The notes under the pieces: generated by a model
What the model saw: the letters and a program-made list of their open reading frames with translations, nothing else
Databases searched by the model: none
What the model was told of the DNA's origin: nothing
In this document: one piece after another, positions 1 through 64,000 of the stretch
Layout of the letters: the number at the start of each line of letters is the position of its first letter
Position numbering within the stretch: the first letter of the stretch is position 1
NCBI RefSeq assembly: GCF_014284235.1
Contig: NZ_JACOGD010000002.1
Coordinates: 372,001 to 436,000 of the forward strand
Length of the DNA: 64,000 nt
Origin: Cognatundibacterium curvum
Lineage (GTDB): Bacteria > Pseudomonadota > Gammaproteobacteria > Burkholderiales > Burkholderiaceae_D
Reading direction: 5' to 3'
Position numbers and translations under genes: made by a program

Positions 1-1
1 C

Positions 2-748
2 ATCGTCCCCATCATTAATGAAAATGATACGGTAGTAACCGATGAAATCAAATTCGGCGATAACGATACCCTGGGCGCGCTGGTCGCAAATCTGACCGAA
101 GCGGATGCGCTGATTATTCTGACCGATCAAAAGGGTTTGTACACGGCCGATCCACGCAAGCAGCCAGATGCCGAGTTCGTGCATCAGGCACGCGCCGGTG
201 ATGTCGCGTTGGAGGCGATGGCTGGCGGCGCTGGCAGCAGTCTGGGTAGTGGCGGCATGCTGACCAAAATATTGGCAGCTAAGCGCGCTGCGAGTTCCGG
301 TGCGCACACTGTGATTGCCTGGGGGCGTGAAGAAAACGTATTGATACGCCTGGCTCAGGGCGAGGCAATTGGTACGCAACTAGTTTCTGAGCGGGCTCCA
401 CTCGCCGCACGCAAGCAATGGATGGCCGATCATTTGCAAACGGCAGGCCAGTTCGTGCTCGATGCCGGTGCGGTTCAGAAGCTGCTGAAGGAAGGTAAAT
501 CTTTGCTGCCTATCGGTGTGACTGAGGTCAGTGGTGAATTTGGCCGTGGTGCGGCGGTGACGTGTGTTGATCAACAGGGTAATGCGATAGCGCGTGGCTT
601 ATCGAATTATGGCAGTGCCGATGCACGTCGTATTCGTCAAAAATCATCGCAGGATATTGCCGGGATACTGGGCTTTGTCGAAGAGCCAGAGCTGATACAC
701 CGTGATAATCTGGTGCTGTTGACTACATCAGCGCTCAGCGATAGCTAA
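2..748 (+). CDS. proB: Glutamate 5-kinase, C-terminal part (5' end outside window)
   Basis: The reading frame is open from base 2, so the gene begins upstream of the window. The first visible residues include INENDTV and [12 protein letters not shown], the substrate and nucleotide binding region of the amino-acid-kinase fold, followed by [13 protein letters not shown]. The last ~75 residues (from about [16 protein letters not shown]) form a PUA domain, found in the long form of ProB. The enzyme phosphorylates glutamate to gamma-glutamyl phosphate, the first step of proline synthesis, in the cytoplasm. An internal TTG at 137 is not the start, because the conserved kinase core continues upstream of it. 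The gene is convergent with the CNP1/rppH pair. The family call is firm; only the truncation limits it. Confidence 0.95.
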
Positions 749-811
749 GCTTGGCTTAAGCATCAGTGCAGCACAGCTTGCGAATTGCGCCGCAAGCTGT
801 GGGCTTCAGAA

Positions 812-1330
812 TTAGCGGCCGTAAAGGGTGCGCTTGCCACGCAGCCGGTCAAGTATGCTGTTTGCTTTACCCGCGATGGTATTTCCTTCGCAAAAATACT
901 CTGTGAATAAGTTGTGGTGCTGCTTATTCGCGCCTGTTTGCGAAATCTTATCCCATTCATCACGACGGCTACGCGACCAGGTACCATCGCTGCGCCCAAA
1001 GGCATACAGCTTTTTTTCATAGGTCGCGCAACGTATGCCTTCATAGCTCACGTTGCGCGCGCCTGCGCTGCTGCTGGCGACCAAGGTGTAGCGTATGGTG
1101 CCATCACTGGCGATACTTAAAGACGTCGCATCGATGAAAAACTGCATGCTGCCGGACTGATAAAAAGGCAGCAAATTTTCATTTTTAGGTGCAGCCGGTA
1201 ATTGCGCCTCGACTTCACGCCATTCCTTGTCAGGCTCGTCTTCCGCCGCCAGCGCAGTAGTGCTGTGCAGGCTGCCCGCTAACAGGAGCAGAGCCAGTGA
1301 GGCTGAGGTCATTAGGGATCGTTTGTGCAT
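812..1330 (-). CDS. CNP1-like family exported protein
   Basis: The 172-residue product starts MHKRSLMTSASLALLLLAG and has a Sec signal peptide ending near ALA|AEDEP. The mature part contains EWREVEAQLPAAPK, FYQSGSMQFFIDATSLSI and a YEGIRCATYEKKLYAFG segment with one Cys and a second Cys in EYFCEG. This matches the CNP1-like family (often annotated near rppH in Burkholderiales), whose function is unknown. I chose the ATG at 1330, five bases after the rppH stop, because the signal peptide begins there; an ATG at 1357 in the same frame would overlap rppH. No clear Shine-Dalgarno precedes either start, so translation is probably coupled to rppH. The protein is probably periplasmic. Confidence 0.75.
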   Translation of the reverse strand: MHKRSLMTSASLALLLLAGSLHSTTALAAEDEPDKEWREVEAQLPAAPKNENLLPFYQSGSMQFFIDATSLSIASDGTIRYTLVASSSAGARNVSYEGIRCATYEKKLYAFGRSDGTWSRSRRDEWDKISQTGANKQHHNLFTEYFCEGNTIAGKANSILDRLRGKRTLYGR

Positions 1331-1334
1331 GGTT

Positions 1335-1904
1335 TTATTTGGTTTGTTCAGACTCATCGGTCTGCGGGGCCGGGATTTTTGCGGCTGCTTTATGCTGATT
1401 GCGCCGGTTACGTTGCGCTCCGGGGTGGTCCTGTCTGTGGATGAAACGCGATAACTCTTGCAGTGCAAGCTGGTACACGCCGCGTTTAAATTCAATCACC
1501 ACATCCAGCGGCACCCAGTATTCATGCCAGCGCCAGGCATCAAATTCCGGGTGGTTGGATGCGCGCAGGTTGACGTCGCAATCGCGACCCACCATGCGCA
1601 GCAAAAACCAGATTTGCTTTTGCCCGCGATAATGCCCACGGATTTCACGTTTGATGAAGTGATCCGGTACTTCATAGCGTAACCAGTCACGGGTGCGGCC
1701 TATAATTTTGACGTGCTCAGGCAACAATCCTGTTTCTTCTTCCAGCTCACGAAACATAGCTTGTTCAGGAGACTCACCATACTTGATCCCGCCCTGAGGG
1801 AACTGCCAGGAGTGCTCGCGCACACGCTTTCCCCACCAGACTTGATTGTTGGCGTTCAGCAAAATTATGCCTACGTTAGGGCGGAAGCCTTCACGGTCTA
1901 GCAT
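1335..1904 (-). CDS. rppH: RNA pyrophosphohydrolase, Nudix family
   Basis: The 189-residue protein starts [13 protein letters not shown], like Escherichia coli RppH. A complete Nudix box lies at residues 38-60 (G-x5-E-x7-RE-x2-EE-x-G, seen as GGIKYGE...FRELEEETG). HSWQFPQGG and the [10 protein letters not shown] strand are also typical. RppH removes pyrophosphate from the 5' end of mRNA and so starts decay by RNase E. The ATG at 1904 is preceded by GAGG with a 6-base gap, which rules out the upstream TTG at 1916 that contains this ribosome site. The C-terminal ~35 residues ([21 protein letters not shown]) are a basic, probably disordered tail. The gene precedes and is cotranscribed with the CNP1-like gene. 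Confidence 0.93.
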
Positions 1905-2129
1905 AGTTAACCTCAAAACTTTCTGTGGCTAACCGCTCGGTCTTGCAATTTCCTGGTTCTGAAATCGGTGTTTACGTCGAAAAGTGTGCCCATTTTGCTG
2001 CGGGCAGCATCAAGTCTGGCGAACAAAACGCGGTTTCCTTCATCAAATATGCAAAGAGTGGGCGCATTAGCCAGCTAATCCTTTAAAATTGAGTTGATTA
2101 TAACCTTCCATTTAAAAAGAATCACTGTC

Positions 2130-3857
2130 ATGCGAGCTACCCGATTTTTTATTTCTACACTCAAAGAAGCACCGGCAGACGCAGAGATCGTCAGCCACAA
2201 ACTGATGATGCGCGCCGGCATGATCAAGCGTCTGGGTTCCGGCATCTATAACTACATGCCGATGGGGCTGCGCATTATCCGTAAAGTGGAAAATATTATC
2301 CGTGAAGAGATGAACCGCGCGGGTGCGATAGAGATGCTGATGCCAGTAGTGCAGCCCGCAGAATTGTGGCAGGAAACTGGCCGCTGGGACAAAATGGGCC
2401 CGGAACTGATGCGCGTCAAAGACCGCCATGGTCGTGATTTCATTATCCAGCCAACTTCTGAAGAAGCCATCACTGACGTGGTGCGTACAGAAATTCGCTC
2501 CTACCGCCAGTTGCCAGTGAATTTTTATCACATCCAGACTAAATTCCGTGATGAGCGTCGTCCGCGTTTCGGTCTGATGCGTGGTCGTGAATTCACCATG
2601 AAAGATGCCTATTCGTTTGATCGCAATGTCGAAGGCCTCAAGCAGTCTTACCAGGTGATGTACGACGCCTACACCCGTATTTTTCAGCGCTTTGGCTTGC
2701 AGTTCCGCGCAGTCGCAGCCGATAACGGTGCGATTGGCGGTTCCGGCTCCCACGAGTTCCATGTGATCGCGGAAACCGGTGAAGATGCACTGGTTTACTG
2801 CCCGACTTCCGACTATGCAGCGAATATGGAAGCGGCTGAAGCCTTGCCACTGGTGACGACACGTCCTGCCGCACAGGCAACACTGACTAAAACAGCGACA
2901 CCAGGTAAGGCAAAATGCGAAGACGTGGCTGCCTTGTTGTCCATTCCTTTGCAAAACACAGTTAAGTCTATCGTTCTGACCGTGGATGCAGAAAAAGAAG
3001 AAGACAAACAAGTCTGGCTGCTGTTGTTACGCGGCGATCATGAACTGAATGAAGTGAAAACCAGCAAAGTGCCTGGCTTAGCGACGTATCGCTTCGCGAC
3101 CGAAGCGGAAATCGTGGAGTGGTTTGGTACCAAGCCTGGCTATCTCGGTCCGATTCATACCCTGAAACCTGTCAAGGTCGTAGCAGACCGCACTGTGGCG
3201 AATATGGCCGATTTCGTCTGCGGCGCGAATGAAGCCGATTTCCACTTCACCGGCGCGAACTGGGGCCGTGATTTGCCTGAGCCAGTGGTGGCGGATTTGC
3301 GTAATGTGGTCGATGGCGATCCTTCACCGGATGGCAAAGGCGTACTGGCGATCCAGCGTGGCATCGAAGTGGGCCACGTATTCCAGCTTGGCACCCGCTA
3401 TTCCGAAGACATGAAGGCGACCTTCCTGGATGAAAATGGCAAACCGCAGCTGTTACAGATGGGTTGCTATGGCATAGGCGTGACCCGTATTCTTGGCGCG
3501 GCGATAGAACAGAATTTTGACGACAAAGGCATCATCTGGCCAACTTCTATTGCGCCGTTTGAAGTCGTGATTTGTCCTATGGGCATGGATCGTAGCGAAG
3601 CGGTCAAGGCAGAGACTGAAAAGCTGTATCAGGCGATGCTGGAAGCCGGTATCGACGTGATTCTGGATGACCGTGGTGAGCGTCCTGGTGCGATGTTCGC
3701 AGACTGGGAGCTGATCGGTGTGCCGCATCGCGTCGTGATCGGTGACCGTGGTCTGAAAGATGGCAAACTGGAATACGTGGGCCGTCGCGATGCAGAAGCG
3801 ACTATCGTTCCGGTGGCTGAGATGCTGGCTTTTGTACAGGCTAAGCTTGCGGCGTAA
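2130..3857 (+). CDS. proS: Prolyl-tRNA synthetase, bacterial type with editing domain
   Basis: The 575-residue product starts [19 protein letters not shown] and is collinear with E. coli ProS (572 residues). Class II motif 1 ([16 protein letters not shown]), motif 2 ([25 protein letters not shown]) and motif 3 ([15 protein letters not shown]) are all present. The INS editing domain, which hydrolyses Ala-tRNAPro, sits between motifs 2 and 3 at about residues 220-410. The C-terminal anticodon-binding domain includes [25 protein letters not shown]. The ATG at 2130 is chosen because the family begins at MRx; upstream codons from 2094 are not conserved. It is divergent from rppH across ~225 bases that must hold both promoters. 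Confidence 0.97.
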
Positions 3858-3862
3858 CAGAG

Positions 3863-3882
3863 CGGGCAGGCCAGCCTGCCCG
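3863..3882 (+). other. Short GC-rich hairpin after proS
   Basis: Nine bases (CGGGCAGGC) pair perfectly with GCCTGCCCG across a two-base loop. No T-run follows, so this is at most a weak or Rho-assisted terminator or an mRNA 3'-end stabiliser between proS and the transglycosylase gene. Confidence 0.4.
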
Positions 3883-3912
3883 TTACTGTCTGTGCTGAAC
3901 ATCGTTCGCAGT

Positions 3913-4572
3913 ATGTCCCGGATTGTAGTTCCTCTCTCTCTAAGCCGATTTTCCGTGAAATCCTGTTGTCGTCTGGCGGCAGGATTTTTCTTGTCCGCGA
4001 CCTTAGGCGCGATGCCTGCGTGGGCCGGTAATCAAAAGGAAGAAGCGATGGCTGATTCCGTACGTCTGGCTTTATCCAAGGCGATCTCTGATCCACGTCC
4101 ACCTAAGCCCAGCTTCAATAATATTGACGAACGTATCAGATATCTGCACTGGCTGGGTGAGATGTCGGTACGTCTGAAGCGGCGTATTCCCGATTACCAG
4201 AGCCGGATAGAATTGCTCGAAACGATATGGTACGAGTCCAAACGCGCAGGGCTGGACCCGGCGCTGGTAATGGGCCTGATGCAGGTGGAATCGGCATTCC
4301 GTAAATATGCGACCTCCGTGGTTGGTGCGCGTGGTTATATGCAGGTGATGCCGTTCTGGTCACGTGTGATCGGCGATGGCGATGCGAAGAAGCTGTTTCA
4401 GATGCAGACCAATCTGCGCTATGGCTGTTCTATCCTGCGTATGTATATCGATATGGAAAAGGGGGATTTGTATCTCGCTTTAGGTCGCTATAACGGCAGT
4501 CGGGGCAAGCCTGAATATCCGAACGCAGTGTTAGCTAACTGGAAAAACTGGGAATACACGCCGCCACGTTAA
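3913..4572 (+). CDS. Lytic transglycosylase (SLT domain), exported
   Basis: The 219-residue protein has a hydrophobic signal segment at about residues 18-38 ending AWA|GN. The transglycosylase SLT domain covers about residues 100-215: YESKRAGLDPALVMGLMQVESAFR with the probable catalytic Glu126, then GARGYMQVMPFW, LRYGCSILRMYID and ALGRYNGSRG. Enzymes of this fold cleave murein between MurNAc and GlcNAc in the periplasm. The ATG at 3913 gives the signal peptide; the reading frame stays open further upstream into the end of proS but those residues resemble nothing. The gene follows proS by 55 bases and may be read from the same transcript. Subfamily (Slt, MltC or EmtA type) cannot be settled by eye. 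Confidence 0.85.
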   Translation: MSRIVVPLSLSRFSVKSCCRLAAGFFLSATLGAMPAWAGNQKEEAMADSVRLALSKAISDPRPPKPSFNNIDERIRYLHWLGEMSVRLKRRIPDYQSRIELLETIWYESKRAGLDPALVMGLMQVESAFRKYATSVVGARGYMQVMPFWSRVIGDGDAKKLFQMQTNLRYGCSILRMYIDMEKGDLYLALGRYNGSRGKPEYPNAVLANWKNWEYTPPR

Positions 4573-4607
4573 GACCTGCGTTACTCCCGCTATTAGGGAG
4601 TATCGCT

Positions 4608-5288
4608 ATGCATCGCTATCAATACCCTGCGCGGCCCTGGCTGATACTGCCTTTGGTTGCGGCCTTTCATCTGCTGATACTGTGGTACTGGCCTGCATTT
4701 CACGCGCCAGCTAACTCACAACAGGCGAATGCTATGCACTTCGTACTGTTGTCGCCAGCGATCCGGCCGACACTGCCATTGTCTGAACCTGCATTGGAGG
4801 CAAACGCAAGAAGCAGCAGCACCCAAAGCAACCCGGAGCGTACGCGCCAGCGCACTGTCAGCGCGCCGTCTCAGGTTTTAAGCTCAACTCAAACACCAAC
4901 CAAAGAGCAGGTAAAGGCTGAGCCGGAACAAGCTGTAGCGGTAGAGTCAGCTAATTCGGCTACATCAGCGACATCAGCACCCGCCAGTACTGAACTCAAG
5001 CGCGATGTACGTAGCCTGTTCTTCGGCCTGAAGAAAGAGTTTGAAGCGCGTGACCGGGTGTTAACGGCGGCAGAGAAATCGGCGTTCGCCAAATTTGCAG
5101 ATCAGATCGCACGCTCAGGAACTGTGAATCACGAAGGGGTGAAACATGAGGTGCATATCATGGGCGATGGCCGTCCGGTGTCAAAAGTTATCACGCCGTT
5201 TGGCACCTACTGCATCATGCATCGAAAGCCCGGTGAGTTATTGGGCAACGAGATGCCGACTATTCCTATGAGTTGCGGGAATCTCTGA
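4608..5288 (+). CDS. Anchored protein of unknown function with low-complexity linker
   Basis: I do not recognise this 226-residue protein. A short cytoplasmic N-terminus (MHRYQYPARP) is followed by one hydrophobic segment (WLILPLVAAFHLLILWYW, residues 11-28). A Ser/Thr/Ala/Pro-rich linker of about 95 residues comes next, then a compact C-terminal domain from about residue 135 (DVRSLFFGLKKEFEARDR) to the end, with HEGVKHEVHIMGDGRPVSKV and GTYCIMHRKPGE. The layout (anchor, flexible linker, periplasmic domain) is like TonB- or TolA-type proteins, but no TonB motif is visible. The ATG at 4608 has GGGAG seven bases upstream. It is the last gene before a strong terminator and follows the transglycosylase by 35 bases, which suggests a cell-envelope role. 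Confidence 0.6.
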   Translation: MHRYQYPARPWLILPLVAAFHLLILWYWPAFHAPANSQQANAMHFVLLSPAIRPTLPLSEPALEANARSSSTQSNPERTRQRTVSAPSQVLSSTQTPTKEQVKAEPEQAVAVESANSATSATSAPASTELKRDVRSLFFGLKKEFEARDRVLTAAEKSAFAKFADQIARSGTVNHEGVKHEVHIMGDGRPVSKVITPFGTYCIMHRKPGELLGNEMPTIPMSCGNL

Positions 5289-5352
5289 AGTCAAATCCGT
5301 CGCTGCGATATTCTTTGGATGGGAATTAAACTCAGCCTGACTGCCTGAAAAC

Positions 5353-5381
5353 AAAAATGCCCGCGCGATGCGGGCATTTTT
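5353..5381. terminator. Strong bidirectional intrinsic terminator
   Basis: A perfect 12-base stem (AAAAATGCCCGC with GCGGGCATTTTT) encloses a five-base loop. The T-run on each strand lets it end the proS-transglycosylase-4608 transcript on the plus strand and the SWIB gene transcript on the minus strand. Confidence 0.9.
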
Positions 5382-5444
5382 GTTTGGGATGGGATCATGA
5401 CTCCCATTCAGCTTCCCAACGCACTTGGGCACTGCTCTGACGAA

Positions 5445-5798
5445 TCAGGACAGATGACCGGAAATGAGTTTAGTCATTTCGAACATGGAGACTTGTTTCT
5501 TGCCACCGAAAACGGCTTTCAGTTTGTCGTCTGCATTGATGTTGCGTTTGTTTTCTGCGTCTTGCAGATTGTGCTTTTTGATGTATTCCCAAACTTTTTT
5601 CGTGACTTCAGTACGTGGAATTGGTGCTGCACCGATAACTGCTGCCAGTGTTGGGGAAATCGTCATAGGCTTCATGAACGCGGCGTTTGGCTTGCGTTCT
5701 GCAGCTGGTTTTGCTGCTGCTTTCTTAGGTGCCGCTGCAGGCTTTTTGGCTGCTGCTGCTGGTTTTGCTGCTGTAGATTTCTTTGGTGCTGTTGCCAT
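5445..5798 (-). CDS. SWIB/MDM2-domain protein with Lys/Ala/Pro-rich N-terminus
   Basis: The 117-residue product has two parts. Residues 1-37 (MATAPKKSTAAKPAAAAKKP...) are a histone-H1-like Lys/Ala/Pro tail. Residues ~42-117 form a SWIB/MDM2 fold: MTISPTLAAVIGAAPIPRTEVTKKVWEYIKKHNLQD, then RNINADDKLKAVFG and VSMFEMTKLISGHL. This domain is known from eukaryotic SWI/SNF subunits and from chlamydial proteins including one fused to topoisomerase; its bacterial role is poorly defined, with a DNA-topology or nucleoid role often proposed. GGAGG lies six bases before the ATG, a strong site that suggests abundant expression. It stands alone between two terminators. The tail closely resembles the H1-like protein at 27186. 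Confidence 0.9.
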   Translation of the reverse strand: MATAPKKSTAAKPAAAAKKPAAAPKKAAAKPAAERKPNAAFMKPMTISPTLAAVIGAAPIPRTEVTKKVWEYIKKHNLQDAENKRNINADDKLKAVFGGKKQVSMFEMTKLISGHLS

Positions 5799-5972
5799 AA
5801 ATAGCCTCCTTCACAAATTTCTTGGATGGAGCTTTGATCGTTTTGAAAAGCTCCTGCATTGCGTCACTTCACGCATCGCTAATAGTGGTGTGGTTTTTAT
5901 AGTGATGCAAGTCTTTTTTACTAGTTTTTTGTGAAAAAATGCAGGAATTTACGCTTCGTTGGATTTCTGGGC

Positions 5973-6011
5973 AAAAAAAAGCCGGATCAGCGTGATTTCT
6001 CCTCTGATCCG
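5973..6011 (-). terminator. Intrinsic terminator of ffh
   Basis: On the minus strand an eight-base stem (CTGATCCG with CGGATCAG) with a 13-base loop is followed by GC and an eight-T run (bases 5980-5973). It lies 33 bases beyond the ffh stop. Confidence 0.85.
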
Positions 6012-6043
6012 ACCTGTTTTTTGACTGAATTTCGGAATGCGAA

Positions 6044-7411
6044 TTAACGGCGTCCCGGCATCATTCCCTTCATACTGCGCAGCATTTTCATCATGCCGCC
6101 ACCGCGCAGTTTTTTCATCATGCTCTGCATTTGTTCGAACTGGGCCAGCATGCGATTCACTTCCTGGATCTGTACGCCGGCACCTGCCGCGATACGGCGT
6201 TTGCGTGAGGCTTTGATCAACTCCGGCTTGGCACGCTCCAGCGCTGTCATGGAATTGATAATACCTTCCATGCGGCGTACCGATTTCTCAGCCTGATCCA
6301 TATTGGCACCGCTGGCAGCCTGTTGTAACTGGGCAGGCAGTTTATCCATCAGATTCGACAGACCACCCATATTACGCATCTGGGAAATCTGCATCTTGAA
6401 GTCGTTCATGTCGAACTTGCCGCCATCCTTGATTTTATGCGCGAGGTTTTGCGCGGCGGCGACGTCCATGCCTTTTTGTGCCGATTCGACCAGGGCCAGA
6501 ATGTCACCCATACCCAGCACACGGTTGGCCATACGGGTCGCGTCGAAGGATTCCAGACCATCCAGTTTTTCAGCGACACCCACAAATTTGATCGGCTTGC
6601 CAGTGATATGGCGGACTGACAAAGCGGCACCACCACGCGCATCACCATCGAGCTTGGTCAGCACTACGCCTGTGAGCGGCAAGGCATCATTAAAGGCCTT
6701 GGCAGTATTGACTGCATCCTGACCCAGCATTGCATCGACCACGAACAGGGTTTCAATAGGACGGACTGCAGCGTGAACCTCCGCGATCTCTTTCATCATC
6801 GCTTCATCGATACCCAGACGACCAGCGGTGTCAACGATCAGCACATCGTGATAATGCTTCTTGGCGTAATCCAGTGCAGCCAGCGCGATATCAACTGGTT
6901 TCTGGTCCGGGGTGGATGGGAAAAAGTCAGCACCCACCTGTTCAGTCACGGTCTGTAACTGACCGATCGCAGCCGGACGGTATACGTCGGCAGATACGGT
7001 CAATACTTTTTTCTTCTTTTGTTCGCGCAGGTATTTGGCCAGCTTACCGACAGTCGTGGTTTTACCGGCACCTTGCAGACCTGCCATCAGGATAATCGCC
7101 GGTGGCTGGCAGGCAAAGCTGAGTTGGGACGCATCTTCACCCAGATCGGCACCCATCAGGATAGCCAGTTCTTTCTGTACTACGCCAACCAGTGCCTGGC
7201 CCGGTGTCAGGGAAGAAATCACTTCTTCACCCATGGCTTTTTCTTTAACCCTGGCGATCAGTTCGCGCACTGCTGGCAGCGCTACGTCGGCTTCCAATAA
7301 TGCCATGCGCACTTCACGCAGCATGTCGGCGGTGTTGGATTCTGTCAGTCGGGCTTCGCCGCGCATAGTCTTGACGACTTTGGCGAGGCGTTGGGTGAGA
7401 TTATCAAGCAT
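6044..7411 (-). CDS. ffh: Signal recognition particle protein Ffh
   Basis: The 455-residue GTPase starts MLDNLTQRLAKVVKTMRGEARL. The NG domain carries G1 (GLQGAGKTTTVGKLAK), DTAGRLGID (G3) and TKLDGDARGG (G4). The C-terminal methionine-rich M domain (QISQMRNMGGLSNLMDKLP, RMLAQFEQMQSMMKKLRGGGMMKM) binds 4.5S RNA and signal sequences. Ffh delivers ribosomes making membrane proteins to FtsY and SecYEG. The ATG at 7411 is chosen because the family begins at MxxNLTxRL; eleven upstream codons are not conserved. The gene ends with a good terminator. In many Burkholderiales the divergent neighbour is the YpjD-like gene, which here lies ~10 kb away at 17783. Confidence 0.97.
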   Translation of the reverse strand: MLDNLTQRLAKVVKTMRGEARLTESNTADMLREVRMALLEADVALPAVRELIARVKEKAMGEEVISSLTPGQALVGVVQKELAILMGADLGEDASQLSFACQPPAIILMAGLQGAGKTTTVGKLAKYLREQKKKKVLTVSADVYRPAAIGQLQTVTEQVGADFFPSTPDQKPVDIALAALDYAKKHYHDVLIVDTAGRLGIDEAMMKEIAEVHAAVRPIETLFVVDAMLGQDAVNTAKAFNDALPLTGVVLTKLDGDARGGAALSVRHITGKPIKFVGVAEKLDGLESFDATRMANRVLGMGDILALVESAQKGMDVAAAQNLAHKIKDGGKFDMNDFKMQISQMRNMGGLSNLMDKLPAQLQQAASGANMDQAEKSVRRMEGIINSMTALERAKPELIKASRKRRIAAGAGVQIQEVNRMLAQFEQMQSMMKKLRGGGMMKMLRSMKGMMPGRR

Positions 7412-7970
7412 AGCGCAGAGTTCAGTTCTTTGAAATAAACACAATTAAGTAAAAAGTATGGGCAAAACTGCAGTGCAGGCACTGAAGTCGCCAAATCATC
7501 CCGCATTTTACCTGATCGCGATCTGTGTTCCGTGGAAAACCTGAATACCGCACTGTTACTTAGCCGCTTTTCCCATACTGAAGCTGTGATGGCTCAAGTC
7601 AGAGCGAAGTGTTGATGGAACAAATTGCTGTCATTGGCAGTCAAAGTTGCATTGCGGTAATTTTTGTCGACTAAGCTGTAACGGCATGAAGCTGGCGTTT
7701 CCAAGTTCCAGGTATAGCCTGCGCCAGGTTCTGGTCTGACCAGTCCGGTAGCGCATGCTTGTGCGGAATATCAGACGCTAGTCGTGCAAAATTCTGATTT
7801 TGCGGAAAAGAGATGAGGAGTGGCATTGCTTTTTAGCCAGCCGTCCGACGGTTTGAGGCAGAAGGCTAAGAATTGATACGGGACGGCATGTTTAGTGCTA
7901 ATCCAGGAAACAAACAAAAAAGCAGATGCGCAAATGTGTTGCATCTGCATCAGATCATCAAGGAGACATC
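7412..7970. other. 559-base non-coding gap upstream of ffh and the LivK-type gene
   Basis: I see no convincing gene here: the only open frames are short, lack ribosome sites and resemble nothing. The gap must hold the ffh promoter (minus) and that of the binding-protein gene (plus). The last 50 bases hold the inverted repeat at 7922-7948 and the AGGAG ribosome site. A near-match to a sigma-54 promoter at ~7635 has the wrong spacing. Confidence 0.6.
7922..7948 (+). promoter_or_regulatory. Perfect 8-bp inverted repeat in the leader of the LivK-type gene
   Basis: GCAGATGC and GCATCTGC are exact inverted copies separated by 11 bases, ending 12 bases before the AGGAG of the gene at 7971. No T-run follows, so it is not a terminator. 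It could be an operator or an mRNA hairpin near the ribosome site; the sequence cannot decide. Confidence 0.45.
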
Positions 7971-9119
7971 ATGAACGTATTTTCCAGCCGCCGCCGTCAG
8001 GTCGCGGGTTTACTGGCTGCTTCAGCCATCTTGTTGCCATGCAGCGCAATGGCCGAGGATGGTATCAGCGACAGCCAGATACTGCTCGGCCAAACCGTAG
8101 GCGTCAGCGGGCAGATCGCTGGGCCAGTCAAGGAAATGATGGCTGGTGCCAATGCCTATTTTGCTAAAACCAATGCGGGCGGCGGTGTACATGGCCGTAA
8201 GATAGAGCTGATTACGCTGGATGATCAGTTCGACCCGGTCAATGCGGGGAAAAATGCGGAGCAACTAATACGTAAAGAACGCGTGTTTGCATTATTCCAA
8301 AGCCGTGGCACGCCGCATACCCAGGCCATCTTACCCTTATTGGCGGAACATAAAATTCCGCTGGTGGCGCCTAGTACCGGTGCTGCTATATTTCACCAGC
8401 CTGTGAACCATTACCTGTTCAATGTCAGAGCCATGTATCAGACCGAAGTGAAAAAAGCGATTGAGCATTTTTCCATGACCGGCCTGAAGGATATTGCACT
8501 GGCCCATGTCGATGACACCTTTGGTAAAGATGGCTTGACTGGATTTCAGGAGACCATGCAAAAGCAGGGATTGAAACCCAGCGCTGTTCTGAGCTATGAC
8601 AGGGCCAAGCCGGATGTGCCTAAGGTAATACAGGCACTACACAATTCGAATGCCAAAGCCCTGATTGTGATTGGCTCCGCGGTGACTACTGCTGAAATCA
8701 TTAACGGTTTGCGTAAAGCCGGGAATGCCATGCAGATCATGACCTTGTCCAACAATGCCTCGCAATCCTTCATTGACAGCCTCGGTAACAACGCACCGGG
8801 TATTATCGTTTCGCAGATTATGCCGGCGCCATTTTCCATTACTACCGCTTTGGGGCAAGAGTTTAAGCAGGCCGCCAAAGAGTACAAATTGCCGGAGTCT
8901 TACGCCGCGATGGAAGGCTATGTCTCTGCCAAGTTAATGGTGGAAGGCTTGCGCAGAGCAGGGCGTGGCTTGAGCCGGGATGGCTTGATACGCGCCTTGG
9001 AAGGTATCAAAAAGCATGATCTGGGTGGGATAGTGATTCAATACAGTGACAAAGATCATACTGGCAGTGAATTTGTAGAGCTGACCCTGATCGGGCGTGA
9101 TAAGCACTTTATACGCTGA
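7971..9119 (+). CDS. LivK-type periplasmic binding protein (type 1 fold), orphan
   Basis: The 382-residue product has a signal peptide (RRRQVAGLLAASAILLPCSAMA|ED) and the Peripla_BP_6/LivK fold: DSQILLGQTVGVSGQIAGPVKEMMAGANAYF, then GGVHGRKIELITLDDQFDPV, LFQSRGTPHTQAILPLLAEHKIPLVAPSTGA and the later IALAHVDDTFGKDGLTGF strand. Proteins of this type bind amino acids, amides or aromatic acids in the periplasm, either for LivHMGF transporters or for a sensor. The start at ATG 7971 has AGGAG five bases upstream. No LivHMGF permease or ATPase genes are near, so this is an orphan binding protein. It sits just before a different importer and a sensor kinase with a periplasmic domain. Substrate is unknown. 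Confidence 0.85.
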   Translation: MNVFSSRRRQVAGLLAASAILLPCSAMAEDGISDSQILLGQTVGVSGQIAGPVKEMMAGANAYFAKTNAGGGVHGRKIELITLDDQFDPVNAGKNAEQLIRKERVFALFQSRGTPHTQAILPLLAEHKIPLVAPSTGAAIFHQPVNHYLFNVRAMYQTEVKKAIEHFSMTGLKDIALAHVDDTFGKDGLTGFQETMQKQGLKPSAVLSYDRAKPDVPKVIQALHNSNAKALIVIGSAVTTAEIINGLRKAGNAMQIMTLSNNASQSFIDSLGNNAPGIIVSQIMPAPFSITTALGQEFKQAAKEYKLPESYAAMEGYVSAKLMVEGLRRAGRGLSRDGLIRALEGIKKHDLGGIVIQYSDKDHTGSEFVELTLIGRDKHFIR

Positions 9120-9248
9120 TACGCTCAGGCTGCTTTTCCGCACGCACCCGGGGTGTAAAATCCGGTTATCCCGACGCTTTTTCACTTTGAGTGCTTGTTC
9201 AAACTGGTTCAGGCTTGAAAAATCAAGGACTTAGTAGCGGGCGGAAAA

Positions 9249-9265
9249 TTGGCACAGTCTTTGCA
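9249..9265 (+). promoter_or_regulatory. Sigma-54 (-24/-12) promoter of the importer operon
   Basis: TTGGCAC at 9249-9255 and TTGCA at 9261-9265 match the consensus TTGGCACG-N4-TTGCA. The invariant GG (9251-9252) and GC (9263-9264) are separated by exactly ten bases, the required spacing. The predicted transcription start is about 9276, leaving a ~30-base leader that contains AAGGAG. Transcription would need an enhancer-binding activator; the response regulator at 13856 is the obvious candidate. Confidence 0.8.
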
Positions 9266-9304
9266 GTATTTGGAGTGCATATAAAAAACATCAAGGAGAT
9301 CAGT

Positions 9305-10276
9305 ATGTTGAAAAAAGCGATGTGCCTGGCAGGTTTGTTGTCTGTAACGCTGGCTGGCAGCGCCACTGCGCAGGAAGTTGTGCGGCTGGGTAATCTGAAA
9401 TTTGCGCACTATGGCGCGGTGTCCTATATCAAGGAAATCGCACCTAAGTGTGGCCTCAAAGTGGAAGAGCGCGTGTTCGCCAAAGGTCTGGATGCGATGC
9501 AGGCTGTGATCGCCGGTGAACTCGATGTCGGTGCCGTTTCTTCTGAAGCTGCGATTTCCGGTCGTGCCAGCGGCACACCGCTATATCTGGTGGCTGGCTT
9601 TGCCAAAGGCGGTGCGCGTCTGGTGGGGCGCACTGAGCTGGGCATTAAGACGGTGAAGGACCTGAAGGGTAAGAAAGTCGGCGTCACGCGCGGCGGCATT
9701 CAGGAAATTCTGCTGGCGGCGGAGCTGGCACAGAATGGACTGAGTTATTCGGATCAGCCTGGCAAAGATGTGCAGATTATTTATCTGGGCTTTCCCGATC
9801 TGAACCAGGCGCTGCTCGGCAAAAATATCGATGCCATCATGCAGTCCGAGCCGTATTCTTCACAGGCGATCAATAAGGGCTTTGGTAATGAAATCATCAA
9901 GCCTTATGACACACCGATAGGCGAGCCTATACGTACCATGGTGATGACAGAAAAGTTTTACAAAGAACGTCGTCCGGTCGCTGAAAAATTCATGCGCTGC
10001 TTTGTGGAAGCCACCAAGACTTTCATCGACAAGCCTGAAATCGCCGAAAAATATGTACGTGAAAATATGTTCAAAGGCCAGATCACGCGCGATGACTTTG
10101 CTGATGCAATCAGTAATTCGCCTTACAGCTATGATGTGACGCCTGAACATATACAGATCACTACCGATCTGATGCAGAAATATGGCATAGGCAAAATGGC
10201 CAAGCCACCAGTCGCTAAAGACTGGGTCAAGACTGATTTGCTGGAGCAGGCAAAGAAGTCATTGGGTATCAAATAA
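9305..10276 (+). CDS. ABC importer substrate-binding protein, NitT/TauT (NMT1/SsuA-like) family
   Basis: The 323-residue product has a signal peptide (MLKKAMCLAGLLSVTLAGSATA|QE). It carries the type 2 periplasmic binding fold of the NMT1/SsuA family: VVRLGNLKFAHYGAVSYIKEIAPKCG, GLDAMQAVIAGELDVGAVSSEAAISG, then GLKGKKVGVTRGG-like KDLKGKKVGVTRGGIQEI and NIDAIMQSEPYSSQAINKG. Relatives bind nitrate, taurine, alkanesulfonates, thiamine precursors or aromatic acids; the substrate cannot be told from sequence. The ATG at 9305 has AAGGAG seven bases upstream. It is the first gene after the sigma-54 promoter and leads an importer operon with the permease (10347) and ATPase (11167). Confidence 0.88.
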   Translation: MLKKAMCLAGLLSVTLAGSATAQEVVRLGNLKFAHYGAVSYIKEIAPKCGLKVEERVFAKGLDAMQAVIAGELDVGAVSSEAAISGRASGTPLYLVAGFAKGGARLVGRTELGIKTVKDLKGKKVGVTRGGIQEILLAAELAQNGLSYSDQPGKDVQIIYLGFPDLNQALLGKNIDAIMQSEPYSSQAINKGFGNEIIKPYDTPIGEPIRTMVMTEKFYKERRPVAEKFMRCFVEATKTFIDKPEIAEKYVRENMFKGQITRDDFADAISNSPYSYDVTPEHIQITTDLMQKYGIGKMAKPPVAKDWVKTDLLEQAKKSLGIK

Positions 10277-10346
10277 TCCGTCTTCATACTGAGCAGTTCA
10301 GCCTGAAACAAAGCTGAACTGCCGGATAAATTTTCAAGGAATTTCT

Positions 10347-11165
10347 ATGAATAGCAAATGGCGTGAAATTGGCGCGGGGCTGATTGTGCCCGTCGTTCTG
10401 ATCGCACTCTGGCAATGGGTGACCAGTAATGGCTGGGTCAATCCGCAGGTATTGCCGTCACCGTTGGCGGTCGTTAAAAAATGGATAGAGTATGCGAGCC
10501 CGCTGGAAGCCTATGATCCGGCCAGCATGAGCCGCCTTGCCTGGATTTTTTCTGGTGAGCTGATCCGCGATACCTTAGGCAGTATGTATCGCGTCGTGGT
10601 TGGCTTTCTGATCGGGGCCGGACTGGCCTTGCCGCTGGGACTGGCGATGGGTTCCAGTCAGCGTGTGTATGCATGGATGAATCCGCTGATACAGGTGTTG
10701 CGTCCGATTCCACCGATTGCCTATATCCCGCTCTCTATTTTGTGGTTTGGACTGGGTAATCCACCAGCGGTTTTCCTGATTTCTATCGGTGCGTTTTTCC
10801 CGGTACTGATGAATACCATAGCCGGCGTCCGGCATGTGGATGGCATCTACATTCGTGCTGCGCGCAATCTGGGTGCCAGTCAGACAACCATGTTCTTACG
10901 TGTGATGCTGCCAGCGGCCGTGCCTTACATCTTGTCCGGTGTACGCATCGGTATCGGTACCGCTTTTATCGTGGTGATCGTATCGGAAATGATCGCGGTG
11001 AATAATGGTCTGGGTTTCCGCATTCTGGAAGCGCGTGAATACTTCTGGTCGGACAAAATTATTGCCGGCATGTTCAGCATAGGATTTTTAGGTCTGGCGA
11101 TTGATCTGGCGATGAATAAACTGAATAACCACTTGTTGCGCTGGCACCGTGGATTGGAGAACTGA
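10347..11165 (+). CDS. ABC importer permease, SsuC/TauC-like
   Basis: The 272-residue inner-membrane protein has about six hydrophobic segments. The first is LIVPVVLIALWQWV near residues 12-25. The BPD_transp_1 core contains LGSMYRVVVGFLIGAGLALPLGLAMG, PLIQVLRPIPPIAYIPLSILWFGLG and the EAA-type loop around AARNLGASQTTMFLRVMLPAAVPYILSGVRIG, which contacts the ATPase. The LRPIPPIAYIPL motif is typical of the nitrate/sulfonate/taurine subfamily. AAGGA precedes the ATG. One base separates its stop from the ATG of the ATPase gene, so the two are translationally coupled. Confidence 0.92.
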   Translation: MNSKWREIGAGLIVPVVLIALWQWVTSNGWVNPQVLPSPLAVVKKWIEYASPLEAYDPASMSRLAWIFSGELIRDTLGSMYRVVVGFLIGAGLALPLGLAMGSSQRVYAWMNPLIQVLRPIPPIAYIPLSILWFGLGNPPAVFLISIGAFFPVLMNTIAGVRHVDGIYIRAARNLGASQTTMFLRVMLPAAVPYILSGVRIGIGTAFIVVIVSEMIAVNNGLGFRILEAREYFWSDKIIAGMFSIGFLGLAIDLAMNKLNNHLLRWHRGLEN

Positions 11166-11166
11166 G

Positions 11167-11967
11167 ATGACAAACACTGCACAAATTCAAGTTAAGGGCG
11201 TCAACAAGATTTTCCGCACCGGCGATAAAGAAGTCGTCGCCTTGCGCGATATCCAGCTGGAGATTCCGGAAGGGCAGTTTGTCTGCCTGCTGGGGCCTTC
11301 CGGCTGTGGTAAATCGACTTTGCTTAATGCCATCGCTGGCTTTTCGCTGCCAACATCGGGAGAATTGATCGCCAATGGTAAAGCCGTGACTCAGCCAGGG
11401 CCGGATCGTGGCATGGTGTTTCAGGAATATGCGCTATTCCCGTGGATGACGGTAGAACATAACATCGCGTTTGGTCTGGAAATCAAAGGTATGTCCAAAG
11501 GCGATATCGCAGCCCGCGTCAGTAAGTTATTGAGTATGCTGGGCTTGTCCGATTTCCGTCAGCGTTTTCCCAAAGATTTGTCCGGCGGTATGCGGCAGCG
11601 GGTGGCGATTGCGCGGGTGCTGGCGCTGGATTCTCCTATCATGTTGATGGACGAACCTTTCGGCGCGCTCGATGCACTGACCAGACGTAATCTGCAGGAT
11701 GAGTTATTGCGCATCTGGGCAGAACTCAAAAAGACCATCATCTTCGTGACGCATAGCATAGAAGAAGCGATTTATCTGGCGGACCGGATCGTCGTGATGA
11801 CTTATCGTCCGGGAACAGTGAAAAAAGATTTGCTGATCGATATGCCGCGTTTGCGTGATCCTTCATCCGCGGAATTCAATCAGCTCAAGCGCGAGCTGGG
11901 GCAACTGGTGATGGAAGAGCAGCAGCGTCATCACAATGATGAATTAAAAATGGCCGCAGTGGATTAA
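11167..11967 (+). CDS. ABC importer ATPase, SsuB/TauB-like
   Basis: The 266-residue protein has every ABC motif: Walker A GPSGCGKSTLL, Q-loop VFQEYALFPW, signature LSGGMRQRVAIARVLA, Walker B IMLMDEPFGALD and the switch histidine in VTHSIEEA. The GRDxGMVFQEYALFPWMTVEHNIAFGL stretch is typical of the nitrate/sulfonate/taurine importers. Start at ATG 11167, one base after the permease stop; codons upstream of it overlap the permease. It powers uptake by the 9305/10347 system. The sensor-kinase gene follows 59 bases downstream in the same direction with no visible terminator, so cotranscription is likely. Confidence 0.93.
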   Translation: MTNTAQIQVKGVNKIFRTGDKEVVALRDIQLEIPEGQFVCLLGPSGCGKSTLLNAIAGFSLPTSGELIANGKAVTQPGPDRGMVFQEYALFPWMTVEHNIAFGLEIKGMSKGDIAARVSKLLSMLGLSDFRQRFPKDLSGGMRQRVAIARVLALDSPIMLMDEPFGALDALTRRNLQDELLRIWAELKKTIIFVTHSIEEAIYLADRIVVMTYRPGTVKKDLLIDMPRLRDPSSAEFNQLKRELGQLVMEEQQRHHNDELKMAAVD

Positions 11968-12026
11968 GCTGGCCGCGCAGGGACAAAGTCGGAAATAATA
12001 CAGCCTTTGCCCCTGCGCTACAGAGC

Positions 12027-13835
12027 ATGAATTCCTATAAACGCCAGATTGCCATGCTGTTACTTGCCACGCTCGCTGTGGTCAGTATTTTTGCGACCTA
12101 TCTGTTCTCCAGCTACCAGGCCAGAAAAGATCTGCGTCAGAGTGGTGAGCGTCAGTTGCAGATGATCGCGCTGGATCTGGAGGCGGTGTTGGAGCGGCAT
12201 GAAACCCTGCCCTACACCTTGTCTTATCTGCCGCAGGTAGCACAGGTTTTGGCCCATCCTGAGAGTCAGGACGGGATACGCGCACTCAATCTGGATTTGC
12301 AGGCGATACAGCAGCAAGCCAAGATTGCCGCCATCTATCTGATGGATGCACAGGGCAATACGATTGCAGCGAGTAACTGGGATCAGCCGCAAAGTTACAT
12401 AGGTCAGAACTTCAGTTTTCGTCCCTATTTTCAGGATGTGATGCAAAGGCGTAGTGGGGCTGGCCATTTCTATGCGATCGGAAACACCACGAATATCCCC
12501 GGCTATTTTATTTCTCAACCAGTGTTCGCCTCACCCGGTCTGCGCGGCAGCAGCGAACCGATAGGCGTGCTGGCAGTCAAAATCAGCCTGCATGAATTTG
12601 AAAAAGCCTGGCGCAGCAGCGAAGATCCGATTGCACTCAGCGACCGGCATGGCGTCGTTTTTCTGAGTAACCGCGAAGTCTGGCAGTATCGCAGTCTGCG
12701 TCCGCTCGATGCGGAAGTGCAGCGTGATATTCAGGCGACGCTGCAGTATTCGGGAAAAACCATCCATGCTATTTCTGCACTGTCAAAAAAAGAACAAAAC
12801 GGCTACGGTGAATACCTGACGCGTCCGATCGGACGCCTGGGCTGGCAATTGATGCTGTTTCCCGATGAAGCCAAAGTGAATACGGCAGGCTTAGAAAGTG
12901 CGGCTATTGTATTGCTGTTGTTAGTGGTGCTGGCGACTATCGCTGCCGCCTGGGATCAGCGTCAGCAACGTTTGCAGGAGCGGCTGGCGGCTCAGCAGGC
13001 TTTGCAACAGGCGGCTGCGCAGCTGGAACAACGTATCGCCCAGCGTACCCGCGATCTGACCCAGGCGAATGCAGACTGGGAGGCGCAATTCTGCAAATTA
13101 CAGCAGGCAGAGCAGGTTCTGCGCTCTACTCAAAACGAGATGGTACAGACTGGTAAACTGGCCATGCTGGGTCAGATGGCAGCCGGAATTACGCATGAAC
13201 TGAATCAGCCGCTGACCGCGATCCGCGCTTTTGCCGATAATGCGGATGTGTATCTGCAGCGCGGTAAGCTTGAACAGGTCAGCGCCAATCTGCATCACAT
13301 CAGCAGTGCCAGCGAGCGCATGGGTATCATCATCGCACAGCTCAAAGGATTCGCACGCAAGAGCAGTGAGCAGCTGCAGGCTGTCAACGTTACACAATCG
13401 GTGCATGCCGCCATCGCTTTATTGCAAAATGACTTGCACAGACTGGGCTTGCAGCTGGAGCTGCATTTGCCTGAATCCTTACTCGTCTTAGGGGACAATA
13501 TCCGTCTCGAGCAAGTCATCGTGAATCTGCTCAGGAATGCGATGGATGCGGTCGAACAACAGCCGCGCATATGGATAGAAATACGGGTTAGCGAACAGGT
13601 GGGGCAAGTGTGGATACAAATTTCAGACAGTGGTGCTGGCTTGCCGGATGCCGTGATCGCACATTTATTTGAGCCCTTCTTCACGACCAAGCCCAGTGGC
13701 CAGGGACTGGGTTTAGGACTGGCGATTTCTTCATCGATAGTGCAGGCCATGAATGGCACGCTGCAGGCTGAAAATCGCTCCGCCGGTGGCGCATGTTTTA
13801 CTGTACGGCTACCGCTGCTGAATGCGGCATCCTGA
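12027..13835 (+). CDS. DctB-like sensor histidine kinase with periplasmic Cache domain
   Basis: The 602-residue membrane kinase has a first transmembrane helix at ~7-28 and a second at ~287-307 (AAIVLLLLVVLATIAAAW), enclosing a periplasmic double-Cache-like sensor. The sensor includes IAAIYLMDAQGNTIAASNWDQPQSYIGQNFSFRPYF, a typical DctB feature. A coiled coil (about 310-355) leads to the HisKA domain with phospho-acceptor His390 in ITHELNQPLTAIRAFADN. The ATPase domain shows the N box RLEQVIVNLLRNAMDAV, the G1 box ISDSGAGLP and FFTTKPSGQGLGLGLAIS. DctB kinases sense C4-dicarboxylates, but close relatives sense other organic acids, so the ligand is open. It pairs with the regulator 20 bases downstream. 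Confidence 0.88.
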   Translation: MNSYKRQIAMLLLATLAVVSIFATYLFSSYQARKDLRQSGERQLQMIALDLEAVLERHETLPYTLSYLPQVAQVLAHPESQDGIRALNLDLQAIQQQAKIAAIYLMDAQGNTIAASNWDQPQSYIGQNFSFRPYFQDVMQRRSGAGHFYAIGNTTNIPGYFISQPVFASPGLRGSSEPIGVLAVKISLHEFEKAWRSSEDPIALSDRHGVVFLSNREVWQYRSLRPLDAEVQRDIQATLQYSGKTIHAISALSKKEQNGYGEYLTRPIGRLGWQLMLFPDEAKVNTAGLESAAIVLLLLVVLATIAAAWDQRQQRLQERLAAQQALQQAAAQLEQRIAQRTRDLTQANADWEAQFCKLQQAEQVLRSTQNEMVQTGKLAMLGQMAAGITHELNQPLTAIRAFADNADVYLQRGKLEQVSANLHHISSASERMGIIIAQLKGFARKSSEQLQAVNVTQSVHAAIALLQNDLHRLGLQLELHLPESLLVLGDNIRLEQVIVNLLRNAMDAVEQQPRIWIEIRVSEQVGQVWIQISDSGAGLPDAVIAHLFEPFFTTKPSGQGLGLGLAISSSIVQAMNGTLQAENRSAGGACFTVRLPLLNAAS

Positions 13836-13855
13836 CAGGATAGAAAGGAAACAGA

Positions 13856-15193
13856 GTGACTGTAGCACGTGTGATATTGATAGAAGATGAGCAGGCGGTC
13901 CGGCTGGCGACTACACAAAGTCTGGAGCTCGGTGGTTTTGAAGTCAGCGCTTATGCCGCGCTGGAACAGGCTCTGCCGCATATTCATGCCGACTATGAAG
14001 GAATCGTCGTCAGTGATGTGCGTTTATCAGGCATGTCCGGCCTGGAAGGACTGGAAAAAATCAGTGCATTGGACAAGGATTTACCCGTGATACTGATTAC
14101 TGGACATGGTGATGTACGCATGGCAGTTTCCGCCATGCGTAGCGGTGCTTACGACTTTATTGAGAAGCCATTTTCTGCCGAGCGCCTTAGCGAGACCTGT
14201 AGCCGGGCGCAGGAAAAGCGTCGCCTGGTGCTGGAAAACCGTCAGCTGCGGCGGACCCTGGCACGCCACCCGGCCACGCCGGAACTGATAGGGCAAAGTG
14301 CAGGTATAGAAAAATTGCGTCAGTTTATCCGGCATATCGGGCCGACCCAGGCGGATGTACTGATACATGGCGCCACCGGTACCGGCAAGGAAGTGGTGGC
14401 GCGTCAGTTGCATCTGGCCAGCGGCAGGACAGGAGAGTTTGTCGCCATCAATTGCGGAGCCTTGCCTGAGTCGGTATTCGAAAGTGAAATTTTCGGACAC
14501 GAAGCCGGTGCCTTTACCGGTGCGCAGAAGCGTCGTATTGGCAAGCTCGAGTATGCGAATGGAGGCACCGTATTTCTGGATGAGATAGAAAGCATGCCGC
14601 TGGCCTTGCAAGTTAAGCTGTTGCGCGTTCTGCAGGAACGTAAGCTGGAACGGCTGGGCGGCAATGCGCTGATCGACCTCGACTGCCGCATCATCGCTGC
14701 CACGAAGGCCGATTTGCTGGCGCTGGCCGCGCAAAATCAATTTCGGGAAGATTTGTATTTCCGGCTCGCGATAGTGCAGCTTGCCTTGCCGCGTTTGCAG
14801 GACAGACGTGAAGATATACCTTTGTTGCTGGCCCACTTTGTACAATTATCGGCGCAACGTTTTGCGCGTCCTGTCCCGGCCTGGACACCAGCGCATATAC
14901 AGGTATGGCAGCAGAAGGACTGGCCCGGTAATGTACGCGAATTACGTAATTTTGCCGATCAGCTGGTGCTGGGTTTAGTTGATCCTGTCGGAAGTGAGCC
15001 GGACGGCTCGTCTCCATTGCCAGCCAATACTGCGCCAGACAGCTTGCCACGTCAGCTGGAGCTGATGGAGATTTCGCTGATTTCCGAGGCCCTGCAAAAG
15101 CACCAGTTTCAGGTCGCTGCTGCCGCAGAGGCCTTAGGTATTCCGAAAAAGACGCTGTATGACAAGCTGAAAAAATATCAGATAGCATTGTAA
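13856..15193 (+). CDS. DctD-like sigma-54-dependent response regulator
   Basis: The 445-residue regulator has three domains. The receiver (residues ~4-120) carries the phosphorylation site Asp54 in VVSDVRLSGM and Lys104 in EKPF. The AAA+ domain carries Walker A GATGTGKE at 172-179, the sigma-54-contacting GAFTGA loop at 218-223 and Walker B GGTVFLDEIE. A C-terminal Fis-type helix-turn-helix (QVAAAAEALGIPKKTLYDKLKKY) binds upstream activator sites. The start is GTG at 13856 with AAGGA eight bases upstream. All residues needed to open a sigma-54 promoter are intact, and one such promoter lies at 9249 in front of the importer operon. The gene is followed by a terminator. Confidence 0.92.
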   Translation: MTVARVILIEDEQAVRLATTQSLELGGFEVSAYAALEQALPHIHADYEGIVVSDVRLSGMSGLEGLEKISALDKDLPVILITGHGDVRMAVSAMRSGAYDFIEKPFSAERLSETCSRAQEKRRLVLENRQLRRTLARHPATPELIGQSAGIEKLRQFIRHIGPTQADVLIHGATGTGKEVVARQLHLASGRTGEFVAINCGALPESVFESEIFGHEAGAFTGAQKRRIGKLEYANGGTVFLDEIESMPLALQVKLLRVLQERKLERLGGNALIDLDCRIIAATKADLLALAAQNQFREDLYFRLAIVQLALPRLQDRREDIPLLLAHFVQLSAQRFARPVPAWTPAHIQVWQQKDWPGNVRELRNFADQLVLGLVDPVGSEPDGSSPLPANTAPDSLPRQLELMEISLISEALQKHQFQVAAAAEALGIPKKTLYDKLKKYQIAL

Positions 15194-15296
15194 GTTTGCA
15201 CCGCATTCAGCCTGATGCCTATGATTGCTGCTGACGGCGAAATTCTTGTAGATTGCAGTGAGCTTTTCACCATCATCTTTATCCGCTTGATAGCAA

Positions 15297-15323
15297 AAAG
15301 CCCCCGTGTGTAACGGGGGCTTT
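15297..15323. terminator. Bidirectional intrinsic terminator
   Basis: An 11-base perfect stem (AAAGCCCCCGT with ACGGGGGCTTT) has a five-base loop. On the minus strand it is followed by TTTTTGC, ending the peptidase transcript; on the plus strand a short T-run could end the two-component operon. Confidence 0.85.
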
Positions 15324-15345
15324 CAGGATCATGCCGGGAGCGAGA

Positions 15346-17508
15346 TTATTCTGCGCCCATTTCCTTGATCAGCTTGTCAGCTTTATCCACGTGTTTCATT
15401 TGCCACAGCATGTAGCGCAGATCAACTTGAATAGAGCGGGTTTTGGCTTTATTGAAATCCCAGTCAGAGATGATGGAATCCAATGTGCCGTCGAAGGCCA
15501 GACCGATAAATTCACCTTTGGCATTCAGCGCTGCGGAGCCTGAGTTACCACCTGTGATGTCGAGTGTCGCCAGATAAGCCAGCGGTACCGCTTTCAGGTG
15601 AGGATCGACATATTTACCAAAGTCTTTGGCTTTGATCGCAGCCAGTTGTGCAGCAGGTGCATTGAACTCGCCTTTGCCAGTTGCCTTAGGTGGGATACCA
15701 TTGACAGTCGTGAAGGCAGACCATGCCAGACCATCGGCGGTGCCGTGATCGCGGCCAGCAACTTTACCGAAAGTGACGCGCAGGGTGCTGTTTGCATCCG
15801 GATAGACAGCCTGGCCTTTGCTGGTCATGTAAGCGATTTTTGCTTTCATGTAGTTGGCATAAGCTTGCTGGATTTTGCCAGCCAGCTCTTCATCTTCAGC
15901 TTCGCGCTTCATAAAACCATCATACATGGCGACTGCAGCTTTGATGAAGCTGTCATCGCTGGTTTTAAAGTCTGCTGGTTTTGCAGCCAGCCACGCTGTG
16001 CGTGCTGCTTTGTCAGCCAGTTTGCTGCCTGCATAGATCTTATCCAGCAATGCTTTCAGATCTGCTTCAGACATGTTATCGCTGATACCGATCGCTGCAT
16101 CAAAATCTGCATTGCGTTCCGCTTTGGATTGCGCTGCATATTTTTTCAGGTTATTGAGTACCAGTGCCTTGTCTACACTTTCCACATAGCTGCGCTCCAG
16201 GCTTTCTACGCCAGCTTTGAAGCGTGGCAGATCACGTTCCTGGAAGCCTGCTTTACGTTCCGCATCCGGTTTGACACGTTCGTTAGCGAGACGGTACAGC
16301 GTACGTGCTGTGCCTAACAGGCGTGGGAAGGAGCTGCCCAGATAGAATTCCTGTTTGCTTTGTGCATCGCGTGCCGCGATCAGTTTTTCAACCTGAACCA
16401 GATCTTCGCCAAACTGTTTGGCACGTTCCGGATTGCCGTTGACCCAGGCTTTCAGCTCTTCATGTTCCTTGGTTTTACGTGCCAGGAAGTCGCTGCCAGC
16501 ATAGCTGTCGAGCATACCCTGACGGTTTTTGTAGTAATTATTGATGCCGGCAACCTGACTTGCATACTTCAGGCGCGCATCATCATTGCCAGCGGTTTCT
16601 TTAGCGATGATCGCCAGTGTTTCGCCTGAGGATTTCACGAATGCAGGATAGTTCCAGTCAAAAGTGTAGGCTACTTCAGACGGCAGACGATGACGGTTAG
16701 TACGGCCAGGGTAGCCCAGTACCATCACGAAATCGCCTTCTTTCAGGCCGTCTTTTGCCAGTTTCAGGAAGTGCTTAGGAACGTAAGGAACGTTATCCTT
16801 GCTGTAGTCAGCGGCTTTGCCGTCTTTGCTCACATAGGCGCGGTAGAAGCCGTAGTCGCCGGTATGACGTGGCCACATCCAGTTATCGGTATCTCCACCG
16901 AATTTGCCTACACCTTCAGCTGGTGCATGGACCAGACGGACGTCGCGGATTTCCATCTGTTTGATCATGTAGAACTCGAGTCCACCATAGTAAGGGTAGA
17001 CGTTGCAACGATGACCTTCGTCTTTTTCACAGGCGGAAACCAGTGCTTTGGAATTCTTTTCGATCGCATCGACGCGTTTTTTGCCAGTCAGTTTGGCGGT
17101 GTCTTTGTCGATGATTTTGTCGGTGACATTATTGACTTCTTTGGTCACGAAAATACGTGAACCTGGCTGAGCCGGTAATTCTTCTTCCAGGGTATTGGCC
17201 AGGAAACCATTGGCCAGCAAATCACGGCCTGGTTTAGAGTTGTAAGCAACGCTGCCGTATACGCAGTGGTGGTTGGTCGCAACCAGACCCTGAGGTGATA
17301 CGAAAGAAGCCGAGCAACCACCCAGGCTGACGATGGCACCCATAGGGAATTCAGTCAGTTTGGTCAGGTTTTTCGGATCGAGTTGCAGACCAGCCGCCTT
17401 GAGCTGTTTCGCAACTTGCGGCAATTGTTGTGGCATCCACATACCTTCGTCGGCATAGGCGACGGAAGCAGTGCTGAGCACAGCCAGCGTAAGAAGTGTC
17501 TTTTTCAT
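15346..17508 (-). CDS. Secreted S46-family dipeptidyl-peptidase (DPP7-like)
   Basis: The 720-residue serine peptidase has a signal peptide ending AYA|DEG (cleavage after 19) and the chymotrypsin-type S46 motifs. These are catalytic His81 in LVATNHHC, an Asp in WPRHTGDY (about D218) and Ser656 in TGGNSGSAAL. Cys65 and Cys82 likely form the conserved disulfide. S46 enzymes (DPP7, DPP11, DAP BII) release dipeptides from peptide N-termini in the periplasm, feeding growth on peptides. The residue 18 after the catalytic Ser is Gly674 (FDG), the DPP7 state; DPP11, which prefers Asp/Glu, has Arg there. So broad or hydrophobic specificity is expected. It is a single-gene unit with its own terminator and is convergent with the two-component genes. 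Confidence 0.93.
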   Translation of the reverse strand: MKKTLLTLAVLSTASVAYADEGMWMPQQLPQVAKQLKAAGLQLDPKNLTKLTEFPMGAIVSLGGCSASFVSPQGLVATNHHCVYGSVAYNSKPGRDLLANGFLANTLEEELPAQPGSRIFVTKEVNNVTDKIIDKDTAKLTGKKRVDAIEKNSKALVSACEKDEGHRCNVYPYYGGLEFYMIKQMEIRDVRLVHAPAEGVGKFGGDTDNWMWPRHTGDYGFYRAYVSKDGKAADYSKDNVPYVPKHFLKLAKDGLKEGDFVMVLGYPGRTNRHRLPSEVAYTFDWNYPAFVKSSGETLAIIAKETAGNDDARLKYASQVAGINNYYKNRQGMLDSYAGSDFLARKTKEHEELKAWVNGNPERAKQFGEDLVQVEKLIAARDAQSKQEFYLGSSFPRLLGTARTLYRLANERVKPDAERKAGFQERDLPRFKAGVESLERSYVESVDKALVLNNLKKYAAQSKAERNADFDAAIGISDNMSEADLKALLDKIYAGSKLADKAARTAWLAAKPADFKTSDDSFIKAAVAMYDGFMKREAEDEELAGKIQQAYANYMKAKIAYMTSKGQAVYPDANSTLRVTFGKVAGRDHGTADGLAWSAFTTVNGIPPKATGKGEFNAPAAQLAAIKAKDFGKYVDPHLKAVPLAYLATLDITGGNSGSAALNAKGEFIGLAFDGTLDSIISDWDFNKAKTRSIQVDLRYMLWQMKHVDKADKLIKEMGAE

Positions 17509-17782
17509 CTTTGTATTTATCTGAAAGTGTGAAATAAAATTTCTGTCCCTTGGGGCAATCCGGTAAGCCGGAAGGCGCGCAGTTTAGTGTGAATTCCAGC
17601 GAAAAAGTTCAAAAAAACCTGAAAATGCGGGAAATTTTATTCAGTCTTGAATTTCATTAGCTTCGAATTTGTCTTTTTAATAATTTACTTTTCTTCGTGA
17701 ACGTGAGTCCGCCATCTGTGCATAGCCTTGCGCTATTGGTGGAAATCAAAAAAAGCTGTTGCAGATAGTGTAAACTTAGGCG

Positions 17783-18592
17783 ATGCAAATCTATTTACCT
17801 TTCCTGTCTGCAGCCCTGTATCTGGCTGCGCTCCTGCTGCCATTACGACAAGTGCGCGCTGCTGCAGCACTCACGGCTGTTGCCTGGCTGCTGCAGGCGA
17901 TCTCCTTGTGTAGCCATGTATTTGCGGGCGATGCCTTGCGCGTTGGCTTCGCAGTGATGTTATCGGCAGCGCTGTGGATGACAGTCAGCGCCTATGTGCT
18001 GGAAAACCGCAGCTTTGCCTTGGGTGGTTTGAAAATACTTTTGCTGCCGCCCGCCTTGGTTGCCGTCAGTCTGACCGCCTTGTTCCCAGGCAGCCTGATT
18101 CCGCTGGATGGGAAAACCCAGATGTTTCCCTGGCATGTAGCCATTGCGCTGCTGGCCTATAGTACGCTGACCATCGCTGCGTTCCATGCTGCGATCATGA
18201 GTCTGCAAGATAAGCATTTGCACAAACTACGTGCGCAGCCGGTCAGCCCGTGGCTGAATCAATTGCTGGATCAGTTACCCGCTTTGCTGACGATGGAAAA
18301 AGTCTTATTCCGGCTGATCACCATTGGCTTTGTATTGCTGACACTGACGGTGTTTTCCGGTATCGTTTTTTCCGAGCAGGTATTGGGCGTCGCGTTTAAA
18401 TGGGATCATAAGACGGTCTTGTCTTTATTTTCCTGGGCCTTATTCGGCACTCTGTTAATGGGGCGTCATTGGCGTGGCTGGCGTGGAAAAACTGTGCTGA
18501 GTTTTACACTGTCTGGCTTTCTGGTCTTATTGCTGGCCTATGTGGGCAGTCGTTTTGTGCTTGAAGTGCTGTTGCACCGGAGTCTGGTATGA
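17783..18592 (+). CDS. YpjD/CcsA-like integral membrane protein (cytochrome c assembly family)
   Basis: The 269-residue protein has about eight hydrophobic helices and the cytochrome c assembly (CcsA/CcmC) signature region: MFPWHVAIALLAYSTLTIAAFHAAIM, then LFRLITIGFVLLTLTVFSGIVFSE and WDHKTVLSLFSWALFGTLLMGRHWRGWRGK. Histidines in WHVA, the FHAA helix, WDHK and GRHWRGWRG are in the positions expected for heme contacts. The group is often annotated as YpjD or an inner-membrane CcsA-like protein; its role in heme or cytochrome biogenesis is inferred rather than proven. Its stop overlaps the next start (ATGA), so it is coupled to the PP0621-family gene. It is the first gene of the pilS-pilR operon-like cluster. 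Confidence 0.85.
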   Translation: MQIYLPFLSAALYLAALLLPLRQVRAAAALTAVAWLLQAISLCSHVFAGDALRVGFAVMLSAALWMTVSAYVLENRSFALGGLKILLLPPALVAVSLTALFPGSLIPLDGKTQMFPWHVAIALLAYSTLTIAAFHAAIMSLQDKHLHKLRAQPVSPWLNQLLDQLPALLTMEKVLFRLITIGFVLLTLTVFSGIVFSEQVLGVAFKWDHKTVLSLFSWALFGTLLMGRHWRGWRGKTVLSFTLSGFLVLLLAYVGSRFVLEVLLHRSLV

Positions 18593-18858
18593 GAATTATT
18601 TTGTGGCTGGTGCTGGGCGTGCTGGTTATTCTGGCTTTGAAAAAGAAAGCAAGGGATATGCAATCCCGTGCATATCAGTCCCGCTCTGAGATGGGGCCGG
18701 CCTCTGCGCCATCGGCTGCACCCGCACATACGGTAAAAGATGCTGAAGATATGGTCAGCTGTGCCCATTGTCAGTTGTATGTGCCGGTTTCTGATGCGGT
18801 GCTGCGTGGCGAACTGCACTTCTGCAGCGTGGCGCATGCGGATCAGCATACACATTAA
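18589..18858 (+). CDS. PP0621-family small protein with Cys-rich C-terminus
   Basis: The 89-residue product has an N-terminal transmembrane helix (ILWLVLGVLVILALK, residues 4-18). A variable Ser/Ala linker follows, then a conserved C-terminal segment VSCAHCQLYVPVSDAVLRG...HFCSVAHADQH. The C-x2-C, a third Cys and several His form a probable zinc site (a TRASH-like treble clef). PP0621-family proteins are conserved next to pilS in beta- and gammaproteobacteria but have no known function. The gene overlaps the previous one by four bases and is eight bases from pilS. Confidence 0.85.
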   Translation: MRIILWLVLGVLVILALKKKARDMQSRAYQSRSEMGPASAPSAAPAHTVKDAEDMVSCAHCQLYVPVSDAVLRGELHFCSVAHADQHTH

Positions 18859-18866
18859 GCAGCACG

Positions 18867-20636
18867 ATGCCGGCTCCTTTTCCCGGATTGTCTAATCCTT
18901 CGCCTTCGTTCTGGCGTTCGCTGCAGACTTTCAATATCTCGCGCATTATCATCGCAGCTTGCTTATTGCTCTTACTGAATTTGCGCAGTACCAAGGATAT
19001 CTGGGTCTTCAGTCATTTGTTTGCCAAAGACATTTGCTTCGCCTACCTGTTTGCCAGTATTAGTTTTGCTTTAATCCGTTTTTTTCATCAGCGGCATTTC
19101 GTTGCACAGTTGTTATTGCAGATTATTGTTGATCTGCTTGTCATTTCCTTGCTGTATCTGGGTTCGGGCGGCGGGCGCGGCGGTCTCAGCATCCTGTTTA
19201 TGTTTCCGCTGGCTGGTGTGGCTATCTTGTCGCCACTGATCTGGGCCTTCTTTTTTTGCGCCATCGTCAGTCTGTTTCTGCTGGTGGAAGGTGTGTACCG
19301 CGCGCTGGAACTGAATGATGGCAATCTGGTGTCGCAGGCTGGTTTGTTCGGTGCCTCTTATTTCGCCGTGATTTATGTGGTGAGTCGGCTGGCTAATAAT
19401 CTGATCCGTCAGGAGCAACTCGCGACCCAGCGTGGCAATGAATTGGCGATGCAACAGGCGATTAACCGGCTGGTGATCGCAGATATGGGCGACGGCATCC
19501 TGGTACTGGATCATTCCGGCCGCGTGTTTGAAATCAATCCGGCTGCAGAGCGTATGCTGGGCGGTAACCTGACGAAGGAAATGCTGGGCATCAAGCTGGC
19601 CAATATTGTTGCGCTCAGACCGATGGCCGAGACCCTGGCTGATATGCGCCAGCGCAGTATCAGTGAGCTGGGGCGGAATCCCGAGGATGATATTTCCTTT
19701 GTGTCGATTCCCTGTTATCTGGATGAGGGGCGCGGTGGTTTGAAATCCGGCTTTGAGGTCAGCAGTTTCGGGCTGCGTGCTGAACGCCCGCATTTCGTGA
19801 CCCATCTCAAGCTGCGTTTTATTCTGGTCGAGGATAGTCATCTGTTGCCGCTGTCCACACAACAGGCACTGGACCGGCGGTATACCATCGTCTTCATGCA
19901 GGATGTCTCGGATATAGAGAATCAGGCGCAGCAACTGAAGCTGGCTTCGATGGGGCGCTTAACCGCCAGTATTGCGCATGAAGTCAGGAACCCTTTGTCT
20001 TCGATTTCGTATGCGGCCTCCTTGCTGAATGAGGATTTAAGCCAGTTACTGCCTGAAAATCCGCAAGCACGGCGTTTGCTCCGTATCGTCGATGATAATG
20101 TCGCACGTTTGAATCAGTTGATTGAAGATATACTTAAGCTGTCGCGCAAAGCGAGAACCGACGTCGAAGCTTATCCTCTGATGCGTGTCGTGCGTGAGTG
20201 TGTACAGGATTTCAGTGAAACCCGCAGCATAGATCCAGAGCTCATCCTGATCAGCGATGAGGTGGATTTCCAGGTCAGTTTTGATCCTGGACATTTGTTT
20301 GAAGTGCTGACCAATCTGCTGTCGAATGCCGTTCGTTATGCCAGTGGTCAGCCCGGCAGTATCCGGCTGCATGCCATGACCAGCGCCAATGGCCGTCAGG
20401 AATTGCATATACAGGATGATGGTCCGGCGATCAGCTATGATGTCAGGGCACACTTGTTCGAACCGTTTTATACAACTTCGCGCATGGGCACCGGTCTGGG
20501 TCTGTACATGGCGCGTGAGCTGTGTCTGAATAACCGTTCTTTACTCGATTATGAGTACCGCGTTGATGACAGCCTGGGTGAAGCGGCTGAGCCTAGCGGT
20601 AGGTTTGTGATTAATTTCTCAGGATTGTCGGTGTAA
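18867..20636 (+). CDS. pilS: PilS-like sensor histidine kinase
   Basis: The 589-residue kinase begins with a multi-helix membrane region at residues ~20-180 (about six segments, e.g. IIIAACLLLLLN and GGLSILFMFPLAGVAILSP), as in Pseudomonas PilS. A PAS domain follows (MGDGILVLDHSGRVFEINPAAERMLGG), then HisKA with His371 in IAHEVRNPLSS and an ATPase domain with LLSNAVRYAS, IQDDGPAIS and TTSRMGTGLGLYMARELC. In Pseudomonas, PilS senses membrane pilin and controls pilA through PilR. Overlap of its TAA with the pilR ATG supports the pair. Nearby PP0621 and YpjD genes are its usual company. No pilin gene is in the window. Confidence 0.88.
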   Translation: MPAPFPGLSNPSPSFWRSLQTFNISRIIIAACLLLLLNLRSTKDIWVFSHLFAKDICFAYLFASISFALIRFFHQRHFVAQLLLQIIVDLLVISLLYLGSGGGRGGLSILFMFPLAGVAILSPLIWAFFFCAIVSLFLLVEGVYRALELNDGNLVSQAGLFGASYFAVIYVVSRLANNLIRQEQLATQRGNELAMQQAINRLVIADMGDGILVLDHSGRVFEINPAAERMLGGNLTKEMLGIKLANIVALRPMAETLADMRQRSISELGRNPEDDISFVSIPCYLDEGRGGLKSGFEVSSFGLRAERPHFVTHLKLRFILVEDSHLLPLSTQQALDRRYTIVFMQDVSDIENQAQQLKLASMGRLTASIAHEVRNPLSSISYAASLLNEDLSQLLPENPQARRLLRIVDDNVARLNQLIEDILKLSRKARTDVEAYPLMRVVRECVQDFSETRSIDPELILISDEVDFQVSFDPGHLFEVLTNLLSNAVRYASGQPGSIRLHAMTSANGRQELHIQDDGPAISYDVRAHLFEPFYTTSRMGTGLGLYMARELCLNNRSLLDYEYRVDDSLGEAAEPSGRFVINFSGLSV

Positions 20637-22087
20637 TGGTAATGAACACAAGCAGTTGCCCAAAAATTCTGGTCGTCGATGACGAGGCTCATCTGCGCGA
20701 GTTACTCGAGATTACGCTGATTAAAATGGGACTCGATGTCGACAGTGCAGAGAATCTCAGTGTGGCACGCAGTTATCTGCAGAAAAATACCTATTCGCTG
20801 GTGCTGACCGATATGCGACTGCCCGACGGCTCGGGGATGGAGCTGGTGGAGGAATTGAGTGCCAGCGATAAAAATACACCGATTGCAGTGATTACTGCTT
20901 TCGGCAGTGCAGACAATGCGGTAATCGCTCTGAAGGCGGGCGCCTTTGATTACGTATCCAAGCCGGTTGCGCTTGATCATTTGCGCAAACTGGTGCGTTC
21001 AGCGCTGGAAATGCATGAAGTGGCGGCCGCACCGGTCAGCCCTGATCCGGATGCCAGCCTGCGTGCACCGTCCTTCCTGATCGGCAGTTCAGCCGGTATG
21101 CAGATGGTACGCAGCCAGATCGAAAGACTGGCGCGCAGTATGGCGCCGGTGATTATTACCGGTGAATCTGGCAGCGGTAAAGAACTGGCTGCACGTGAAA
21201 TTCACAAGACCAGCGCGCGTGCAGCTCAGGCATTTGTCGCGGTGAACTGCGGTGCAATTCCGGAAAACCTGATGGAAGCCGAGTTTTTTGGCTATCGCAA
21301 AGGGGCGTTTACCGGTGCCGTGGACGACAGGGATGGTTTTTTTCAGGCTGCCAATGGCGGCACCCTGATGCTGGATGAGGTGGCCGATCTGCCACTCGCG
21401 ATGCAGGTTAAATTGTTGCGGGCTATCCAGGAGCGCCGTATCCGTAAAATCGGCGCCACGACGGAAGAATCTGTCGATGTCAGGATTATCAGTGCGACCC
21501 ATCAGAATCTGGCGCGTTGTGTTGAAGAAGGGCGCTTCCGTCAGGATTTGTATTACCGCCTGAATGTGATTGAACTGCATTTGCCACCGCTGCGCCAGCG
21601 CCTGGAAGATATACCGGAACTGGCACAAGGCATGCTGACCAAGCTGGCACAGACGCCAGTCAGTCTGGCACCGGCCGCACTGCAAGCTTTGTTGCAATAT
21701 GATTTTCCCGGCAATGTGCGTGAGCTGGAAAACATACTGGAGCGGGCACTGGCATTTGCCAATGATGGTTGTATAGAGCCCGGTGATCTGATGTTGCGTG
21801 GCACCCGCAGTGATACGCATGGGCTGCCTGCTGCAGCCTCAGCCTCGGCAGCTTCAGCCGTCGCTGCCGATCATGGTGCTGCCCCTGCAGCTATAGCTGA
21901 AGGGGCGTTGGAGTTGACTTTGCCCAGCTTGCCTTGTTCGCTGCCTGACTTCCTGGAACAGGTCGAGCGCGAAATGATACGGCGCGCCTTACAGCAAACC
22001 TATCAGAACCGGACCCAGGCGGCAGAGCTGCTGGGTGTCAGCTTCCGTCAGTTACGTTATCAGATTCAAAAGCTGAAAATACAATAA
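20636..22087 (+). CDS. pilR: PilR-like sigma-54-dependent response regulator
   Basis: The 483-residue regulator has a receiver with phospho-site Asp59 (YSLVLTDMRLPDGSG) and Lys108 in SKP. Its AAA+ domain carries GESGSGKE (Walker A), RKGAFTGAV (the sigma-54 contact loop) and GGTLMLDEVADLP (Walker B). After an Ala/Ser-rich linker, the C-terminal Fis-type helix-turn-helix reads NRTQAAELLGVSFRQLRYQIQKL. The ATG at 20636 shares one base with the pilS stop codon; a second in-frame ATG lies six bases later. PilR activates pilA and other type IV pilus genes, which fits the Pil-Chp cluster 12 kb downstream. There is no clear terminator behind it. Confidence 0.9.
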   Translation: MVMNTSSCPKILVVDDEAHLRELLEITLIKMGLDVDSAENLSVARSYLQKNTYSLVLTDMRLPDGSGMELVEELSASDKNTPIAVITAFGSADNAVIALKAGAFDYVSKPVALDHLRKLVRSALEMHEVAAAPVSPDPDASLRAPSFLIGSSAGMQMVRSQIERLARSMAPVIITGESGSGKELAAREIHKTSARAAQAFVAVNCGAIPENLMEAEFFGYRKGAFTGAVDDRDGFFQAANGGTLMLDEVADLPLAMQVKLLRAIQERRIRKIGATTEESVDVRIISATHQNLARCVEEGRFRQDLYYRLNVIELHLPPLRQRLEDIPELAQGMLTKLAQTPVSLAPAALQALLQYDFPGNVRELENILERALAFANDGCIEPGDLMLRGTRSDTHGLPAAASASAASAVAADHGAAPAAIAEGALELTLPSLPCSLPDFLEQVEREMIRRALQQTYQNRTQAAELLGVSFRQLRYQIQKLKIQ

Positions 22088-22288
22088 GCTGGTAACTCCG
22101 CCTGGCCTGGAATAAATGCATGCTTATTGGCTTCGTCAAGTCCCTGATTTCTGCTGTGCTGGCCGGAAACGGCTTTCGGTTAGTGCTTACTTGCACTGCT
22201 GGGCAGCATTTTCTGTGAGCCTCAGAAAGTCAATTCCCTCAGGGGAATTTTCATCAAAAAAATAAATATTTTTTCAATCAGAAAGCGC

Positions 22289-22317
22289 TTGCTACTGCCG
22301 CAGTGTGACACTAGAAT
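22289..22317 (+). promoter_or_regulatory. Sigma-70-type promoter of nrdAB
   Basis: TTGCTA at 22289-22294 and TAGAAT at 22312-22317 are separated by the optimal 17 bases. The -10 element lies inside the first NrdR box, so bound NrdR would block RNA polymerase. Confidence 0.65.
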
Positions 22318-22323
22318 TAGGGC
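22308..22323 (+). promoter_or_regulatory. NrdR box 1 (upstream of nrdA)
   Basis: ACACTAGAATTAGGGC matches the NrdR consensus (ACACTATATATAGTGT type) at about 11 of 16 positions. Its centre is 30 bases from that of box 2, three helical turns, the usual arrangement of paired NrdR sites in front of ribonucleotide reductase genes. Confidence 0.65.
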
Positions 22324-22337
22324 TGTCGAGAAAATAT

Positions 22338-22353
22338 GCACTATATCTAGTGT
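22338..22353 (+). promoter_or_regulatory. NrdR box 2 (upstream of nrdA)
   Basis: GCACTATATCTAGTGT is a near-perfect NrdR box, palindromic as CACTA-TATC-TAGTG. NrdR is the ATP/dATP-sensing zinc-finger repressor of ribonucleotide reductase operons. Its own gene is not in the window. Confidence 0.85.
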
Positions 22354-22555
22354 TTGATCTCATGATGAATTCTATGTTTTACCTTTCTTGCTTCACATCC
22401 CCCTCTAGCATTAACTGTTACACAAAGATGAGATTTACATAGCATTCAGCTATGTCAGGCAGTCTGTCGTAAAGCGCTGTACCCAATTAATCCCTCGTTA
22501 TTCTGCGCACAATTTGCGCCGTATGACGCCCAGAAATTACTGAACCGGAGGCTCA

Positions 22556-25471
22556 ATGCACTCTTCAACCGAAACATCCACGCTGACTCATTCTGATATT
22601 CCTGGTCTGCTGAACCCTGTCAGCGGATCTGCTGCGTCCAGCGGCCAATTCAGTCAATACATGGTGATCCGTCGTAATGGCGCAGTCGTTGGTTTTGAAC
22701 CATCGAAAATTGCGATTGCGATGACTAAGGCCTTCCTCGCAGTGAATGGCGGTCAGGGTGCGGCTTCGGCACGGGTACGTGAACTGGTTGAGCAATTAAC
22801 TGCGACAGTAGTTACTGCGCTGATGCGCAGACAGCCTGCCGGTGGCACATTTCATATTGAAGACATCCAGGATCAGGTCGAACTCGCATTGATGCGTTCG
22901 GGTGAACACGATGTAGCACGTGCTTATGTGTTGTATCGCGCCAAACACCAGGAAGAGCGCCGGCTGGCGCAGGAAGCACAGCGCGCATCCCAGGCCAGTC
23001 TGCCACAGATCCATGTTGTGGTCGATGGCGCAAAAGTTGTGCTCGACGTAGAAAAAGTACGTGCCATGATCGCGGCTGCCTGTATCGGCCTAGATAAACT
23101 GGCAGACGCAGAAGCGATCCTGACTGAAACCCTGAAAAATCTGTATGACGGCGTACCTGTCGAAGAACTGCACAAATCTGCCATTCTGGCGGCACGTGCC
23201 CTGATGGAAAAAGAGCCGGCTTACAGTCAGGTGACTTCCCGCCTGTTGCTGCATACAGTGCGTAAAGAAGTGTTTGGCAAAGAAGTCGCACAGAATGATG
23301 CGGCTGCTGAATACATTACTTACTTCCCTGAATTTATCCGCAAAGGTATCGCTGCTGATCTGCTCGATACCCGTCTGGCAGAATTTGATCTGCCTACGCT
23401 GGCTAAGGCCCTGGTGGCTGATCGCGATCTGCAATTCAGCTATATCGGTTTGCAAACTCTGTATGACCGTTATTTCCTGCACATCCGTGGTACCCGTATC
23501 GAAATGCCTCAGGCTTTCTATATGCGTGTAGCGATGGGGCTGGCACTGGAAGAAAAAGACCGTACTGCACGTGCGATTGAGTTTTACCATTTGCTGTCCA
23601 GCTTTGACTTCATGAGCTCGACACCGACGCTGTTTAACTCCGGCACACAACGTTCGCAATTGTCGTCCTGCTATCTGACTACCGTGGCTGATGATCTGGC
23701 CGGTATTTATGATGCGCTCAAAGAAAATGCCTTGCTGGCGAAATATGCAGGTGGTCTGGGTAATGACTGGACACCGGTGCGCTCACTGGGCGCGCATATC
23801 AAAGGCACCAATGGTAAATCCCAGGGCGTGGTGCCTTTCCTGAAAGTGGTCAACGATACCGCGGTTGCAGTCAATCAGGGTGGTAAGCGTAAAGGCGCAG
23901 TCTGCGCCTACCTCGAAACCTGGCATATGGATATTGAGGAATTCCTCGACCTGCGTAAGAACACCGGTGATGACCGTCGCCGTACGCATGACATGAATAC
24001 AGCTAACTGGATTCCGGATCTGTTCATGAAACGTGTGATGGAAAAGGGCGACTGGACGCTGTTCTCCCCATCCGACGTACCGGATCTGCACGATAAATTC
24101 GGTAAAGCATTTGAAAGTGCCTATCTCGCTTACGAAGCCAAAGCCGCCAGCGGTGAGATCGAACTGTCGAAAAAAATCCCGGCACTCGACCTGTGGCGCA
24201 AGATGCTGTCCATGTTGTTTGAAACCGGACATCCATGGATTACATTCAAAGATCCTTGCAATATCCGCAGCCCGCAGCAACACGTCGGTGTGGTGCACTC
24301 GTCGAATCTGTGTACCGAGATCACGCTGAACACGAACGAAAGCGAAATCGCCGTATGTAATCTGGGTTCGGTCAATCTGCCGGCACACATGAAGGATGGC
24401 AAGCTCGATCACGTCAAACTGCAAAAAACGATACGTACCGCGATGCGTATGCTGGATAACGTGATTGATATTAACTACTATGCAGTTCAGAAGGCACGTG
24501 AATCCAATTTGCGTCACCGTCCGGTCGGCATGGGTATCATGGGCTTCCAGGATTGCCTGCACATCATGCGTGTGCCCTATGCATCCAACGAAGCAGTACA
24601 GTTTGCTGACACCTCGATGGAAGCCGTTTGCTATTACGCTTATCTGGCATCGACTGAACTGGCCGAAGAGCGCGGTACTTACAGCTCTTACAAAGGCTCG
24701 CTGTGGGATCGCGGCATCCTGCCACAGGACTCGCTCAAGCTCTTGATGGAAGAGCGTGGCGGTTATCTGGAAGCGGATTTCAGCGAATCGATGGACTGGA
24801 CTGTCGTACGTGAGCGTATCAGGCAACACGGTATGCGTAACTCGAACTGCGTAGCGATCGCACCGACCGCGACCATCTCGAACATTATCGGCGTCTCGGC
24901 CTGTATCGAGCCTACTTACCAGAATCTGTATGTGAAATCTAACCTGTCCGGTGAATTCACTGAAATCAATGAATACCTGGTACGTGATCTGAAACAGCGT
25001 GGCTTGTGGGATGAAGTCATGATCGCCGATCTGAAATACTTCGACGGCAGTCTGGCTCGCATAGACCGCATCCCTCAGGATCTGCGCGAATTGTATGCGA
25101 CCGCATTTGAAGTCAGCCCATCCTGGCTGGTCGAAGCTGCGTCACGCCGTCAGAAGTGGATAGATCAGGCGCAATCCCTGAATATCTATATGGCCGGTGC
25201 TTCCGGTAAGAAGCTGGATGAGACCTACAAACTGGCCTGGTTGCGTGGTCTGAAAACGACTTACTACCTGCGTACTATCGGTGCAACGCATACAGAAAAA
25301 TCCACCACGAAAACCGGTGCCTTGAATGCGGTTGCGGTAGATGGCGGTAGTGGTTCTTTCAGCGCCGCATCGGTCGCGACAGTTCCGGCAGTTGCGCCTG
25401 AAGCGGAAGGTGCAGCCTGCTATCTGCGTCCGGGTGACGCTGGTTTTGAAGAATGTGAAGCTTGCCAGTAA
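22556..25471 (+). CDS. nrdA: Class Ia ribonucleoside-diphosphate reductase, alpha subunit with two ATP-cones
   Basis: The 971-residue catalytic subunit makes dNDPs from NDPs. It has two N-terminal ATP-cone domains: the first at about 34-135 (VIRRNGAVVGFEPSKIAIAMTKAF) and a second, more divergent one at about 150-245 (VVVDGAKVVLDVEKVRAMI). This arrangement is known from Pseudomonas aeruginosa NrdA. The catalytic barrel shows redox cysteines Cys372 (SSCYLTTV) and Cys601 (AVCNLGS), the radical site Asn584-Cys586-Glu588 (NLCTE) and the paired tyrosines in TTYYLRTIGATH. The C-terminal CEAC tail carries the thioredoxin-reducible pair. GGAGG precedes the ATG. nrdB follows 130 bases later. Tandem NrdR boxes imply repression when dATP is high. 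Confidence 0.97.
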   Translation: MHSSTETSTLTHSDIPGLLNPVSGSAASSGQFSQYMVIRRNGAVVGFEPSKIAIAMTKAFLAVNGGQGAASARVRELVEQLTATVVTALMRRQPAGGTFHIEDIQDQVELALMRSGEHDVARAYVLYRAKHQEERRLAQEAQRASQASLPQIHVVVDGAKVVLDVEKVRAMIAAACIGLDKLADAEAILTETLKNLYDGVPVEELHKSAILAARALMEKEPAYSQVTSRLLLHTVRKEVFGKEVAQNDAAAEYITYFPEFIRKGIAADLLDTRLAEFDLPTLAKALVADRDLQFSYIGLQTLYDRYFLHIRGTRIEMPQAFYMRVAMGLALEEKDRTARAIEFYHLLSSFDFMSSTPTLFNSGTQRSQLSSCYLTTVADDLAGIYDALKENALLAKYAGGLGNDWTPVRSLGAHIKGTNGKSQGVVPFLKVVNDTAVAVNQGGKRKGAVCAYLETWHMDIEEFLDLRKNTGDDRRRTHDMNTANWIPDLFMKRVMEKGDWTLFSPSDVPDLHDKFGKAFESAYLAYEAKAASGEIELSKKIPALDLWRKMLSMLFETGHPWITFKDPCNIRSPQQHVGVVHSSNLCTEITLNTNESEIAVCNLGSVNLPAHMKDGKLDHVKLQKTIRTAMRMLDNVIDINYYAVQKARESNLRHRPVGMGIMGFQDCLHIMRVPYASNEAVQFADTSMEAVCYYAYLASTELAEERGTYSSYKGSLWDRGILPQDSLKLLMEERGGYLEADFSESMDWTVVRERIRQHGMRNSNCVAIAPTATISNIIGVSACIEPTYQNLYVKSNLSGEFTEINEYLVRDLKQRGLWDEVMIADLKYFDGSLARIDRIPQDLRELYATAFEVSPSWLVEAASRRQKWIDQAQSLNIYMAGASGKKLDETYKLAWLRGLKTTYYLRTIGATHTEKSTTKTGALNAVAVDGGSGSFSAASVATVPAVAPEAEGAACYLRPGDAGFEECEACQ

Positions 25472-25601
25472 GCGCTGGCGCTTGATTGTATCAACCGGTG
25501 ACAGTCAGCTGATTGTCACCTCTGTGTACTGATAGCGGATGCAAAACAGAGCTCAAGTCTCTGCATAGTCATCAGTACTCATCAATGTAAGGAATAGTGA
25601 A

Positions 25602-26765
25602 ATGTTATCTTGGGATGATGAGGCCACTCCGGCCGCGCCGGCACCGAAAGCTGCTGCCCCTGAACAGCAAACACGTTTGCAAACACAGGAAGTTGCGCTG
25701 AATCCGGCGCTGGTCAGCAAACCGGCTGCCGCTACAGATGAAACTGCACGCCGTGTGAATGCTGCAGACAAGCGCATTATCAATGGTCAGACTGATGTGA
25801 ATCAGCTGGTGCCATTCAAGTACAAATGGGCCTGGGACAAATATCTGGCTGGTTGCGCAAATCACTGGATGCCGCAGGAAATCAATATGCAGCGCGACAT
25901 CGAGCTGTGGAAAAATCCGAATGGCTTATCCGAAGATGAGCGTCGTCTGGTGAAGCGTAATCTGGGCTTTTTCGTGACCGCCGATTCGCTGGCTGCTAAC
26001 AATATCGTGCTCGGTACTTACCGCCACATTACTGCGCCGGAATGCCGTCAGTATCTGCTGCGTCAGGCATTTGAAGAAGCGATTCACACGCATGCGTATC
26101 AATACATCGTTGAATCGCTGGGCCTGGACGAAGGCGAAATTTTTAACGCCTACAATGAAGTGGAATCGATACGCGATAAAGATCAGTTCCTGATTCCTTT
26201 CATCGACGTGCTGACTAATCCTGAATTCAAAACCGGCACCACAGAAGCGGATCAGACTTTGCTGCGTTCGCTGATTGTGTTTGCGTGTCTGATGGAAGGT
26301 CTGTTTTTCTACGTGGGCTTCACACAAATTCTGGCCTTAGGTCGTCAGAATAAAATGATGGGCGCAGCAGAACAGTATCAATACATTTTGCGTGATGAAT
26401 CGATGCACTGTAATTTCGGGATCGATCTGATCAATACGATTAAGATGGAAAATCCACATTTGTGGACACCTGAATTCAGAGATGAAATTAAATCGTTGTT
26501 TTTGCGCGCGGTGGAGTTGGAATATCGCTACGCAGAGGATACAATGCCGCGTGGAGTGCTTGGATTAAATGCGCCTATGTTTAAAGGATATTTGCGCTTC
26601 ATCGCAAATCGCAGAGCACAACAAATTGGTCTCGAAACTTTGTTCCCTCAGGAAGAAAATCCTTTCCCTTGGATGAGCGAAATGATAGACCTGAAAAAAG
26701 AGCGCAACTTTTTTGAGACGCGTGTAATTGAGTATCAGACCGGTGGAGCCCTCAGTTGGGAATAA
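25602..26765 (+). CDS. nrdB: Class Ia ribonucleotide reductase, beta subunit
   Basis: The 387-residue radical-generating subunit has the R2 ferritin-like fold: [17 protein letters not shown], then Glu159-x2-His162-x3-Tyr166 in [13 protein letters not shown], and [15 protein letters not shown] and [14 protein letters not shown] with the remaining iron ligands. Tyr166 aligns with the E. coli radical Tyr122, so this is a tyrosyl-radical enzyme of subclass Ia. The first ~55 residues are an Ala/Pro-rich extension ([17 protein letters not shown]) absent from E. coli NrdB. AAGGA lies upstream of the ATG. It shares the nrdA transcript, and two terminators follow. Confidence 0.97.
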
Positions 26766-26889
26766 ACGCTTAATCAGCACCACGGGATTCCTGCCAGGGA
26801 GTACTCAAGGCTAACGCGAGATGTAAAACTCGAGAGGCCTCACCAAACCGAATGAACAGTCACAGACTACAAAGATTTGTACTGTCAGT

Positions 26890-26926
26890 GCCGCACTACC
26901 TGAGAAATTCAGGTATGGCGGCTTTT
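26890..26926 (+). terminator. Probable terminator 1 after nrdB
   Basis: A 14-base stem with two mismatches (GCCGCACTACCTGA with TCAGGTATGGCGGC), a five-base loop and a TTTT run. Confidence 0.65.
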
Positions 26927-26956
26927 GGTCGTTCGTTTCGGAAGTCAGACATACCG

Positions 26957-26986
26957 ACGCCGGCGTAGAACGCGGGCGTTTTTTTT
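26957..26986 (+). terminator. Probable terminator 2 after nrdB
   Basis: A nine-base stem with one mismatch (ACGCCGGCG with CGCGGGCGT), loop TAGAA, then eight T. It lies 30 bases beyond the first terminator, a tandem arrangement. Confidence 0.75.
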
Positions 26987-27185
26987 GGTTTGATGTATTC
27001 TGCAGGAATAGATAAACCGATATGGCTGAAGTGCTGCATCGAGAGGGGATGCAGCAGTTCAGCCGGTGCCGAATTCATTAGCGCAACCAGCAGACTGTTT
27101 GCGCCGATGAATAATCCGCTTGAAAGGATAGAGCGGATTTAACTTTTATCCGATTTTTTTCCATCTCAATTGAAGGAGAAACAAA

Positions 27186-28142
27186 ATGGCAACAGCACCA
27201 CAAGATCAGCCAGGTTCGCCAGAACCAGCTGGCAAAAAAGCACCGGCAAAAAAAGCGACAGCGAAAAAAGCAGCAGCTAAACCAGCAGCTAAACCAGCAG
27301 CTAAACCAGCAGCTAAAGCGACTAAAGCTGTAGCGAAACCAGCCGCTAAGCCAGCAGCTAAAGCGACCAAGGCAGCAGCGAAGCCAGCAGCTAAAGTCAC
27401 TAAGGCAGCAGCAAAGCCAGCAGCTAAAGCGACTAAGGCAGCAGCGAAGCCAGCAGCTAAAGTAGCGAAAGCGACTAAAGCCGTAGCAAAGCCAGCAGCT
27501 AAAGTAGTGAAGGCGACTAAGGCAGCAGCGAAGCCAGCAGCCAAAGTCACTAAAGCAGCAGCAAAGCCAGCCGCTAAAGTAGCGAAGGCAACTAAGGCAG
27601 CAGCGAAGCCAGCAGCGAAAAAAGCCGCCGCAAAACCAGCAGCTAAGGCGACTAAGGCAGTCGCAAAACCAGCAGCTAAAGTAGCGAAGGCAACTAAGGC
27701 AGCAGCGAAACCAGTAGCGAAAAAAGCAGTCGCTAAACCAGCAGCTAAGGCTGCAACAAAAGCAGTAGCGAAGCCAGCAGCTAAAGCAACGAAGGCAGCA
27801 GCGAAGCCAGCAGCTAAAGCGACAAAAGCAGCAGCGAAGCCAGCAGCTAAAGTGACAAAAGCCGCAGCGAAGCCAGCAGCAAAAGCGACAAAAGCAGCAG
27901 CGAAGCCAGCAGCTAAAGCGACAAAAGCAGTAGCGAAGCCAGCAGCGAAAGCGACTAAGGCCGCAGCGAAGCCAGCAGCTAAAGTGACTAAAGCAGCAGC
28001 CAAGCCAGCAGCTAAAGTAGCGAAAGCCGCAGCAAAGCCAGCCGCTAAAAAAACAGCAGCGAAGAAAACCACTGAAGCGAAAGCAGTTGTGAATGCCAAT
28101 GCAGCATGGCCATTCCCAACCAGCGCGAATCGCCCTGCGTAA
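27186..28142 (+). CDS. Histone-H1-like Lys/Ala/Pro repeat protein
   Basis: The 318-residue product is almost entirely built from a Lys/Ala/Pro repeat of ~10-13 residues, of the type KAAAKPAAKATKA or KPAAKVAKATKA. It resembles the C-terminal tail of eukaryotic histone H1, the AlgP/AlgR3 protein of Pseudomonas and Bordetella BpH1-type proteins, which bind DNA and compact the nucleoid. The start MATAPQDQPGSPEPAGKK and the end NANAAWPFPTSANRPA are the only non-repetitive parts. AAGGAG stands eight bases before the ATG. The repeat DNA makes every other frame open and is prone to slippage, so copy number probably differs between strains. The N-terminus MATAP and the tail composition match the SWIB protein at 5445. 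Confidence 0.85.
   Translation: MATAPQDQPGSPEPAGKKAPAKKATAKKAAAKPAAKPAAKPAAKATKAVAKPAAKPAAKATKAAAKPAAKVTKAAAKPAAKATKAAAKPAAKVAKATKAVAKPAAKVVKATKAAAKPAAKVTKAAAKPAAKVAKATKAAAKPAAKKAAAKPAAKATKAVAKPAAKVAKATKAAAKPVAKKAVAKPAAKAATKAVAKPAAKATKAAAKPAAKATKAAAKPAAKVTKAAAKPAAKATKAAAKPAAKATKAVAKPAAKATKAAAKPAAKVTKAAAKPAAKVAKAAAKPAAKKTAAKKTTEAKAVVNANAAWPFPTSANRPA
27270..28065 (+). repeat. Coding repeat array (AAA/GCA/GCT/CCA-rich) inside the H1-like gene
   Basis: Units of about 30-39 bases, built on GCAGCGAAGCCAGCAGCTAAA with variable GTGACT/GCGACT/GTAGCGAAG joints, are repeated more than twenty times. Units differ by synonymous and Val/Thr/Ala changes, so the array is old rather than freshly duplicated. 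Confidence 0.8.
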
Positions 28143-28182
28143 TTCTGAACTGCTTGGACGCCTGTGAGTCTTCAGGCACAAT

Positions 28183-28217
28183 ACCCACTGTGTGAACCTT
28201 CACCCGGTGGGTTTTTT
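28183..28217 (+). terminator. Terminator between the H1-like gene and yggT
   Basis: ACCCAC pairs with GTGGGT, with an inner GTGAA/TTCAC stem, and TTTTTT follows. It ends only about 16 bases before the yggT GTG start. Confidence 0.8.
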
Positions 28218-28233
28218 ATTTTGAGGACGACCT

Positions 28234-28782
28234 GTGCTGCATGAACTTTTGACTTTTGTCGTGGATACCATCACTGGCTTGTTTGCCAGTTTCCTGCTGT
28301 TGAGATTTTGGATGCAGGTGCTCAGAGTCCGGCCGCCAGCTCAGTTGGCGCAAGCGATATTTCAACTGACCGATTGGCTGGTCCATCCTATCCGGCGTCT
28401 GGTGCCTGGCTATAAGGGTTATGACTGGGCCAGCCTGATCGCGACCTTTCTGGTTGCATTAGTCGCGATGCTGGTTGATTTCTGGGTGTTGGCGCAGTTT
28501 CCGGTGCAGGCCATACTGATCATGGCATTGTTCCGCGTGGTGCAATGGATATTGTATGGACTGATGGCGCTGCTGGTGTTGGAGGCTATCTTCAGCTGGG
28601 TGAATCCGAGTGCACCATTTGCACCTTTAATCCGCGCTTTGAATGAGCCAGTATTAAATCCGATCCGCAAAATTCTGCCGTCGCTGGGTGGTCTGGATTT
28701 TTCTCCGCTGCTTGCTTTGCTGTTGCTGCAGGTAGTGCACCGGGTGCTCAGTGCATCGCTACCTGCGTTGCTGATGCTCTGA
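28234..28782 (+). CDS. YggT-family integral membrane protein
   Basis: The 182-residue protein has two YGGT repeats. The first shows LLRFWMQVLRVRPPAQLAQAIFQLTDWLVHPIRRLVPG and the second ALLVLEAIFSWVNPSAPFAPLIRALNEPVLNPIRKILPSLGGLDFSPLLALLLLQ. About five hydrophobic helices place it in the inner membrane. YggT proteins are linked to osmotic tolerance and cell-division-related loci, but their molecular role is unclear. The start is GTG at 28234 with GAGG seven bases upstream; the preceding terminator implies either read-through or a promoter hidden in the hairpin region. It is convergent with the LacI-family gene, only six bases away. Confidence 0.9.
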   Translation: MLHELLTFVVDTITGLFASFLLLRFWMQVLRVRPPAQLAQAIFQLTDWLVHPIRRLVPGYKGYDWASLIATFLVALVAMLVDFWVLAQFPVQAILIMALFRVVQWILYGLMALLVLEAIFSWVNPSAPFAPLIRALNEPVLNPIRKILPSLGGLDFSPLLALLLLQVVHRVLSASLPALLML

Positions 28783-28788
28783 GCTGCT

Positions 28789-29796
28789 TCAGGCTTGCAC
28801 CAGCGCTGCGGTAGATTGCCGGATGATCAGTGCAGACTTCAGCATTTCGCGGCGTAATGGTGCATCAGGTTCCGCAATGCGCTTGACCAGGGTCTGCGCC
28901 GTCAGCTGCCCGATCGCATGTTTAGGCTGGGCGATCGTGGTCAGCGGCGGGTTGCTGAATGAAGCCAGTGCGATATCATCGTAACCGATCACCGATAAAT
29001 CCTTCGGTATGCTCACGCCCGCTGCATTCGCGGCACAAATGCCACCGATCGCCATCAGATCATTGCTGGCAAAAATCGCAGTCGGCCTGTCGCTCAGTGC
29101 CAGCAACTGCTGAAATGCGTTATATCCGCCCTGGCTGGTGAAATCGGCATGGATCAGATAATCGGGACGGAAAGCGATGCCCGCTTCTTTGAGTGCCTGC
29201 ATATAGCCGGTCACGCGGCCACCACTGGGCAGCAGGGTATCCGGGCCAGCCACGCAGGCGATTTTGTGATGACCCAGTGACAGCAGGTAGCGTGTCGCTT
29301 CATAGCCACCTTGTACATGATCGGCTTCAATAAAGTCTGCCGCCACACCGGTCACTTCGCGGTCGACCAGCACTTTGGGAATGCCTTCATCTGCCAGTAA
29401 CTGACTCAGGTCTTCATCTGAACCGGAGGAGACCAGGATCAGACCATCTATCCTTTTCTCCATCAGTACGCGAATGTAGGCCGCTTGTTTTTTCGGGTCA
29501 TCGTAGGAATTACACAGGATGATGTTGTAACCCAGCTTGAAAGAAGCATCTTCTATTCCCTGTATCACTTCTGCAAAATAAGGATTAGAGTTATTCGGTA
29601 TCATCATCCCCAGCGTGTGGGTACGATCATTCTTCAGGCTGCGGGCGACGGCGCTAGGGATATAGCGCAACTCCTGAATAACCGACAAAACACGTTCGCG
29701 CGCATCTTCACTCACCACCCGGGTGTTGTTGATGACATGCGAAACGGTAGTAGTGGAGACGCGTGCTTTTTCAGCGACCTGCTTCATTGTTGCCAT
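28789..29796 (-). CDS. LacI-family transcriptional repressor
   Basis: The 335-residue regulator has the family helix-turn-helix and hinge at residues 1-60 (MKQVAEKARVSTTTVSHVINNTRVVSEDARERV, ...SAVARSLK). The periplasmic-binding-protein-like effector domain follows (TLGMMIPNNSNPYFAEVIQGIEDA, ASNDLMAIG, VIGYDDIALASFSNPPLTTI). The DNA-reading residues resemble the RbsR/PurR branch, so a sugar or nucleobase effector is plausible. It is divergent from the CodA-like deaminase gene over 136 bases, and the simplest reading is that it represses that gene and perhaps itself. Confidence 0.92.
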   Translation of the reverse strand: MATMKQVAEKARVSTTTVSHVINNTRVVSEDARERVLSVIQELRYIPSAVARSLKNDRTHTLGMMIPNNSNPYFAEVIQGIEDASFKLGYNIILCNSYDDPKKQAAYIRVLMEKRIDGLILVSSGSDEDLSQLLADEGIPKVLVDREVTGVAADFIEADHVQGGYEATRYLLSLGHHKIACVAGPDTLLPSGGRVTGYMQALKEAGIAFRPDYLIHADFTSQGGYNAFQQLLALSDRPTAIFASNDLMAIGGICAANAAGVSIPKDLSVIGYDDIALASFSNPPLTTIAQPKHAIGQLTAQTLVKRIAEPDAPLRREMLKSALIIRQSTAALVQA

Positions 29797-29842
29797 AAAA
29801 ATTCCTGCCTTTCTGGGTCGTGATTATGACGCAGCTACACGA

Positions 29843-29876
29843 CTGCGGTTAAACTTTTTATAAATTAACAGCGCAG
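29843..29876. promoter_or_regulatory. Candidate operator between lacI-family and codA-like genes
   Basis: CTGCGGTTAA (29843-29852) is mirrored by TTAACAGCGCAG (29865-29876), an imperfect inverted repeat around an AT-rich centre that includes TATAAA. It lies in the divergent gap where a LacI-family repressor would act. The two-base insertion in one arm makes this tentative. Confidence 0.4.
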
Positions 29877-29932
29877 ACGAAGTAATGAGCCGGTCTCGTG
29901 ACACGCAGTCTGCTGACAGATAAGGACCCAGC

Positions 29933-31207
29933 ATGAATGATCTTATAGTGAGAAACGCCAGTTTAGCGGATGGCCGTCGTCATATCGATATCCTGGTCAG
30001 GGATGGAAAGATAGTCGCCACGGAGCCAGCTATTGCCGTGACCGGCATGCCTGAGCTGGATGCGGGCGGTGATTTGCTGTGTTCGCCTTTTGTCGATGCA
30101 CATTTTCATATGGATGCAGTACTCAGCTATGGGCAGCCACGGGTGAATCAATCCGGTACGCTGTTGGAGGGCATTGCTTTATGGGGTGAGCTGAAACCGC
30201 ATCTGACCCAGCAGGCCCTGGTTGACCGGGCACTCCAATACTGCGACTGGGCGGTTGCCAAAGGCTTGCTGGCGATACGCTCGCATGTGGATATCTGCGA
30301 TCCGCGTTTGCTGGCGGTGGAAGCTTTGCTGGAAGTCAGAAAACAAGTGGCGCCTTATCTCGATCTGCAGCTGGTTGCCTTTCCTCAGGATGGTTTACTG
30401 CGTAGCGCCGACGCCTGGACTAACTTGCAGCGTGCCATCGCGATGGGTGTCGATGTGGTGGGGGGTATTCCGCATTTTGAACGCACTATGCAGGACGGCG
30501 CTGAATCGATACGTCTTTTGTGTGAATTCGCAGCAGAGCGCGGACTGATGGTCGATATGCATTGCGATGAGTCGGACGATCCTATGTCGCGTCATATTGA
30601 GACCCTGGCCTACCATGCACACAGGCTCGGTTTGCAAGGACGGGTCACAGGTTCACATCTGACTTCCATGCATTCTATGGATAATTACTATGTCAGTAAG
30701 CTGTTGCCGCTGATGAAGGAAGCGGGCGTAGCCGCTATCGCTAATCCCCTGATCAATATCACTTTGCAGGGGCGTCATGACCATTATCCTAAACGGCGTG
30801 GTATGACGCGGGTGCCGGAAATGCTGGCGCTTGGTATCCCGGTCGCGTTTGGGCATGATTGTGTGATGGACCCTTGGTATAGCATGGGAGCGGGCGATAT
30901 GCTGGAGGTGGCGTCTATGGGCTTACATGTGGCGCAGATGACTTCGCAGGCGGCCATGCATCAGTGCTTTGACGCTGTCACGCGCAACCCCGCACAGATA
31001 CTGGGCTTGCAGGGCTATGGGCTGGAGCCCGGCTGCCAGGCTGACTTTGTGATTCTGGATGCGCGCGACCCGATTGAGGCTTTGCGTCTGCGCCCGGTAA
31101 GGCGTTATGTAGTACGGCGCGGTCGTGTCATCAGTCAGACTGCCGCGCCAATTGCGCAGCTGAGTCTGGACGGAAGACAACAGTCTGTGAATTTCCGTTT
31201 GGGGTAA
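29933..31207 (+). CDS. CodA-like amidohydrolase (cytosine deaminase family)
   Basis: The 424-residue metal-dependent hydrolase is similar to E. coli cytosine deaminase over its length. It carries the HxH metal site His57-x-His59 (VDAHFHMD), the AFPQDG loop (Gln156 of CodA), MHCDESDD with the His and catalytic Glu, GSHLTSMHS, IANPLINITLQGRHDHYPKRRG and GHDCVMDPWYSMG with the metal-ligand Asp. CodA deaminates cytosine or isocytosine; relatives act on creatinine or other cyclic ureides. The substrate here is unproven because the flanking active-site loops differ. AAGGA precedes the ATG. No permease gene is adjacent. The divergent LacI-family gene is the likely regulator. Confidence 0.85.
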   Translation: MNDLIVRNASLADGRRHIDILVRDGKIVATEPAIAVTGMPELDAGGDLLCSPFVDAHFHMDAVLSYGQPRVNQSGTLLEGIALWGELKPHLTQQALVDRALQYCDWAVAKGLLAIRSHVDICDPRLLAVEALLEVRKQVAPYLDLQLVAFPQDGLLRSADAWTNLQRAIAMGVDVVGGIPHFERTMQDGAESIRLLCEFAAERGLMVDMHCDESDDPMSRHIETLAYHAHRLGLQGRVTGSHLTSMHSMDNYYVSKLLPLMKEAGVAAIANPLINITLQGRHDHYPKRRGMTRVPEMLALGIPVAFGHDCVMDPWYSMGAGDMLEVASMGLHVAQMTSQAAMHQCFDAVTRNPAQILGLQGYGLEPGCQADFVILDARDPIEALRLRPVRRYVVRRGRVISQTAAPIAQLSLDGRQQSVNFRLG

Positions 31208-31218
31208 TGCCTGATGCG

Positions 31219-31257
31219 AGGCAGCATGGTCAGTCCTGAGGGGCAACCATGCTGTCT
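31219..31257. terminator. Probable shared terminator of codA-like gene and hemL
   Basis: A 12-base stem (AGGCAGCATGGT with ACCATGCTGTCT, one G-T pair) and a 15-base loop lie between the two convergent genes. The T-run is poor on both strands. Confidence 0.45.
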
Positions 31258-31269
31258 GCTTCTTGTGGA

Positions 31270-32550
31270 TCAGAGGCGGGCGAATGCGCGTTGTGCCGCT
31301 TCCAATGTGGCGGCAATGATGGCACTGTCGTGCTGGATAGAGACAAAGCCAGCTTCAAAAGCAGATGGCGCCAGATACACGCCTTCGTCCAGCATCAGAT
31401 GGAAGAAGCGATTGAATTTCTCTTTATCGGTCGCCATCATGGCCGCGTAGCTGCGTGGGATTTCTTTGGCAAAGTAAATGCCGAACATGCCACCAACTGC
31501 ATCGGCGCAGAAGTCGAAACCAGCGGCCTGACCTGCTGCTTGCAGACCATCCGCCAGTTGCCGCGTCTGTGTGGTCAGTGTTTCATAAAAGCCGGGTGCC
31601 TGAATCAGCTTGAGCGTGCTCATACCCGCAGCCACCGCAACCGGATTGCCGGACAGTGTGCCAGCCTGATAGACGCCGCCCAGCGGTGCCATATGTCCCA
31701 TCAGATCGGCGCGGCCACCAAAGGCTGCCACCGGCAGGCCACCACCGATGACTTTACCCATACAGATCAGGTCAGCCGCAATGCCGTACAAGGCCTGGGC
31801 ACCTTGCAGACCAACGCGGAAGCCGCACATCACTTCGTCAAAAATCAGGATGCTGCCATGCTGAGTGCACAGGCTGCGCATGGTTTGCAGGAATTCTTTG
31901 GTGGCCGGAATCAGATTCATATTGCCGGCGACCGGCTCCACAATCACGCAGGCGATCTGATCACCGATAGACGCAAATACCTCTTCCAGTTGCTGGCTGT
32001 TGTTGTAGTCGAGTACCAGCGTATGTTTGCTGAAATCTTCAGGAACGCCAGCGGAAGTCGGATTACCAAATGTCAGCAGGCCGCTGCCCGCTTTGACCAG
32101 CAAAGAATCGGCATGACCGTGATAGCAGCCTTCAAATTTGATGATCTTGTCGCGCTTGGTGGCGCCGCGTGCCAGACGCAGTGCACTCATGGTGGCTTCC
32201 GTGCCGCTGGAAACCAGTCTGACTTGCTCTACATTTGGCACGATTTTGCAGATTTCTTCTGCCATCAACACTTCACCTTCGGTCGGCGCACCAAAGCTCA
32301 GCCCTCGGGTGATCGCTTGCTGCACGGCGCTGATGACTTCCGGATGGGTGTGACCGACGATGGCCGGACCCCAGGAGCCGATGTAATCAATATAGCGTTT
32401 GTCATCCGCATCCCAGAAATACGGTCCTTCTGCGCGGGAAATGAAGCGTGGCGTGCCGCCGACTGAACGGAAAGCGCGTACAGGCGAATTCACGCCGCCC
32501 GGCGTGGTTTGTTGGGCACGGGCGAACAGGATGTCGTTATTGCTAGTCAT
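31270..32550 (-). CDS. hemL: Glutamate-1-semialdehyde 2,1-aminomutase
   Basis: The 426-residue PLP enzyme converts glutamate-1-semialdehyde into 5-aminolevulinate, the C5-pathway entry to heme. It shows the class III aminotransferase motifs: [61 protein letters not shown] and the PLP-binding Lys266 in [11 protein letters not shown]. Length and order match E. coli HemL. It follows the thiD-like gene by 30 bases on the same strand, so the two are probably cotranscribed, and shares a convergent end with the codA-like gene. Confidence 0.97.
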
Positions 32551-32580
32551 GGTAAGAGCAGTCTGAAGAAAAATGAAAGG

Positions 32581-33411
32581 CTAAACAGCGGAGTCGGGCA
32601 GCGTTTCGCGTGCCCAGAAAAAACGGTCAGGGATCAGCTTGCCCATGCCCAGTTGCTGCGCATGGCGTAAGGCAGCATGGGTGAATTCCTGCGCTTCCAA
32701 TACGGCTTCCGGCACATCAATGCCACAGGCCAGCAGTGCTGTAATCGCTGCCGATAAGGTAGTACCTGCGCCTGCATGGGAACCTGGTATGCGTTGCCAT
32801 ACGTCGCGCCGCACGACGCCCGCCTCATTGAATAAGGTATTGGCAAATTCATTGTTGCCAGCCTGAGTCCCGGTGACCAATACAAATTTGCAGCCAGAAT
32901 CAATCAGGGTCATCACGTCGGCGGTCAGATCGTCGTCCTCGCCCTGATCTTTCCAGGTTTCAGCAAGACGGGATAATTCTACGGCTGAGATCACCAGCAC
33001 ACTCGCTTGCGGAATCAGTAACTCACGGATGGCCAGTATCAGGTCTTCTGCTTCAGCCGTCTGTTCATTCACTTCGGAATGGAAAGGGTCTAGTACAAAG
33101 GGCAGATCCGGATAATCAGATGCGATTTCAGCAATCGTGGTGACATTGTCTACACTGCCCGCCTGTCCCAGTTTTAATGCAGCGACCGGCATATCTTCCA
33201 GCACGGAGCGGGCTTGCTCGTCAATCAGGTCGGCTTCCAGTGCATGGATACTGTCTATTTGCGCTGTATCGCCGGTCAGTACCGAGGTCACAACCGGCAA
33301 ACCATGACAAGCCATGGCCGCAAAAGTGCCGATATCGGCAAATAAACCAGTGGCAGAGACCGGATCGGAAGCGCCGAAGCTGAGAATGAGAGGAGAAATT
33401 TGGTTTTGCAC
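32581..33411 (-). CDS. thiD: ThiD-like phosphomethylpyrimidine kinase, divergent
   Basis: The 276-residue ribokinase-fold protein belongs to the hydroxymethylpyrimidine (phosphate) kinase family of thiamine synthesis. The usual GSDPSGGAG substrate loop reads GASDPVSATG (residues 13-22). The usual GTGC anion-hole motif reads GAGT, with Thr217 in place of the family Cys. FVLDPFHSE stands where most have DPVM. The overall order (TSVLTGDTAQIDSIHAL, PVAALKLGQAG, VLVTGTQAG, PGSHAGAGTTLSAAI) still fits the fold. The same gene lies beside rubredoxin and hemL in other Burkholderiales. Whether it retains HMP-P kinase activity or has another substrate is open, and the symbol is given on family only. Confidence 0.75.
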   Translation of the reverse strand: MQNQISPLILSFGASDPVSATGLFADIGTFAAMACHGLPVVTSVLTGDTAQIDSIHALEADLIDEQARSVLEDMPVAALKLGQAGSVDNVTTIAEIASDYPDLPFVLDPFHSEVNEQTAEAEDLILAIRELLIPQASVLVISAVELSRLAETWKDQGEDDDLTADVMTLIDSGCKFVLVTGTQAGNNEFANTLFNEAGVVRRDVWQRIPGSHAGAGTTLSAAITALLACGIDVPEAVLEAQEFTHAALRHAQQLGMGKLIPDRFFWARETLPDSAV

Positions 33412-33533
33412 GTTACGTAGATTAATATAGCCAGCTTAGCAGCGCAGTCAAACCTGAATTAGGGGACTATGCGGTCTGTTTATGCAGGATTTGCAGCAAT
33501 TTTAATATTCTACTTGATTGAAGGGCTTTAGTC

Positions 33534-33728
33534 GTGAGTGATAACGTTGGTGGTACGCCTGAGTACAAAACATGGATGTGTCTGATTTGTGGCTGGGTGT
33601 ACGATGAAGAGCAGGGTTTGCCGGATGAAGGCATTGCGCCAGGCACCAAATGGGATGATGTACCAATGAACTGGACTTGTCCTGAATGCGGCGCGCGCAA
33701 GGATGACTTTGAAATGGTTGTGATTTAA
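33534..33728 (+). CDS. Rubredoxin
   Basis: The 64-residue iron protein has the two knuckles CLICG (Cys16, Cys19) and CPECG (Cys49, Cys52) that bind one Fe(SCys)4 centre. WVYDEEQGLPDEGIAPGTKWDDVP is the typical aromatic core. Rubredoxins shuttle single electrons, here with an unknown partner. The start is GTG at 33534. It is divergent from the thiD-like gene. It is followed 128 bases later by pilG; a rubredoxin next to pilG is a common arrangement in pseudomonads and Burkholderiales. Confidence 0.95.
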   Translation: MSDNVGGTPEYKTWMCLICGWVYDEEQGLPDEGIAPGTKWDDVPMNWTCPECGARKDDFEMVVI

Positions 33729-33856
33729 CCGCAAATCCAGTTTTTTTCCTTGTATTAAATGTTTATTCAGGGAAAATAAGCACAGGTGTAATTTTTTTTT
33801 GATAGAGTGCTTGTTTGCTCCGAATTTGTCGGATTTAGTCGGGAAGAGATGCGTTT

Positions 33857-34258
33857 ATGTCAACGATGACTGGTAATGAAAATTTAAAAATTATGGTGAT
33901 CGACGACAGCAGTACCATACGTCGCTCAGCAGAAATTTTTCTCGGACAGGCAGGATACAAAATTGTATTGGCTGAAGATGGATTTGATGCCTTGGCCAAA
34001 ATCAATGATTCGCATCCTGACCTGATCTTTTGCGACATCCTGATGCCGCGCCTGGATGGTTACCAGACTTGTGCCTTGATCAAGAAAAGCGCGAAATTCC
34101 GCGATACACCTGTGATTATGCTGTCCTCTAAGGATGGCTTGTTTGACCGCGCACGCGGCGCTATGGTAGGGTCTGATGAATATCTGACTAAGCCATTTAC
34201 TAAGGACAGCCTTCTGAAAACAGTAAAGAATTACACATCAGAAGCGCAGGACAAATAA
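33857..34258 (+). CDS. pilG: Type IV pilus response regulator PilG
   Basis: The 133-residue single-domain receiver has Asp60 (FCDILMPRLDGYQT), the acidic pair in VIDDSST and Lys111 in TKPF. PilG is phosphorylated by the PilL/ChpA kinase and promotes pilus extension. An ATG in frame at 33866 could also serve; I keep the first. It opens the Pil-Chp operon, with pilH 27 bases downstream. The promoter is probably in the AT-rich 128 bases behind the rubredoxin gene. Confidence 0.9.
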   Translation: MSTMTGNENLKIMVIDDSSTIRRSAEIFLGQAGYKIVLAEDGFDALAKINDSHPDLIFCDILMPRLDGYQTCALIKKSAKFRDTPVIMLSSKDGLFDRARGAMVGSDEYLTKPFTKDSLLKTVKNYTSEAQDK

Positions 34259-34285
34259 TTCAGTTTTAAGTGAGGTATTAGCAAT

Positions 34286-34651
34286 ATGGCTATTCAAAAA
34301 ATTCTGGTTGTAGATGATTCCCCAACCGAGCGTTATTTTCTGACCGATGTTCTGGTAAAGCACGGCTTTTCCGTGTCGACCGCAGAAAACGGCGAAGAAG
34401 CACTGCTGAAAATTAAAGCAGACAAGCCACAACTGATACTGATGGACGTGGTGATGCCGGGCCAGAATGGCTTCCAGATCACGCGTGCGATTGCCAAAGA
34501 TCCGGAAACACAGGATATTCCCGTGATTATCTGTACCAGCAAAAATCAGGAAACTGACCGTATCTGGGGTTTGCGTCAGGGCGCGCGTGACTACCTGGTC
34601 AAGCCTATAGATCCTCAGGAGTTGCTGACCAAAATTGCTGCGCTCGGCTAA
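34286..34651 (+). CDS. pilH: Type IV pilus response regulator PilH
   Basis: The 121-residue receiver has Asp54 (LILMDVVMPGQNGFQ), acidic residues in VVDDSPTERYF and Lys106 in VKP. In Pseudomonas, PilH opposes PilG and acts as a phosphate sink or pilus-retraction regulator. The second position in the cluster and the closely similar FQITRAIAKD helix support the name over a generic CheY call. Confidence 0.9.
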   Translation: MAIQKILVVDDSPTERYFLTDVLVKHGFSVSTAENGEEALLKIKADKPQLILMDVVMPGQNGFQITRAIAKDPETQDIPVIICTSKNQETDRIWGLRQGARDYLVKPIDPQELLTKIAALG

Positions 34652-34699
34652 GCCGTTGGCGCACTGATCTCTGTTTCTTTCTATACTCCGGATAAGTTC

Positions 34700-35281
34700 A
34701 TGACCCAAGCGTTGAGTGATACTGCCACTCTGTCTGAAGTGGCAAAGCCTGACAATAGTGTCAGGCGCACCCGCCTGCGCGAATTCCAGGCGCAGTTGGT
34801 TGACCGTATGCAGGCGGCTCAGCGTGGTGGTTTCACCCAGCTGAGTCAGTTGGGAGTGCTGATCGGTGGCGTACGGTATTTGCTGGATCTGCGCGAGGCA
34901 GGCGAAATCGTCAGTGTCGGTACGCTGACAGAAGTGCCGCTTACCCGCGACTGGTATAAGGGTGTGTCGAATATCCGCGGTAATCTGACCAGTGTGGTGG
35001 ATTTGCCGCGTTTTCAAGGGCAGGAGCTGACGTCGCTGGACGCGTCCTGCCGTATTGTCGGTTTTGCTTCTGTGCTCGCATTTAATGGCGGGCTGCTGGT
35101 GTCTCAGGTTCTTGGCCTGCGTAACGTGGCGGAAATGGAAGTTGTTGTAAATGAACCCGGTGCGGCCGACAGTCGCGCCTGGTTGCCCAGAAGCTTTCGC
35201 GACAGCGAAGGCCGGATCTGGCATGAGCTCAGCCTGGCTGCCTTGGTGCAGGACCAGGATTTTTTGCATATAGGTTTGTAA
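34700..35281 (+). CDS. pilI: CheW-like adaptor PilI
   Basis: The 193-residue adaptor is a CheW domain with an N-terminal helix (RRTRLREFQAQLVDRMQAAQRG). Typical strands are GVLIGGVRYLLDLREAGEIVS, PLTRDWYKGVSNIRGNLTSVVDLPRF and RIVGFASVLAFNGGLLVSQVLGLRNV. It links the PilJ receptor to the PilL kinase. It lies 48 bases after pilH and 77 before pilJ. Confidence 0.9.
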   Translation: MTQALSDTATLSEVAKPDNSVRRTRLREFQAQLVDRMQAAQRGGFTQLSQLGVLIGGVRYLLDLREAGEIVSVGTLTEVPLTRDWYKGVSNIRGNLTSVVDLPRFQGQELTSLDASCRIVGFASVLAFNGGLLVSQVLGLRNVAEMEVVVNEPGAADSRAWLPRSFRDSEGRIWHELSLAALVQDQDFLHIGL

Positions 35282-35358
35282 TCAGTAGTTGTTTATGAGT
35301 TGTTCAGTAGTTTATTGAATACTGCTGATAGCTTTTCAATCGTTTAGGAGACTTAGTA

Positions 35359-37707
35359 ATGGCATTCAATCTACCGTTCTTGTCCAAAGGAAAAGAAACT
35401 CCGGAAGTTGACGGAACCGACGTTGCGGCAAGGTCGCTTGGAAATGCTGATTCGGTTGAAATAGAAGAAGCAACAAATGTCCGTATGCTGACCCCGGAAG
35501 CAGCACCGGCAGCAGCGGCAGGGGCCGAGACACGCCCGGCCTTAGCGGCAGACCCGCTGTCAGAAACCCACCCAGATGCGACCTTCATTGGTGATGCGCT
35601 GGAAAAAGGTGGTGATATCCGCCTGCCAGTCATCGGCAAGATGACCCTGCAAAAGCAGATGCGTATCCTGTCGATTGCGATGGGTGCTTCGCTGTTATCC
35701 GGCGCGGTGTTTGTGTATCTGAATGCGAGTCAGTCTGCGCTGGTGTCTACCCAGGTACAGATCGCGGGTGACGTGCTGATGCACTCCCAGCGTATCGGTA
35801 AAGCGGCGCCAAATGCGATTCAGGGTAATGTGGAAGCGTTTAAGCAGCTGGAAGACAGTCGCAAGGAAATCAATTCAGATCTGAAAATTCTGCTGGAAGG
35901 CGGTAACTATCAGGGCCGTGATGTGCGCAGTGCAAGCTCTTCGTTGACGCCGGTACTGAATGACACGATCAAAATCTGGCAAAGTTCGAATAAAGCGTCG
36001 GAAACAATTTTGAACCGCCGTAAAGAACTGACCGGTTTCGGTCAGACCCTGCGTAAATTGAATACTTTGTCGCCGGTTTTGCTGGAACTCACAGAACAGA
36101 TTTCTACCTTAAAAGTTCAGGGCGGTGGCTCTGCGCGTGAAATTTCTGCTTCCGGTCAGCTGGTCATGTTGACCCAGCGTCTGGGTCGTAGTGCGAATGA
36201 ATTCCTGACTTCTGAGGGTGTTAATCCTGAAACGGCTTTCTTGCTGAGTAAAGATACCAACACTTTCTATGATCTGGTGGAAGGTTTCCTGGCCGGTAGT
36301 GATGTTTTGCGTCTGACGGCCACCAAGGATGCAGATACCCGTGAAAAACTGGAAGAGCTGAAAAAAGTGTTCGCGGAATACAAAGACAGCGTGTCTGTGA
36401 TTCTGGGTAACTTGCAAAACTTCATTGCAGCTAAACAGTCCGAACAGTTACTGTTTAACGAAAATGAGGAATTGAAAGCCAAGCTGAGCAATCTGCAAAA
36501 AACCTATACCGCGCAGCAGGATTCCACCAGCATCAGCTTCGTCTTGTTGATGTTGTCGGCAGCTGCCGCGCTGGCTTCTGCGTTAGGTATCGCGCTGGTT
36601 CTGTTGCAGGATAGCCGTAACCGCGCTAAAGAGGCGAATGAACGTCGTCAGGAAGCAGCGTCCCAGATGCTGCAGGCGAAGAAGCAGGAAGAAGAAGCGA
36701 AAGCTGCTAACGATCAGAACCAGGCTGCGATTTTGCGACTGATGAATGAATTGCAGGAAGTGGCGGACGGTGACTTGACAGTGCAGGCGACGGTTTCTGA
36801 AGATATTACCGGTGCGATTGCCGACTCGGTTAACTATACGGTGGAAGAGTTGCGTGGTCTGGTCGGTCGTGTTACCAACACAGCGGAACAGGTTACCTCT
36901 GCGTCTGATCTGGCGCAGGATATTTCTAATAATCTGCTGGATGCGTCTGAACAGCAATCACGTGAAATTACCGATGCAGGTCAGGCAGTTCTGACGATGG
37001 CGGCGGAAATTACCGACGTTTCGCGTTCTGCGAATGAATCGGCCGAGGTTGCGCGTCAATCGGTTGCTGCGGCGGAGCAGGGCGCGCATGCGGTGGAAGA
37101 CGCGATCAAGGGTATGAACGAGATTCGCGAACAAATCCAGGAAACGTCTAAACGTATTAAACGTCTGGGTGAATCTTCCCAGGAGATTGGTGAGATCACA
37201 GAACTGATTTCTGACATTACCGAACAGACCAACGTACTGGCGCTGAATGCGGCGATTCAGGCGGCATCTGCGGGTGAAGCAGGACGAGGCTTCTCGGTGG
37301 TTGCGGAAGAGGTGCAGCGACTGGCGGAACGTTCCGCTGAAGCGACCAAGCAGATCGGTGCGCTGGTTCGTACGATTCAGACCGATACCCATGATGCGGT
37401 AGCGGCGATGGAAAAATCCACCCAGGGTGTGGTTGAGGGTGCGAAGCTGTCCGATGCGGCCGGTACTGCGCTGTCAGAAATCCGTAGCGTTTCTAATCGT
37501 TTGGCGGAACTGATTCAGGGCATCTCGCTGGCGACGGAACAGCAGGCAACTTCTGCGAATGGCGTTGCACAAAACATTCAGCACATTTTGAGTATGAATG
37601 ACCAGACCCGTACCGGTACCCAGCAGACAGCTGACTCCATTAAGCAACTGGCGTTGCTGGCGGAAGAGCTGAAAAACTCGGTGTCACGATTCAAAGTGAC
37701 GGCCTGA
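35359..37707 (+). CDS. pilJ: Type IV pilus methyl-accepting chemoreceptor PilJ
   Basis: The 782-residue receptor has a long cytoplasmic Pro/Ala-rich N-terminal stretch. The first transmembrane helix follows ([19 protein letters not shown], about residues 104-122). The periplasmic region, typical of PilJ, runs to the second helix ([23 protein letters not shown], about residues 395-417). The HAMP-like [27 protein letters not shown] segment leads to the methyl-accepting domain, with the hairpin tip [41 protein letters not shown]. It senses a surface or pilus signal for the PilL kinase. TAGGAG precedes the ATG. A terminator-like hairpin follows the stop. Confidence 0.95.
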
Positions 37708-37719
37708 TTTTCAAGCTAT

Positions 37720-37744
37720 GGGGCAGTGTTGCCCCTGTCTTTTT
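37720..37744 (+). terminator. Terminator-like hairpin between pilJ and pilL
   Basis: GGGGCA pairs with TGCCCC over a four-base loop, then TGTCTTTTT. As the operon appears to continue into pilL, it would act as a partial terminator or attenuator. Confidence 0.6.
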
Positions 37745-37748
37745 GCAA

Positions 37749-37772
37749 GGCAATGAAGATTTCTTCATTGCC
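37749..37772 (+). promoter_or_regulatory. Second hairpin just before pilL
   Basis: Ten bases (GGCAATGAAG) pair perfectly with CTTCATTGCC over the loop ATTT, ending 21 bases before the pilL ATG. It has no T-run, so it may stabilise the pilL mRNA 5' end after processing or shape ribosome access. Confidence 0.5.
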
Positions 37773-37793
37773 GCTTGAGTTTGCGGAGTACGC

Positions 37794-40700
37794 ATGACAT
37801 ACGAATTTTCCAATTCGCCTGAGCTGTCAGAAGAACAGTTTGACACCGGACCTCTGTCCTGGGTAATGGCGGATATCCGTGAAGCGATTAATCATTCAGG
37901 CAAGTTCCTGACTGAGGCCCTGGTGCAGGATGAGGAAAGCCGCACCACGACTTTACTGCATGCGAAAAATTATCTGCATCAGGCGCATGGTGCTTTACAG
38001 ATCGTTGATATTGATGGCGTTGCCATCGTCACAGAAACCATAGAAGAGTTACTGGAGCGCCTGCAGGCAAAGCAGCTCGATCTCAACCAGGAAAATATAG
38101 ACGTTATCCTGGATGCTTTTCATGCGGTATTGCGCTATCTGGAAGACTTACTGTCTGGCGCCAGTCATCAGCCAGTCCGTCTGTTCCCTTACTACCGTGG
38201 CTTATTGCAGTTGAAAGGTGCCGAACGTATTCATCCGGCCGACCTGTTTTTCCCTGCACTCGCAGTACGTGAAAAAATCCCTGAACTGACCGTTACGCAT
38301 ACTGGTCCGGCACCGGCCTACAACGGTTTGCGTCAGCGTTTTGAAAAACAATTGCTGACGGTGCTGACTGCTAAAGATGCGCAAAAACAGCAGGAAGCCG
38401 CATTGGCGATGCAAGAGCTGGTTGCTGAAATCGATCAGGTCCAGTCTAACCCGCAGGCCAAAGCCTTCTGGGTGGTGATGCGTGCCTTCATCGAATCGGT
38501 AGCGACAGGCAGCATTCCGAATCAGCAATATGTGAAGCAAATTTTTGGCCGTATCAATTTACAGATACGCCGTCTGGTCGAGGGTGTCACCACGATACCG
38601 GAACGTCTGTTACGTGATGCGCTGTTTTTTATCGCCCAGGTCGAACAGCCTACGCCTTTTGTTGCGCGTGTGCGTCAGGCCTATGCACTGAATAACACTG
38701 TACCGCTCGATTATGACCAGAAAAATTATGGTCAGATCGCAGCTGGTGTGTTGAGCAGCGCGAAAGAGCAATTGACTGCAGTGAAAAATCTGTGGGGGCG
38801 CATTGCCAACGGCGAGTCCGGTCTGGCAGATAAATTCTCGGCGAAGATGAAAGACCTGGCTGAAACCGGCAGTGGCTTGAATTCTCCTGCGCTGTCCAAA
38901 CTGTTGCGTGAACTCAGCGGTATTGCGCGTCATGTCGCGCATTCGGAAGATGGCAACAAGCTCGCGCTTGAACTCGCGACCAGCCTGCTGTTCGTCGAAA
39001 ATGCACTGGATCAGATTACCCGTTTACCAGCGCATTTTGCGGAGCGTTCGGAAGAGATCACCTCTCGTTTATTGTCAGTCGTGTCTGGCGATGAACCACA
39101 ATCCCAGGCCGCCTGGATGGGCGAAATCTCGCGTGAAGCACAGCAGCGTCAGACCATGTCAGTCTTGGTCGCTGAGATGCAGGCCAGCTTGCGTCAGATT
39201 GAAAAAAATCTGGATGAATATTTCCGTCATCCGGAACAGACTGACTTACTCAAACCAGTCGATGGTACCTTGCATCAGATCGGTGGTGCGCTGGCGATCC
39301 TGGATCAGGATGATGCTATGCGTGCAGTGGAGCATACCCGTGCGCTGATTACGCAATTTGTCGCGCCGGAAGACGGGCAGCTTAGCCCGGAACTGGAAGC
39401 CAGTCATCGTCAGGTGGCGCAGAATATCGGTGCCCTGAGCTTCTTCATCGAAACGATGCAGACGCAGCCCGAAACCGCCAGGAAGAAATTCACTTTTGAT
39501 CCTGACAGTGGTGTGTTCCGTTCCCATTTACTCGAAGCCCCGGTACAGAAAGAGTTGTTGCCAGCTAACGCAGATGTGCAAACCGCGCATACCGCAGGTC
39601 AGGCCGCCGCTGTGCAGACTGCAGAACAAGAGCTGGCACATCAGCAACAGGAATCAGCCCGTCTGGCTGCGTCCTTAGTGGCGCATCCGGAAGATCAGGA
39701 TTTGCAGGAGCAATTAAAGCAATCGCTGGAGTCGGAGCGCAAAGTGGCGACCCTGCTGGATGATGCCGATGCGAGTGACCGCGCACGCGCAGCGATTGCC
39801 ATGCTGGATAATGCAGATGATGAAGCGCATTCCGGTTTGCAGCATCTGGTGGCGGGCGAAACACAGGCTGCGGCAGCCGCCGCACCTGCTGCGCTGAATA
39901 CGCTGCCACAATCGGAAGAAGCGATCGATGCCGAATTGCTGGAAATTTTCCTGGGCGAAGCGGAAGAAGTGCTGGAATTCGTCGGCCAGACTTTGCCTTT
40001 GTCGCGTAAAGACACGGATAATCAGGAATACCTGACCAGCCTGCGTCGTTCTTTCCACACACTCAAAGGCAGCAGCCGCATGGTAGGCCTGAATGTGTTT
40101 GGCGAGACCGCATGGCATATTGAACAGGTCATGAATATCTGGCTGTCCGAATCTAAGCCAGGTAATGAGAATTTGTATCGCTTGCTGGAGCGTGCTTCCC
40201 ATGAGCTGGCATTGTGGACCGAAGAACTGAAGCAACAAGCCTGGTCGCACCGTACAGGCGCTGCGATTATCGAAGCTGCGCAGCGTGTGAAATCCGGACT
40301 TGACTATGAAGATGTGCCTGAGACCCTGGCACCGGCAGCTGTTGCACCTCATGAGGTCGCAGAGGCCACAGATACCGGCGCTGAAGTCATTGAGCTTGCT
40401 GAGTTTGCTGAGCCGGTTCAGCCTGACAGCGCGCAATTGGATAGCATTGCTGAACAGCTGGCGCCGGATCATGCAGCGCTGACGGCGCAAGCCGGTTTAT
40501 CGGTTGAAGCTGGTGCAGAGATAGCAGCGGGCCCTGCTGCAGACGACGCACATGAAATCGTTGCTGATGGCGTTATTGGTGATATAGCTGATATAGCTGA
40601 TATAGCTGCAAATGCGCTGACAGACACGCACGAGAGCGATCAGGCTGCTGTGCATGAGCTGGACATAACAGATGTCGCGCCAAGCGCTGAGCTGGAATCA

Positions 40701-43700
40701 GCAGCTGTGATCGAGGCAGAGCCGTTCATTGCAGATGCCTCACCGGAATTTGAACTTACTGCAAGTACACCGCATCAGTTCCCGGAAACGATCGCTGCGC
40801 CTTTGCAGGCGGCGGCCTTGGCGATGGATGACCTGGCTGCTGATGTGGCTGAGGATGTGGTCGCGGATGTGAGCCTGGATACAGCGTTGCCGGAACTGAC
40901 TACACTGTCGGATGTGCCGGCACTGTCAGAAGATACTGAGCTCGCAACAATTGCGGCTGAGGTACCGGCTGATCTGGCACATGTGGTACTTACACCTGAC
41001 GCTGAACCGCTGGCCGGGACACATGCGGAAGCAGAATTCCAAACGGATGCACTGATGCCGCCAGTCAGCCCTGAACATCTGCCTGAGCACAGCGATACAC
41101 CGCCGGACAGCTTGCCTGAGCTGACTTTGCCTGAAACAGCTGATAATGAATTTACTGTTACCGCTGAAGAGCTTGCTGCCTCAGTTTCTGGGCCTGAAAC
41201 TGAAACTGCTGATATCCTGGCGTCGGAATTACCGTCTGAACCGGAACTGACTGCGCAGATACTGGCGGAAATCGATGCTGAAGTGCGCGCCGAAATGCAA
41301 CAGGCAGCACAACAACCGGATGAACCGAACCCAGAGTCTGTTATGCCGGAAGACCAGCTGGCACAAGTCACAGCGCAAACTGAAACGGTGGAACCTGTTC
41401 AGAACGGCGCCAAAATCATTGAATTCCCTGACTTAAGCAAACCGGCAGTCACACTGGATGACAATATTAAGCGCATCGGTGATCTGGAAATCAGTTTGCC
41501 GCTGTTCTCTATCTACATGGCAGAAACCGATGAAATCGTGCGCTTCCTGAGCCAGGATTTCGCGGAGTGGCGTCATGAGTCCTACCGGCCTGTGACCACC
41601 CATGCGATTCATGCGACGCACTCACTGGCGGGCAGTTCTGCCACGGTTGGACTCAAGCCTTTGCAAGAACTTGCGCACAGCCTGGAATTGGTATTGCAGC
41701 GTCTGGCGCGTCACTCTGTGGTGTTGCAAGCCCATGAGTATGATGTGCTGGATCACGCGCTGGATACGGGCAAACGCATGCTGCAAAAGTTTGCCTTGTC
41801 CGAAATGGCCGATTATGCGCCGGATGAAGTCAAACAGCTGGAAGCCTTATTGCAGGATGTGATCAGCCGCTCGGATGCAGGTGCGGATGAGGAATTCATC
41901 ACCTCCACCAATGAGCGTCTGGATTTGTCCGATTTGTCTGTAATGCATGACGATGCCGCTGAACAGCTGGTGCAAGCGGAATCTACTGAGCATGCACAGC
42001 CTTCCCCGGAACCTGTCGCCAGCAGTATCAACCTCATTGATACCCAGACTGTCAGTGAAAACACCGCTGGCATCCAGATCAATGATGAACTGGATCAGGA
42101 TTTGCTGCCGGTATTTATCGAAGAAGGACAGGATTTGCTACCTATGGTAGGGCAGTTATTGCGCAGCTGGCAGGATAATCCGGCTGACAGTGCGACGCCA
42201 CAGGCGATCGCGCGTCTGATGCACACCATCAAAGGTAGTGCAAGGATGGCTGGTGCGATGGGACTGGGACAGCATATCCATGATATGGAAACCCGCATCG
42301 AAAGTCTGATGGCTGCCGGTAGTACGGTACGTTTGCCTTTGCTGGATGATCTGATGGCACGCCACGATCTGAGCATGCAAATGTTCGATCAGCTGCAAAA
42401 TCCTGAAGCATTTGCCCAGCCGGTCGCAAGCGATGTGCCGCTGACAGCTGCGCAAGAACTCGATCAGTTCCAGGAAGCGATGGTGGCTGGTGAAGCTGAA
42501 CCCGCGGCTAAACCGCGCGATATGGTCAGTCTGACGCCATTGATGCCACTGAATACAGACGGCGTGAAGAAAACCAGTTTCACGCCAGCTGTTCCAGCTG
42601 CTACTCCGGCGGCTGCAACCGGTCCGGTACCGCTGGTGCGCGTGCGCGCTGACGTACTGGATCGCCTGGTCAATCAGGCCGGTGAAGTGTCGATCTCGCG
42701 CTCACGTCTGGAAAACGAAGTTGGCACCCTGCGTGCTTCGCTCAGTGAGCTGACCGAAAACGTGAACCGTCTGCGTTCCCAGTTACGTGAAGTGGAAATT
42801 CAGGCGGAAACCCAGATTACTTCGCGTATGGCACATTCCGGCGACCGCGAATTTGATCCGCTGGAGTTCGACCGTTTCACGCGTTTGCAGGAGCTGACCC
42901 GTATGATGGCCGAGAGCGTGAGCGACGTGGCGACGGTGCAGACCAATCTGACCCGTACCATCGATGGCGCTTCCGGTAATCTGCATGTGCAGGCCCGTCT
43001 GACCCGTGAATTGCAACAGGATTTGATGCGTGTGCGTATGATCCCGTTTGCCAGTGTGTCTGAGCGTTTATACCGTGTGACCCGACAGACTGCGAAAGAA
43101 CTTGATAAGCGCGTCAATCTGGATATCCGTGGTTCCAACATAGAAATGGACCGTGGCGTTCTGGAAAAAATGGTAGGTCCGTTTGAACATTTGCTGCGAA
43201 ATGCGATTGTGCATGGCATAGAAAGCCGTGAGCAGCGTAAAGCCACAGGTAAGAATGAAACCGGCGAGTTACTGATAGAAATCCGTCAGGAAGGTAACGA
43301 GGTCGTGATCCGCTTTAAGGATGACGGCCAGGGGCTGAACCTGAACTTTATCCGTGAAAAAGCCCTGAGCGTGGGCTTGTTGAGTCTGGATGATGAGCCA
43401 GGTGAAGCTGAGACCGCTGGCCTGATTTTTGAGCCAGGCTTCACTACCGCATCTGAAGTGACTGAGCTGGCTGGGCGCGGCGTTGGTATGGACGTGGTAC
43501 GTTCCGAAGCTGCATCCTTAGGTGGCCGTGTCGAAGTCGCCACCAGCAGCGGTCAGGGTGCGGAATTCACGATTCACTTGCCGCTGACACTGGCTGTGAC
43601 GCAGGTTGTATTGTTGTCCGCCGGTGGCCGTACGTTTGCCGTTCCCTCTGTATTGGTGGAGCAGGTACAGCATCTGAAATCGAATGCGCTGGCGAATGCA

Positions 43701-44504
43701 TATAACGATGGTGCCGTCATGTGGCAGGGTCAGCGGGTAGCGATGCATTTCCTGTCATCGCTGCTTGGACATCGTGAGGTGGTGCCGATGGCGCAGCAAT
43801 ACACACCTTTGCTGATCATGAAGAGCGGTACTGAGCGCGTTGCTTTGCACATCGATGAAATTCTGGGTAATCGCGAGGTGGTGGTTAAAAACATCGGCCC
43901 GCAGCTGGCGCGTATGGCAGGTATTGCCGGTGCAACGGTGCTGGGTTCCGGTGAAATCGTGTTGATTCTGAATCCGGTACCACTGGCGCAGCGTTTCGAA
44001 ACTGAACGTGCGCGTCTGCCACAGGCGGGCGTGGAAGCCGTGCCGGGTGCCGTGGCTGATCTGCATCATCAGGAAGCGGTGCAGCCTGTGCGTAGCGAAC
44101 CGGTACAGGGTTTGCGTACCCAGCATACGGTGATGGTGGTGGATGATTCGCTGACTGTGCGCCGCGTGACCCAGCGTTTGCTGACACGTGAAGGCTATCA
44201 GGTGATATTGGCCAAAGACGGTATCGACGCGCTCGAGCAATTACAATCGGTCACGCCGGATGTGATGCTGGTGGATATTGAAATGCCGCGTATGGATGGT
44301 TTCGATCTGACCCGTAACGTGCGCAGTGACAGTCGTACCAGCCATATTCCTATCATCATGATCACTTCGCGTACCGCGGATAAACACCGTAATTATGCGA
44401 AGGAGCTGGGTGTGAATGAGTATTTCGGTAAGCCTTACCGTGAGGATGACTTATTAGCTGCGATCGTGCATTTTGTCGGACAGGAGCATGCCGTCATCGT
44501 CTGA
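37794..44504 (+). CDS. pilL: CheA-like hybrid histidine kinase PilL/ChpA with multiple Hpt domains
   Basis: The 2236-residue hub kinase of the Pil-Chp system. Clear Hpt sites are His755 (HTLKGSSRMVG) and His1477 (HTIKGSARMAG). A degenerate one is at His1276 (HSLAGSSATVG), where the usual Lys is Ala, and weak Hpt-like helices appear near residues 65 and 500. An acidic Ala/Glu-rich linker spans about 850-1220. Then come dimerisation, the HATPase domain (about 1770-1900, RNAIVHGIESREQR, FKDDGQGLN, GRGVGMDVV), the CheW domain (about 1940-2070) and a C-terminal receiver with Asp2161 (LVDIEMPRMDGF). Pseudomonas ChpA is similar in layout and size, with eight transfer domains. It ends in a strong palindromic terminator. 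Confidence 0.93.
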   Translation: MTYEFSNSPELSEEQFDTGPLSWVMADIREAINHSGKFLTEALVQDEESRTTTLLHAKNYLHQAHGALQIVDIDGVAIVTETIEELLERLQAKQLDLNQENIDVILDAFHAVLRYLEDLLSGASHQPVRLFPYYRGLLQLKGAERIHPADLFFPALAVREKIPELTVTHTGPAPAYNGLRQRFEKQLLTVLTAKDAQKQQEAALAMQELVAEIDQVQSNPQAKAFWVVMRAFIESVATGSIPNQQYVKQIFGRINLQIRRLVEGVTTIPERLLRDALFFIAQVEQPTPFVARVRQAYALNNTVPLDYDQKNYGQIAAGVLSSAKEQLTAVKNLWGRIANGESGLADKFSAKMKDLAETGSGLNSPALSKLLRELSGIARHVAHSEDGNKLALELATSLLFVENALDQITRLPAHFAERSEEITSRLLSVVSGDEPQSQAAWMGEISREAQQRQTMSVLVAEMQASLRQIEKNLDEYFRHPEQTDLLKPVDGTLHQIGGALAILDQDDAMRAVEHTRALITQFVAPEDGQLSPELEASHRQVAQNIGALSFFIETMQTQPETARKKFTFDPDSGVFRSHLLEAPVQKELLPANADVQTAHTAGQAAAVQTAEQELAHQQQESARLAASLVAHPEDQDLQEQLKQSLESERKVATLLDDADASDRARAAIAMLDNADDEAHSGLQHLVAGETQAAAAAAPAALNTLPQSEEAIDAELLEIFLGEAEEVLEFVGQTLPLSRKDTDNQEYLTSLRRSFHTLKGSSRMVGLNVFGETAWHIEQVMNIWLSESKPGNENLYRLLERASHELALWTEELKQQAWSHRTGAAIIEAAQRVKSGLDYEDVPETLAPAAVAPHEVAEATDTGAEVIELAEFAEPVQPDSAQLDSIAEQLAPDHAALTAQAGLSVEAGAEIAAGPAADDAHEIVADGVIGDIADIADIAANALTDTHESDQAAVHELDITDVAPSAELESAAVIEAEPFIADASPEFELTASTPHQFPETIAAPLQAAALAMDDLAADVAEDVVADVSLDTALPELTTLSDVPALSEDTELATIAAEVPADLAHVVLTPDAEPLAGTHAEAEFQTDALMPPVSPEHLPEHSDTPPDSLPELTLPETADNEFTVTAEELAASVSGPETETADILASELPSEPELTAQILAEIDAEVRAEMQQAAQQPDEPNPESVMPEDQLAQVTAQTETVEPVQNGAKIIEFPDLSKPAVTLDDNIKRIGDLEISLPLFSIYMAETDEIVRFLSQDFAEWRHESYRPVTTHAIHATHSLAGSSATVGLKPLQELAHSLELVLQRLARHSVVLQAHEYDVLDHALDTGKRMLQKFALSEMADYAPDEVKQLEALLQDVISRSDAGADEEFITSTNERLDLSDLSVMHDDAAEQLVQAESTEHAQPSPEPVASSINLIDTQTVSENTAGIQINDELDQDLLPVFIEEGQDLLPMVGQLLRSWQDNPADSATPQAIARLMHTIKGSARMAGAMGLGQHIHDMETRIESLMAAGSTVRLPLLDDLMARHDLSMQMFDQLQNPEAFAQPVASDVPLTAAQELDQFQEAMVAGEAEPAAKPRDMVSLTPLMPLNTDGVKKTSFTPAVPAATPAAATGPVPLVRVRADVLDRLVNQAGEVSISRSRLENEVGTLRASLSELTENVNRLRSQLREVEIQAETQITSRMAHSGDREFDPLEFDRFTRLQELTRMMAESVSDVATVQTNLTRTIDGASGNLHVQARLTRELQQDLMRVRMIPFASVSERLYRVTRQTAKELDKRVNLDIRGSNIEMDRGVLEKMVGPFEHLLRNAIVHGIESREQRKATGKNETGELLIEIRQEGNEVVIRFKDDGQGLNLNFIREKALSVGLLSLDDEPGEAETAGLIFEPGFTTASEVTELAGRGVGMDVVRSEAASLGGRVEVATSSGQGAEFTIHLPLTLAVTQVVLLSAGGRTFAVPSVLVEQVQHLKSNALANAYNDGAVMWQGQRVAMHFLSSLLGHREVVPMAQQYTPLLIMKSGTERVALHIDEILGNREVVVKNIGPQLARMAGIAGATVLGSGEIVLILNPVPLAQRFETERARLPQAGVEAVPGAVADLHHQEAVQPVRSEPVQGLRTQHTVMVVDDSLTVRRVTQRLLTREGYQVILAKDGIDALEQLQSVTPDVMLVDIEMPRMDGFDLTRNVRSDSRTSHIPIIMITSRTADKHRNYAKELGVNEYFGKPYREDDLLAAIVHFVGQEHAVIV
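40581..40607 (+). repeat. 9-bp tandem repeat in the pilL linker
   Basis: Three perfect copies of GATATAGCT encode (Asp-Ile-Ala)x3 in the acidic linker. In-frame gain or loss would change linker length only. Confidence 0.85.
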
Positions 44505-44530
44505 TGGTTTGAAGACTGGGTATTTGAATA

Positions 44531-44565
44531 AACAAAAAAGCGGAGTTAGTCTCCGCTTTTTTGTT
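44531..44565. terminator. Bidirectional terminator between pilL and phrB
   Basis: A perfect 15-base palindromic stem (AACAAAAAAGCGGAG with CTCCGCTTTTTTGTT) with loop TTAGT and T-runs on both strands ends the two convergent genes. Confidence 0.92.
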
Positions 44566-44598
44566 GTGGTGACTTATTGTGCATTTGTTGCTTCTTAC

Positions 44599-46083
44599 TT
44601 AGCTGTCGCCAGAAACAGCTGGATTTTTCACGACTGCGTAACGGCTGAGTGTTTGCTGGCGCGCGACATCGTGTTCAACGATGGGATAGGGGTAATTCTC
44701 ACCCAGCTTGATGCCGGCCTGCTGCAGTAACATGGGCGCGGCTTTCCACGGTGCGTGTAGGCTTTTCTTATCCAGTCTGGCCAGCTGTGGCAGATAGCGT
44801 GTGATGAATTTGCCGTCCGCATCAAATTTCTCAGATTGGGTGATGGGATTAAAAATCCGGAAATAAGGTTGCGCATCGCAGCCTGAAGACGCGGCCCACT
44901 GCCAGCCACCATTGTTAGCCGCCAGATCAAAGTCCAGTAATTTTTGTGCGAAGTAGGCTTCGCCGCGCCGCCAGTCTATGCCCAGATCCTTGATCAGAAA
45001 ACAGGCGGTTACCATTCGTAAGCGGTTATGCATGTAACCGGACTGATTCAACTGCCGCATCGCGGCGTCGACCAGCGGATAGCCGGTATTACCGCTACAC
45101 CAGGCCGCAAAATGCTGATCTGCCTGTGCACCTTGCTCCCACTGGATAGCGTCATAAATGGGCTTGAAAGCATGTTGTACTACACGTGGATGGTGGTGCA
45201 GTATCATGAAATAAAAATCCCGCCAGATCAGCTCCGATAGCCAGGTTTCCGCGCCACTGCTGGCCTGAGTCCGTATCGCTTCTAACGCGTGCCTGACCAG
45301 CTGGCGTATCGAAATCGTACCGAAACGCAGATGTACGCTCAGGTAGGATGGGCCTTTTACAGAAGGATAATCACGCCTGACATCGTAGTGGTTCAGCCGT
45401 GGCAGAAATGCTTCGCACAGTGCTTCAGCGCCGGAGACACCGCTGGCTATTTTTAAATCTTCATCCAGGCTGGCGGCAAAGCCCATTTCGGCCAGACCCG
45501 GGACTTCACTGCGCAGCGGCGCCTGTAACTGCTGACAATAAGCATCGGATGGATAGGCACGCGCATAGAAATCACTGCCTTCGGCATAGAATTTTTTCAG
45601 CCACGCATTTTTATACGGGGTGAAGACAGAGAATGGCGTACCGCTTTGAGACAGGACTTCATTCTGTTCAAAAATGACCTGATCTTTGTCGTCCAGGAAT
45701 GCACAGGACTGCGCTTGCAACTGCGTCGCTACACGCTGGTCGCGTGCGATGGCTGCAGGTTCGTAGTCGCGATTCACGAACACCGCATCGATGCCCAATT
45801 CGTGTACCAGTGTAGGGATCGCGCTTTCAGCTGCATCGTAGCGTACGATGAGTTCACCGCCACGTGTGCGTAGCAATTGCTGTAACTCGAGCACGCTGGC
45901 ATGGAGGAAGCGTAGCCGCCTGTCATCGGCTGGCAGGTCTTGCAAAATAGACTTATCGAAAATAAAAGCAAAACAGACTTCGCGGCTTTGCTTCAAGGCG
46001 TGATACAGCGCTGCATGGTCGTGCAGACGCAAATCGCGGCGGAACCAGACCAATGCGCGCTGAAAATTAGGAGTCTTAGTCAT
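44599..46083 (-). CDS. phrB: Deoxyribodipyrimidine photolyase (class I CPD type)
   Basis: The 494-residue flavoprotein repairs UV-made pyrimidine dimers with light. The N-terminal antenna-binding domain begins ALVWFRRDLRLHDHAAL. The C-terminal FAD domain includes SYLSVHLRFGTISIRQL, WLSELIWRDFYFMILHHHP, GNTGYPLVDAAMRQLNQSGYMHNRLRM and the conserved DFDLAANNGGWQWAASSGCDAQPYFRIFNP. The Trp residues of the electron chain (WQWAAS) are in place. It starts at ATG 46083 and is divergent from yqgE, so the 115-base gap holds both promoters. The gene is a single transcription unit. Confidence 0.96.
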   Translation of the reverse strand: MTKTPNFQRALVWFRRDLRLHDHAALYHALKQSREVCFAFIFDKSILQDLPADDRRLRFLHASVLELQQLLRTRGGELIVRYDAAESAIPTLVHELGIDAVFVNRDYEPAAIARDQRVATQLQAQSCAFLDDKDQVIFEQNEVLSQSGTPFSVFTPYKNAWLKKFYAEGSDFYARAYPSDAYCQQLQAPLRSEVPGLAEMGFAASLDEDLKIASGVSGAEALCEAFLPRLNHYDVRRDYPSVKGPSYLSVHLRFGTISIRQLVRHALEAIRTQASSGAETWLSELIWRDFYFMILHHHPRVVQHAFKPIYDAIQWEQGAQADQHFAAWCSGNTGYPLVDAAMRQLNQSGYMHNRLRMVTACFLIKDLGIDWRRGEAYFAQKLLDFDLAANNGGWQWAASSGCDAQPYFRIFNPITQSEKFDADGKFITRYLPQLARLDKKSLHAPWKAAPMLLQQAGIKLGENYPYPIVEHDVARQQTLSRYAVVKNPAVSGDS

Positions 46084-46198
46084 ACAGAACAGATCAGGTT
46101 TAGGGGGCTGGAACCCACGTCTTATATTACTGTGCGCAGGCTTCCTAGTATCCGGCGCACATTATCACACATCGAAAAAGCACGCTAAAACTGCTAAA

Positions 46199-46894
46199 AT
46201 GGCGGCTATGGCGAAGCACACAAAATCCCTCCAAACTGAATCCCAGGAAGACAGTACGACGTCTGCTCCTGTTGTTTCTGATCCCGGCAGTCCGCTTTCT
46301 TCTGACACCGCTGCAGCTGAGGCTGCTGAATTAAATCTGAGTAATCACTTCCTGATTGCCATGCCTTCTTTGCAAGACCCGGTATTTGCCGGCGCTGTGG
46401 TCTATCTGTGCGAGCACAATCCACGCGGCGCGATGGGACTGGTGGTCAATCGTCCCACTGACCTGAATGTGGCAGGCCTGTTCGACCGTATCGATCTGAA
46501 ACTGGAAAATATTCCTGACTCGCATCCTATGGGCAAACATGCTGTGATGTTCGGCGGCCCGGTGCAGGATGACCGTGGTTTTGTCCTGCATGCACCAGCC
46601 GGAAAATACAGCTCATCGCTCAAAGTGACGACCGAAGTCGCCTTTACCACTTCGCGCGATGTACTGGAAGCGGTAGCGGCTGGTGATGGCCCGGAAAAAG
46701 TACTGATCAGCGTCGGTTACGCGGGCTGGGGTGCCGGACAACTGGAAAAGGAATTACTCGCCAATAGCTGGCTCACAGTGCCTGCCCAGACGGATATTCT
46801 GTTTGATTTACCGGTCGAGGAACGTTATCAGGCCGCGATTCGTTTATTAGGTATCGATCCCTGGATGCTGACAGCTGAAGCGGGGCATGCCTGA
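46199..46894 (+). CDS. YqgE/AlgH family protein
   Basis: The 231-residue protein has a variable 45-residue N-terminal extension, then the YqgE/AlgH fold: NHFLIAMPSLQDPVFAGAVVYLCEHNPRGAMGLVVNRPT, then HAVMFGGPVQDDRGFVLH, EVAFTTSRDVLEAV and VSVGYAGWGAGQLEKELLANSW. Function is not settled; AlgH was linked to alginate regulation in Pseudomonas. Start at 46199 (MAAMAKHTK) or three codons later. It overlaps ruvX by one base and is the first gene of the ruvX-pyrR-pyrB cluster. Confidence 0.92.
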   Translation: MAAMAKHTKSLQTESQEDSTTSAPVVSDPGSPLSSDTAAAEAAELNLSNHFLIAMPSLQDPVFAGAVVYLCEHNPRGAMGLVVNRPTDLNVAGLFDRIDLKLENIPDSHPMGKHAVMFGGPVQDDRGFVLHAPAGKYSSSLKVTTEVAFTTSRDVLEAVAAGDGPEKVLISVGYAGWGAGQLEKELLANSWLTVPAQTDILFDLPVEERYQAAIRLLGIDPWMLTAEAGHA

Positions 46895-47289
46895 TGACTA
46901 CTCCAGAGGGCAGCATACTTGCATTTGACTTTGGTCTGAAACGGATAGGCGTCGCAGTGGGTAATACCTTGCTGCGCCAGGCGGAAGCTTTACAGATTAT
47001 TCACGCACCTGGCAATGATGCGAAATTCGCCGCACTGAGTAAGCTGATACAGCAATGGCAACCGGTGTTATGTGTCGTCGGTTTGCCCAAACATCCTGAT
47101 GGCACAGAGCATGAAATGAGCGTGCGCTGCAAGCGCTTCGCGAATCAGCTCAATGGCCGCTATGGCGTACCGGTTGTATTGGTCGATGAGCGTTACACTT
47201 CCGCAGTCCTGCACGCACAACGCGGCGAACACATCGATGACGATGCTGCCGCCCTGATTCTGCAACAATACTTTGATGAGACACCATGA
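46894..47289 (+). CDS. ruvX: Holliday-junction resolvase-like YqgF (RuvX)
   Basis: The 131-residue RNase H-fold protein starts MTTPEGSILAFDFGLKRIGVAVG with the first catalytic Asp in FDFG. Other family segments are VVGLPKHPDGTEHEMSVRCKRFANQL and VVLVDERYTSAVLHAQRG, with DDDAAALILQQYFD closing the active site. YqgF/RuvX is essential in many bacteria and acts in 16S rRNA 5'-end maturation or as a junction resolvase. The ATG shares one base with the yqgE stop (TGATG) and the stop overlaps pyrR by four bases. Confidence 0.93.
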   Translation: MTTPEGSILAFDFGLKRIGVAVGNTLLRQAEALQIIHAPGNDAKFAALSKLIQQWQPVLCVVGLPKHPDGTEHEMSVRCKRFANQLNGRYGVPVVLVDERYTSAVLHAQRGEHIDDDAAALILQQYFDETP

Positions 47290-47804
47290 GTACATCTACT
47301 CCTACCCTTACGCTGGATGCAGAGGCGCTGTATGCGCAATTACTGCAGCAGATACAACAGGCTTTTCCCGATCCATCCGGACTGGCTGTGGTTGGTATTT
47401 ATTCCGGTGGTGCCTGGATCGCGGAGCGCCTCGCGCGTGACCTGGGCTTAAGCACACCGGCTGGCATGATTGATGTTTCGTTTTATCGTGATGACTATGC
47501 GGCTAAAGGCTTACACGCAGAAGTCAGACCGACCCAGATCAGCTTCGCAGTCGATGCGGCGCAGATTATTCTGGTCGATGACGTGTTATACACAGGGCGC
47601 ACCACGCGTGCCGCAATTAACGAGTTGTTTGACTACGGCCGTCCGGCCCGCATTATGCTGGCTGCGCTGGTTGATCGCGGTGGCCGCGAATTGCCGGTTG
47701 CTGCCGATTTCGTTGCCCATGTTGCCGCCTTTGAACCAGCTGTCTCTGTCAATCTGCACCGCGCAGACGATGGCCTCTTGAGTATCTCTATCGACCATGC
47801 ATAA
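47286..47804 (+). CDS. pyrR: PyrR-type bifunctional regulator / uracil phosphoribosyltransferase
   Basis: The 172-residue PRTase-fold protein has the PRPP-binding loop [17 protein letters not shown] and the flexible-loop region [22 protein letters not shown] and ADFVAHV are PyrR signatures. In Bacillus PyrR binds pyr mRNA to attenuate transcription when UMP is high; in proteobacteria its regulatory role is less certain, and it also has weak uracil PRTase activity. It overlaps ruvX by four bases and pyrB by eight. No anti-terminator leader could be seen because the gene lies inside an operon. Confidence 0.92.
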
Positions 47805-48771
47805 TCCTCAGCTCAATAAACACGGCGAACTCCAGCATTTGCTGACTATCGAAGGTTTGCCGAAATCCATCATCTACCACATTCTGGATACAGCTTCTTC
47901 CTTCGTCAGTATCAGTGACCGCGAAGTGAAAAAAGTCCCGCTGCTGCGTGGTAAAAGCGTGTTCAATCTGTTCTTTGAAAACTCTACCCGCACCCGGACT
48001 ACTTTTGAAATCGCATCGAAACGTCTTTCTGCCGATGTGATCAACCTCAACATCGCGGCGTCCAGTACCAGCAAGGGCGAATCTTTGCTCGATACGATAG
48101 ACAATCTGGCGGCCATGCATGCCGATATGTTTGTGGTGCGACATGCGACGTCCGGTGCGCCTTTTCTGATCGCCAAACATCTCAATGACACGCGTCAGCA
48201 TCATGTCCACGTGGTGAACGCTGGTGATGGCCGTCATGCGCACCCGACTCAGGGGCTGCTCGACATGTACACCATCCGTCACTACAAAAAAGATTTTAAT
48301 AATCTGACGGTGGCTATCGTCGGTGATGTACTGCACAGCCGGGTGGCGCGTTCCGATATCCATGCCCTGACCACGCTGGGCGTGCCGGAAGTGCGCGTGA
48401 TCGGCCCGCGTACCTTGTTGCCAGGCGGTCTGGAGCAGATGGGTGTACGCGTGTTCCACGACATGAATGAAGGACTCAAGGGCGTTGATGTGATCATCAT
48501 GCTGCGCTTGCAGAATGAGCGCATGAGTGGTGCCTTACTGCCATCCGCACAAGAATATTTCAAGAGCTACGGCCTGACACCGGAACGTCTGGAGCTGGCC
48601 AAACCGGATGCGATCGTGATGCATCCGGGACCGATGAACCGTGGCGTGGAAATCGACTCTGCTGTTGCCGATGGACCGCAGGCTGTGATATTGCCACAAG
48701 TGACTTTCGGCATCGCCGTGCGTATGGCGGTGATGAGTATTGTTGCTGGTAACAGCGGTGGCGATGCCTGA
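47797..48771 (+). CDS. pyrB: Aspartate carbamoyltransferase catalytic subunit
   Basis: The 324-residue enzyme joins carbamoyl phosphate and aspartate, the committed step of pyrimidine synthesis. Carbamoyl-phosphate motif STRTR (residues 63-67, [13 protein letters not shown]), [13 protein letters not shown], the HAHPTQ loop ([19 protein letters not shown]), [13 protein letters not shown] and [12 protein letters not shown] are all intact. It is followed 10 bases later by a dihydroorotase-like gene, the arrangement in which a non-catalytic PyrC' subunit supports PyrB in Pseudomonas. No pyrI gene is present. The 8-base overlap with pyrR suggests tight coupling. Confidence 0.97.
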
Positions 48772-48781
48772 GGAGATGAGT

Positions 48782-50071
48782 ATGCAATTACAAATTAAAA
48801 ATGGTCGTGTGATCGACCCGACAAGCAACACAGATGCAGTGCAGGATGTGTTTATCGCAGATGGAAAAATTGTCGCACTGGGTAGCGCACCTGCTGGCTT
48901 CGCGGCTGAGCGCATCATTGATGCCAGTGGTCTGGTGCTGGCGCCGGGCCTGGTGGACTTGAGTGCGCGTTTGCGCGAACCCGGTTTTGAATACAAGGCC
49001 ACACTGGAATCTGAATTACAGGCCGCGATGCGCGGTGGTGTGACCAGCCTGGTCTGTCCGCCGGATACTGATCCGGTGCTGGATGAATCCGGTCTGGTGG
49101 AAATGCTCAGGCAGCGTGCCCATACCCAGCATAAAGCCCATGTATATCCATTGGGTGCACTGACTATAGGCCTCAAAGGCGAGTCCCTGACGGAGATGGC
49201 AGCGCTGACTGAGGCCGGTTGTATCGGTTTCTCTCAAGCAGAGCATCCGATCGCAGATACCAATACGCTGCAGCGCGCTTTGCAGTATGCGAGTACTTTT
49301 GGCTACACCGTCTGGTTGCGTCCACAGGATGCCTATATCGGACGTGGTGGGGTAGCGCATGCAGGGCCGCTGGCCTCGCGTCTGGGCTTATCCGGTGTGC
49401 CAGTGATGGCAGAGACTATCGCCTTGCATACGCTGTTTGAGCTGATGCGCGCAACCGGCGCAAAAGTCCATGTCTGCCGTATTTCTTCTGCTGCAGGACT
49501 GGAACTGATCCGTCAGGCTAAGAAAGAAGGTTTGCCGCTGAGTTGTGACGTGAGCGCACATCATGTGCATATGACCGATGCAGATATCGGCTTCTTTGAT
49601 TCCAATGCGCGTATTGATCCTCCTTTACGCAGCCAGCGTGACCGCGATGCGATCAAAGCGGCACTGCAAGACGGCACGATTGATGCCATTTGTTCCGATC
49701 ACACGCCGGTCGACGATGACGAAAAACTGCTGCCGTTTGCCGAAGCTTCAGCTGGTGCAACCGGTCTGGAATTACTGTTGTCACTGGCCTTAAAATGGGC
49801 CGAAGACAGTCGCGGTGAAGTCAGTATCGCGACTGCGATCCGTAAAATCACCAGTGATGCAGCGAAGGTGGCTGGCATCGCTGGCGGCAGTCTGCAAGTG
49901 GGTGCTGATGCTGATATCTGTGTATTCGACCCGGATACCCGCTGGAAAGTACAGGCCTCCAGCCTGCTCAGTCAGGGCAAACACACGCCTTTCCTGGGGT
50001 ATGAGTTACCGGGTCAGGTCAGAATGACGATGGTGGCAGGTCGCATCGCCTACGAGTACGCTGAGCGCTAA
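48782..50071 (+). CDS. Dihydroorotase-like PyrC' (predicted non-catalytic ATCase subunit)
   Basis: The 429-residue amidohydrolase-fold protein is like class I dihydroorotase (MQLQIKNGRVIDPTSNTDAV, GLVLAPGLVDLxxxLREPG, LVCPPDTDPVLD, ICSDHTPVDDDEK). The HxH metal site that should follow GLVDL is Ser61-Ala62-Arg63 (DLSARLREPG), so zinc binding and catalysis at this site should be lost. This is the hallmark of PyrC' of Pseudomonas, which is inactive but needed to assemble the active PyrB dodecamer. The start at ATG 48782 has GAGGAG six bases upstream; an ATG at 48776 would give no room. A true PyrC must be encoded elsewhere. A strong terminator follows. Confidence 0.9.
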   Translation: MQLQIKNGRVIDPTSNTDAVQDVFIADGKIVALGSAPAGFAAERIIDASGLVLAPGLVDLSARLREPGFEYKATLESELQAAMRGGVTSLVCPPDTDPVLDESGLVEMLRQRAHTQHKAHVYPLGALTIGLKGESLTEMAALTEAGCIGFSQAEHPIADTNTLQRALQYASTFGYTVWLRPQDAYIGRGGVAHAGPLASRLGLSGVPVMAETIALHTLFELMRATGAKVHVCRISSAAGLELIRQAKKEGLPLSCDVSAHHVHMTDADIGFFDSNARIDPPLRSQRDRDAIKAALQDGTIDAICSDHTPVDDDEKLLPFAEASAGATGLELLLSLALKWAEDSRGEVSIATAIRKITSDAAKVAGIAGGSLQVGADADICVFDPDTRWKVQASSLLSQGKHTPFLGYELPGQVRMTMVAGRIAYEYAER

Positions 50072-50084
50072 TCCATGTTGATCG

Positions 50085-50122
50085 CGCCGGAGCACAGAAG
50101 GGCTCCGGCGTTTTATTTTTTT
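50085..50122 (+). terminator. Intrinsic terminator of the yqgE-pyrC' operon
   Basis: CGCCGGAGC pairs with GCTCCGGCG (nine bases, loop of eight) followed by TTTTATTTTTTT. Confidence 0.92.
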
Positions 50123-50357
50123 CAGAGTTCTCAAGCTTCTTTTCGCTTCCGCAGTTCGCCGCATAAAACATGGTGTCAGCTGGGGTGAGATTGCCGCCTG
50201 GTCAGACCTGATCTGGCCGCGTCAGGCTAATGTTGTTGAATTCAGGCGCACAGAAATTCGCTTGCTTTACAACAATTGCATCATAGTGCTGGCGTGAACT
50301 CTGTTTTATCGTAAATAATTTAGTTTTTCCTCTCCCTGGCGGGTTGGTGAGTCCAGT

Positions 50358-51098
50358 ATGATCGTTTGGCATTTTTTTCGGGTCTTTCTTCACCTGCTCG
50401 CAGGTTTGTTCACCTGTGGCTTGTTGTTTCCGTTTTCCTCTCCTGCCACGCAAGAGAAACTGATACGGCGCTGGTCCAGAAGGTTGCTGGCTATCTGTAC
50501 GGTCGATGTGGTGTTTGATGATCGCTCCCAAGGATTGCACGCTGAACCAGCCATGATCGTGTCCAATCACGTGTCCTGGCTCGACATCTTTGTCATCAAC
50601 ACGCTGCATCCCTGTCATTTTGTCGCCAAGTCTGATATTCGCTCCTGGCCACTGATAGGCTGGCTGTGTGAAAAAGCCGGCACGATATTTCTCGCGCGTG
50701 GCAAACAACGCGAAGTGCGCCGCATTTACGAAGGTCTGGTCCATCAGATACAGGCCGGCAAACGCATCGCTTTTTTCCCCGAGGGCACGACTGCAGCGCA
50801 GGGCACAGTGTTACCTTTTCATGCCAACCTGTTTGAAGCCGCGATTGAAGCACAGGTACCGGTACAGCCTTTTGTGATTCGTTATGTGGACATGCAGGGC
50901 GAATTCCACCCGGCGGCGAATTTTATCGGCGACATGACTTTCGTTGACAGTATGCGTGAAATTCTGAAGGCACCGAAAATGCGTGCTGAACTGATACGTC
51001 TGCCAGCGATACCTACCCGCGATGCACACCGGCGTGAAGTCGCCCAGCAAGCCAGAATGGCGGCGCAACAGGCTTTGAACATAGCGGAAACAGCCTGA
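50358..51098 (+). CDS. plsC: 1-acyl-sn-glycerol-3-phosphate acyltransferase
   Basis: The 246-residue membrane enzyme acylates lysophosphatidic acid to phosphatidic acid. An N-terminal hydrophobic helix (WHFFRVFLHLLAGLFTCGLLFPF) is followed by the catalytic HX4D (His71 to Asp76 in SNHVSWLDIF) and the FPEGTT substrate motif at about 140-145. GTIFLARGKQREVRRIYEG and VPVQPFVIRY complete the fold. It stands apart behind the pyr operon terminator with ~235 bases of leader, so it has its own promoter. Confidence 0.92.
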   Translation: MIVWHFFRVFLHLLAGLFTCGLLFPFSSPATQEKLIRRWSRRLLAICTVDVVFDDRSQGLHAEPAMIVSNHVSWLDIFVINTLHPCHFVAKSDIRSWPLIGWLCEKAGTIFLARGKQREVRRIYEGLVHQIQAGKRIAFFPEGTTAAQGTVLPFHANLFEAAIEAQVPVQPFVIRYVDMQGEFHPAANFIGDMTFVDSMREILKAPKMRAELIRLPAIPTRDAHRREVAQQARMAAQQALNIAETA

Positions 51099-51124
51099 GT
51101 GTTGGTTGTAAGCCTTAGATCCGC

Positions 51125-51823
51125 TTAGTTTACGCGACACTTGCCGCTGAGTGCGGCTTTTGTGACAAACGGCAGTGCCGCCAAGCCTGTAAAGGAAATG
51201 CCAGCCGCTTTGGCAGGCGCAAATTTCAGTGCGTCCTGACCGGTGCACGCTGGCAGTGTGGCTTGCTGTAATTGTTGTTGCGTGCGCTCGCTGTCGCTGA
51301 GTGGCGGCGTTTGCAGCGAGTGACCAGAGGCCTGTGCCATTTTCTGTATATCGGTTCTGGCATCACGCACAGCAAGGCGCAGGCTATCCGGATTTAACAA
51401 TTTGCTGCGTGGTGCCGCATAAATGTCAGTCTCTGAAAACGGTTGTTGCTGAACTGATGGTAAGTCATCCGTGATTTTTTGTTGGCTTGCTTCCGGCTGA
51501 TGCTTGTCAGTATAGGGCTGAGCCGATGGGGAAATCCGTTGCTGTTGCACGGTATCCGGCTCATGCTGTTCTTTTCGACTGCTGGCTGTTGCGGCGTTTT
51601 TCAGTGATGGGCTGCTTGTTTCTTGCCGGACTTTCGCAGCCTCAGGGAGCCATACCTGTAACTCAGCTTGTTCAGGACTCCCCGGCATATGGCTGGTTCT
51701 GACTTGCAGTGCGCTCAGCAGCAGATAGCAAATACCTGTGGCAGCGATAACTGTGCCTAGTCTTTGCTGCCAGCTGTGACTGCTCAGCTGCGCCTCGTTT
51801 TCATTCCACATCAGTTGCATCAT
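51125..51823 (-). CDS. Anchored protein of unknown function coupled to DUF1631
   Basis: I do not recognise this 232-residue product. It has one hydrophobic segment (TVIAATGICYLLLSALQV, about residues 24-41), then ~110 residues rich in Gln, Ser and Pro, and a short C-terminal domain LRLAVRDARTDIQKMAQASGHSLQ...LPACTGQDALKFAPAKAAGISFTGLAALPFVTKAALSGKCRVN with two Cys (probable disulfide). The layout of anchor plus flexible linker plus periplasmic domain resembles the protein at 4608. Its ATG overlaps the stop of the DUF1631 gene (four bases), so it is translationally coupled to it. Confidence 0.65.
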   Translation of the reverse strand: MMQLMWNENEAQLSSHSWQQRLGTVIAATGICYLLLSALQVRTSHMPGSPEQAELQVWLPEAAKVRQETSSPSLKNAATASSRKEQHEPDTVQQQRISPSAQPYTDKHQPEASQQKITDDLPSVQQQPFSETDIYAAPRSKLLNPDSLRLAVRDARTDIQKMAQASGHSLQTPPLSDSERTQQQLQQATLPACTGQDALKFAPAKAAGISFTGLAALPFVTKAALSGKCRVN

Positions 51824-54594
51824 GCGACAGGCGCATCGAGCATATCGGCATTGGTCAGCAAGGCCTGTACCGCCCGCTCAAACAACGGTTCAGCTTCCAG
51901 GAAACGGACTCTGCCATGGGCGATCATACGCCGGAACATGCGTACGCTGACGACCGATGGCTCCGGCGTGCCAGTCAGACTCAGCACCAGATGATTTTGC
52001 TCAGGATCGACCCAGTTCAGTTTGCCTGAAGTGGGTTTAATTCCCAGATTCACTTCCAGACTTACACCACAACGCAGCCGCTCAAGTATCACGTCATCAT
52101 TAAGTGCGCTATCTGTCTCAGGCAGGCTGGCCAGCAATGCCGGGTCTACTTCCTGATCCAGCAACTGCACTTGGATATCCAGATCCTGTATTGCCTGTTC
52201 CAGAATTTTCTGCGTTTCACTGGCGGCCAGTTCCGCATCGATATGCTTCATGGTCGCAGTCTGATAGGCAAAGCCTGAGAATAGTTCGTGCAGAGCTGGC
52301 AGGGTGTACAGGCGCTCATTATCCGGGCCGGGCGCCGCCCGCAAAGCACGGGTATGCGCATCAACCAGCCAGTCCATTAACTGCTGTTGTTCTTTAGGCG
52401 CAAATGCGATATTGCCCAGGCCTTCACGCAGAGTATTCAAAATCAAAGGCAGTAACGCAAATAACTGAGTCTTATCTTCCTGCTCCAGCTTGGGCAAAAT
52501 ACTCCATAGCAGATCCGGTACTGTGAGGCGGTAGCGCAGGCCACGTTTTTCGTCTGCGCGCTCGGCGAACTCTATCGCCTGTACCCAGCTGGTTTCGAGA
52601 AATTGTCCAAGGTAGGCATCCATGTTCAACACATGCAGCACTTCATGCAATTGTGCACTGATGTGCAACAGGCGCAATGTGCGGTGCTGCACGTCTTCTA
52701 TCGTATTGACGGTGATCGCGATGTGCTCGTCACTCTCACGCAGTTTTTTGGCGATGAAGGCATCCAGCTCATCCAGCATGCGGGAAAATAACAGCGCACT
52801 TTCACTGTCATCATCCAGCAGCGTTTCGACGATGCGGCAGATTTCTTCGGCGATATCTGCACCAGTCGGATCTATCTGTTTCAAACCTAGCGAAATAGAG
52901 CCAACGCGGTTGATCAGCATGCGCGCAGGATGGCCTTTTTGCGTCAGCAGGCTGGGATCACGTAAGGCGACTTTCAGCACCAAAAATTGCAGACGCCCAA
53001 GCTGAGCGCGGATTTCAGCAGGTACGGTGTGGTCGCTCAGGATGAATTCAAACAGCATGGCGACCACATCGATGGTCATCTGTTCGTCAACATCCTGCGT
53101 CATTTCATTGAGCGAAGATCTTTGTTCGAGAATCAGATTACGGATTTCGCCGTATTGATTGAACATGTGCTCAACCGGTGTCTGAAATGCCTTTTGCAGG
53201 TAATGGACAGACTGCACGATGCCAGAGACAGGTGCTGGCGCCAGATTTTCTTGCCAGGCTGCTTGCGATGCTGCAGTTGAGGTGCCTGGCGCTGCTGGGG
53301 TAAATTCGTCAGCCTGATGATTTGCCTGTCCAGCTACGGCTTGCGGCAAAGGGCCGCCATCTTCTGTGTCTGATGTCGAATGGAATTGCTGCGCACCTGC
53401 AGCCGGTTCCCCATTCGCCTGTAGCGGATTGCTATGTGCGGGTGCAAACAACTGACGAATTGCTTTGCCGATAGAGCCTTGCTTACCCAGCCAGCCCGGG
53501 TTCATACTGGCAGACCTGCCTGTGTGCGCTGCATTTGTGCTGGCAGCGCTTGCTGTTGATGTCTGACCGGTGGCAGCCTGAGCCAGCGCGGCAGTCATAT
53601 TCATCGCTGCAGGCATGACTGCCGTATTGTAGAGATTGTTATTGGTCGAATTTGCCGGCGCCGCTCCGCTGGCGGCTACGCCTCTGACCTTTGCCAGCAA
53701 TTGCTCCAGCCTGCCGGGTGCGGGCAAATCCGGCATGGATGGCATGAAACCTCCAGGCTGGCCATGCATGGCGCTCATGCCGTTGGTGGCCTGCATCGGG
53801 TTCGTGCCTGCGGCATGGCCGTGGTGTAGGGCTTGTGTAGCGGCATATGGAGCAGGATATTGTTCTTCCCCTTGTGCAGCAGAATACGCTTCTGCTGAAC
53901 TGTTAATTGCATTGTTACCCACGAAAGCGGGGACTGCCTGGGCTGCTCCGGTTTTTCTGATCTTGAATTGCAGTTCAGCCGCGATCCCGTGTGCGGCCAG
54001 CATTTGATTGATTTTTTCGTAGATATCCTGAATGTATCGGCGTAACACATAGGCCAGTTGCTCATGCATGATACGCGACAGATCGGGCTGCAGCTTTAAT
54101 TCATCCAGCGCATTTGCGATACAGCGCGTCAGGATATAGGGGCGGAATGGGTTTTCTCTTTCCTTGATGGTTTCCTGGCCAAAAATCAGCGCAATACGAA
54201 TATTCAGATCCCGGATCTGATCCTCAGCCTCAGTACGAAAGCTTGCGGTAGTTTCATTCAGCATCAACTCATTTTCTAATACACTGGAATCCAGCAGTGA
54301 CAAGCCACTGCTTTCCATGCGCAACAGGGAGCTGGGCCGAAAAGTGTTGTAGGTAGTCTGAAAACTGCGTGTGAGCAGTGCGTCCAGGCTGTTTTCCAGT
54401 TGCGCCAGTAAGGCATCTGCTTTGCGGCTGATGGTGTACGCATGCAGCAGATTTGCCTGCTCTGATGAAGAGCGGGCAGCTTCGGCTAATTTGAAAATAT
54501 TTTCTTGCAAAGTGGGCAGGCTGTCCTTTACCGCTTGCAAAAAAGCTGCCTGAAACTGCTGGCGCGCAGCAGGCAAAAGCTCGTTCGGATCCAT
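51820..54594 (-). CDS. DUF1631 family protein
   Basis: The 924-residue cytoplasmic protein of unknown function is mostly helical. The N-terminal ~230 residues (MDPNELLPAARQQFQAAFLQAV, RIALIFGQE, ENPFRPYILTRCIANALDEL) and the C-terminal half from about residue 480 (VEHMFNQYGEIRNLILEQR onward) are conserved-looking. An Ala/Gly/Met-rich linker of about 200 residues lies between. The last ~90 residues (LEVNLGIKPTSGKLNWVDPEQNHLVLSLTGTPEPSVVSVRMFRRMIAHGRVR) look like a PilZ-type beta-barrel with a divergent ligand motif. DUF1631 proteins are typical of beta- and gammaproteobacteria. It forms a coupled pair with the downstream anchored protein. The promoter lies in the AT-rich 335 bases upstream. 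Confidence 0.82.
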   Translation of the reverse strand: MDPNELLPAARQQFQAAFLQAVKDSLPTLQENIFKLAEAARSSSEQANLLHAYTISRKADALLAQLENSLDALLTRSFQTTYNTFRPSSLLRMESSGLSLLDSSVLENELMLNETTASFRTEAEDQIRDLNIRIALIFGQETIKERENPFRPYILTRCIANALDELKLQPDLSRIMHEQLAYVLRRYIQDIYEKINQMLAAHGIAAELQFKIRKTGAAQAVPAFVGNNAINSSAEAYSAAQGEEQYPAPYAATQALHHGHAAGTNPMQATNGMSAMHGQPGGFMPSMPDLPAPGRLEQLLAKVRGVAASGAAPANSTNNNLYNTAVMPAAMNMTAALAQAATGQTSTASAASTNAAHTGRSASMNPGWLGKQGSIGKAIRQLFAPAHSNPLQANGEPAAGAQQFHSTSDTEDGGPLPQAVAGQANHQADEFTPAAPGTSTAASQAAWQENLAPAPVSGIVQSVHYLQKAFQTPVEHMFNQYGEIRNLILEQRSSLNEMTQDVDEQMTIDVVAMLFEFILSDHTVPAEIRAQLGRLQFLVLKVALRDPSLLTQKGHPARMLINRVGSISLGLKQIDPTGADIAEEICRIVETLLDDDSESALLFSRMLDELDAFIAKKLRESDEHIAITVNTIEDVQHRTLRLLHISAQLHEVLHVLNMDAYLGQFLETSWVQAIEFAERADEKRGLRYRLTVPDLLWSILPKLEQEDKTQLFALLPLILNTLREGLGNIAFAPKEQQQLMDWLVDAHTRALRAAPGPDNERLYTLPALHELFSGFAYQTATMKHIDAELAASETQKILEQAIQDLDIQVQLLDQEVDPALLASLPETDSALNDDVILERLRCGVSLEVNLGIKPTSGKLNWVDPEQNHLVLSLTGTPEPSVVSVRMFRRMIAHGRVRFLEAEPLFERAVQALLTNADMLDAPVA

Positions 54595-54929
54595 TACTTT
54601 CCTTCACGACAGAACATGAATTTCCCGTTCGGCGCATTGTGACTCCGGCCTTGAGTACGAAGTAAAACTGCGCTCTGTGAAATATTGTAAAAAAAATATT
54701 GATATAGTATAAGGTCGATGAGTATGGCTGTGTTTCGTTTACGGCAGAAATTCAATATTGTTGACAAATATTACCGAAATGAAAACATGTACAAACAAAA
54801 TTTTTAGTTTGTACTGAGCCCTGATGCCCGCTCATCGCCGCTTCGGGTCCTGCCATGACGGGCGCAACTTCACTGCTGCTACCCTCGCCAGGGTCTTGTA
54901 ATGACGAACACAGGCAGGTTCAGCTGCGT
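54595..54929. other. 335-base non-coding region upstream of DUF1631 gene
   Basis: No gene is seen. Bases 54680-54810 are strikingly AT-rich and contain the inverted repeat at 54789-54814. The gap lies between acpH (end) and the DUF1631 gene (start), both on the minus strand, so it should hold the DUF1631 promoter. Confidence 0.55.
54789..54814. promoter_or_regulatory. AT-rich inverted repeat, candidate operator
   Basis: GTACAAAC and GTTTGTAC are perfect inverted copies separated by 10 bases, and the pairing nearly continues inward (AAAAAT with TTTTTA). It is 195 bases upstream of the DUF1631 start in an AT-rich island. No T-run follows on either strand, so an operator is more likely than a terminator. 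Confidence 0.45.
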
Positions 54930-55541
54930 TTAGTGACAATCTGAACAGTTTAGCCGGATTTCGGCGCGGCTGATTTCTGTGTAATGCTGCAACTGAGGGA
55001 AAAACAGCAGGAATTGCTGGTCGAGATAATCATGCGCTTCCCTGAGCACAGGCAAGCCAGCGATCAGCGCATCACCATTACGCGACAGCCGTCTGGCGGT
55101 TCTTTGCACCGCCCAACTGACACCATCCCAATGTGCATAGCCACCCAGCCAGTCATGCGCCACCATATGATCGCTGATGTCGAGTAGCCTGGGCGGCAGT
55201 ATGGCTTTGTACTGAGCAATGCCTTGATAAAAGCTGGTAATCAGGCTGGCGCGCGGCTGTGGACTGAACTTGTTCCAGTGCGCAGACAGCAGAAAATCAA
55301 AATAAATATCGAGCAGAATACCGGCATAGCGGCGGCTGTCAGCGGGGAACACGCTTTTTGCCTCCAGCACAGCAGGATGGCGGTCCGTATAGCTATCAAT
55401 CAGGCGATGGATTTTGATTTCCAGATTCATCTCGTCTGGAAAATCAAAACTATGCCGTACCGGCACAAAGTCTCCTAAAATTCCACCTAACATGGCGGCC
55501 TGGCTGTACTGAGCCAGGAAAATATGTGCCAGAAAATTCAT
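54930..55541 (-). CDS. acpH: ACP phosphodiesterase (AcpH family)
   Basis: The 203-residue protein starts MNFLAHIFLAQYSQAAMLGGILGDFV and contains EIKIHRLIDSYTDRHPAV, YAGILLDIYFDFLLSAHW and WLGGYAHWDGVSWAVQRTARRLSR. These conserved His/Asp residues belong to the AcpH (DUF479) HD-like family, which removes 4'-phosphopantetheine from acyl carrier protein. It follows apaH by 50 bases on the same strand and is probably the third gene of a hemH-apaH-acpH transcript. Confidence 0.85.
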   Translation of the reverse strand: MNFLAHIFLAQYSQAAMLGGILGDFVPVRHSFDFPDEMNLEIKIHRLIDSYTDRHPAVLEAKSVFPADSRRYAGILLDIYFDFLLSAHWNKFSPQPRASLITSFYQGIAQYKAILPPRLLDISDHMVAHDWLGGYAHWDGVSWAVQRTARRLSRNGDALIAGLPVLREAHDYLDQQFLLFFPQLQHYTEISRAEIRLNCSDCH

Positions 55542-55591
55542 GCAGACTTTCGCTTTGCAGACTTGCCACCGTAAGCCGGGCTAGCCTGGCT

Positions 55592-56437
55592 TTAGCTGTT
55601 TTTACCCGGTTTCTGTTGCTGAGGGCAATCGATTTGTATCACATGATGATCATGCAGCCGGACCGCAGTGAGCTGACCGCCCCAGACGCAGCCGGTGTCC
55701 AGGCTGATCAGATTGGATTCAACGATCAGGCCCAGCGTAGACCAATGGCCAAATACCACACACTGATCTGTTGACTGACGTGGTAAATCAAACCAGGCCT
55801 GATAGTGATCCGGCGCTGCGCGTTTGCCTTCCTTGATGGCAAAGTCCATGCTGCCGTCCTGATGGCAATAGCGCATACGTGTCATGGCATTGATGATGCA
55901 ACGCCAGCGTTCTGCACCTTGTAAATCCTCGCTCCAGCGATCAGGCTGATTGCCATACATGACGGCCAGAAAATCCAGCCAATGGTCGGATTGCAGCATC
56001 TGACTGACTTCAGCGCCCAGACACTGTGCCTGCGCGATGCTCCAGTCCGGGAATAAGCCTGCATGGATCAACAAATGGCCTTGTTCCAGATGGGCCAGCG
56101 GACGCTGGCGCAGCCAGTTGAGCAATACTTCACGGTCTTCCGCCTGCAAGATATCTTGCAGAGTATCGGACGGATGCGGTTTGCGTAGGCCGTGCGCCAC
56201 CGCCAGCAAATGCAGATCGTGATTGCCCAGTACTGATTCGGCCCGGCCCGCCAGTTGCAGCTCGCGTATCAGGCGCAAGCTGTCCAGCGATTTGGGGCCA
56301 CGGTTGACCAGGTCACCGGCAAACAGATAGCGCGCACCTGGGGTCTGTGCCTCGGTTTTTTCCAGCAGTTCACGTAACTGATCGGCGCAGCCCTGGATAT
56401 CGCCGATAAAGTAGGTGACTGAGGCAGTTGCGCTCAC
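55592..56437 (-). CDS. apaH: Symmetrical bis(5'-nucleosyl)-tetraphosphatase
   Basis: The 281-residue PPP-family phosphatase has GDIQGC (metal), GDLVNRGPKSLDSLR, LGNHDLHLLAVAHG and ILIHAG-like LLIHAGLFPDW motifs in order, with a later FGHWSTLG and SLDTGCVWGGQLTAVRL. ApaH splits Ap4A into two ADP and also removes Np4 caps from RNA. Its ATG overlaps the hemH stop (ATGA). Confidence 0.94.
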   Translation of the reverse strand: MSATASVTYFIGDIQGCADQLRELLEKTEAQTPGARYLFAGDLVNRGPKSLDSLRLIRELQLAGRAESVLGNHDLHLLAVAHGLRKPHPSDTLQDILQAEDREVLLNWLRQRPLAHLEQGHLLIHAGLFPDWSIAQAQCLGAEVSQMLQSDHWLDFLAVMYGNQPDRWSEDLQGAERWRCIINAMTRMRYCHQDGSMDFAIKEGKRAAPDHYQAWFDLPRQSTDQCVVFGHWSTLGLIVESNLISLDTGCVWGGQLTAVRLHDHHVIQIDCPQQQKPGKNS

Positions 56438-57540
56438 AAAGGCGCCCCGATCCGTTTGGCTTCCGAGCGGCTGATCAATGCCTGTTGTTTTTGCTCTTCG
56501 CGCAGACTGACGGTCATCATCGTTGGCCAGCCTATCAAATGCTGCTCGGCGATTTCTGCCAGCGCGCGTAACCAGGATGGTGACTCATTCAGGCAGGGGA
56601 TGTAATTGAATTCCTTGCCGCCTGCATGTAAGAAGTCTTCCCTGACTTCCATCGCAATTTCTTCCAGCGTTTCCAGACAGTCTGCGATAAAGCCGGGGCA
56701 AATTACATCGATACGTTTAGTGCCTTGTTGCGCTAATTCTTTCACCGCATTCGAGGTGTAAGGCTGCAGCCATTCTGCGCGGCCCAGGCGGGACTGGAAA
56801 GTCACCAGATACTGGTCTTTACTGAGCCCCAGTTTCTCTGCCAGCAGTCTGGCGGTTTTATAGCATTCACAGTGATAAGGATCGCCGCGTAACAGAAAAG
56901 CCTTAGGCAAACCGTGGAAGCTCATCACCAGCTTTTCAGGGCGGCCATGGGTTTGCCAGTGCTTGAGCACAGACTGGCGCAAGGCTTCGATATAGGCATC
57001 GTGATCATGGTAGTTTTTGACCAGACGTAATTCCGGCACATTGCGCACTTGCTGATAATGCTGGAACACGGCATCAAAATTGGATGCGGTGGTGGTTGCC
57101 GAATATTGCGGATAACCGGACAGGATCAGTATCCGTTCATAACCCTCGGCTTTGAGCTTGTTCAGCACCGAAGGGATAGACGGTGAGCCGTAACGCATCG
57201 CATAGGTGACGTGTACTTCATGGCCACGTTCACCCAGATAGCCTTTGAGCAGCAAGGCTTGTTTTTCCGTATGGACTTTGAGTGGCGAGCCGTCTTTAGT
57301 CCAGATAGACGCATATTTTTTGGCGGATTGCCCGGAACGGAAGGGCAGGATGATGCCATTCAGGATCAGCCACCATACCGGACGTGGCACTTCCACTACG
57401 CGTCTGTCCCACAAAAACTGTTTCAGATAACGGCGCACTGCCGAACGTTCCGGCGCATCCGGTGTGCCGAGGTTAAGCAGTACCACAGCTGTTTTACCGA
57501 TCTTGCCATGAGAGTAGTCGGGTTCAGGATAAAAGCGCAT
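56434..57540 (-). CDS. hemH: Ferrochelatase
   Basis: The 368-residue enzyme inserts Fe(II) into protoporphyrin IX. It shows VVLLNLGTPDAPERSAVRRYLKQFLWDRRVVE, the porphyrin-site SGYPQYSATTTASNFD, metal-site His209 in VMSFHGLPKAFLLRGDPYHCECYKTA, and a late ICPGFIADCLETLEEIAMEV with the conserved Glu residues. It has no C-terminal membrane tail, as in other soluble-form proteobacterial HemH. It starts an operon with apaH and acpH. A four-copy 10-bp tandem repeat lies 30 bases before the start. Confidence 0.96.
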   Translation of the reverse strand: MRFYPEPDYSHGKIGKTAVVLLNLGTPDAPERSAVRRYLKQFLWDRRVVEVPRPVWWLILNGIILPFRSGQSAKKYASIWTKDGSPLKVHTEKQALLLKGYLGERGHEVHVTYAMRYGSPSIPSVLNKLKAEGYERILILSGYPQYSATTTASNFDAVFQHYQQVRNVPELRLVKNYHDHDAYIEALRQSVLKHWQTHGRPEKLVMSFHGLPKAFLLRGDPYHCECYKTARLLAEKLGLSKDQYLVTFQSRLGRAEWLQPYTSNAVKELAQQGTKRIDVICPGFIADCLETLEEIAMEVREDFLHAGGKEFNYIPCLNESPSWLRALAEIAEQHLIGWPTMMTVSLREEQKQQALISRSEAKRIGAPL

Positions 57541-57570
57541 ATCAGTGAGTAAAATAAGTTTTTCGGTTAA

Positions 57571-57610
57571 TTGAAACTATGTGAAACTAAGTGAAATTGA
57601 GTGAAACTAG
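57571..57610 (-). repeat. Four-copy 10-bp tandem repeat upstream of hemH
   Basis: GTGAAACTAR-type units repeat four times in exact 10-base register (TTGAAACTAT, GTGAAACTAA, GTGAAATTGA, GTGAAACTAG). On the hemH strand each reads as NTAGTTTCAC. The unit equals one helical turn, so a protein bound to each unit would stack on one face of the DNA. It lies just upstream of hemH. Confidence 0.75.
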
Positions 57611-57613
57611 GCT

Positions 57614-57645
57614 GAAAACAGTCAGCGCAGGTTACAGGCTGCGCT
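57614..57645 (-). terminator. Weak terminator-like hairpin after recN
   Basis: AGCGCAG (57624-57630) pairs with CTGCGCT (57639-57645). On the minus strand a TGTTTTC stretch follows. It lies 23 bases after the recN stop. Confidence 0.4.
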
Positions 57646-57667
57646 ACATGCACGGCTATAGCCTATC

Positions 57668-59314
57668 TCAGGAGGCTAGCAGCTCGCGTGCGTGTTTGCG
57701 CGTGGTGGCTGTGATCTCCAAACCTCCCAGCATACGCGCAATTTCTTCCACACGTTGCTTGTTGTCCAGCGCCGTGATGCTGGAGATGGTTTTGCCATCA
57801 GCTTGCCGTTTGCTGACCTGAAAATGTTGATTCGCCTGACTCGCCACCTGCGGTAAATGGGTGACGCACAGTACCTGCCTTTCCTGACCCAGACGCTTAA
57901 GTAAACGTCCGACCACTTCGGCCACTGCACCGCCTATGCCGCTGTCGACTTCATCAAAAATCAGGGTGGGCGTCGCGGTGGCACAGGAAGTGATCACAGA
58001 AATCGCCAGCGATATGCGTGCCAGTTCGCCACCGGATGCCACCTTGGCCAGCGGGCGGGCCTGTACGCCGGTGTGACCTGCGACTAAAAATTCCGTTTGT
58101 TCTAATCCGTAAGACGCCGGTTCGCAAGGCTGTAAAGCGATAGAAAAACTGCCGCCGCGCATACTCAGATCCTGCATCGCGGTGGTGACTGCCTGTCCCA
58201 GCTGGGCTGCGATATCGCGTCGTGCATGGCTGAGTTTTTTCGCCAGTTCCAGATAGGCTTGCTGCGCTTTTTCTTCTTGCTGGCGTAGGGTTTCCAGGTC
58301 GCTGGCGTCGGACAATTGATGCAATTGTGCCGACAGGGTGTCCAGTTCCAGATGCAGTTTATCTGGCGCTACATGGAAACGCCGGGCTGTGCTGTGTATC
58401 ACATCCACTCTTTGCTCAACCTCGCGCAGACGGGCCGGGTCCAGTTCAGTGCGATTCAGGTAGTCACTCAGCGCATAGCTGGTTTCTTGCAAATGGATGC
58501 AGGCCGTATCCAGCGCATCAGTCACCGGTTTTAAGGCGCTGTCATAAGCCAGCAATTTCAGCAGACGCTGTTGAATTGAAGTGAGCTGAGACAGTATCGC
58601 GTGATCGGCATCCGATATCGCGCCAGCTGCCTGCTGCGCGCCGTCGAGCAGGCTGACAGCATGCGCAAGTTTGCTGTGTTCCTGGCTGATTTGCTCCCAT
58701 TCGCCAGCCTTGAGCTGCAGCTTGCTGAGTTCGCCGACCTGCCACTCCAGCCGTTCACGTTCGAGTAAGACGTTCCTGGTATTGGTTTCAAATTCTTCGC
58801 GCTGACGGGCGATACTGCGCCAATATTGAAACAGCCGTGCGACCTCAGTTACCAGGCCCTGTAAGCCACCTTGGGTATCGAGCAAATCACGCTGCACTTC
58901 ATTGCGCAGTAAGGCCTGATGCGCATGCTGCCCATGAATGTCGATCAATAGCTCGCCGAGTTCGCGTAACTGGGTGGCTGTCGCAGTGATGCCATTAATC
59001 CAGGCTTTGGAGCGACCTGCATTATCGATAGTGCGGCGTAAAATCAGCTGACCGTTGGCATCTGCAAACTCATGCTGCGCTAACCAGTGCTGACTGGCGG
59101 CATGGGTGGAAAATTCTGCGCTGATGTCCGCCTTGGCGGCGCCTTCCCTGACCATACTGGCATCGCCGCGTCCGCCCAGGCTCAGGCTCAGGGCATCGAT
59201 CAGTATCGACTTACCGGCGCCGGTCTCACCGGTCAGCACGCTGAAACCATGGGAAAACTCCAGTTCCAGATGGTCGACGATCACGAAATTCCGGATGGCT
59301 AGGGTACGCAGCAT
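57668..59314 (-). CDS. recN: DNA repair protein RecN
   Basis: The 548-residue SMC-like ATPase starts MLRTLAIRNFVIVDHLELEF. Walker A is GETGAGKSILIDAL, a long coiled coil occupies about 155-370, and the ABC signature ARPLAKVASGGELARISLAI and Walker B TLIFDEVDSGIGG lie near the C-terminus, followed by the QVLCVTHLPQVAS switch. RecN acts in double-strand break repair. It is close to nadK on the same strand with 191 bases between. No LexA-type box is evident in the gap. Confidence 0.96.
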   Translation of the reverse strand: MLRTLAIRNFVIVDHLELEFSHGFSVLTGETGAGKSILIDALSLSLGGRGDASMVREGAAKADISAEFSTHAASQHWLAQHEFADANGQLILRRTIDNAGRSKAWINGITATATQLRELGELLIDIHGQHAHQALLRNEVQRDLLDTQGGLQGLVTEVARLFQYWRSIARQREEFETNTRNVLLERERLEWQVGELSKLQLKAGEWEQISQEHSKLAHAVSLLDGAQQAAGAISDADHAILSQLTSIQQRLLKLLAYDSALKPVTDALDTACIHLQETSYALSDYLNRTELDPARLREVEQRVDVIHSTARRFHVAPDKLHLELDTLSAQLHQLSDASDLETLRQQEEKAQQAYLELAKKLSHARRDIAAQLGQAVTTAMQDLSMRGGSFSIALQPCEPASYGLEQTEFLVAGHTGVQARPLAKVASGGELARISLAISVITSCATATPTLIFDEVDSGIGGAVAEVVGRLLKRLGQERQVLCVTHLPQVASQANQHFQVSKRQADGKTISSITALDNKQRVEEIARMLGGLEITATTRKHARELLAS

Positions 59315-59505
59315 AGCATTCGCTTATCAATGATGGTTACTGTAGGGTTGGTCTGAAATTTGGTCGGAAATCCAGCAGCTTATGGCGGAGGTAACTTCGT
59401 TTGCAGCATAAGAACAAGTGCCACAACATGAGCGCAAACTGCTGCAATTCCCGCCATTATAGGTGAGTCCTGTTACCGTATGAATGCCGTGAGCATGTTA
59501 CAGCT

Positions 59506-60399
59506 TCAGTTGAGTGCACCGGATACCGTCGGGTATTCATTCCAGTGCAGTTTTTCACGCAGGGTATGATAGTAGTTCCAGTCCTGAGGATGCAGGAAGG
59601 TCACGTTATGCGCTGAACGTCTGACGATGATTTTGTCCCCATGCTGCAAACTGGCAAAGGTCTGCATATCGAAGTTCACACTGATATCGCGGCCGGCAGC
59701 GATTTCGATCACGATTTCGCTACTGTCCGGCAGCACGATAGGGCGGTTCGATAAAGCATGTGGCGCGATCGGCACCATCACTATCCCTTGCAGGCTGGGA
59801 TGCAGCAGCGGTCCGCCCGCAGACAAAGCGTAAGCCGTCGATCCGGTCGGGGTGGAGATGATCAGACCGTCAGAGCGCTGGTTGTACATAAAATGGGTGT
59901 CGACATCGACCCGCAATTCGACCATGCCGGAACCGGCGCCGCGCGCCACCACGATATCGTTGAAGGCCACGCCGCTGAAAATCTGGTCGCCTTCACGCAC
60001 TACGATGGCTTGTAACAGTGAACGGCGTTCAGAGACGTATTTTCCATCCAGCATATCCGTCAACACCGGCAACATGCGGTCGCGTGGAATATCCGTAATG
60101 AAGCCCAGCCGGCCCTGATTGATACCGATCAGCGGTATGTTATACGGTGCCAGCTGGCGCGCGATGCCTAACATAGTGCCGTCACCGCCGATGACAATCG
60201 CAGCGTCTGCGCTTTTGCCAATTTCAGCCACGGACATGACGGTAAACTGATCGATTTGCAGATGCTGTGCGGTCTCTGCTTCGATCACGACCGTATGGCC
60301 TGCCTCATACAGAAAAGCGGCCAGCTCGCTCATGGATTCGAGGATGCCAGCGGCATTATGCTTACCAACAAGTGCAATCGTTTTTGGGTGTACAGTCAT
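59506..60399 (-). CDS. nadK: NAD kinase
   Basis: The 297-residue enzyme makes NADP from NAD and ATP. GGDG at residues 71-74 ([15 protein letters not shown]), the [12 protein letters not shown] pair with the conserved Asn-Asp, and [15 protein letters not shown] are all intact. The start at ATG 60399 ([15 protein letters not shown]) is chosen because the family begins there; an upstream in-frame extension reads as unrelated residues. The gene is divergent from the HAD phosphatase gene. nadK, recN and hrcA occur together in most Burkholderiales. Confidence 0.95.
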
Positions 60400-60563
60400 A
60401 AATTCACATTGAGTTCTGCGCTGCTGCGGCTGGCCCTGAAGTAATTGCATGCGGATCAGAGCCTTTGCTAACGCAGTTTTCCAGCTATTTTTGCGAAATG
60501 CTAGGAGAGCTTGCTCAGATTAGACCATAATTCATAGAGTTTTGAATCAAATGAGTGCTGAAT

Positions 60564-61274
60564 ATGACAATAAAAGCGGTGTTACTCGATCTGGACGACA
60601 CCTTATGGCCGGTTGCACCTGTGATCCGGCATGCTGAGCAAAGCCTGTATGACTGGATGTGTCTGCATACTCCGGCAGTCTGTGCGGTACATAGTATAGA
60701 CAGCCTGCGTCAGCGCCGTAATCAGCTGGTCAGCACCGACACGCGGTTTTCTTATGATTTGTGGGCCTTACGCCATACTTTACTGACCCAGGTATTTCGC
60801 GAACATGGCGAGTCTGAACCAGAGTCGCGTGCCGATGCAGCGATGCAGGTTTTCGCCCATGCACGCAATCAGGTGCAGTTGTTCCCGGATGTGCAGACAG
60901 GTTTGCAAAGCCTGGGACAGCGCTTTCAACTGGGGACGGTATCCAATGGCTTTGCGGATCTGGAGCAGATTGGGCTGGCGCCACATTTTCAGGTGTCACT
61001 GGCCGCACACCGCTTTGGTTGCGCCAAACCCGATCCGCGCATTTTTCATGCCGCCTGCGATGCCTTAGGCGTGTTGCCGGAACAGACGCTGTATGTCGGT
61101 GATGATTTGCAGCTGGATGTGCTGGGTGCGCAACAGGCAGGTTTGCGTAGTGCCTGGATGTATCGTCACTCCCTGTCTGCGCTTCCTGCTGAAGCGGCGC
61201 ATATACAGTTAGACCTGCAGGTAAGTAATTTGCATGAACTGGCGCAAATTCTTGAGACACTTGAGACACAATAA
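60564..61274 (+). CDS. HAD-superfamily hydrolase
   Basis: The 236-residue phosphatase begins MTIKAVLLDLDDTLWPVAP, with the nucleophile Asp and general-acid Asp in DLDDT. Motif II is LGTVSNG, motif III includes the Lys in GCAKPDPRIF, and motif IV is YVGDDLQLDVLGA. An alpha-helical C1 cap lies between motifs I and II. The substrate is unknown. ATG at 60564 is preferred to the in-frame GTG at 60555 because the DLDDT motif normally starts about ten residues from the N-terminus. It is 32 bases upstream of hrcA on the same strand. Confidence 0.88.
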   Translation: MTIKAVLLDLDDTLWPVAPVIRHAEQSLYDWMCLHTPAVCAVHSIDSLRQRRNQLVSTDTRFSYDLWALRHTLLTQVFREHGESEPESRADAAMQVFAHARNQVQLFPDVQTGLQSLGQRFQLGTVSNGFADLEQIGLAPHFQVSLAAHRFGCAKPDPRIFHAACDALGVLPEQTLYVGDDLQLDVLGAQQAGLRSAWMYRHSLSALPAEAAHIQLDLQVSNLHELAQILETLETQ

Positions 61275-61306
61275 GCTGTCTCTGTGACAGCTTGGTTTAG
61301 AATGAC

Positions 61307-62329
61307 ATGATGCAACTTGATATCCGTGCTCAAACATTATTAAAAGCCTTGGTTGAACGTTATATTGCTGACGGTCAGCCGGTAGGGTCGCGCGCCTTAT
61401 CGCGCATATCTGGCCTGGAGTTGTCGCCAGCGACGATACGCAATGTGATGGCCGATCTGGAAGAGATGGGGTTCGTTGCCAGTCCGCATACTTCGGCTGG
61501 GCGGGTACCTACACCACGCGGCTATCGCGTGTTCGTTGATGAATTGCTCACGGTGCAGGAAATCAGTGAAATTGAGCTGGAATCGCGTCTGCAGCCTGGC
61601 AGCTTGTCTCAACCACCTCAAAAAATTATTGCCAATGCGGCGCAAATATTGTCATCTCTGTCACAGTTTGCCGGGGTGGTGATGACGCCAAAAATCGGTT
61701 CTGTGTTTCAGCAAGTGGAGTTTTTACGCTTGTCTGAAAAACGGATTTTGCTGGTCGTGGTGGCACCCAACGGCGAAGTACATAACCGCTTATTGCTGAC
61801 CGACGTAGATTATGGCCCATCCCAACTGACGCAGGCGGCCAATTACCTGAACCAGAATTTCAGCGGCATCAGTTTTGACGAGGCCAGGTTACGTCTGAAC
61901 GGCGAGTTACGTCAGTTACAGACGGATATGACCAGACTGATGCAGGCAGCGGTCGAGGCGGGTAGTGATGCCTTATCCGATCAGGAAGACGGCATGGTGA
62001 TTTCTGGTGAGCGCAATTTGCTCAATGTGCAGGACTTATCGTCGAACATGAGTTCTTTGCGCAAGTTGTTCGATATGTTTGAGCAAAAAAGCGGTTTGCT
62101 GCAGTTGCTTGATGTTTCGAGTAAGGCAACCGGGGTGCAGATATTTATCGGTGGTGAGTCGCAATTAGTGCCTATGGATGAAATGAGTATTGTGACGGCA
62201 CCATATGGTGTAAATGGAAAAATAGTCGGTACTTTGGGGGTGATAGGCCCAACCAGGATGGCTTATGAGCGCGTGATTCCTATCGTTGACATCACGGCCA
62301 AGCTGCTTTCTAACGCATTGAGTCAATAA
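61307..62329 (+). CDS. hrcA: Heat-inducible transcription repressor HrcA
   Basis: The 340-residue repressor has the N-terminal winged helix with [52 protein letters not shown] and [18 protein letters not shown], then the GAF-like dimerisation core ([48 protein letters not shown]). HrcA binds CIRCE (TTAGCACTC-N9-GAGTGCTAA) in front of groESL or dnaK. No complete CIRCE element is upstream of this gene, so its targets are elsewhere. M1 or M2 could be the start. Confidence 0.96.
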
Positions 62330-62395
62330 GCCCGCTATACTGAAGTGAACAACACGTTGGCTTTGTTTTCGTATCCTGTCTGAGAAACGAGAAAT

Positions 62396-62779
62396 ATGAT
62401 GAACAAAAATGTGTCTATTCTGTTGATTGATGATAATGACATCACGCGCGAGGTGTTGCGAGTCGTTTTGCGTGGTGAAGGTTATAACGTGGTTGGCGAG
62501 GCCACAGATGGTGGTAGTGGCCTTGAAATGGCACTGAAACTGAGGCCAGATATCATATTGCTGGACGTCGTGATGCCAAAAATCAGTGGCCTGGAAATTT
62601 TGCCAAAAATGAAGGATTTGGTGCCTGAGGCACGCATTTTGATGGTAACCGCAAACAAAGATCAGGAAACCGTCAGCGAGGCGGTAAAAGCTGGCATACA
62701 TGGCTTCATCGTGAAGCCATTTAATGCGCAAAAAATTATAGATACCGTGGCTGGCGTCGTCGCCAAAATGGGCAAGTGA
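62396..62779 (+). CDS. Solitary CheY-like response regulator
   Basis: The 127-residue protein is a receiver domain only: acidic pair in LLIDDNDITREVL, phospho-site Asp57 in IILLDVVMPKISG, Thr/Ala switch at VTANKD and Lys107 in VKPF. It has no output domain. The IDDNDITREVLR start and MVTANKD segment resemble the receivers of the Pil and flagellar systems. No kinase is nearby; a partner must be encoded elsewhere. It lies 66 bases after hrcA and ends before a 118-base gap to the convergent fur gene. Confidence 0.85.
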   Translation: MMNKNVSILLIDDNDITREVLRVVLRGEGYNVVGEATDGGSGLEMALKLRPDIILLDVVMPKISGLEILPKMKDLVPEARILMVTANKDQETVSEAVKAGIHGFIVKPFNAQKIIDTVAGVVAKMGK

Positions 62780-62897
62780 TGCAGTGGAAGAATTAAAAGT
62801 AACTAAAAGACAAAACGTTGCGCAAAATTAGTGCACGCTGATGCTACTGAGGGTCGTAAATATGGCTACTTTGTAATTTATTTTTATTGTTGATTAA

Positions 62898-63344
62898 TTA
62901 ACTTTGCTTGTTTTCCTTGTCTTTGTGCTCGCACTTTTCTTTGGTGCAGTTCCCGTAAATCGCCAGTGCATGTTCTGCAATTTTGAAGCCGCGATCCAGT
63001 GCAATCGCATGTTGTTGCTTCTCGATTTGCTCATCGTAAAACTCTTCTACGCGTCCGCAATCCAGGCAAACCAAATGGTCATGGTGTGAGCCTTCATTCA
63101 GCTCGAAAATTGCTTTGCCCGTCTCAAAATGATTACGATGCAATAAGCCCGCCTGCTCAAACTGCGTCAGCACCCGGTAGACGGTCGCCAGGCCCACATC
63201 CATATTTTCATTGAGCAAAATTTTATAGACGTCTTCGGCGGTCAGATGGCGTACTTTACTGTTTTGAAAAATTTCCAAAATTTTCAGACGGGGTAAAGTC
63301 GCTTTCAGGCCGCTGGCTTTCAGGTTTGAGGTGCTGTTTGTCAT
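62898..63344 (-). CDS. fur: Ferric uptake regulator Fur
   Basis: The 148-residue repressor starts [23 protein letters not shown]. The winged helix includes [33 protein letters not shown]. The metal sites are [16 protein letters not shown] (with the CxxC structural zinc) and a C-terminal [11 protein letters not shown]. Fur represses iron uptake genes when Fe(II) is present. The start at ATG 63344 is preferred to upstream in-frame codons, which would overlap bamE. It is divergent from bamE across 76 bases. Confidence 0.96.
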
Positions 63345-63420
63345 GTTTTCATTCAAAAGAGTGCTATCTGCTTTATGATATCGGGTTTTAGGGCATGTTG
63401 CTCGATTACTGAGGTTACCT

Positions 63421-63981
63421 ATGCGAATGTTGTTTTCAGAATCCATCCCAGTCCATGCTGGCCGGTTCGCAGCGATATTATTGCTGACAGCCTTAAGCGC
63501 CTGCGCATCGAAGACGCCTTTGCTGGCGGATGATGCAAATAAAGCAGACGCTGCAGCGACTGCCAGCTCCGGCACCCAGGTGTATGCGCCTACTGGTGCT
63601 AAAAAGTTTTTAGGCTATATCTCGCCGTATCGCATTACTGTGCAGCAGGGTAATTTTATTTCTCAGGAAATGATGTCCCAAATTAAAGAGGGCATGAATC
63701 GTGAGCAGGTGCGCACAGTGCTCGGCACCGCCTTGTTGACCGATATGTTTCATGAGGATCGCTGGGATTATCCTTTCAATCTGACCAAGCCGAATGGTGA
63801 GCGGATTGTGAGCCGCGTTACGATCCATTTTAAAAATAATCTGGTATCGAAATTCGAAGGCGGTAATTTGCCGAACGAGAAAGAATATCTGGCCCGCATT
63901 ACCGAGTCCGCACTCACTGGTAATCGCGTTGAATCAGTGACTGATCTGGACGGTACACCTAAGAAAAAAGATAAAAAATAA
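63421..63981 (+). CDS. bamE: Outer-membrane assembly lipoprotein BamE
   Basis: The 186-residue lipoprotein has a signal peptide with lipobox LSAC (Cys28). A Ser/Ala/Asp-rich spacer is followed by the SmpA/OmlA domain: [51 protein letters not shown], then [17 protein letters not shown]. BamE stabilises the BamABCDE complex that inserts outer-membrane proteins. GAGG lies six bases before the ATG. The basic tail TPKKKDKK is longer than in E. coli BamE. The gene is complete within the window. Confidence 0.94.
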
Positions 63982-64000
63982 CGACCCGGAAGAGACAACA

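Follow-up and report, generated by a model that had tools for sequence, protein, structure and literature searches.

A variable four-unit tandem repeat ahead of hemH is probably a product of slippage rather than a heme or iron operator

Introduction

Four copies of a 10-bp unit lie head to tail shortly before the ferrochelatase gene hemH, whose product inserts iron into heme. Does this array, with a period of about one helical turn, serve a regulator of hemH, or is it repeat DNA that arises and decays in a spacer? Cooperative binding of a regulator that senses heme or iron had been proposed in the initial annotation, with slippage-prone repeat DNA as the alternative. In the open-licence PMC literature we found nothing on tandem repeats in Undibacterium and nothing on transcriptional regulation of hemH or heme biosynthesis in Betaproteobacteria; for direct repeats in ferrochelatase or hemH promoters, the portions of that literature available to us contained only work on heat-evolved Escherichia coli.

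We analysed a window of 64,000 nucleotides of Cognatundibacterium curvum, which corresponds to positions 372001-436000 of a 667,821-bp contig, together with the rest of that genome and with the genomes of relatives.

Results

The array and its surroundings

The features of the locus, in window coordinates, are:

56434-57540, minus strand: hemH, ferrochelatase (PF00762, E 5.8e-120)
57541-57566, minus strand: 26 bases adjoining the hemH start, the probable translation start region (three-way alignment)
57541-57667, minus strand: recN-hemH spacer of 127 bp, containing the array (limits set by the ORFs)
57568-57609, minus strand: four imperfect 10-bp units in tandem (TRF score 56; 57571-57610 in the register in which it was first noted)
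57623-57646, minus strand: hairpin resembling a terminator, its T tail weak, on the recN side of the array (consensus scan)
57668-59314, minus strand: recN, the upstream same-strand neighbour of hemH (PF02463, E 6.7e-22)
62898-63575: gene of a Fur-family regulator (PF01475), about 5.4 kb from hemH

On the minus strand, 57571-57610 reads CTAGTTTCAC, TCAATTTCAC, TTAGTTTCAC and ATAGTTTCAA, and 30 bases separate these units from the hemH ATG at 57540. The four 10-bp units that had been described on the hemH strand, 30 bases ahead of the start, were thus recovered by reading and also by TRF (period 10, 4.2 copies, 78% matches). The assignment of the gene as ferrochelatase was likewise confirmed by its PF00762 match, while the name recN was given by eye, from gene order and homology, the PF02463 match being recN-like. 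The proposed unit, NTAGTTTCAC, describes half of the array: two of the four units fit it exactly and the other two deviate from it. When the 127-bp spacer was shuffled 20,000 times with its dinucleotides preserved, 46 shuffles reached a TRF score of 40 and a single one reached 56, so the array is more than an effect of composition. Such a non-random head-to-tail arrangement is what characterizes a short tandem repeat.

No sigma-70-like promoter was found in window 57400-57800. In 401 bp a consensus scan returned two terminator-like sites, where shuffles gave 0.4; the stem of the hairpin at 57646-57623 is broken in Undibacterium crateris, as read from its sequence. An RNA element was considered and rejected: two Rfam matches scored 17.7 and 16.7 bits, well short of their gathering scores (50 and 46), and the predicted RNA fold is ordinary (z −0.92). 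A dispersed repeat or mobile-element remnant was also rejected: the genome holds no second copy of the 127-bp spacer, the next match being 25 bp long with 88% identity (E 0.07).

Comparison of the hemH upstream region among relatives

The closest named ferrochelatase matches, in a list from which the window's own record may be absent, were those of U. crateris B2R-29 and U. rugosum CY7W (99% each), which places the window in an Undibacterium genome. At the level of the locus, identity to the window's genome is 91.8% for U. crateris and 88.0% for U. rugosum. The spacer of U. crateris (G011 in the genome set and L031 in the locus set) measures 117 bp and holds three units, exactly one 10-bp unit fewer than the window; the between-species comparison at hemH thus gives a whole-unit difference in copy number, four versus three. 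In the 103-bp spacer of U. rugosum (L032) no array was found, either by reading or by TRF.

We searched for hemH in 60 genomes. A match was obtained in 34 of the 36 genomes of the same genus, our own included, and the upstream region was read in all 34 (for G019 and G024 the end of recN is not visible within the 160 bases displayed). The array is present in two of them, the window's genome and U. crateris. These searches turned up no second strain of the window's species. In the GTDB collection, where 574 hemH loci were found and 80 kept, 71 had a recognised recN end and one of these, again U. crateris, carried the array. Comparison among species had been suggested in the initial annotation as a check of the repeat, and it showed that neither unit number nor sequence is conserved upstream of hemH.

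When aligned, the three species share 23 of the 26 bases adjoining hemH (57541-57566), while the array differs in length and the recN side of the spacer has diverged. This pattern points to the translation start region, rather than the array, as the constrained part of the spacer. The second unit has the same AATTTCAC form in the window's species and in U. crateris, so at least three units are probably older than the split of these two species, judging from the sequences. Among the 28 other genus members, hemH begins 8-24 bp past the recN stop codon in 12, a gap with little space for a promoter of hemH's own, which suggests that recN and hemH share a transcript in those 12.

Unrelated arrays were seen inside the recN-hemH spacer of other species, at loci L046 (2874-2940, 12-bp unit) and L050 of U. 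flavidum (2927-2966, 8-bp unit); both start at, or adjoining, the recN stop codon. We nevertheless do not claim the spacer as a hot spot for arrays. With U. crateris left aside, it holds three of the six arrays of the matched genus loci described below (p 0.008), an excess that was noticed post hoc; the array at L037, among these three, is weak, with a 13-bp unit and 75% matches, and at the other loci just one of six arrays lies there (L086).

Whole-unit changes in other arrays of the genome

Eight arrays of the window's genome could be compared with U. crateris, and three differed by whole units: one unit of 10 at hemH, one of 12 at 438172 and three of 8 at 639178 (contig coordinates, as for the following). 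The arrays at 407282 and 506276 have the same length in both species, and those at 477737, 482997 and 528216 differ irregularly. A U. crateris array at its position 220046 is mostly absent from the window's genome. In 160 aligned spacers we counted 183 indels of at least 5 bp, of which eight (4.4%, versus 0.7% under the null) are tandem copies of the neighbouring sequence at 80% identity or more; this list misses some cases, for example the three-unit difference at 639178.

The 12-bp array at 438172-438203, 2.2 kb beyond the end of the window (TATTTCCGCACC), is flanked by a TATAAT-like sequence and by an ORF start 8 bp away. Since it is one unit shorter in U. crateris, the two species have 5′ leaders of unequal length at that gene.

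Tandem arrays as a class of spacer sequence

Arrays were defined as intergenic repeats, under a simple ORF mask, with a period of 6-20, at least 2.7 copies and a TRF score of at least 40. The contig contains 25 such arrays in 67.7 kb of spacer, against a mean of 0.10 and a maximum of 1 in 20 shuffles. Their units, of 7-20 bp, are diverse, and the array upstream of hemH ranks 13th of the 25 by TRF score. Every one of five Undibacterium samples contained arrays, 55 in 138.9 kb of spacer, compared with 2 in 58.8 kb from four genomes that belong to other families of the order (p 7.5e-7); the samples from the window's genome and from U. crateris are partly homologous DNA and hence not independent. 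However, in matched hemH neighbourhoods the difference in density was not confirmed (7 arrays in 27 genus loci, L031-L057, versus 6 in 53 others, L058-L110; p 0.40), so we do not call array density a trait of the genus.

Periods of 8, 10, 11 and 12 account for 43 of the 55 arrays, and 12 of the 55 have period 10, more than any other single period. The exact 10-base period had been taken to fit cooperative binding of a regulator, an argument that carries little weight here: 10 lies inside the usual 8-12 bp range, so helical-turn periodicity is background in this DNA. No 5-mer is significantly shared among the units of the 55 arrays (the best p, 0.0004 in 251 tests, does not survive correction).

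For 52 arrays the class of spacer could be determined, and these are distributed unevenly (p 0.0004). Divergent spacers hold 5 against 15.0 expected by length, convergent spacers 15 against 7.1 and co-directional spacers 32 against 30.0. Operators would be expected mostly in divergent, promoter-bearing spacers, and the arrays show the reverse; the array at hemH sits in a co-directional spacer, the class with array numbers at expectation.

Search for further copies of the unit

A pattern search of the window's genome allowing up to three mismatches returned no second three-unit array, and no strict pair ADTTTCA-N3-ADTTTCA outside the array, all three such pairs lying inside it. One unit repeated at many loci, as in a genome-wide repeat family of the TAACTGA type, is therefore not what this genome contains; it has a single array of this unit. 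The loose pair TTTCA-N5-TTTCA, the one spacing at which its excess was measured, exceeds its backward control in the window's genome (26 versus 10), in U. crateris (25 versus 8) and in U. rugosum (17 versus 11).

Three-unit TTTCA arrays with up to two mismatches occur in 28 of 43 genus genomes, with 55 matches versus 28 for the backward control by hand count. We inspected 12 of these places, mostly the better matches, and named the neighbouring genes by eye from translations. They include genes for a U32-type peptidase, htpG and typA, ubiE, an FKBP-type isomerase and oligoribonuclease, a sensor kinase, an aldehyde dehydrogenase and a ParB-like protein. At L219 the left neighbour is an ABC transporter ATPase, which could serve iron, with the array 82 bp past its stop codon. 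At 4 of the 12 places the array lies inside a short ORF of the simple mask. The neighbours at the 12 places have no common or heme theme, and on these places TTTCA arrays as a regulon of the genus were rejected.

Regulatory explanations

The geometry of the array is not absurd for a regulator site, since direct repeats about one turn apart are bound by regulators of the OmpR/PhoB type, as stated in the accessible part of PMC3798270. The same part describes ArcA sites, in which three to five direct repeats are common; these resemble the hemH array in their spacing of about one helical turn and in that more than two units are possible, but they are mostly 11 bp apart and here the period is 10 bp. 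A 10-bp period does lie within the 10-11 bp spacing of OmpR/PhoB direct repeats, and in the genus TTTCA arrays spaced at 10 bp somewhat outnumber their backward controls. Yet a phased site through which such a response regulator, for instance, controls hemH seems to us quite improbable. An operator should be conserved ahead of the gene that it regulates, and this array occurs in 2 of 34 genus genomes, with unequal unit numbers in those two, and in 1 of 71 GTDB loci. ArcA-like sites also differ from it in this respect and in that the window's genome has no second array, even with three mismatches allowed; the three strict pairs are all internal, though loose pairs are in mild excess over their backward control. 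Moreover, the scan of 57400-57800 yielded no sigma-70-like promoter, the class of arrays is underrepresented in divergent spacers, and the 12 TTTCA arrays of other species adjoin genes without a common theme. As for the iron regulator Fur, a Fur-family gene does lie within the window and hemH puts iron into heme, but a Fur operator at the array is barely conceivable: the best match in the spacer to the 19-bp Fur consensus is 10/19, and 71% of 435 window pieces of the same length do as well or better. The Fur box of a Fur-regulated promoter is accordingly lacking in the recN-hemH spacer by that consensus, and LexA and CIRCE boxes, also sought with consensus strings, matched no better than background. 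Since copy number and sequence are not conserved, the genome has no second array and nothing Fur-like rises above background, the idea that a heme or iron regulator binds here cooperatively is not supported, and we dropped the candidate operator.

The array might instead act through its length, unit number setting the distance from an upstream signal to hemH and tuning expression heritably and reversibly. Its position 30 bp ahead of the start codon and the unequal unit number in sister species would fit, and the available part of PMC4081817 describes a repeat rheostat at the Helicobacter pylori sialic-acid adhesin, likewise a gene-near repeat of changeable length. There, however, the repeat sets expression, and the units of the hemH array are imperfect. 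There is no evident promoter, and the short recN-hemH gaps in 12 of 28 other genus members suggest a joint transcript. Contingency loci consist of pure repeats, which also argues against this reading, and we consider it quite unlikely too, if slightly less so than a phased site.

Discussion

The array is a real, non-random and variable tandem repeat of a known kind, and probably a recent one. By far the best account of it, in our judgement, is a short tandem duplication that was resized by slippage, is decaying by point mutation and has no dedicated role in the control of hemH. The duplication would have arisen in the recN-hemH spacer in the lineage that the window's species shares with U. crateris. 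Its growth to three or four 10-bp units would be due to slipped-strand mispairing or else to recombination between misaligned units, and a unit may then have been gained or lost by slippage while point mutations accumulated, through which the array would now be decaying. It would be one of many arrays, mostly with a unit of their own, that appear and vanish in non-coding DNA, and its greatest effect on the hemH locus would be an altered spacer length. The alternative of slippage-prone repeat DNA, which the initial annotation had placed beside its operator, has fared well: the sister species differ by one unit, U. rugosum has none, arrays are many and diverse, and two others vary by whole units.

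Some observations count against slippage. Five of the eight comparable arrays show no whole-unit difference; because the units are imperfect, slippage need not be active at present. That period 10 is the commonest would also be expected from a helical preference, and the TTTCA-N5-TTTCA pairs and three-unit TTTCA arrays (55 versus 28) exceed their backward controls.

Among known systems, the array is closest in form to bacterial intergenic short tandem repeats (VNTR, minisatellite-like), which likewise have a short head-to-tail unit in a spacer and a whole-unit difference between sisters, although here there are just four imperfect units and the variation is known between species. The intergenic TAACTGA direct repeats of Beggiatoaceae, as the available part of PMC4679880 presents them, are also short, located in spacers and often near a start codon; but in that case a single genome carries 169 sets of one unit, whereas here there is a single array of the unit and the other arrays of the window's genome have other units.

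The hemH array itself is less interesting than the frequency of such arrays in these spacers, which we find mildly so. Since arrays of 8-12 bp are common background in these genomes, a helical-turn period by itself is weak evidence of a binding site there. If a raised density held true in a full survey, Undibacterium would be a handy system for the birth and decay of spacer arrays. More speculatively, 8-12 bp arrays might be born at a raised rate in Undibacterium, perhaps in Oxalobacteraceae, the recN-hemH spacer might repeatedly have gained unrelated ones, and array length there might serve as an evolvable, slow-acting means of adjusting hemH expression; this combination seems to us rather unlikely.

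Two further repeats lie in the window. Two 12-bp tandem copies (TTGGTCGGAAAT) occupy 59348-59371, about 34 bp ahead of the recN ORF start. A long array at 27234-28069 has units of 12, 33 and 66 bp, all multiples of three, and is likely a Lys- and Ala-rich coding repeat, as judged by eye from the DNA.
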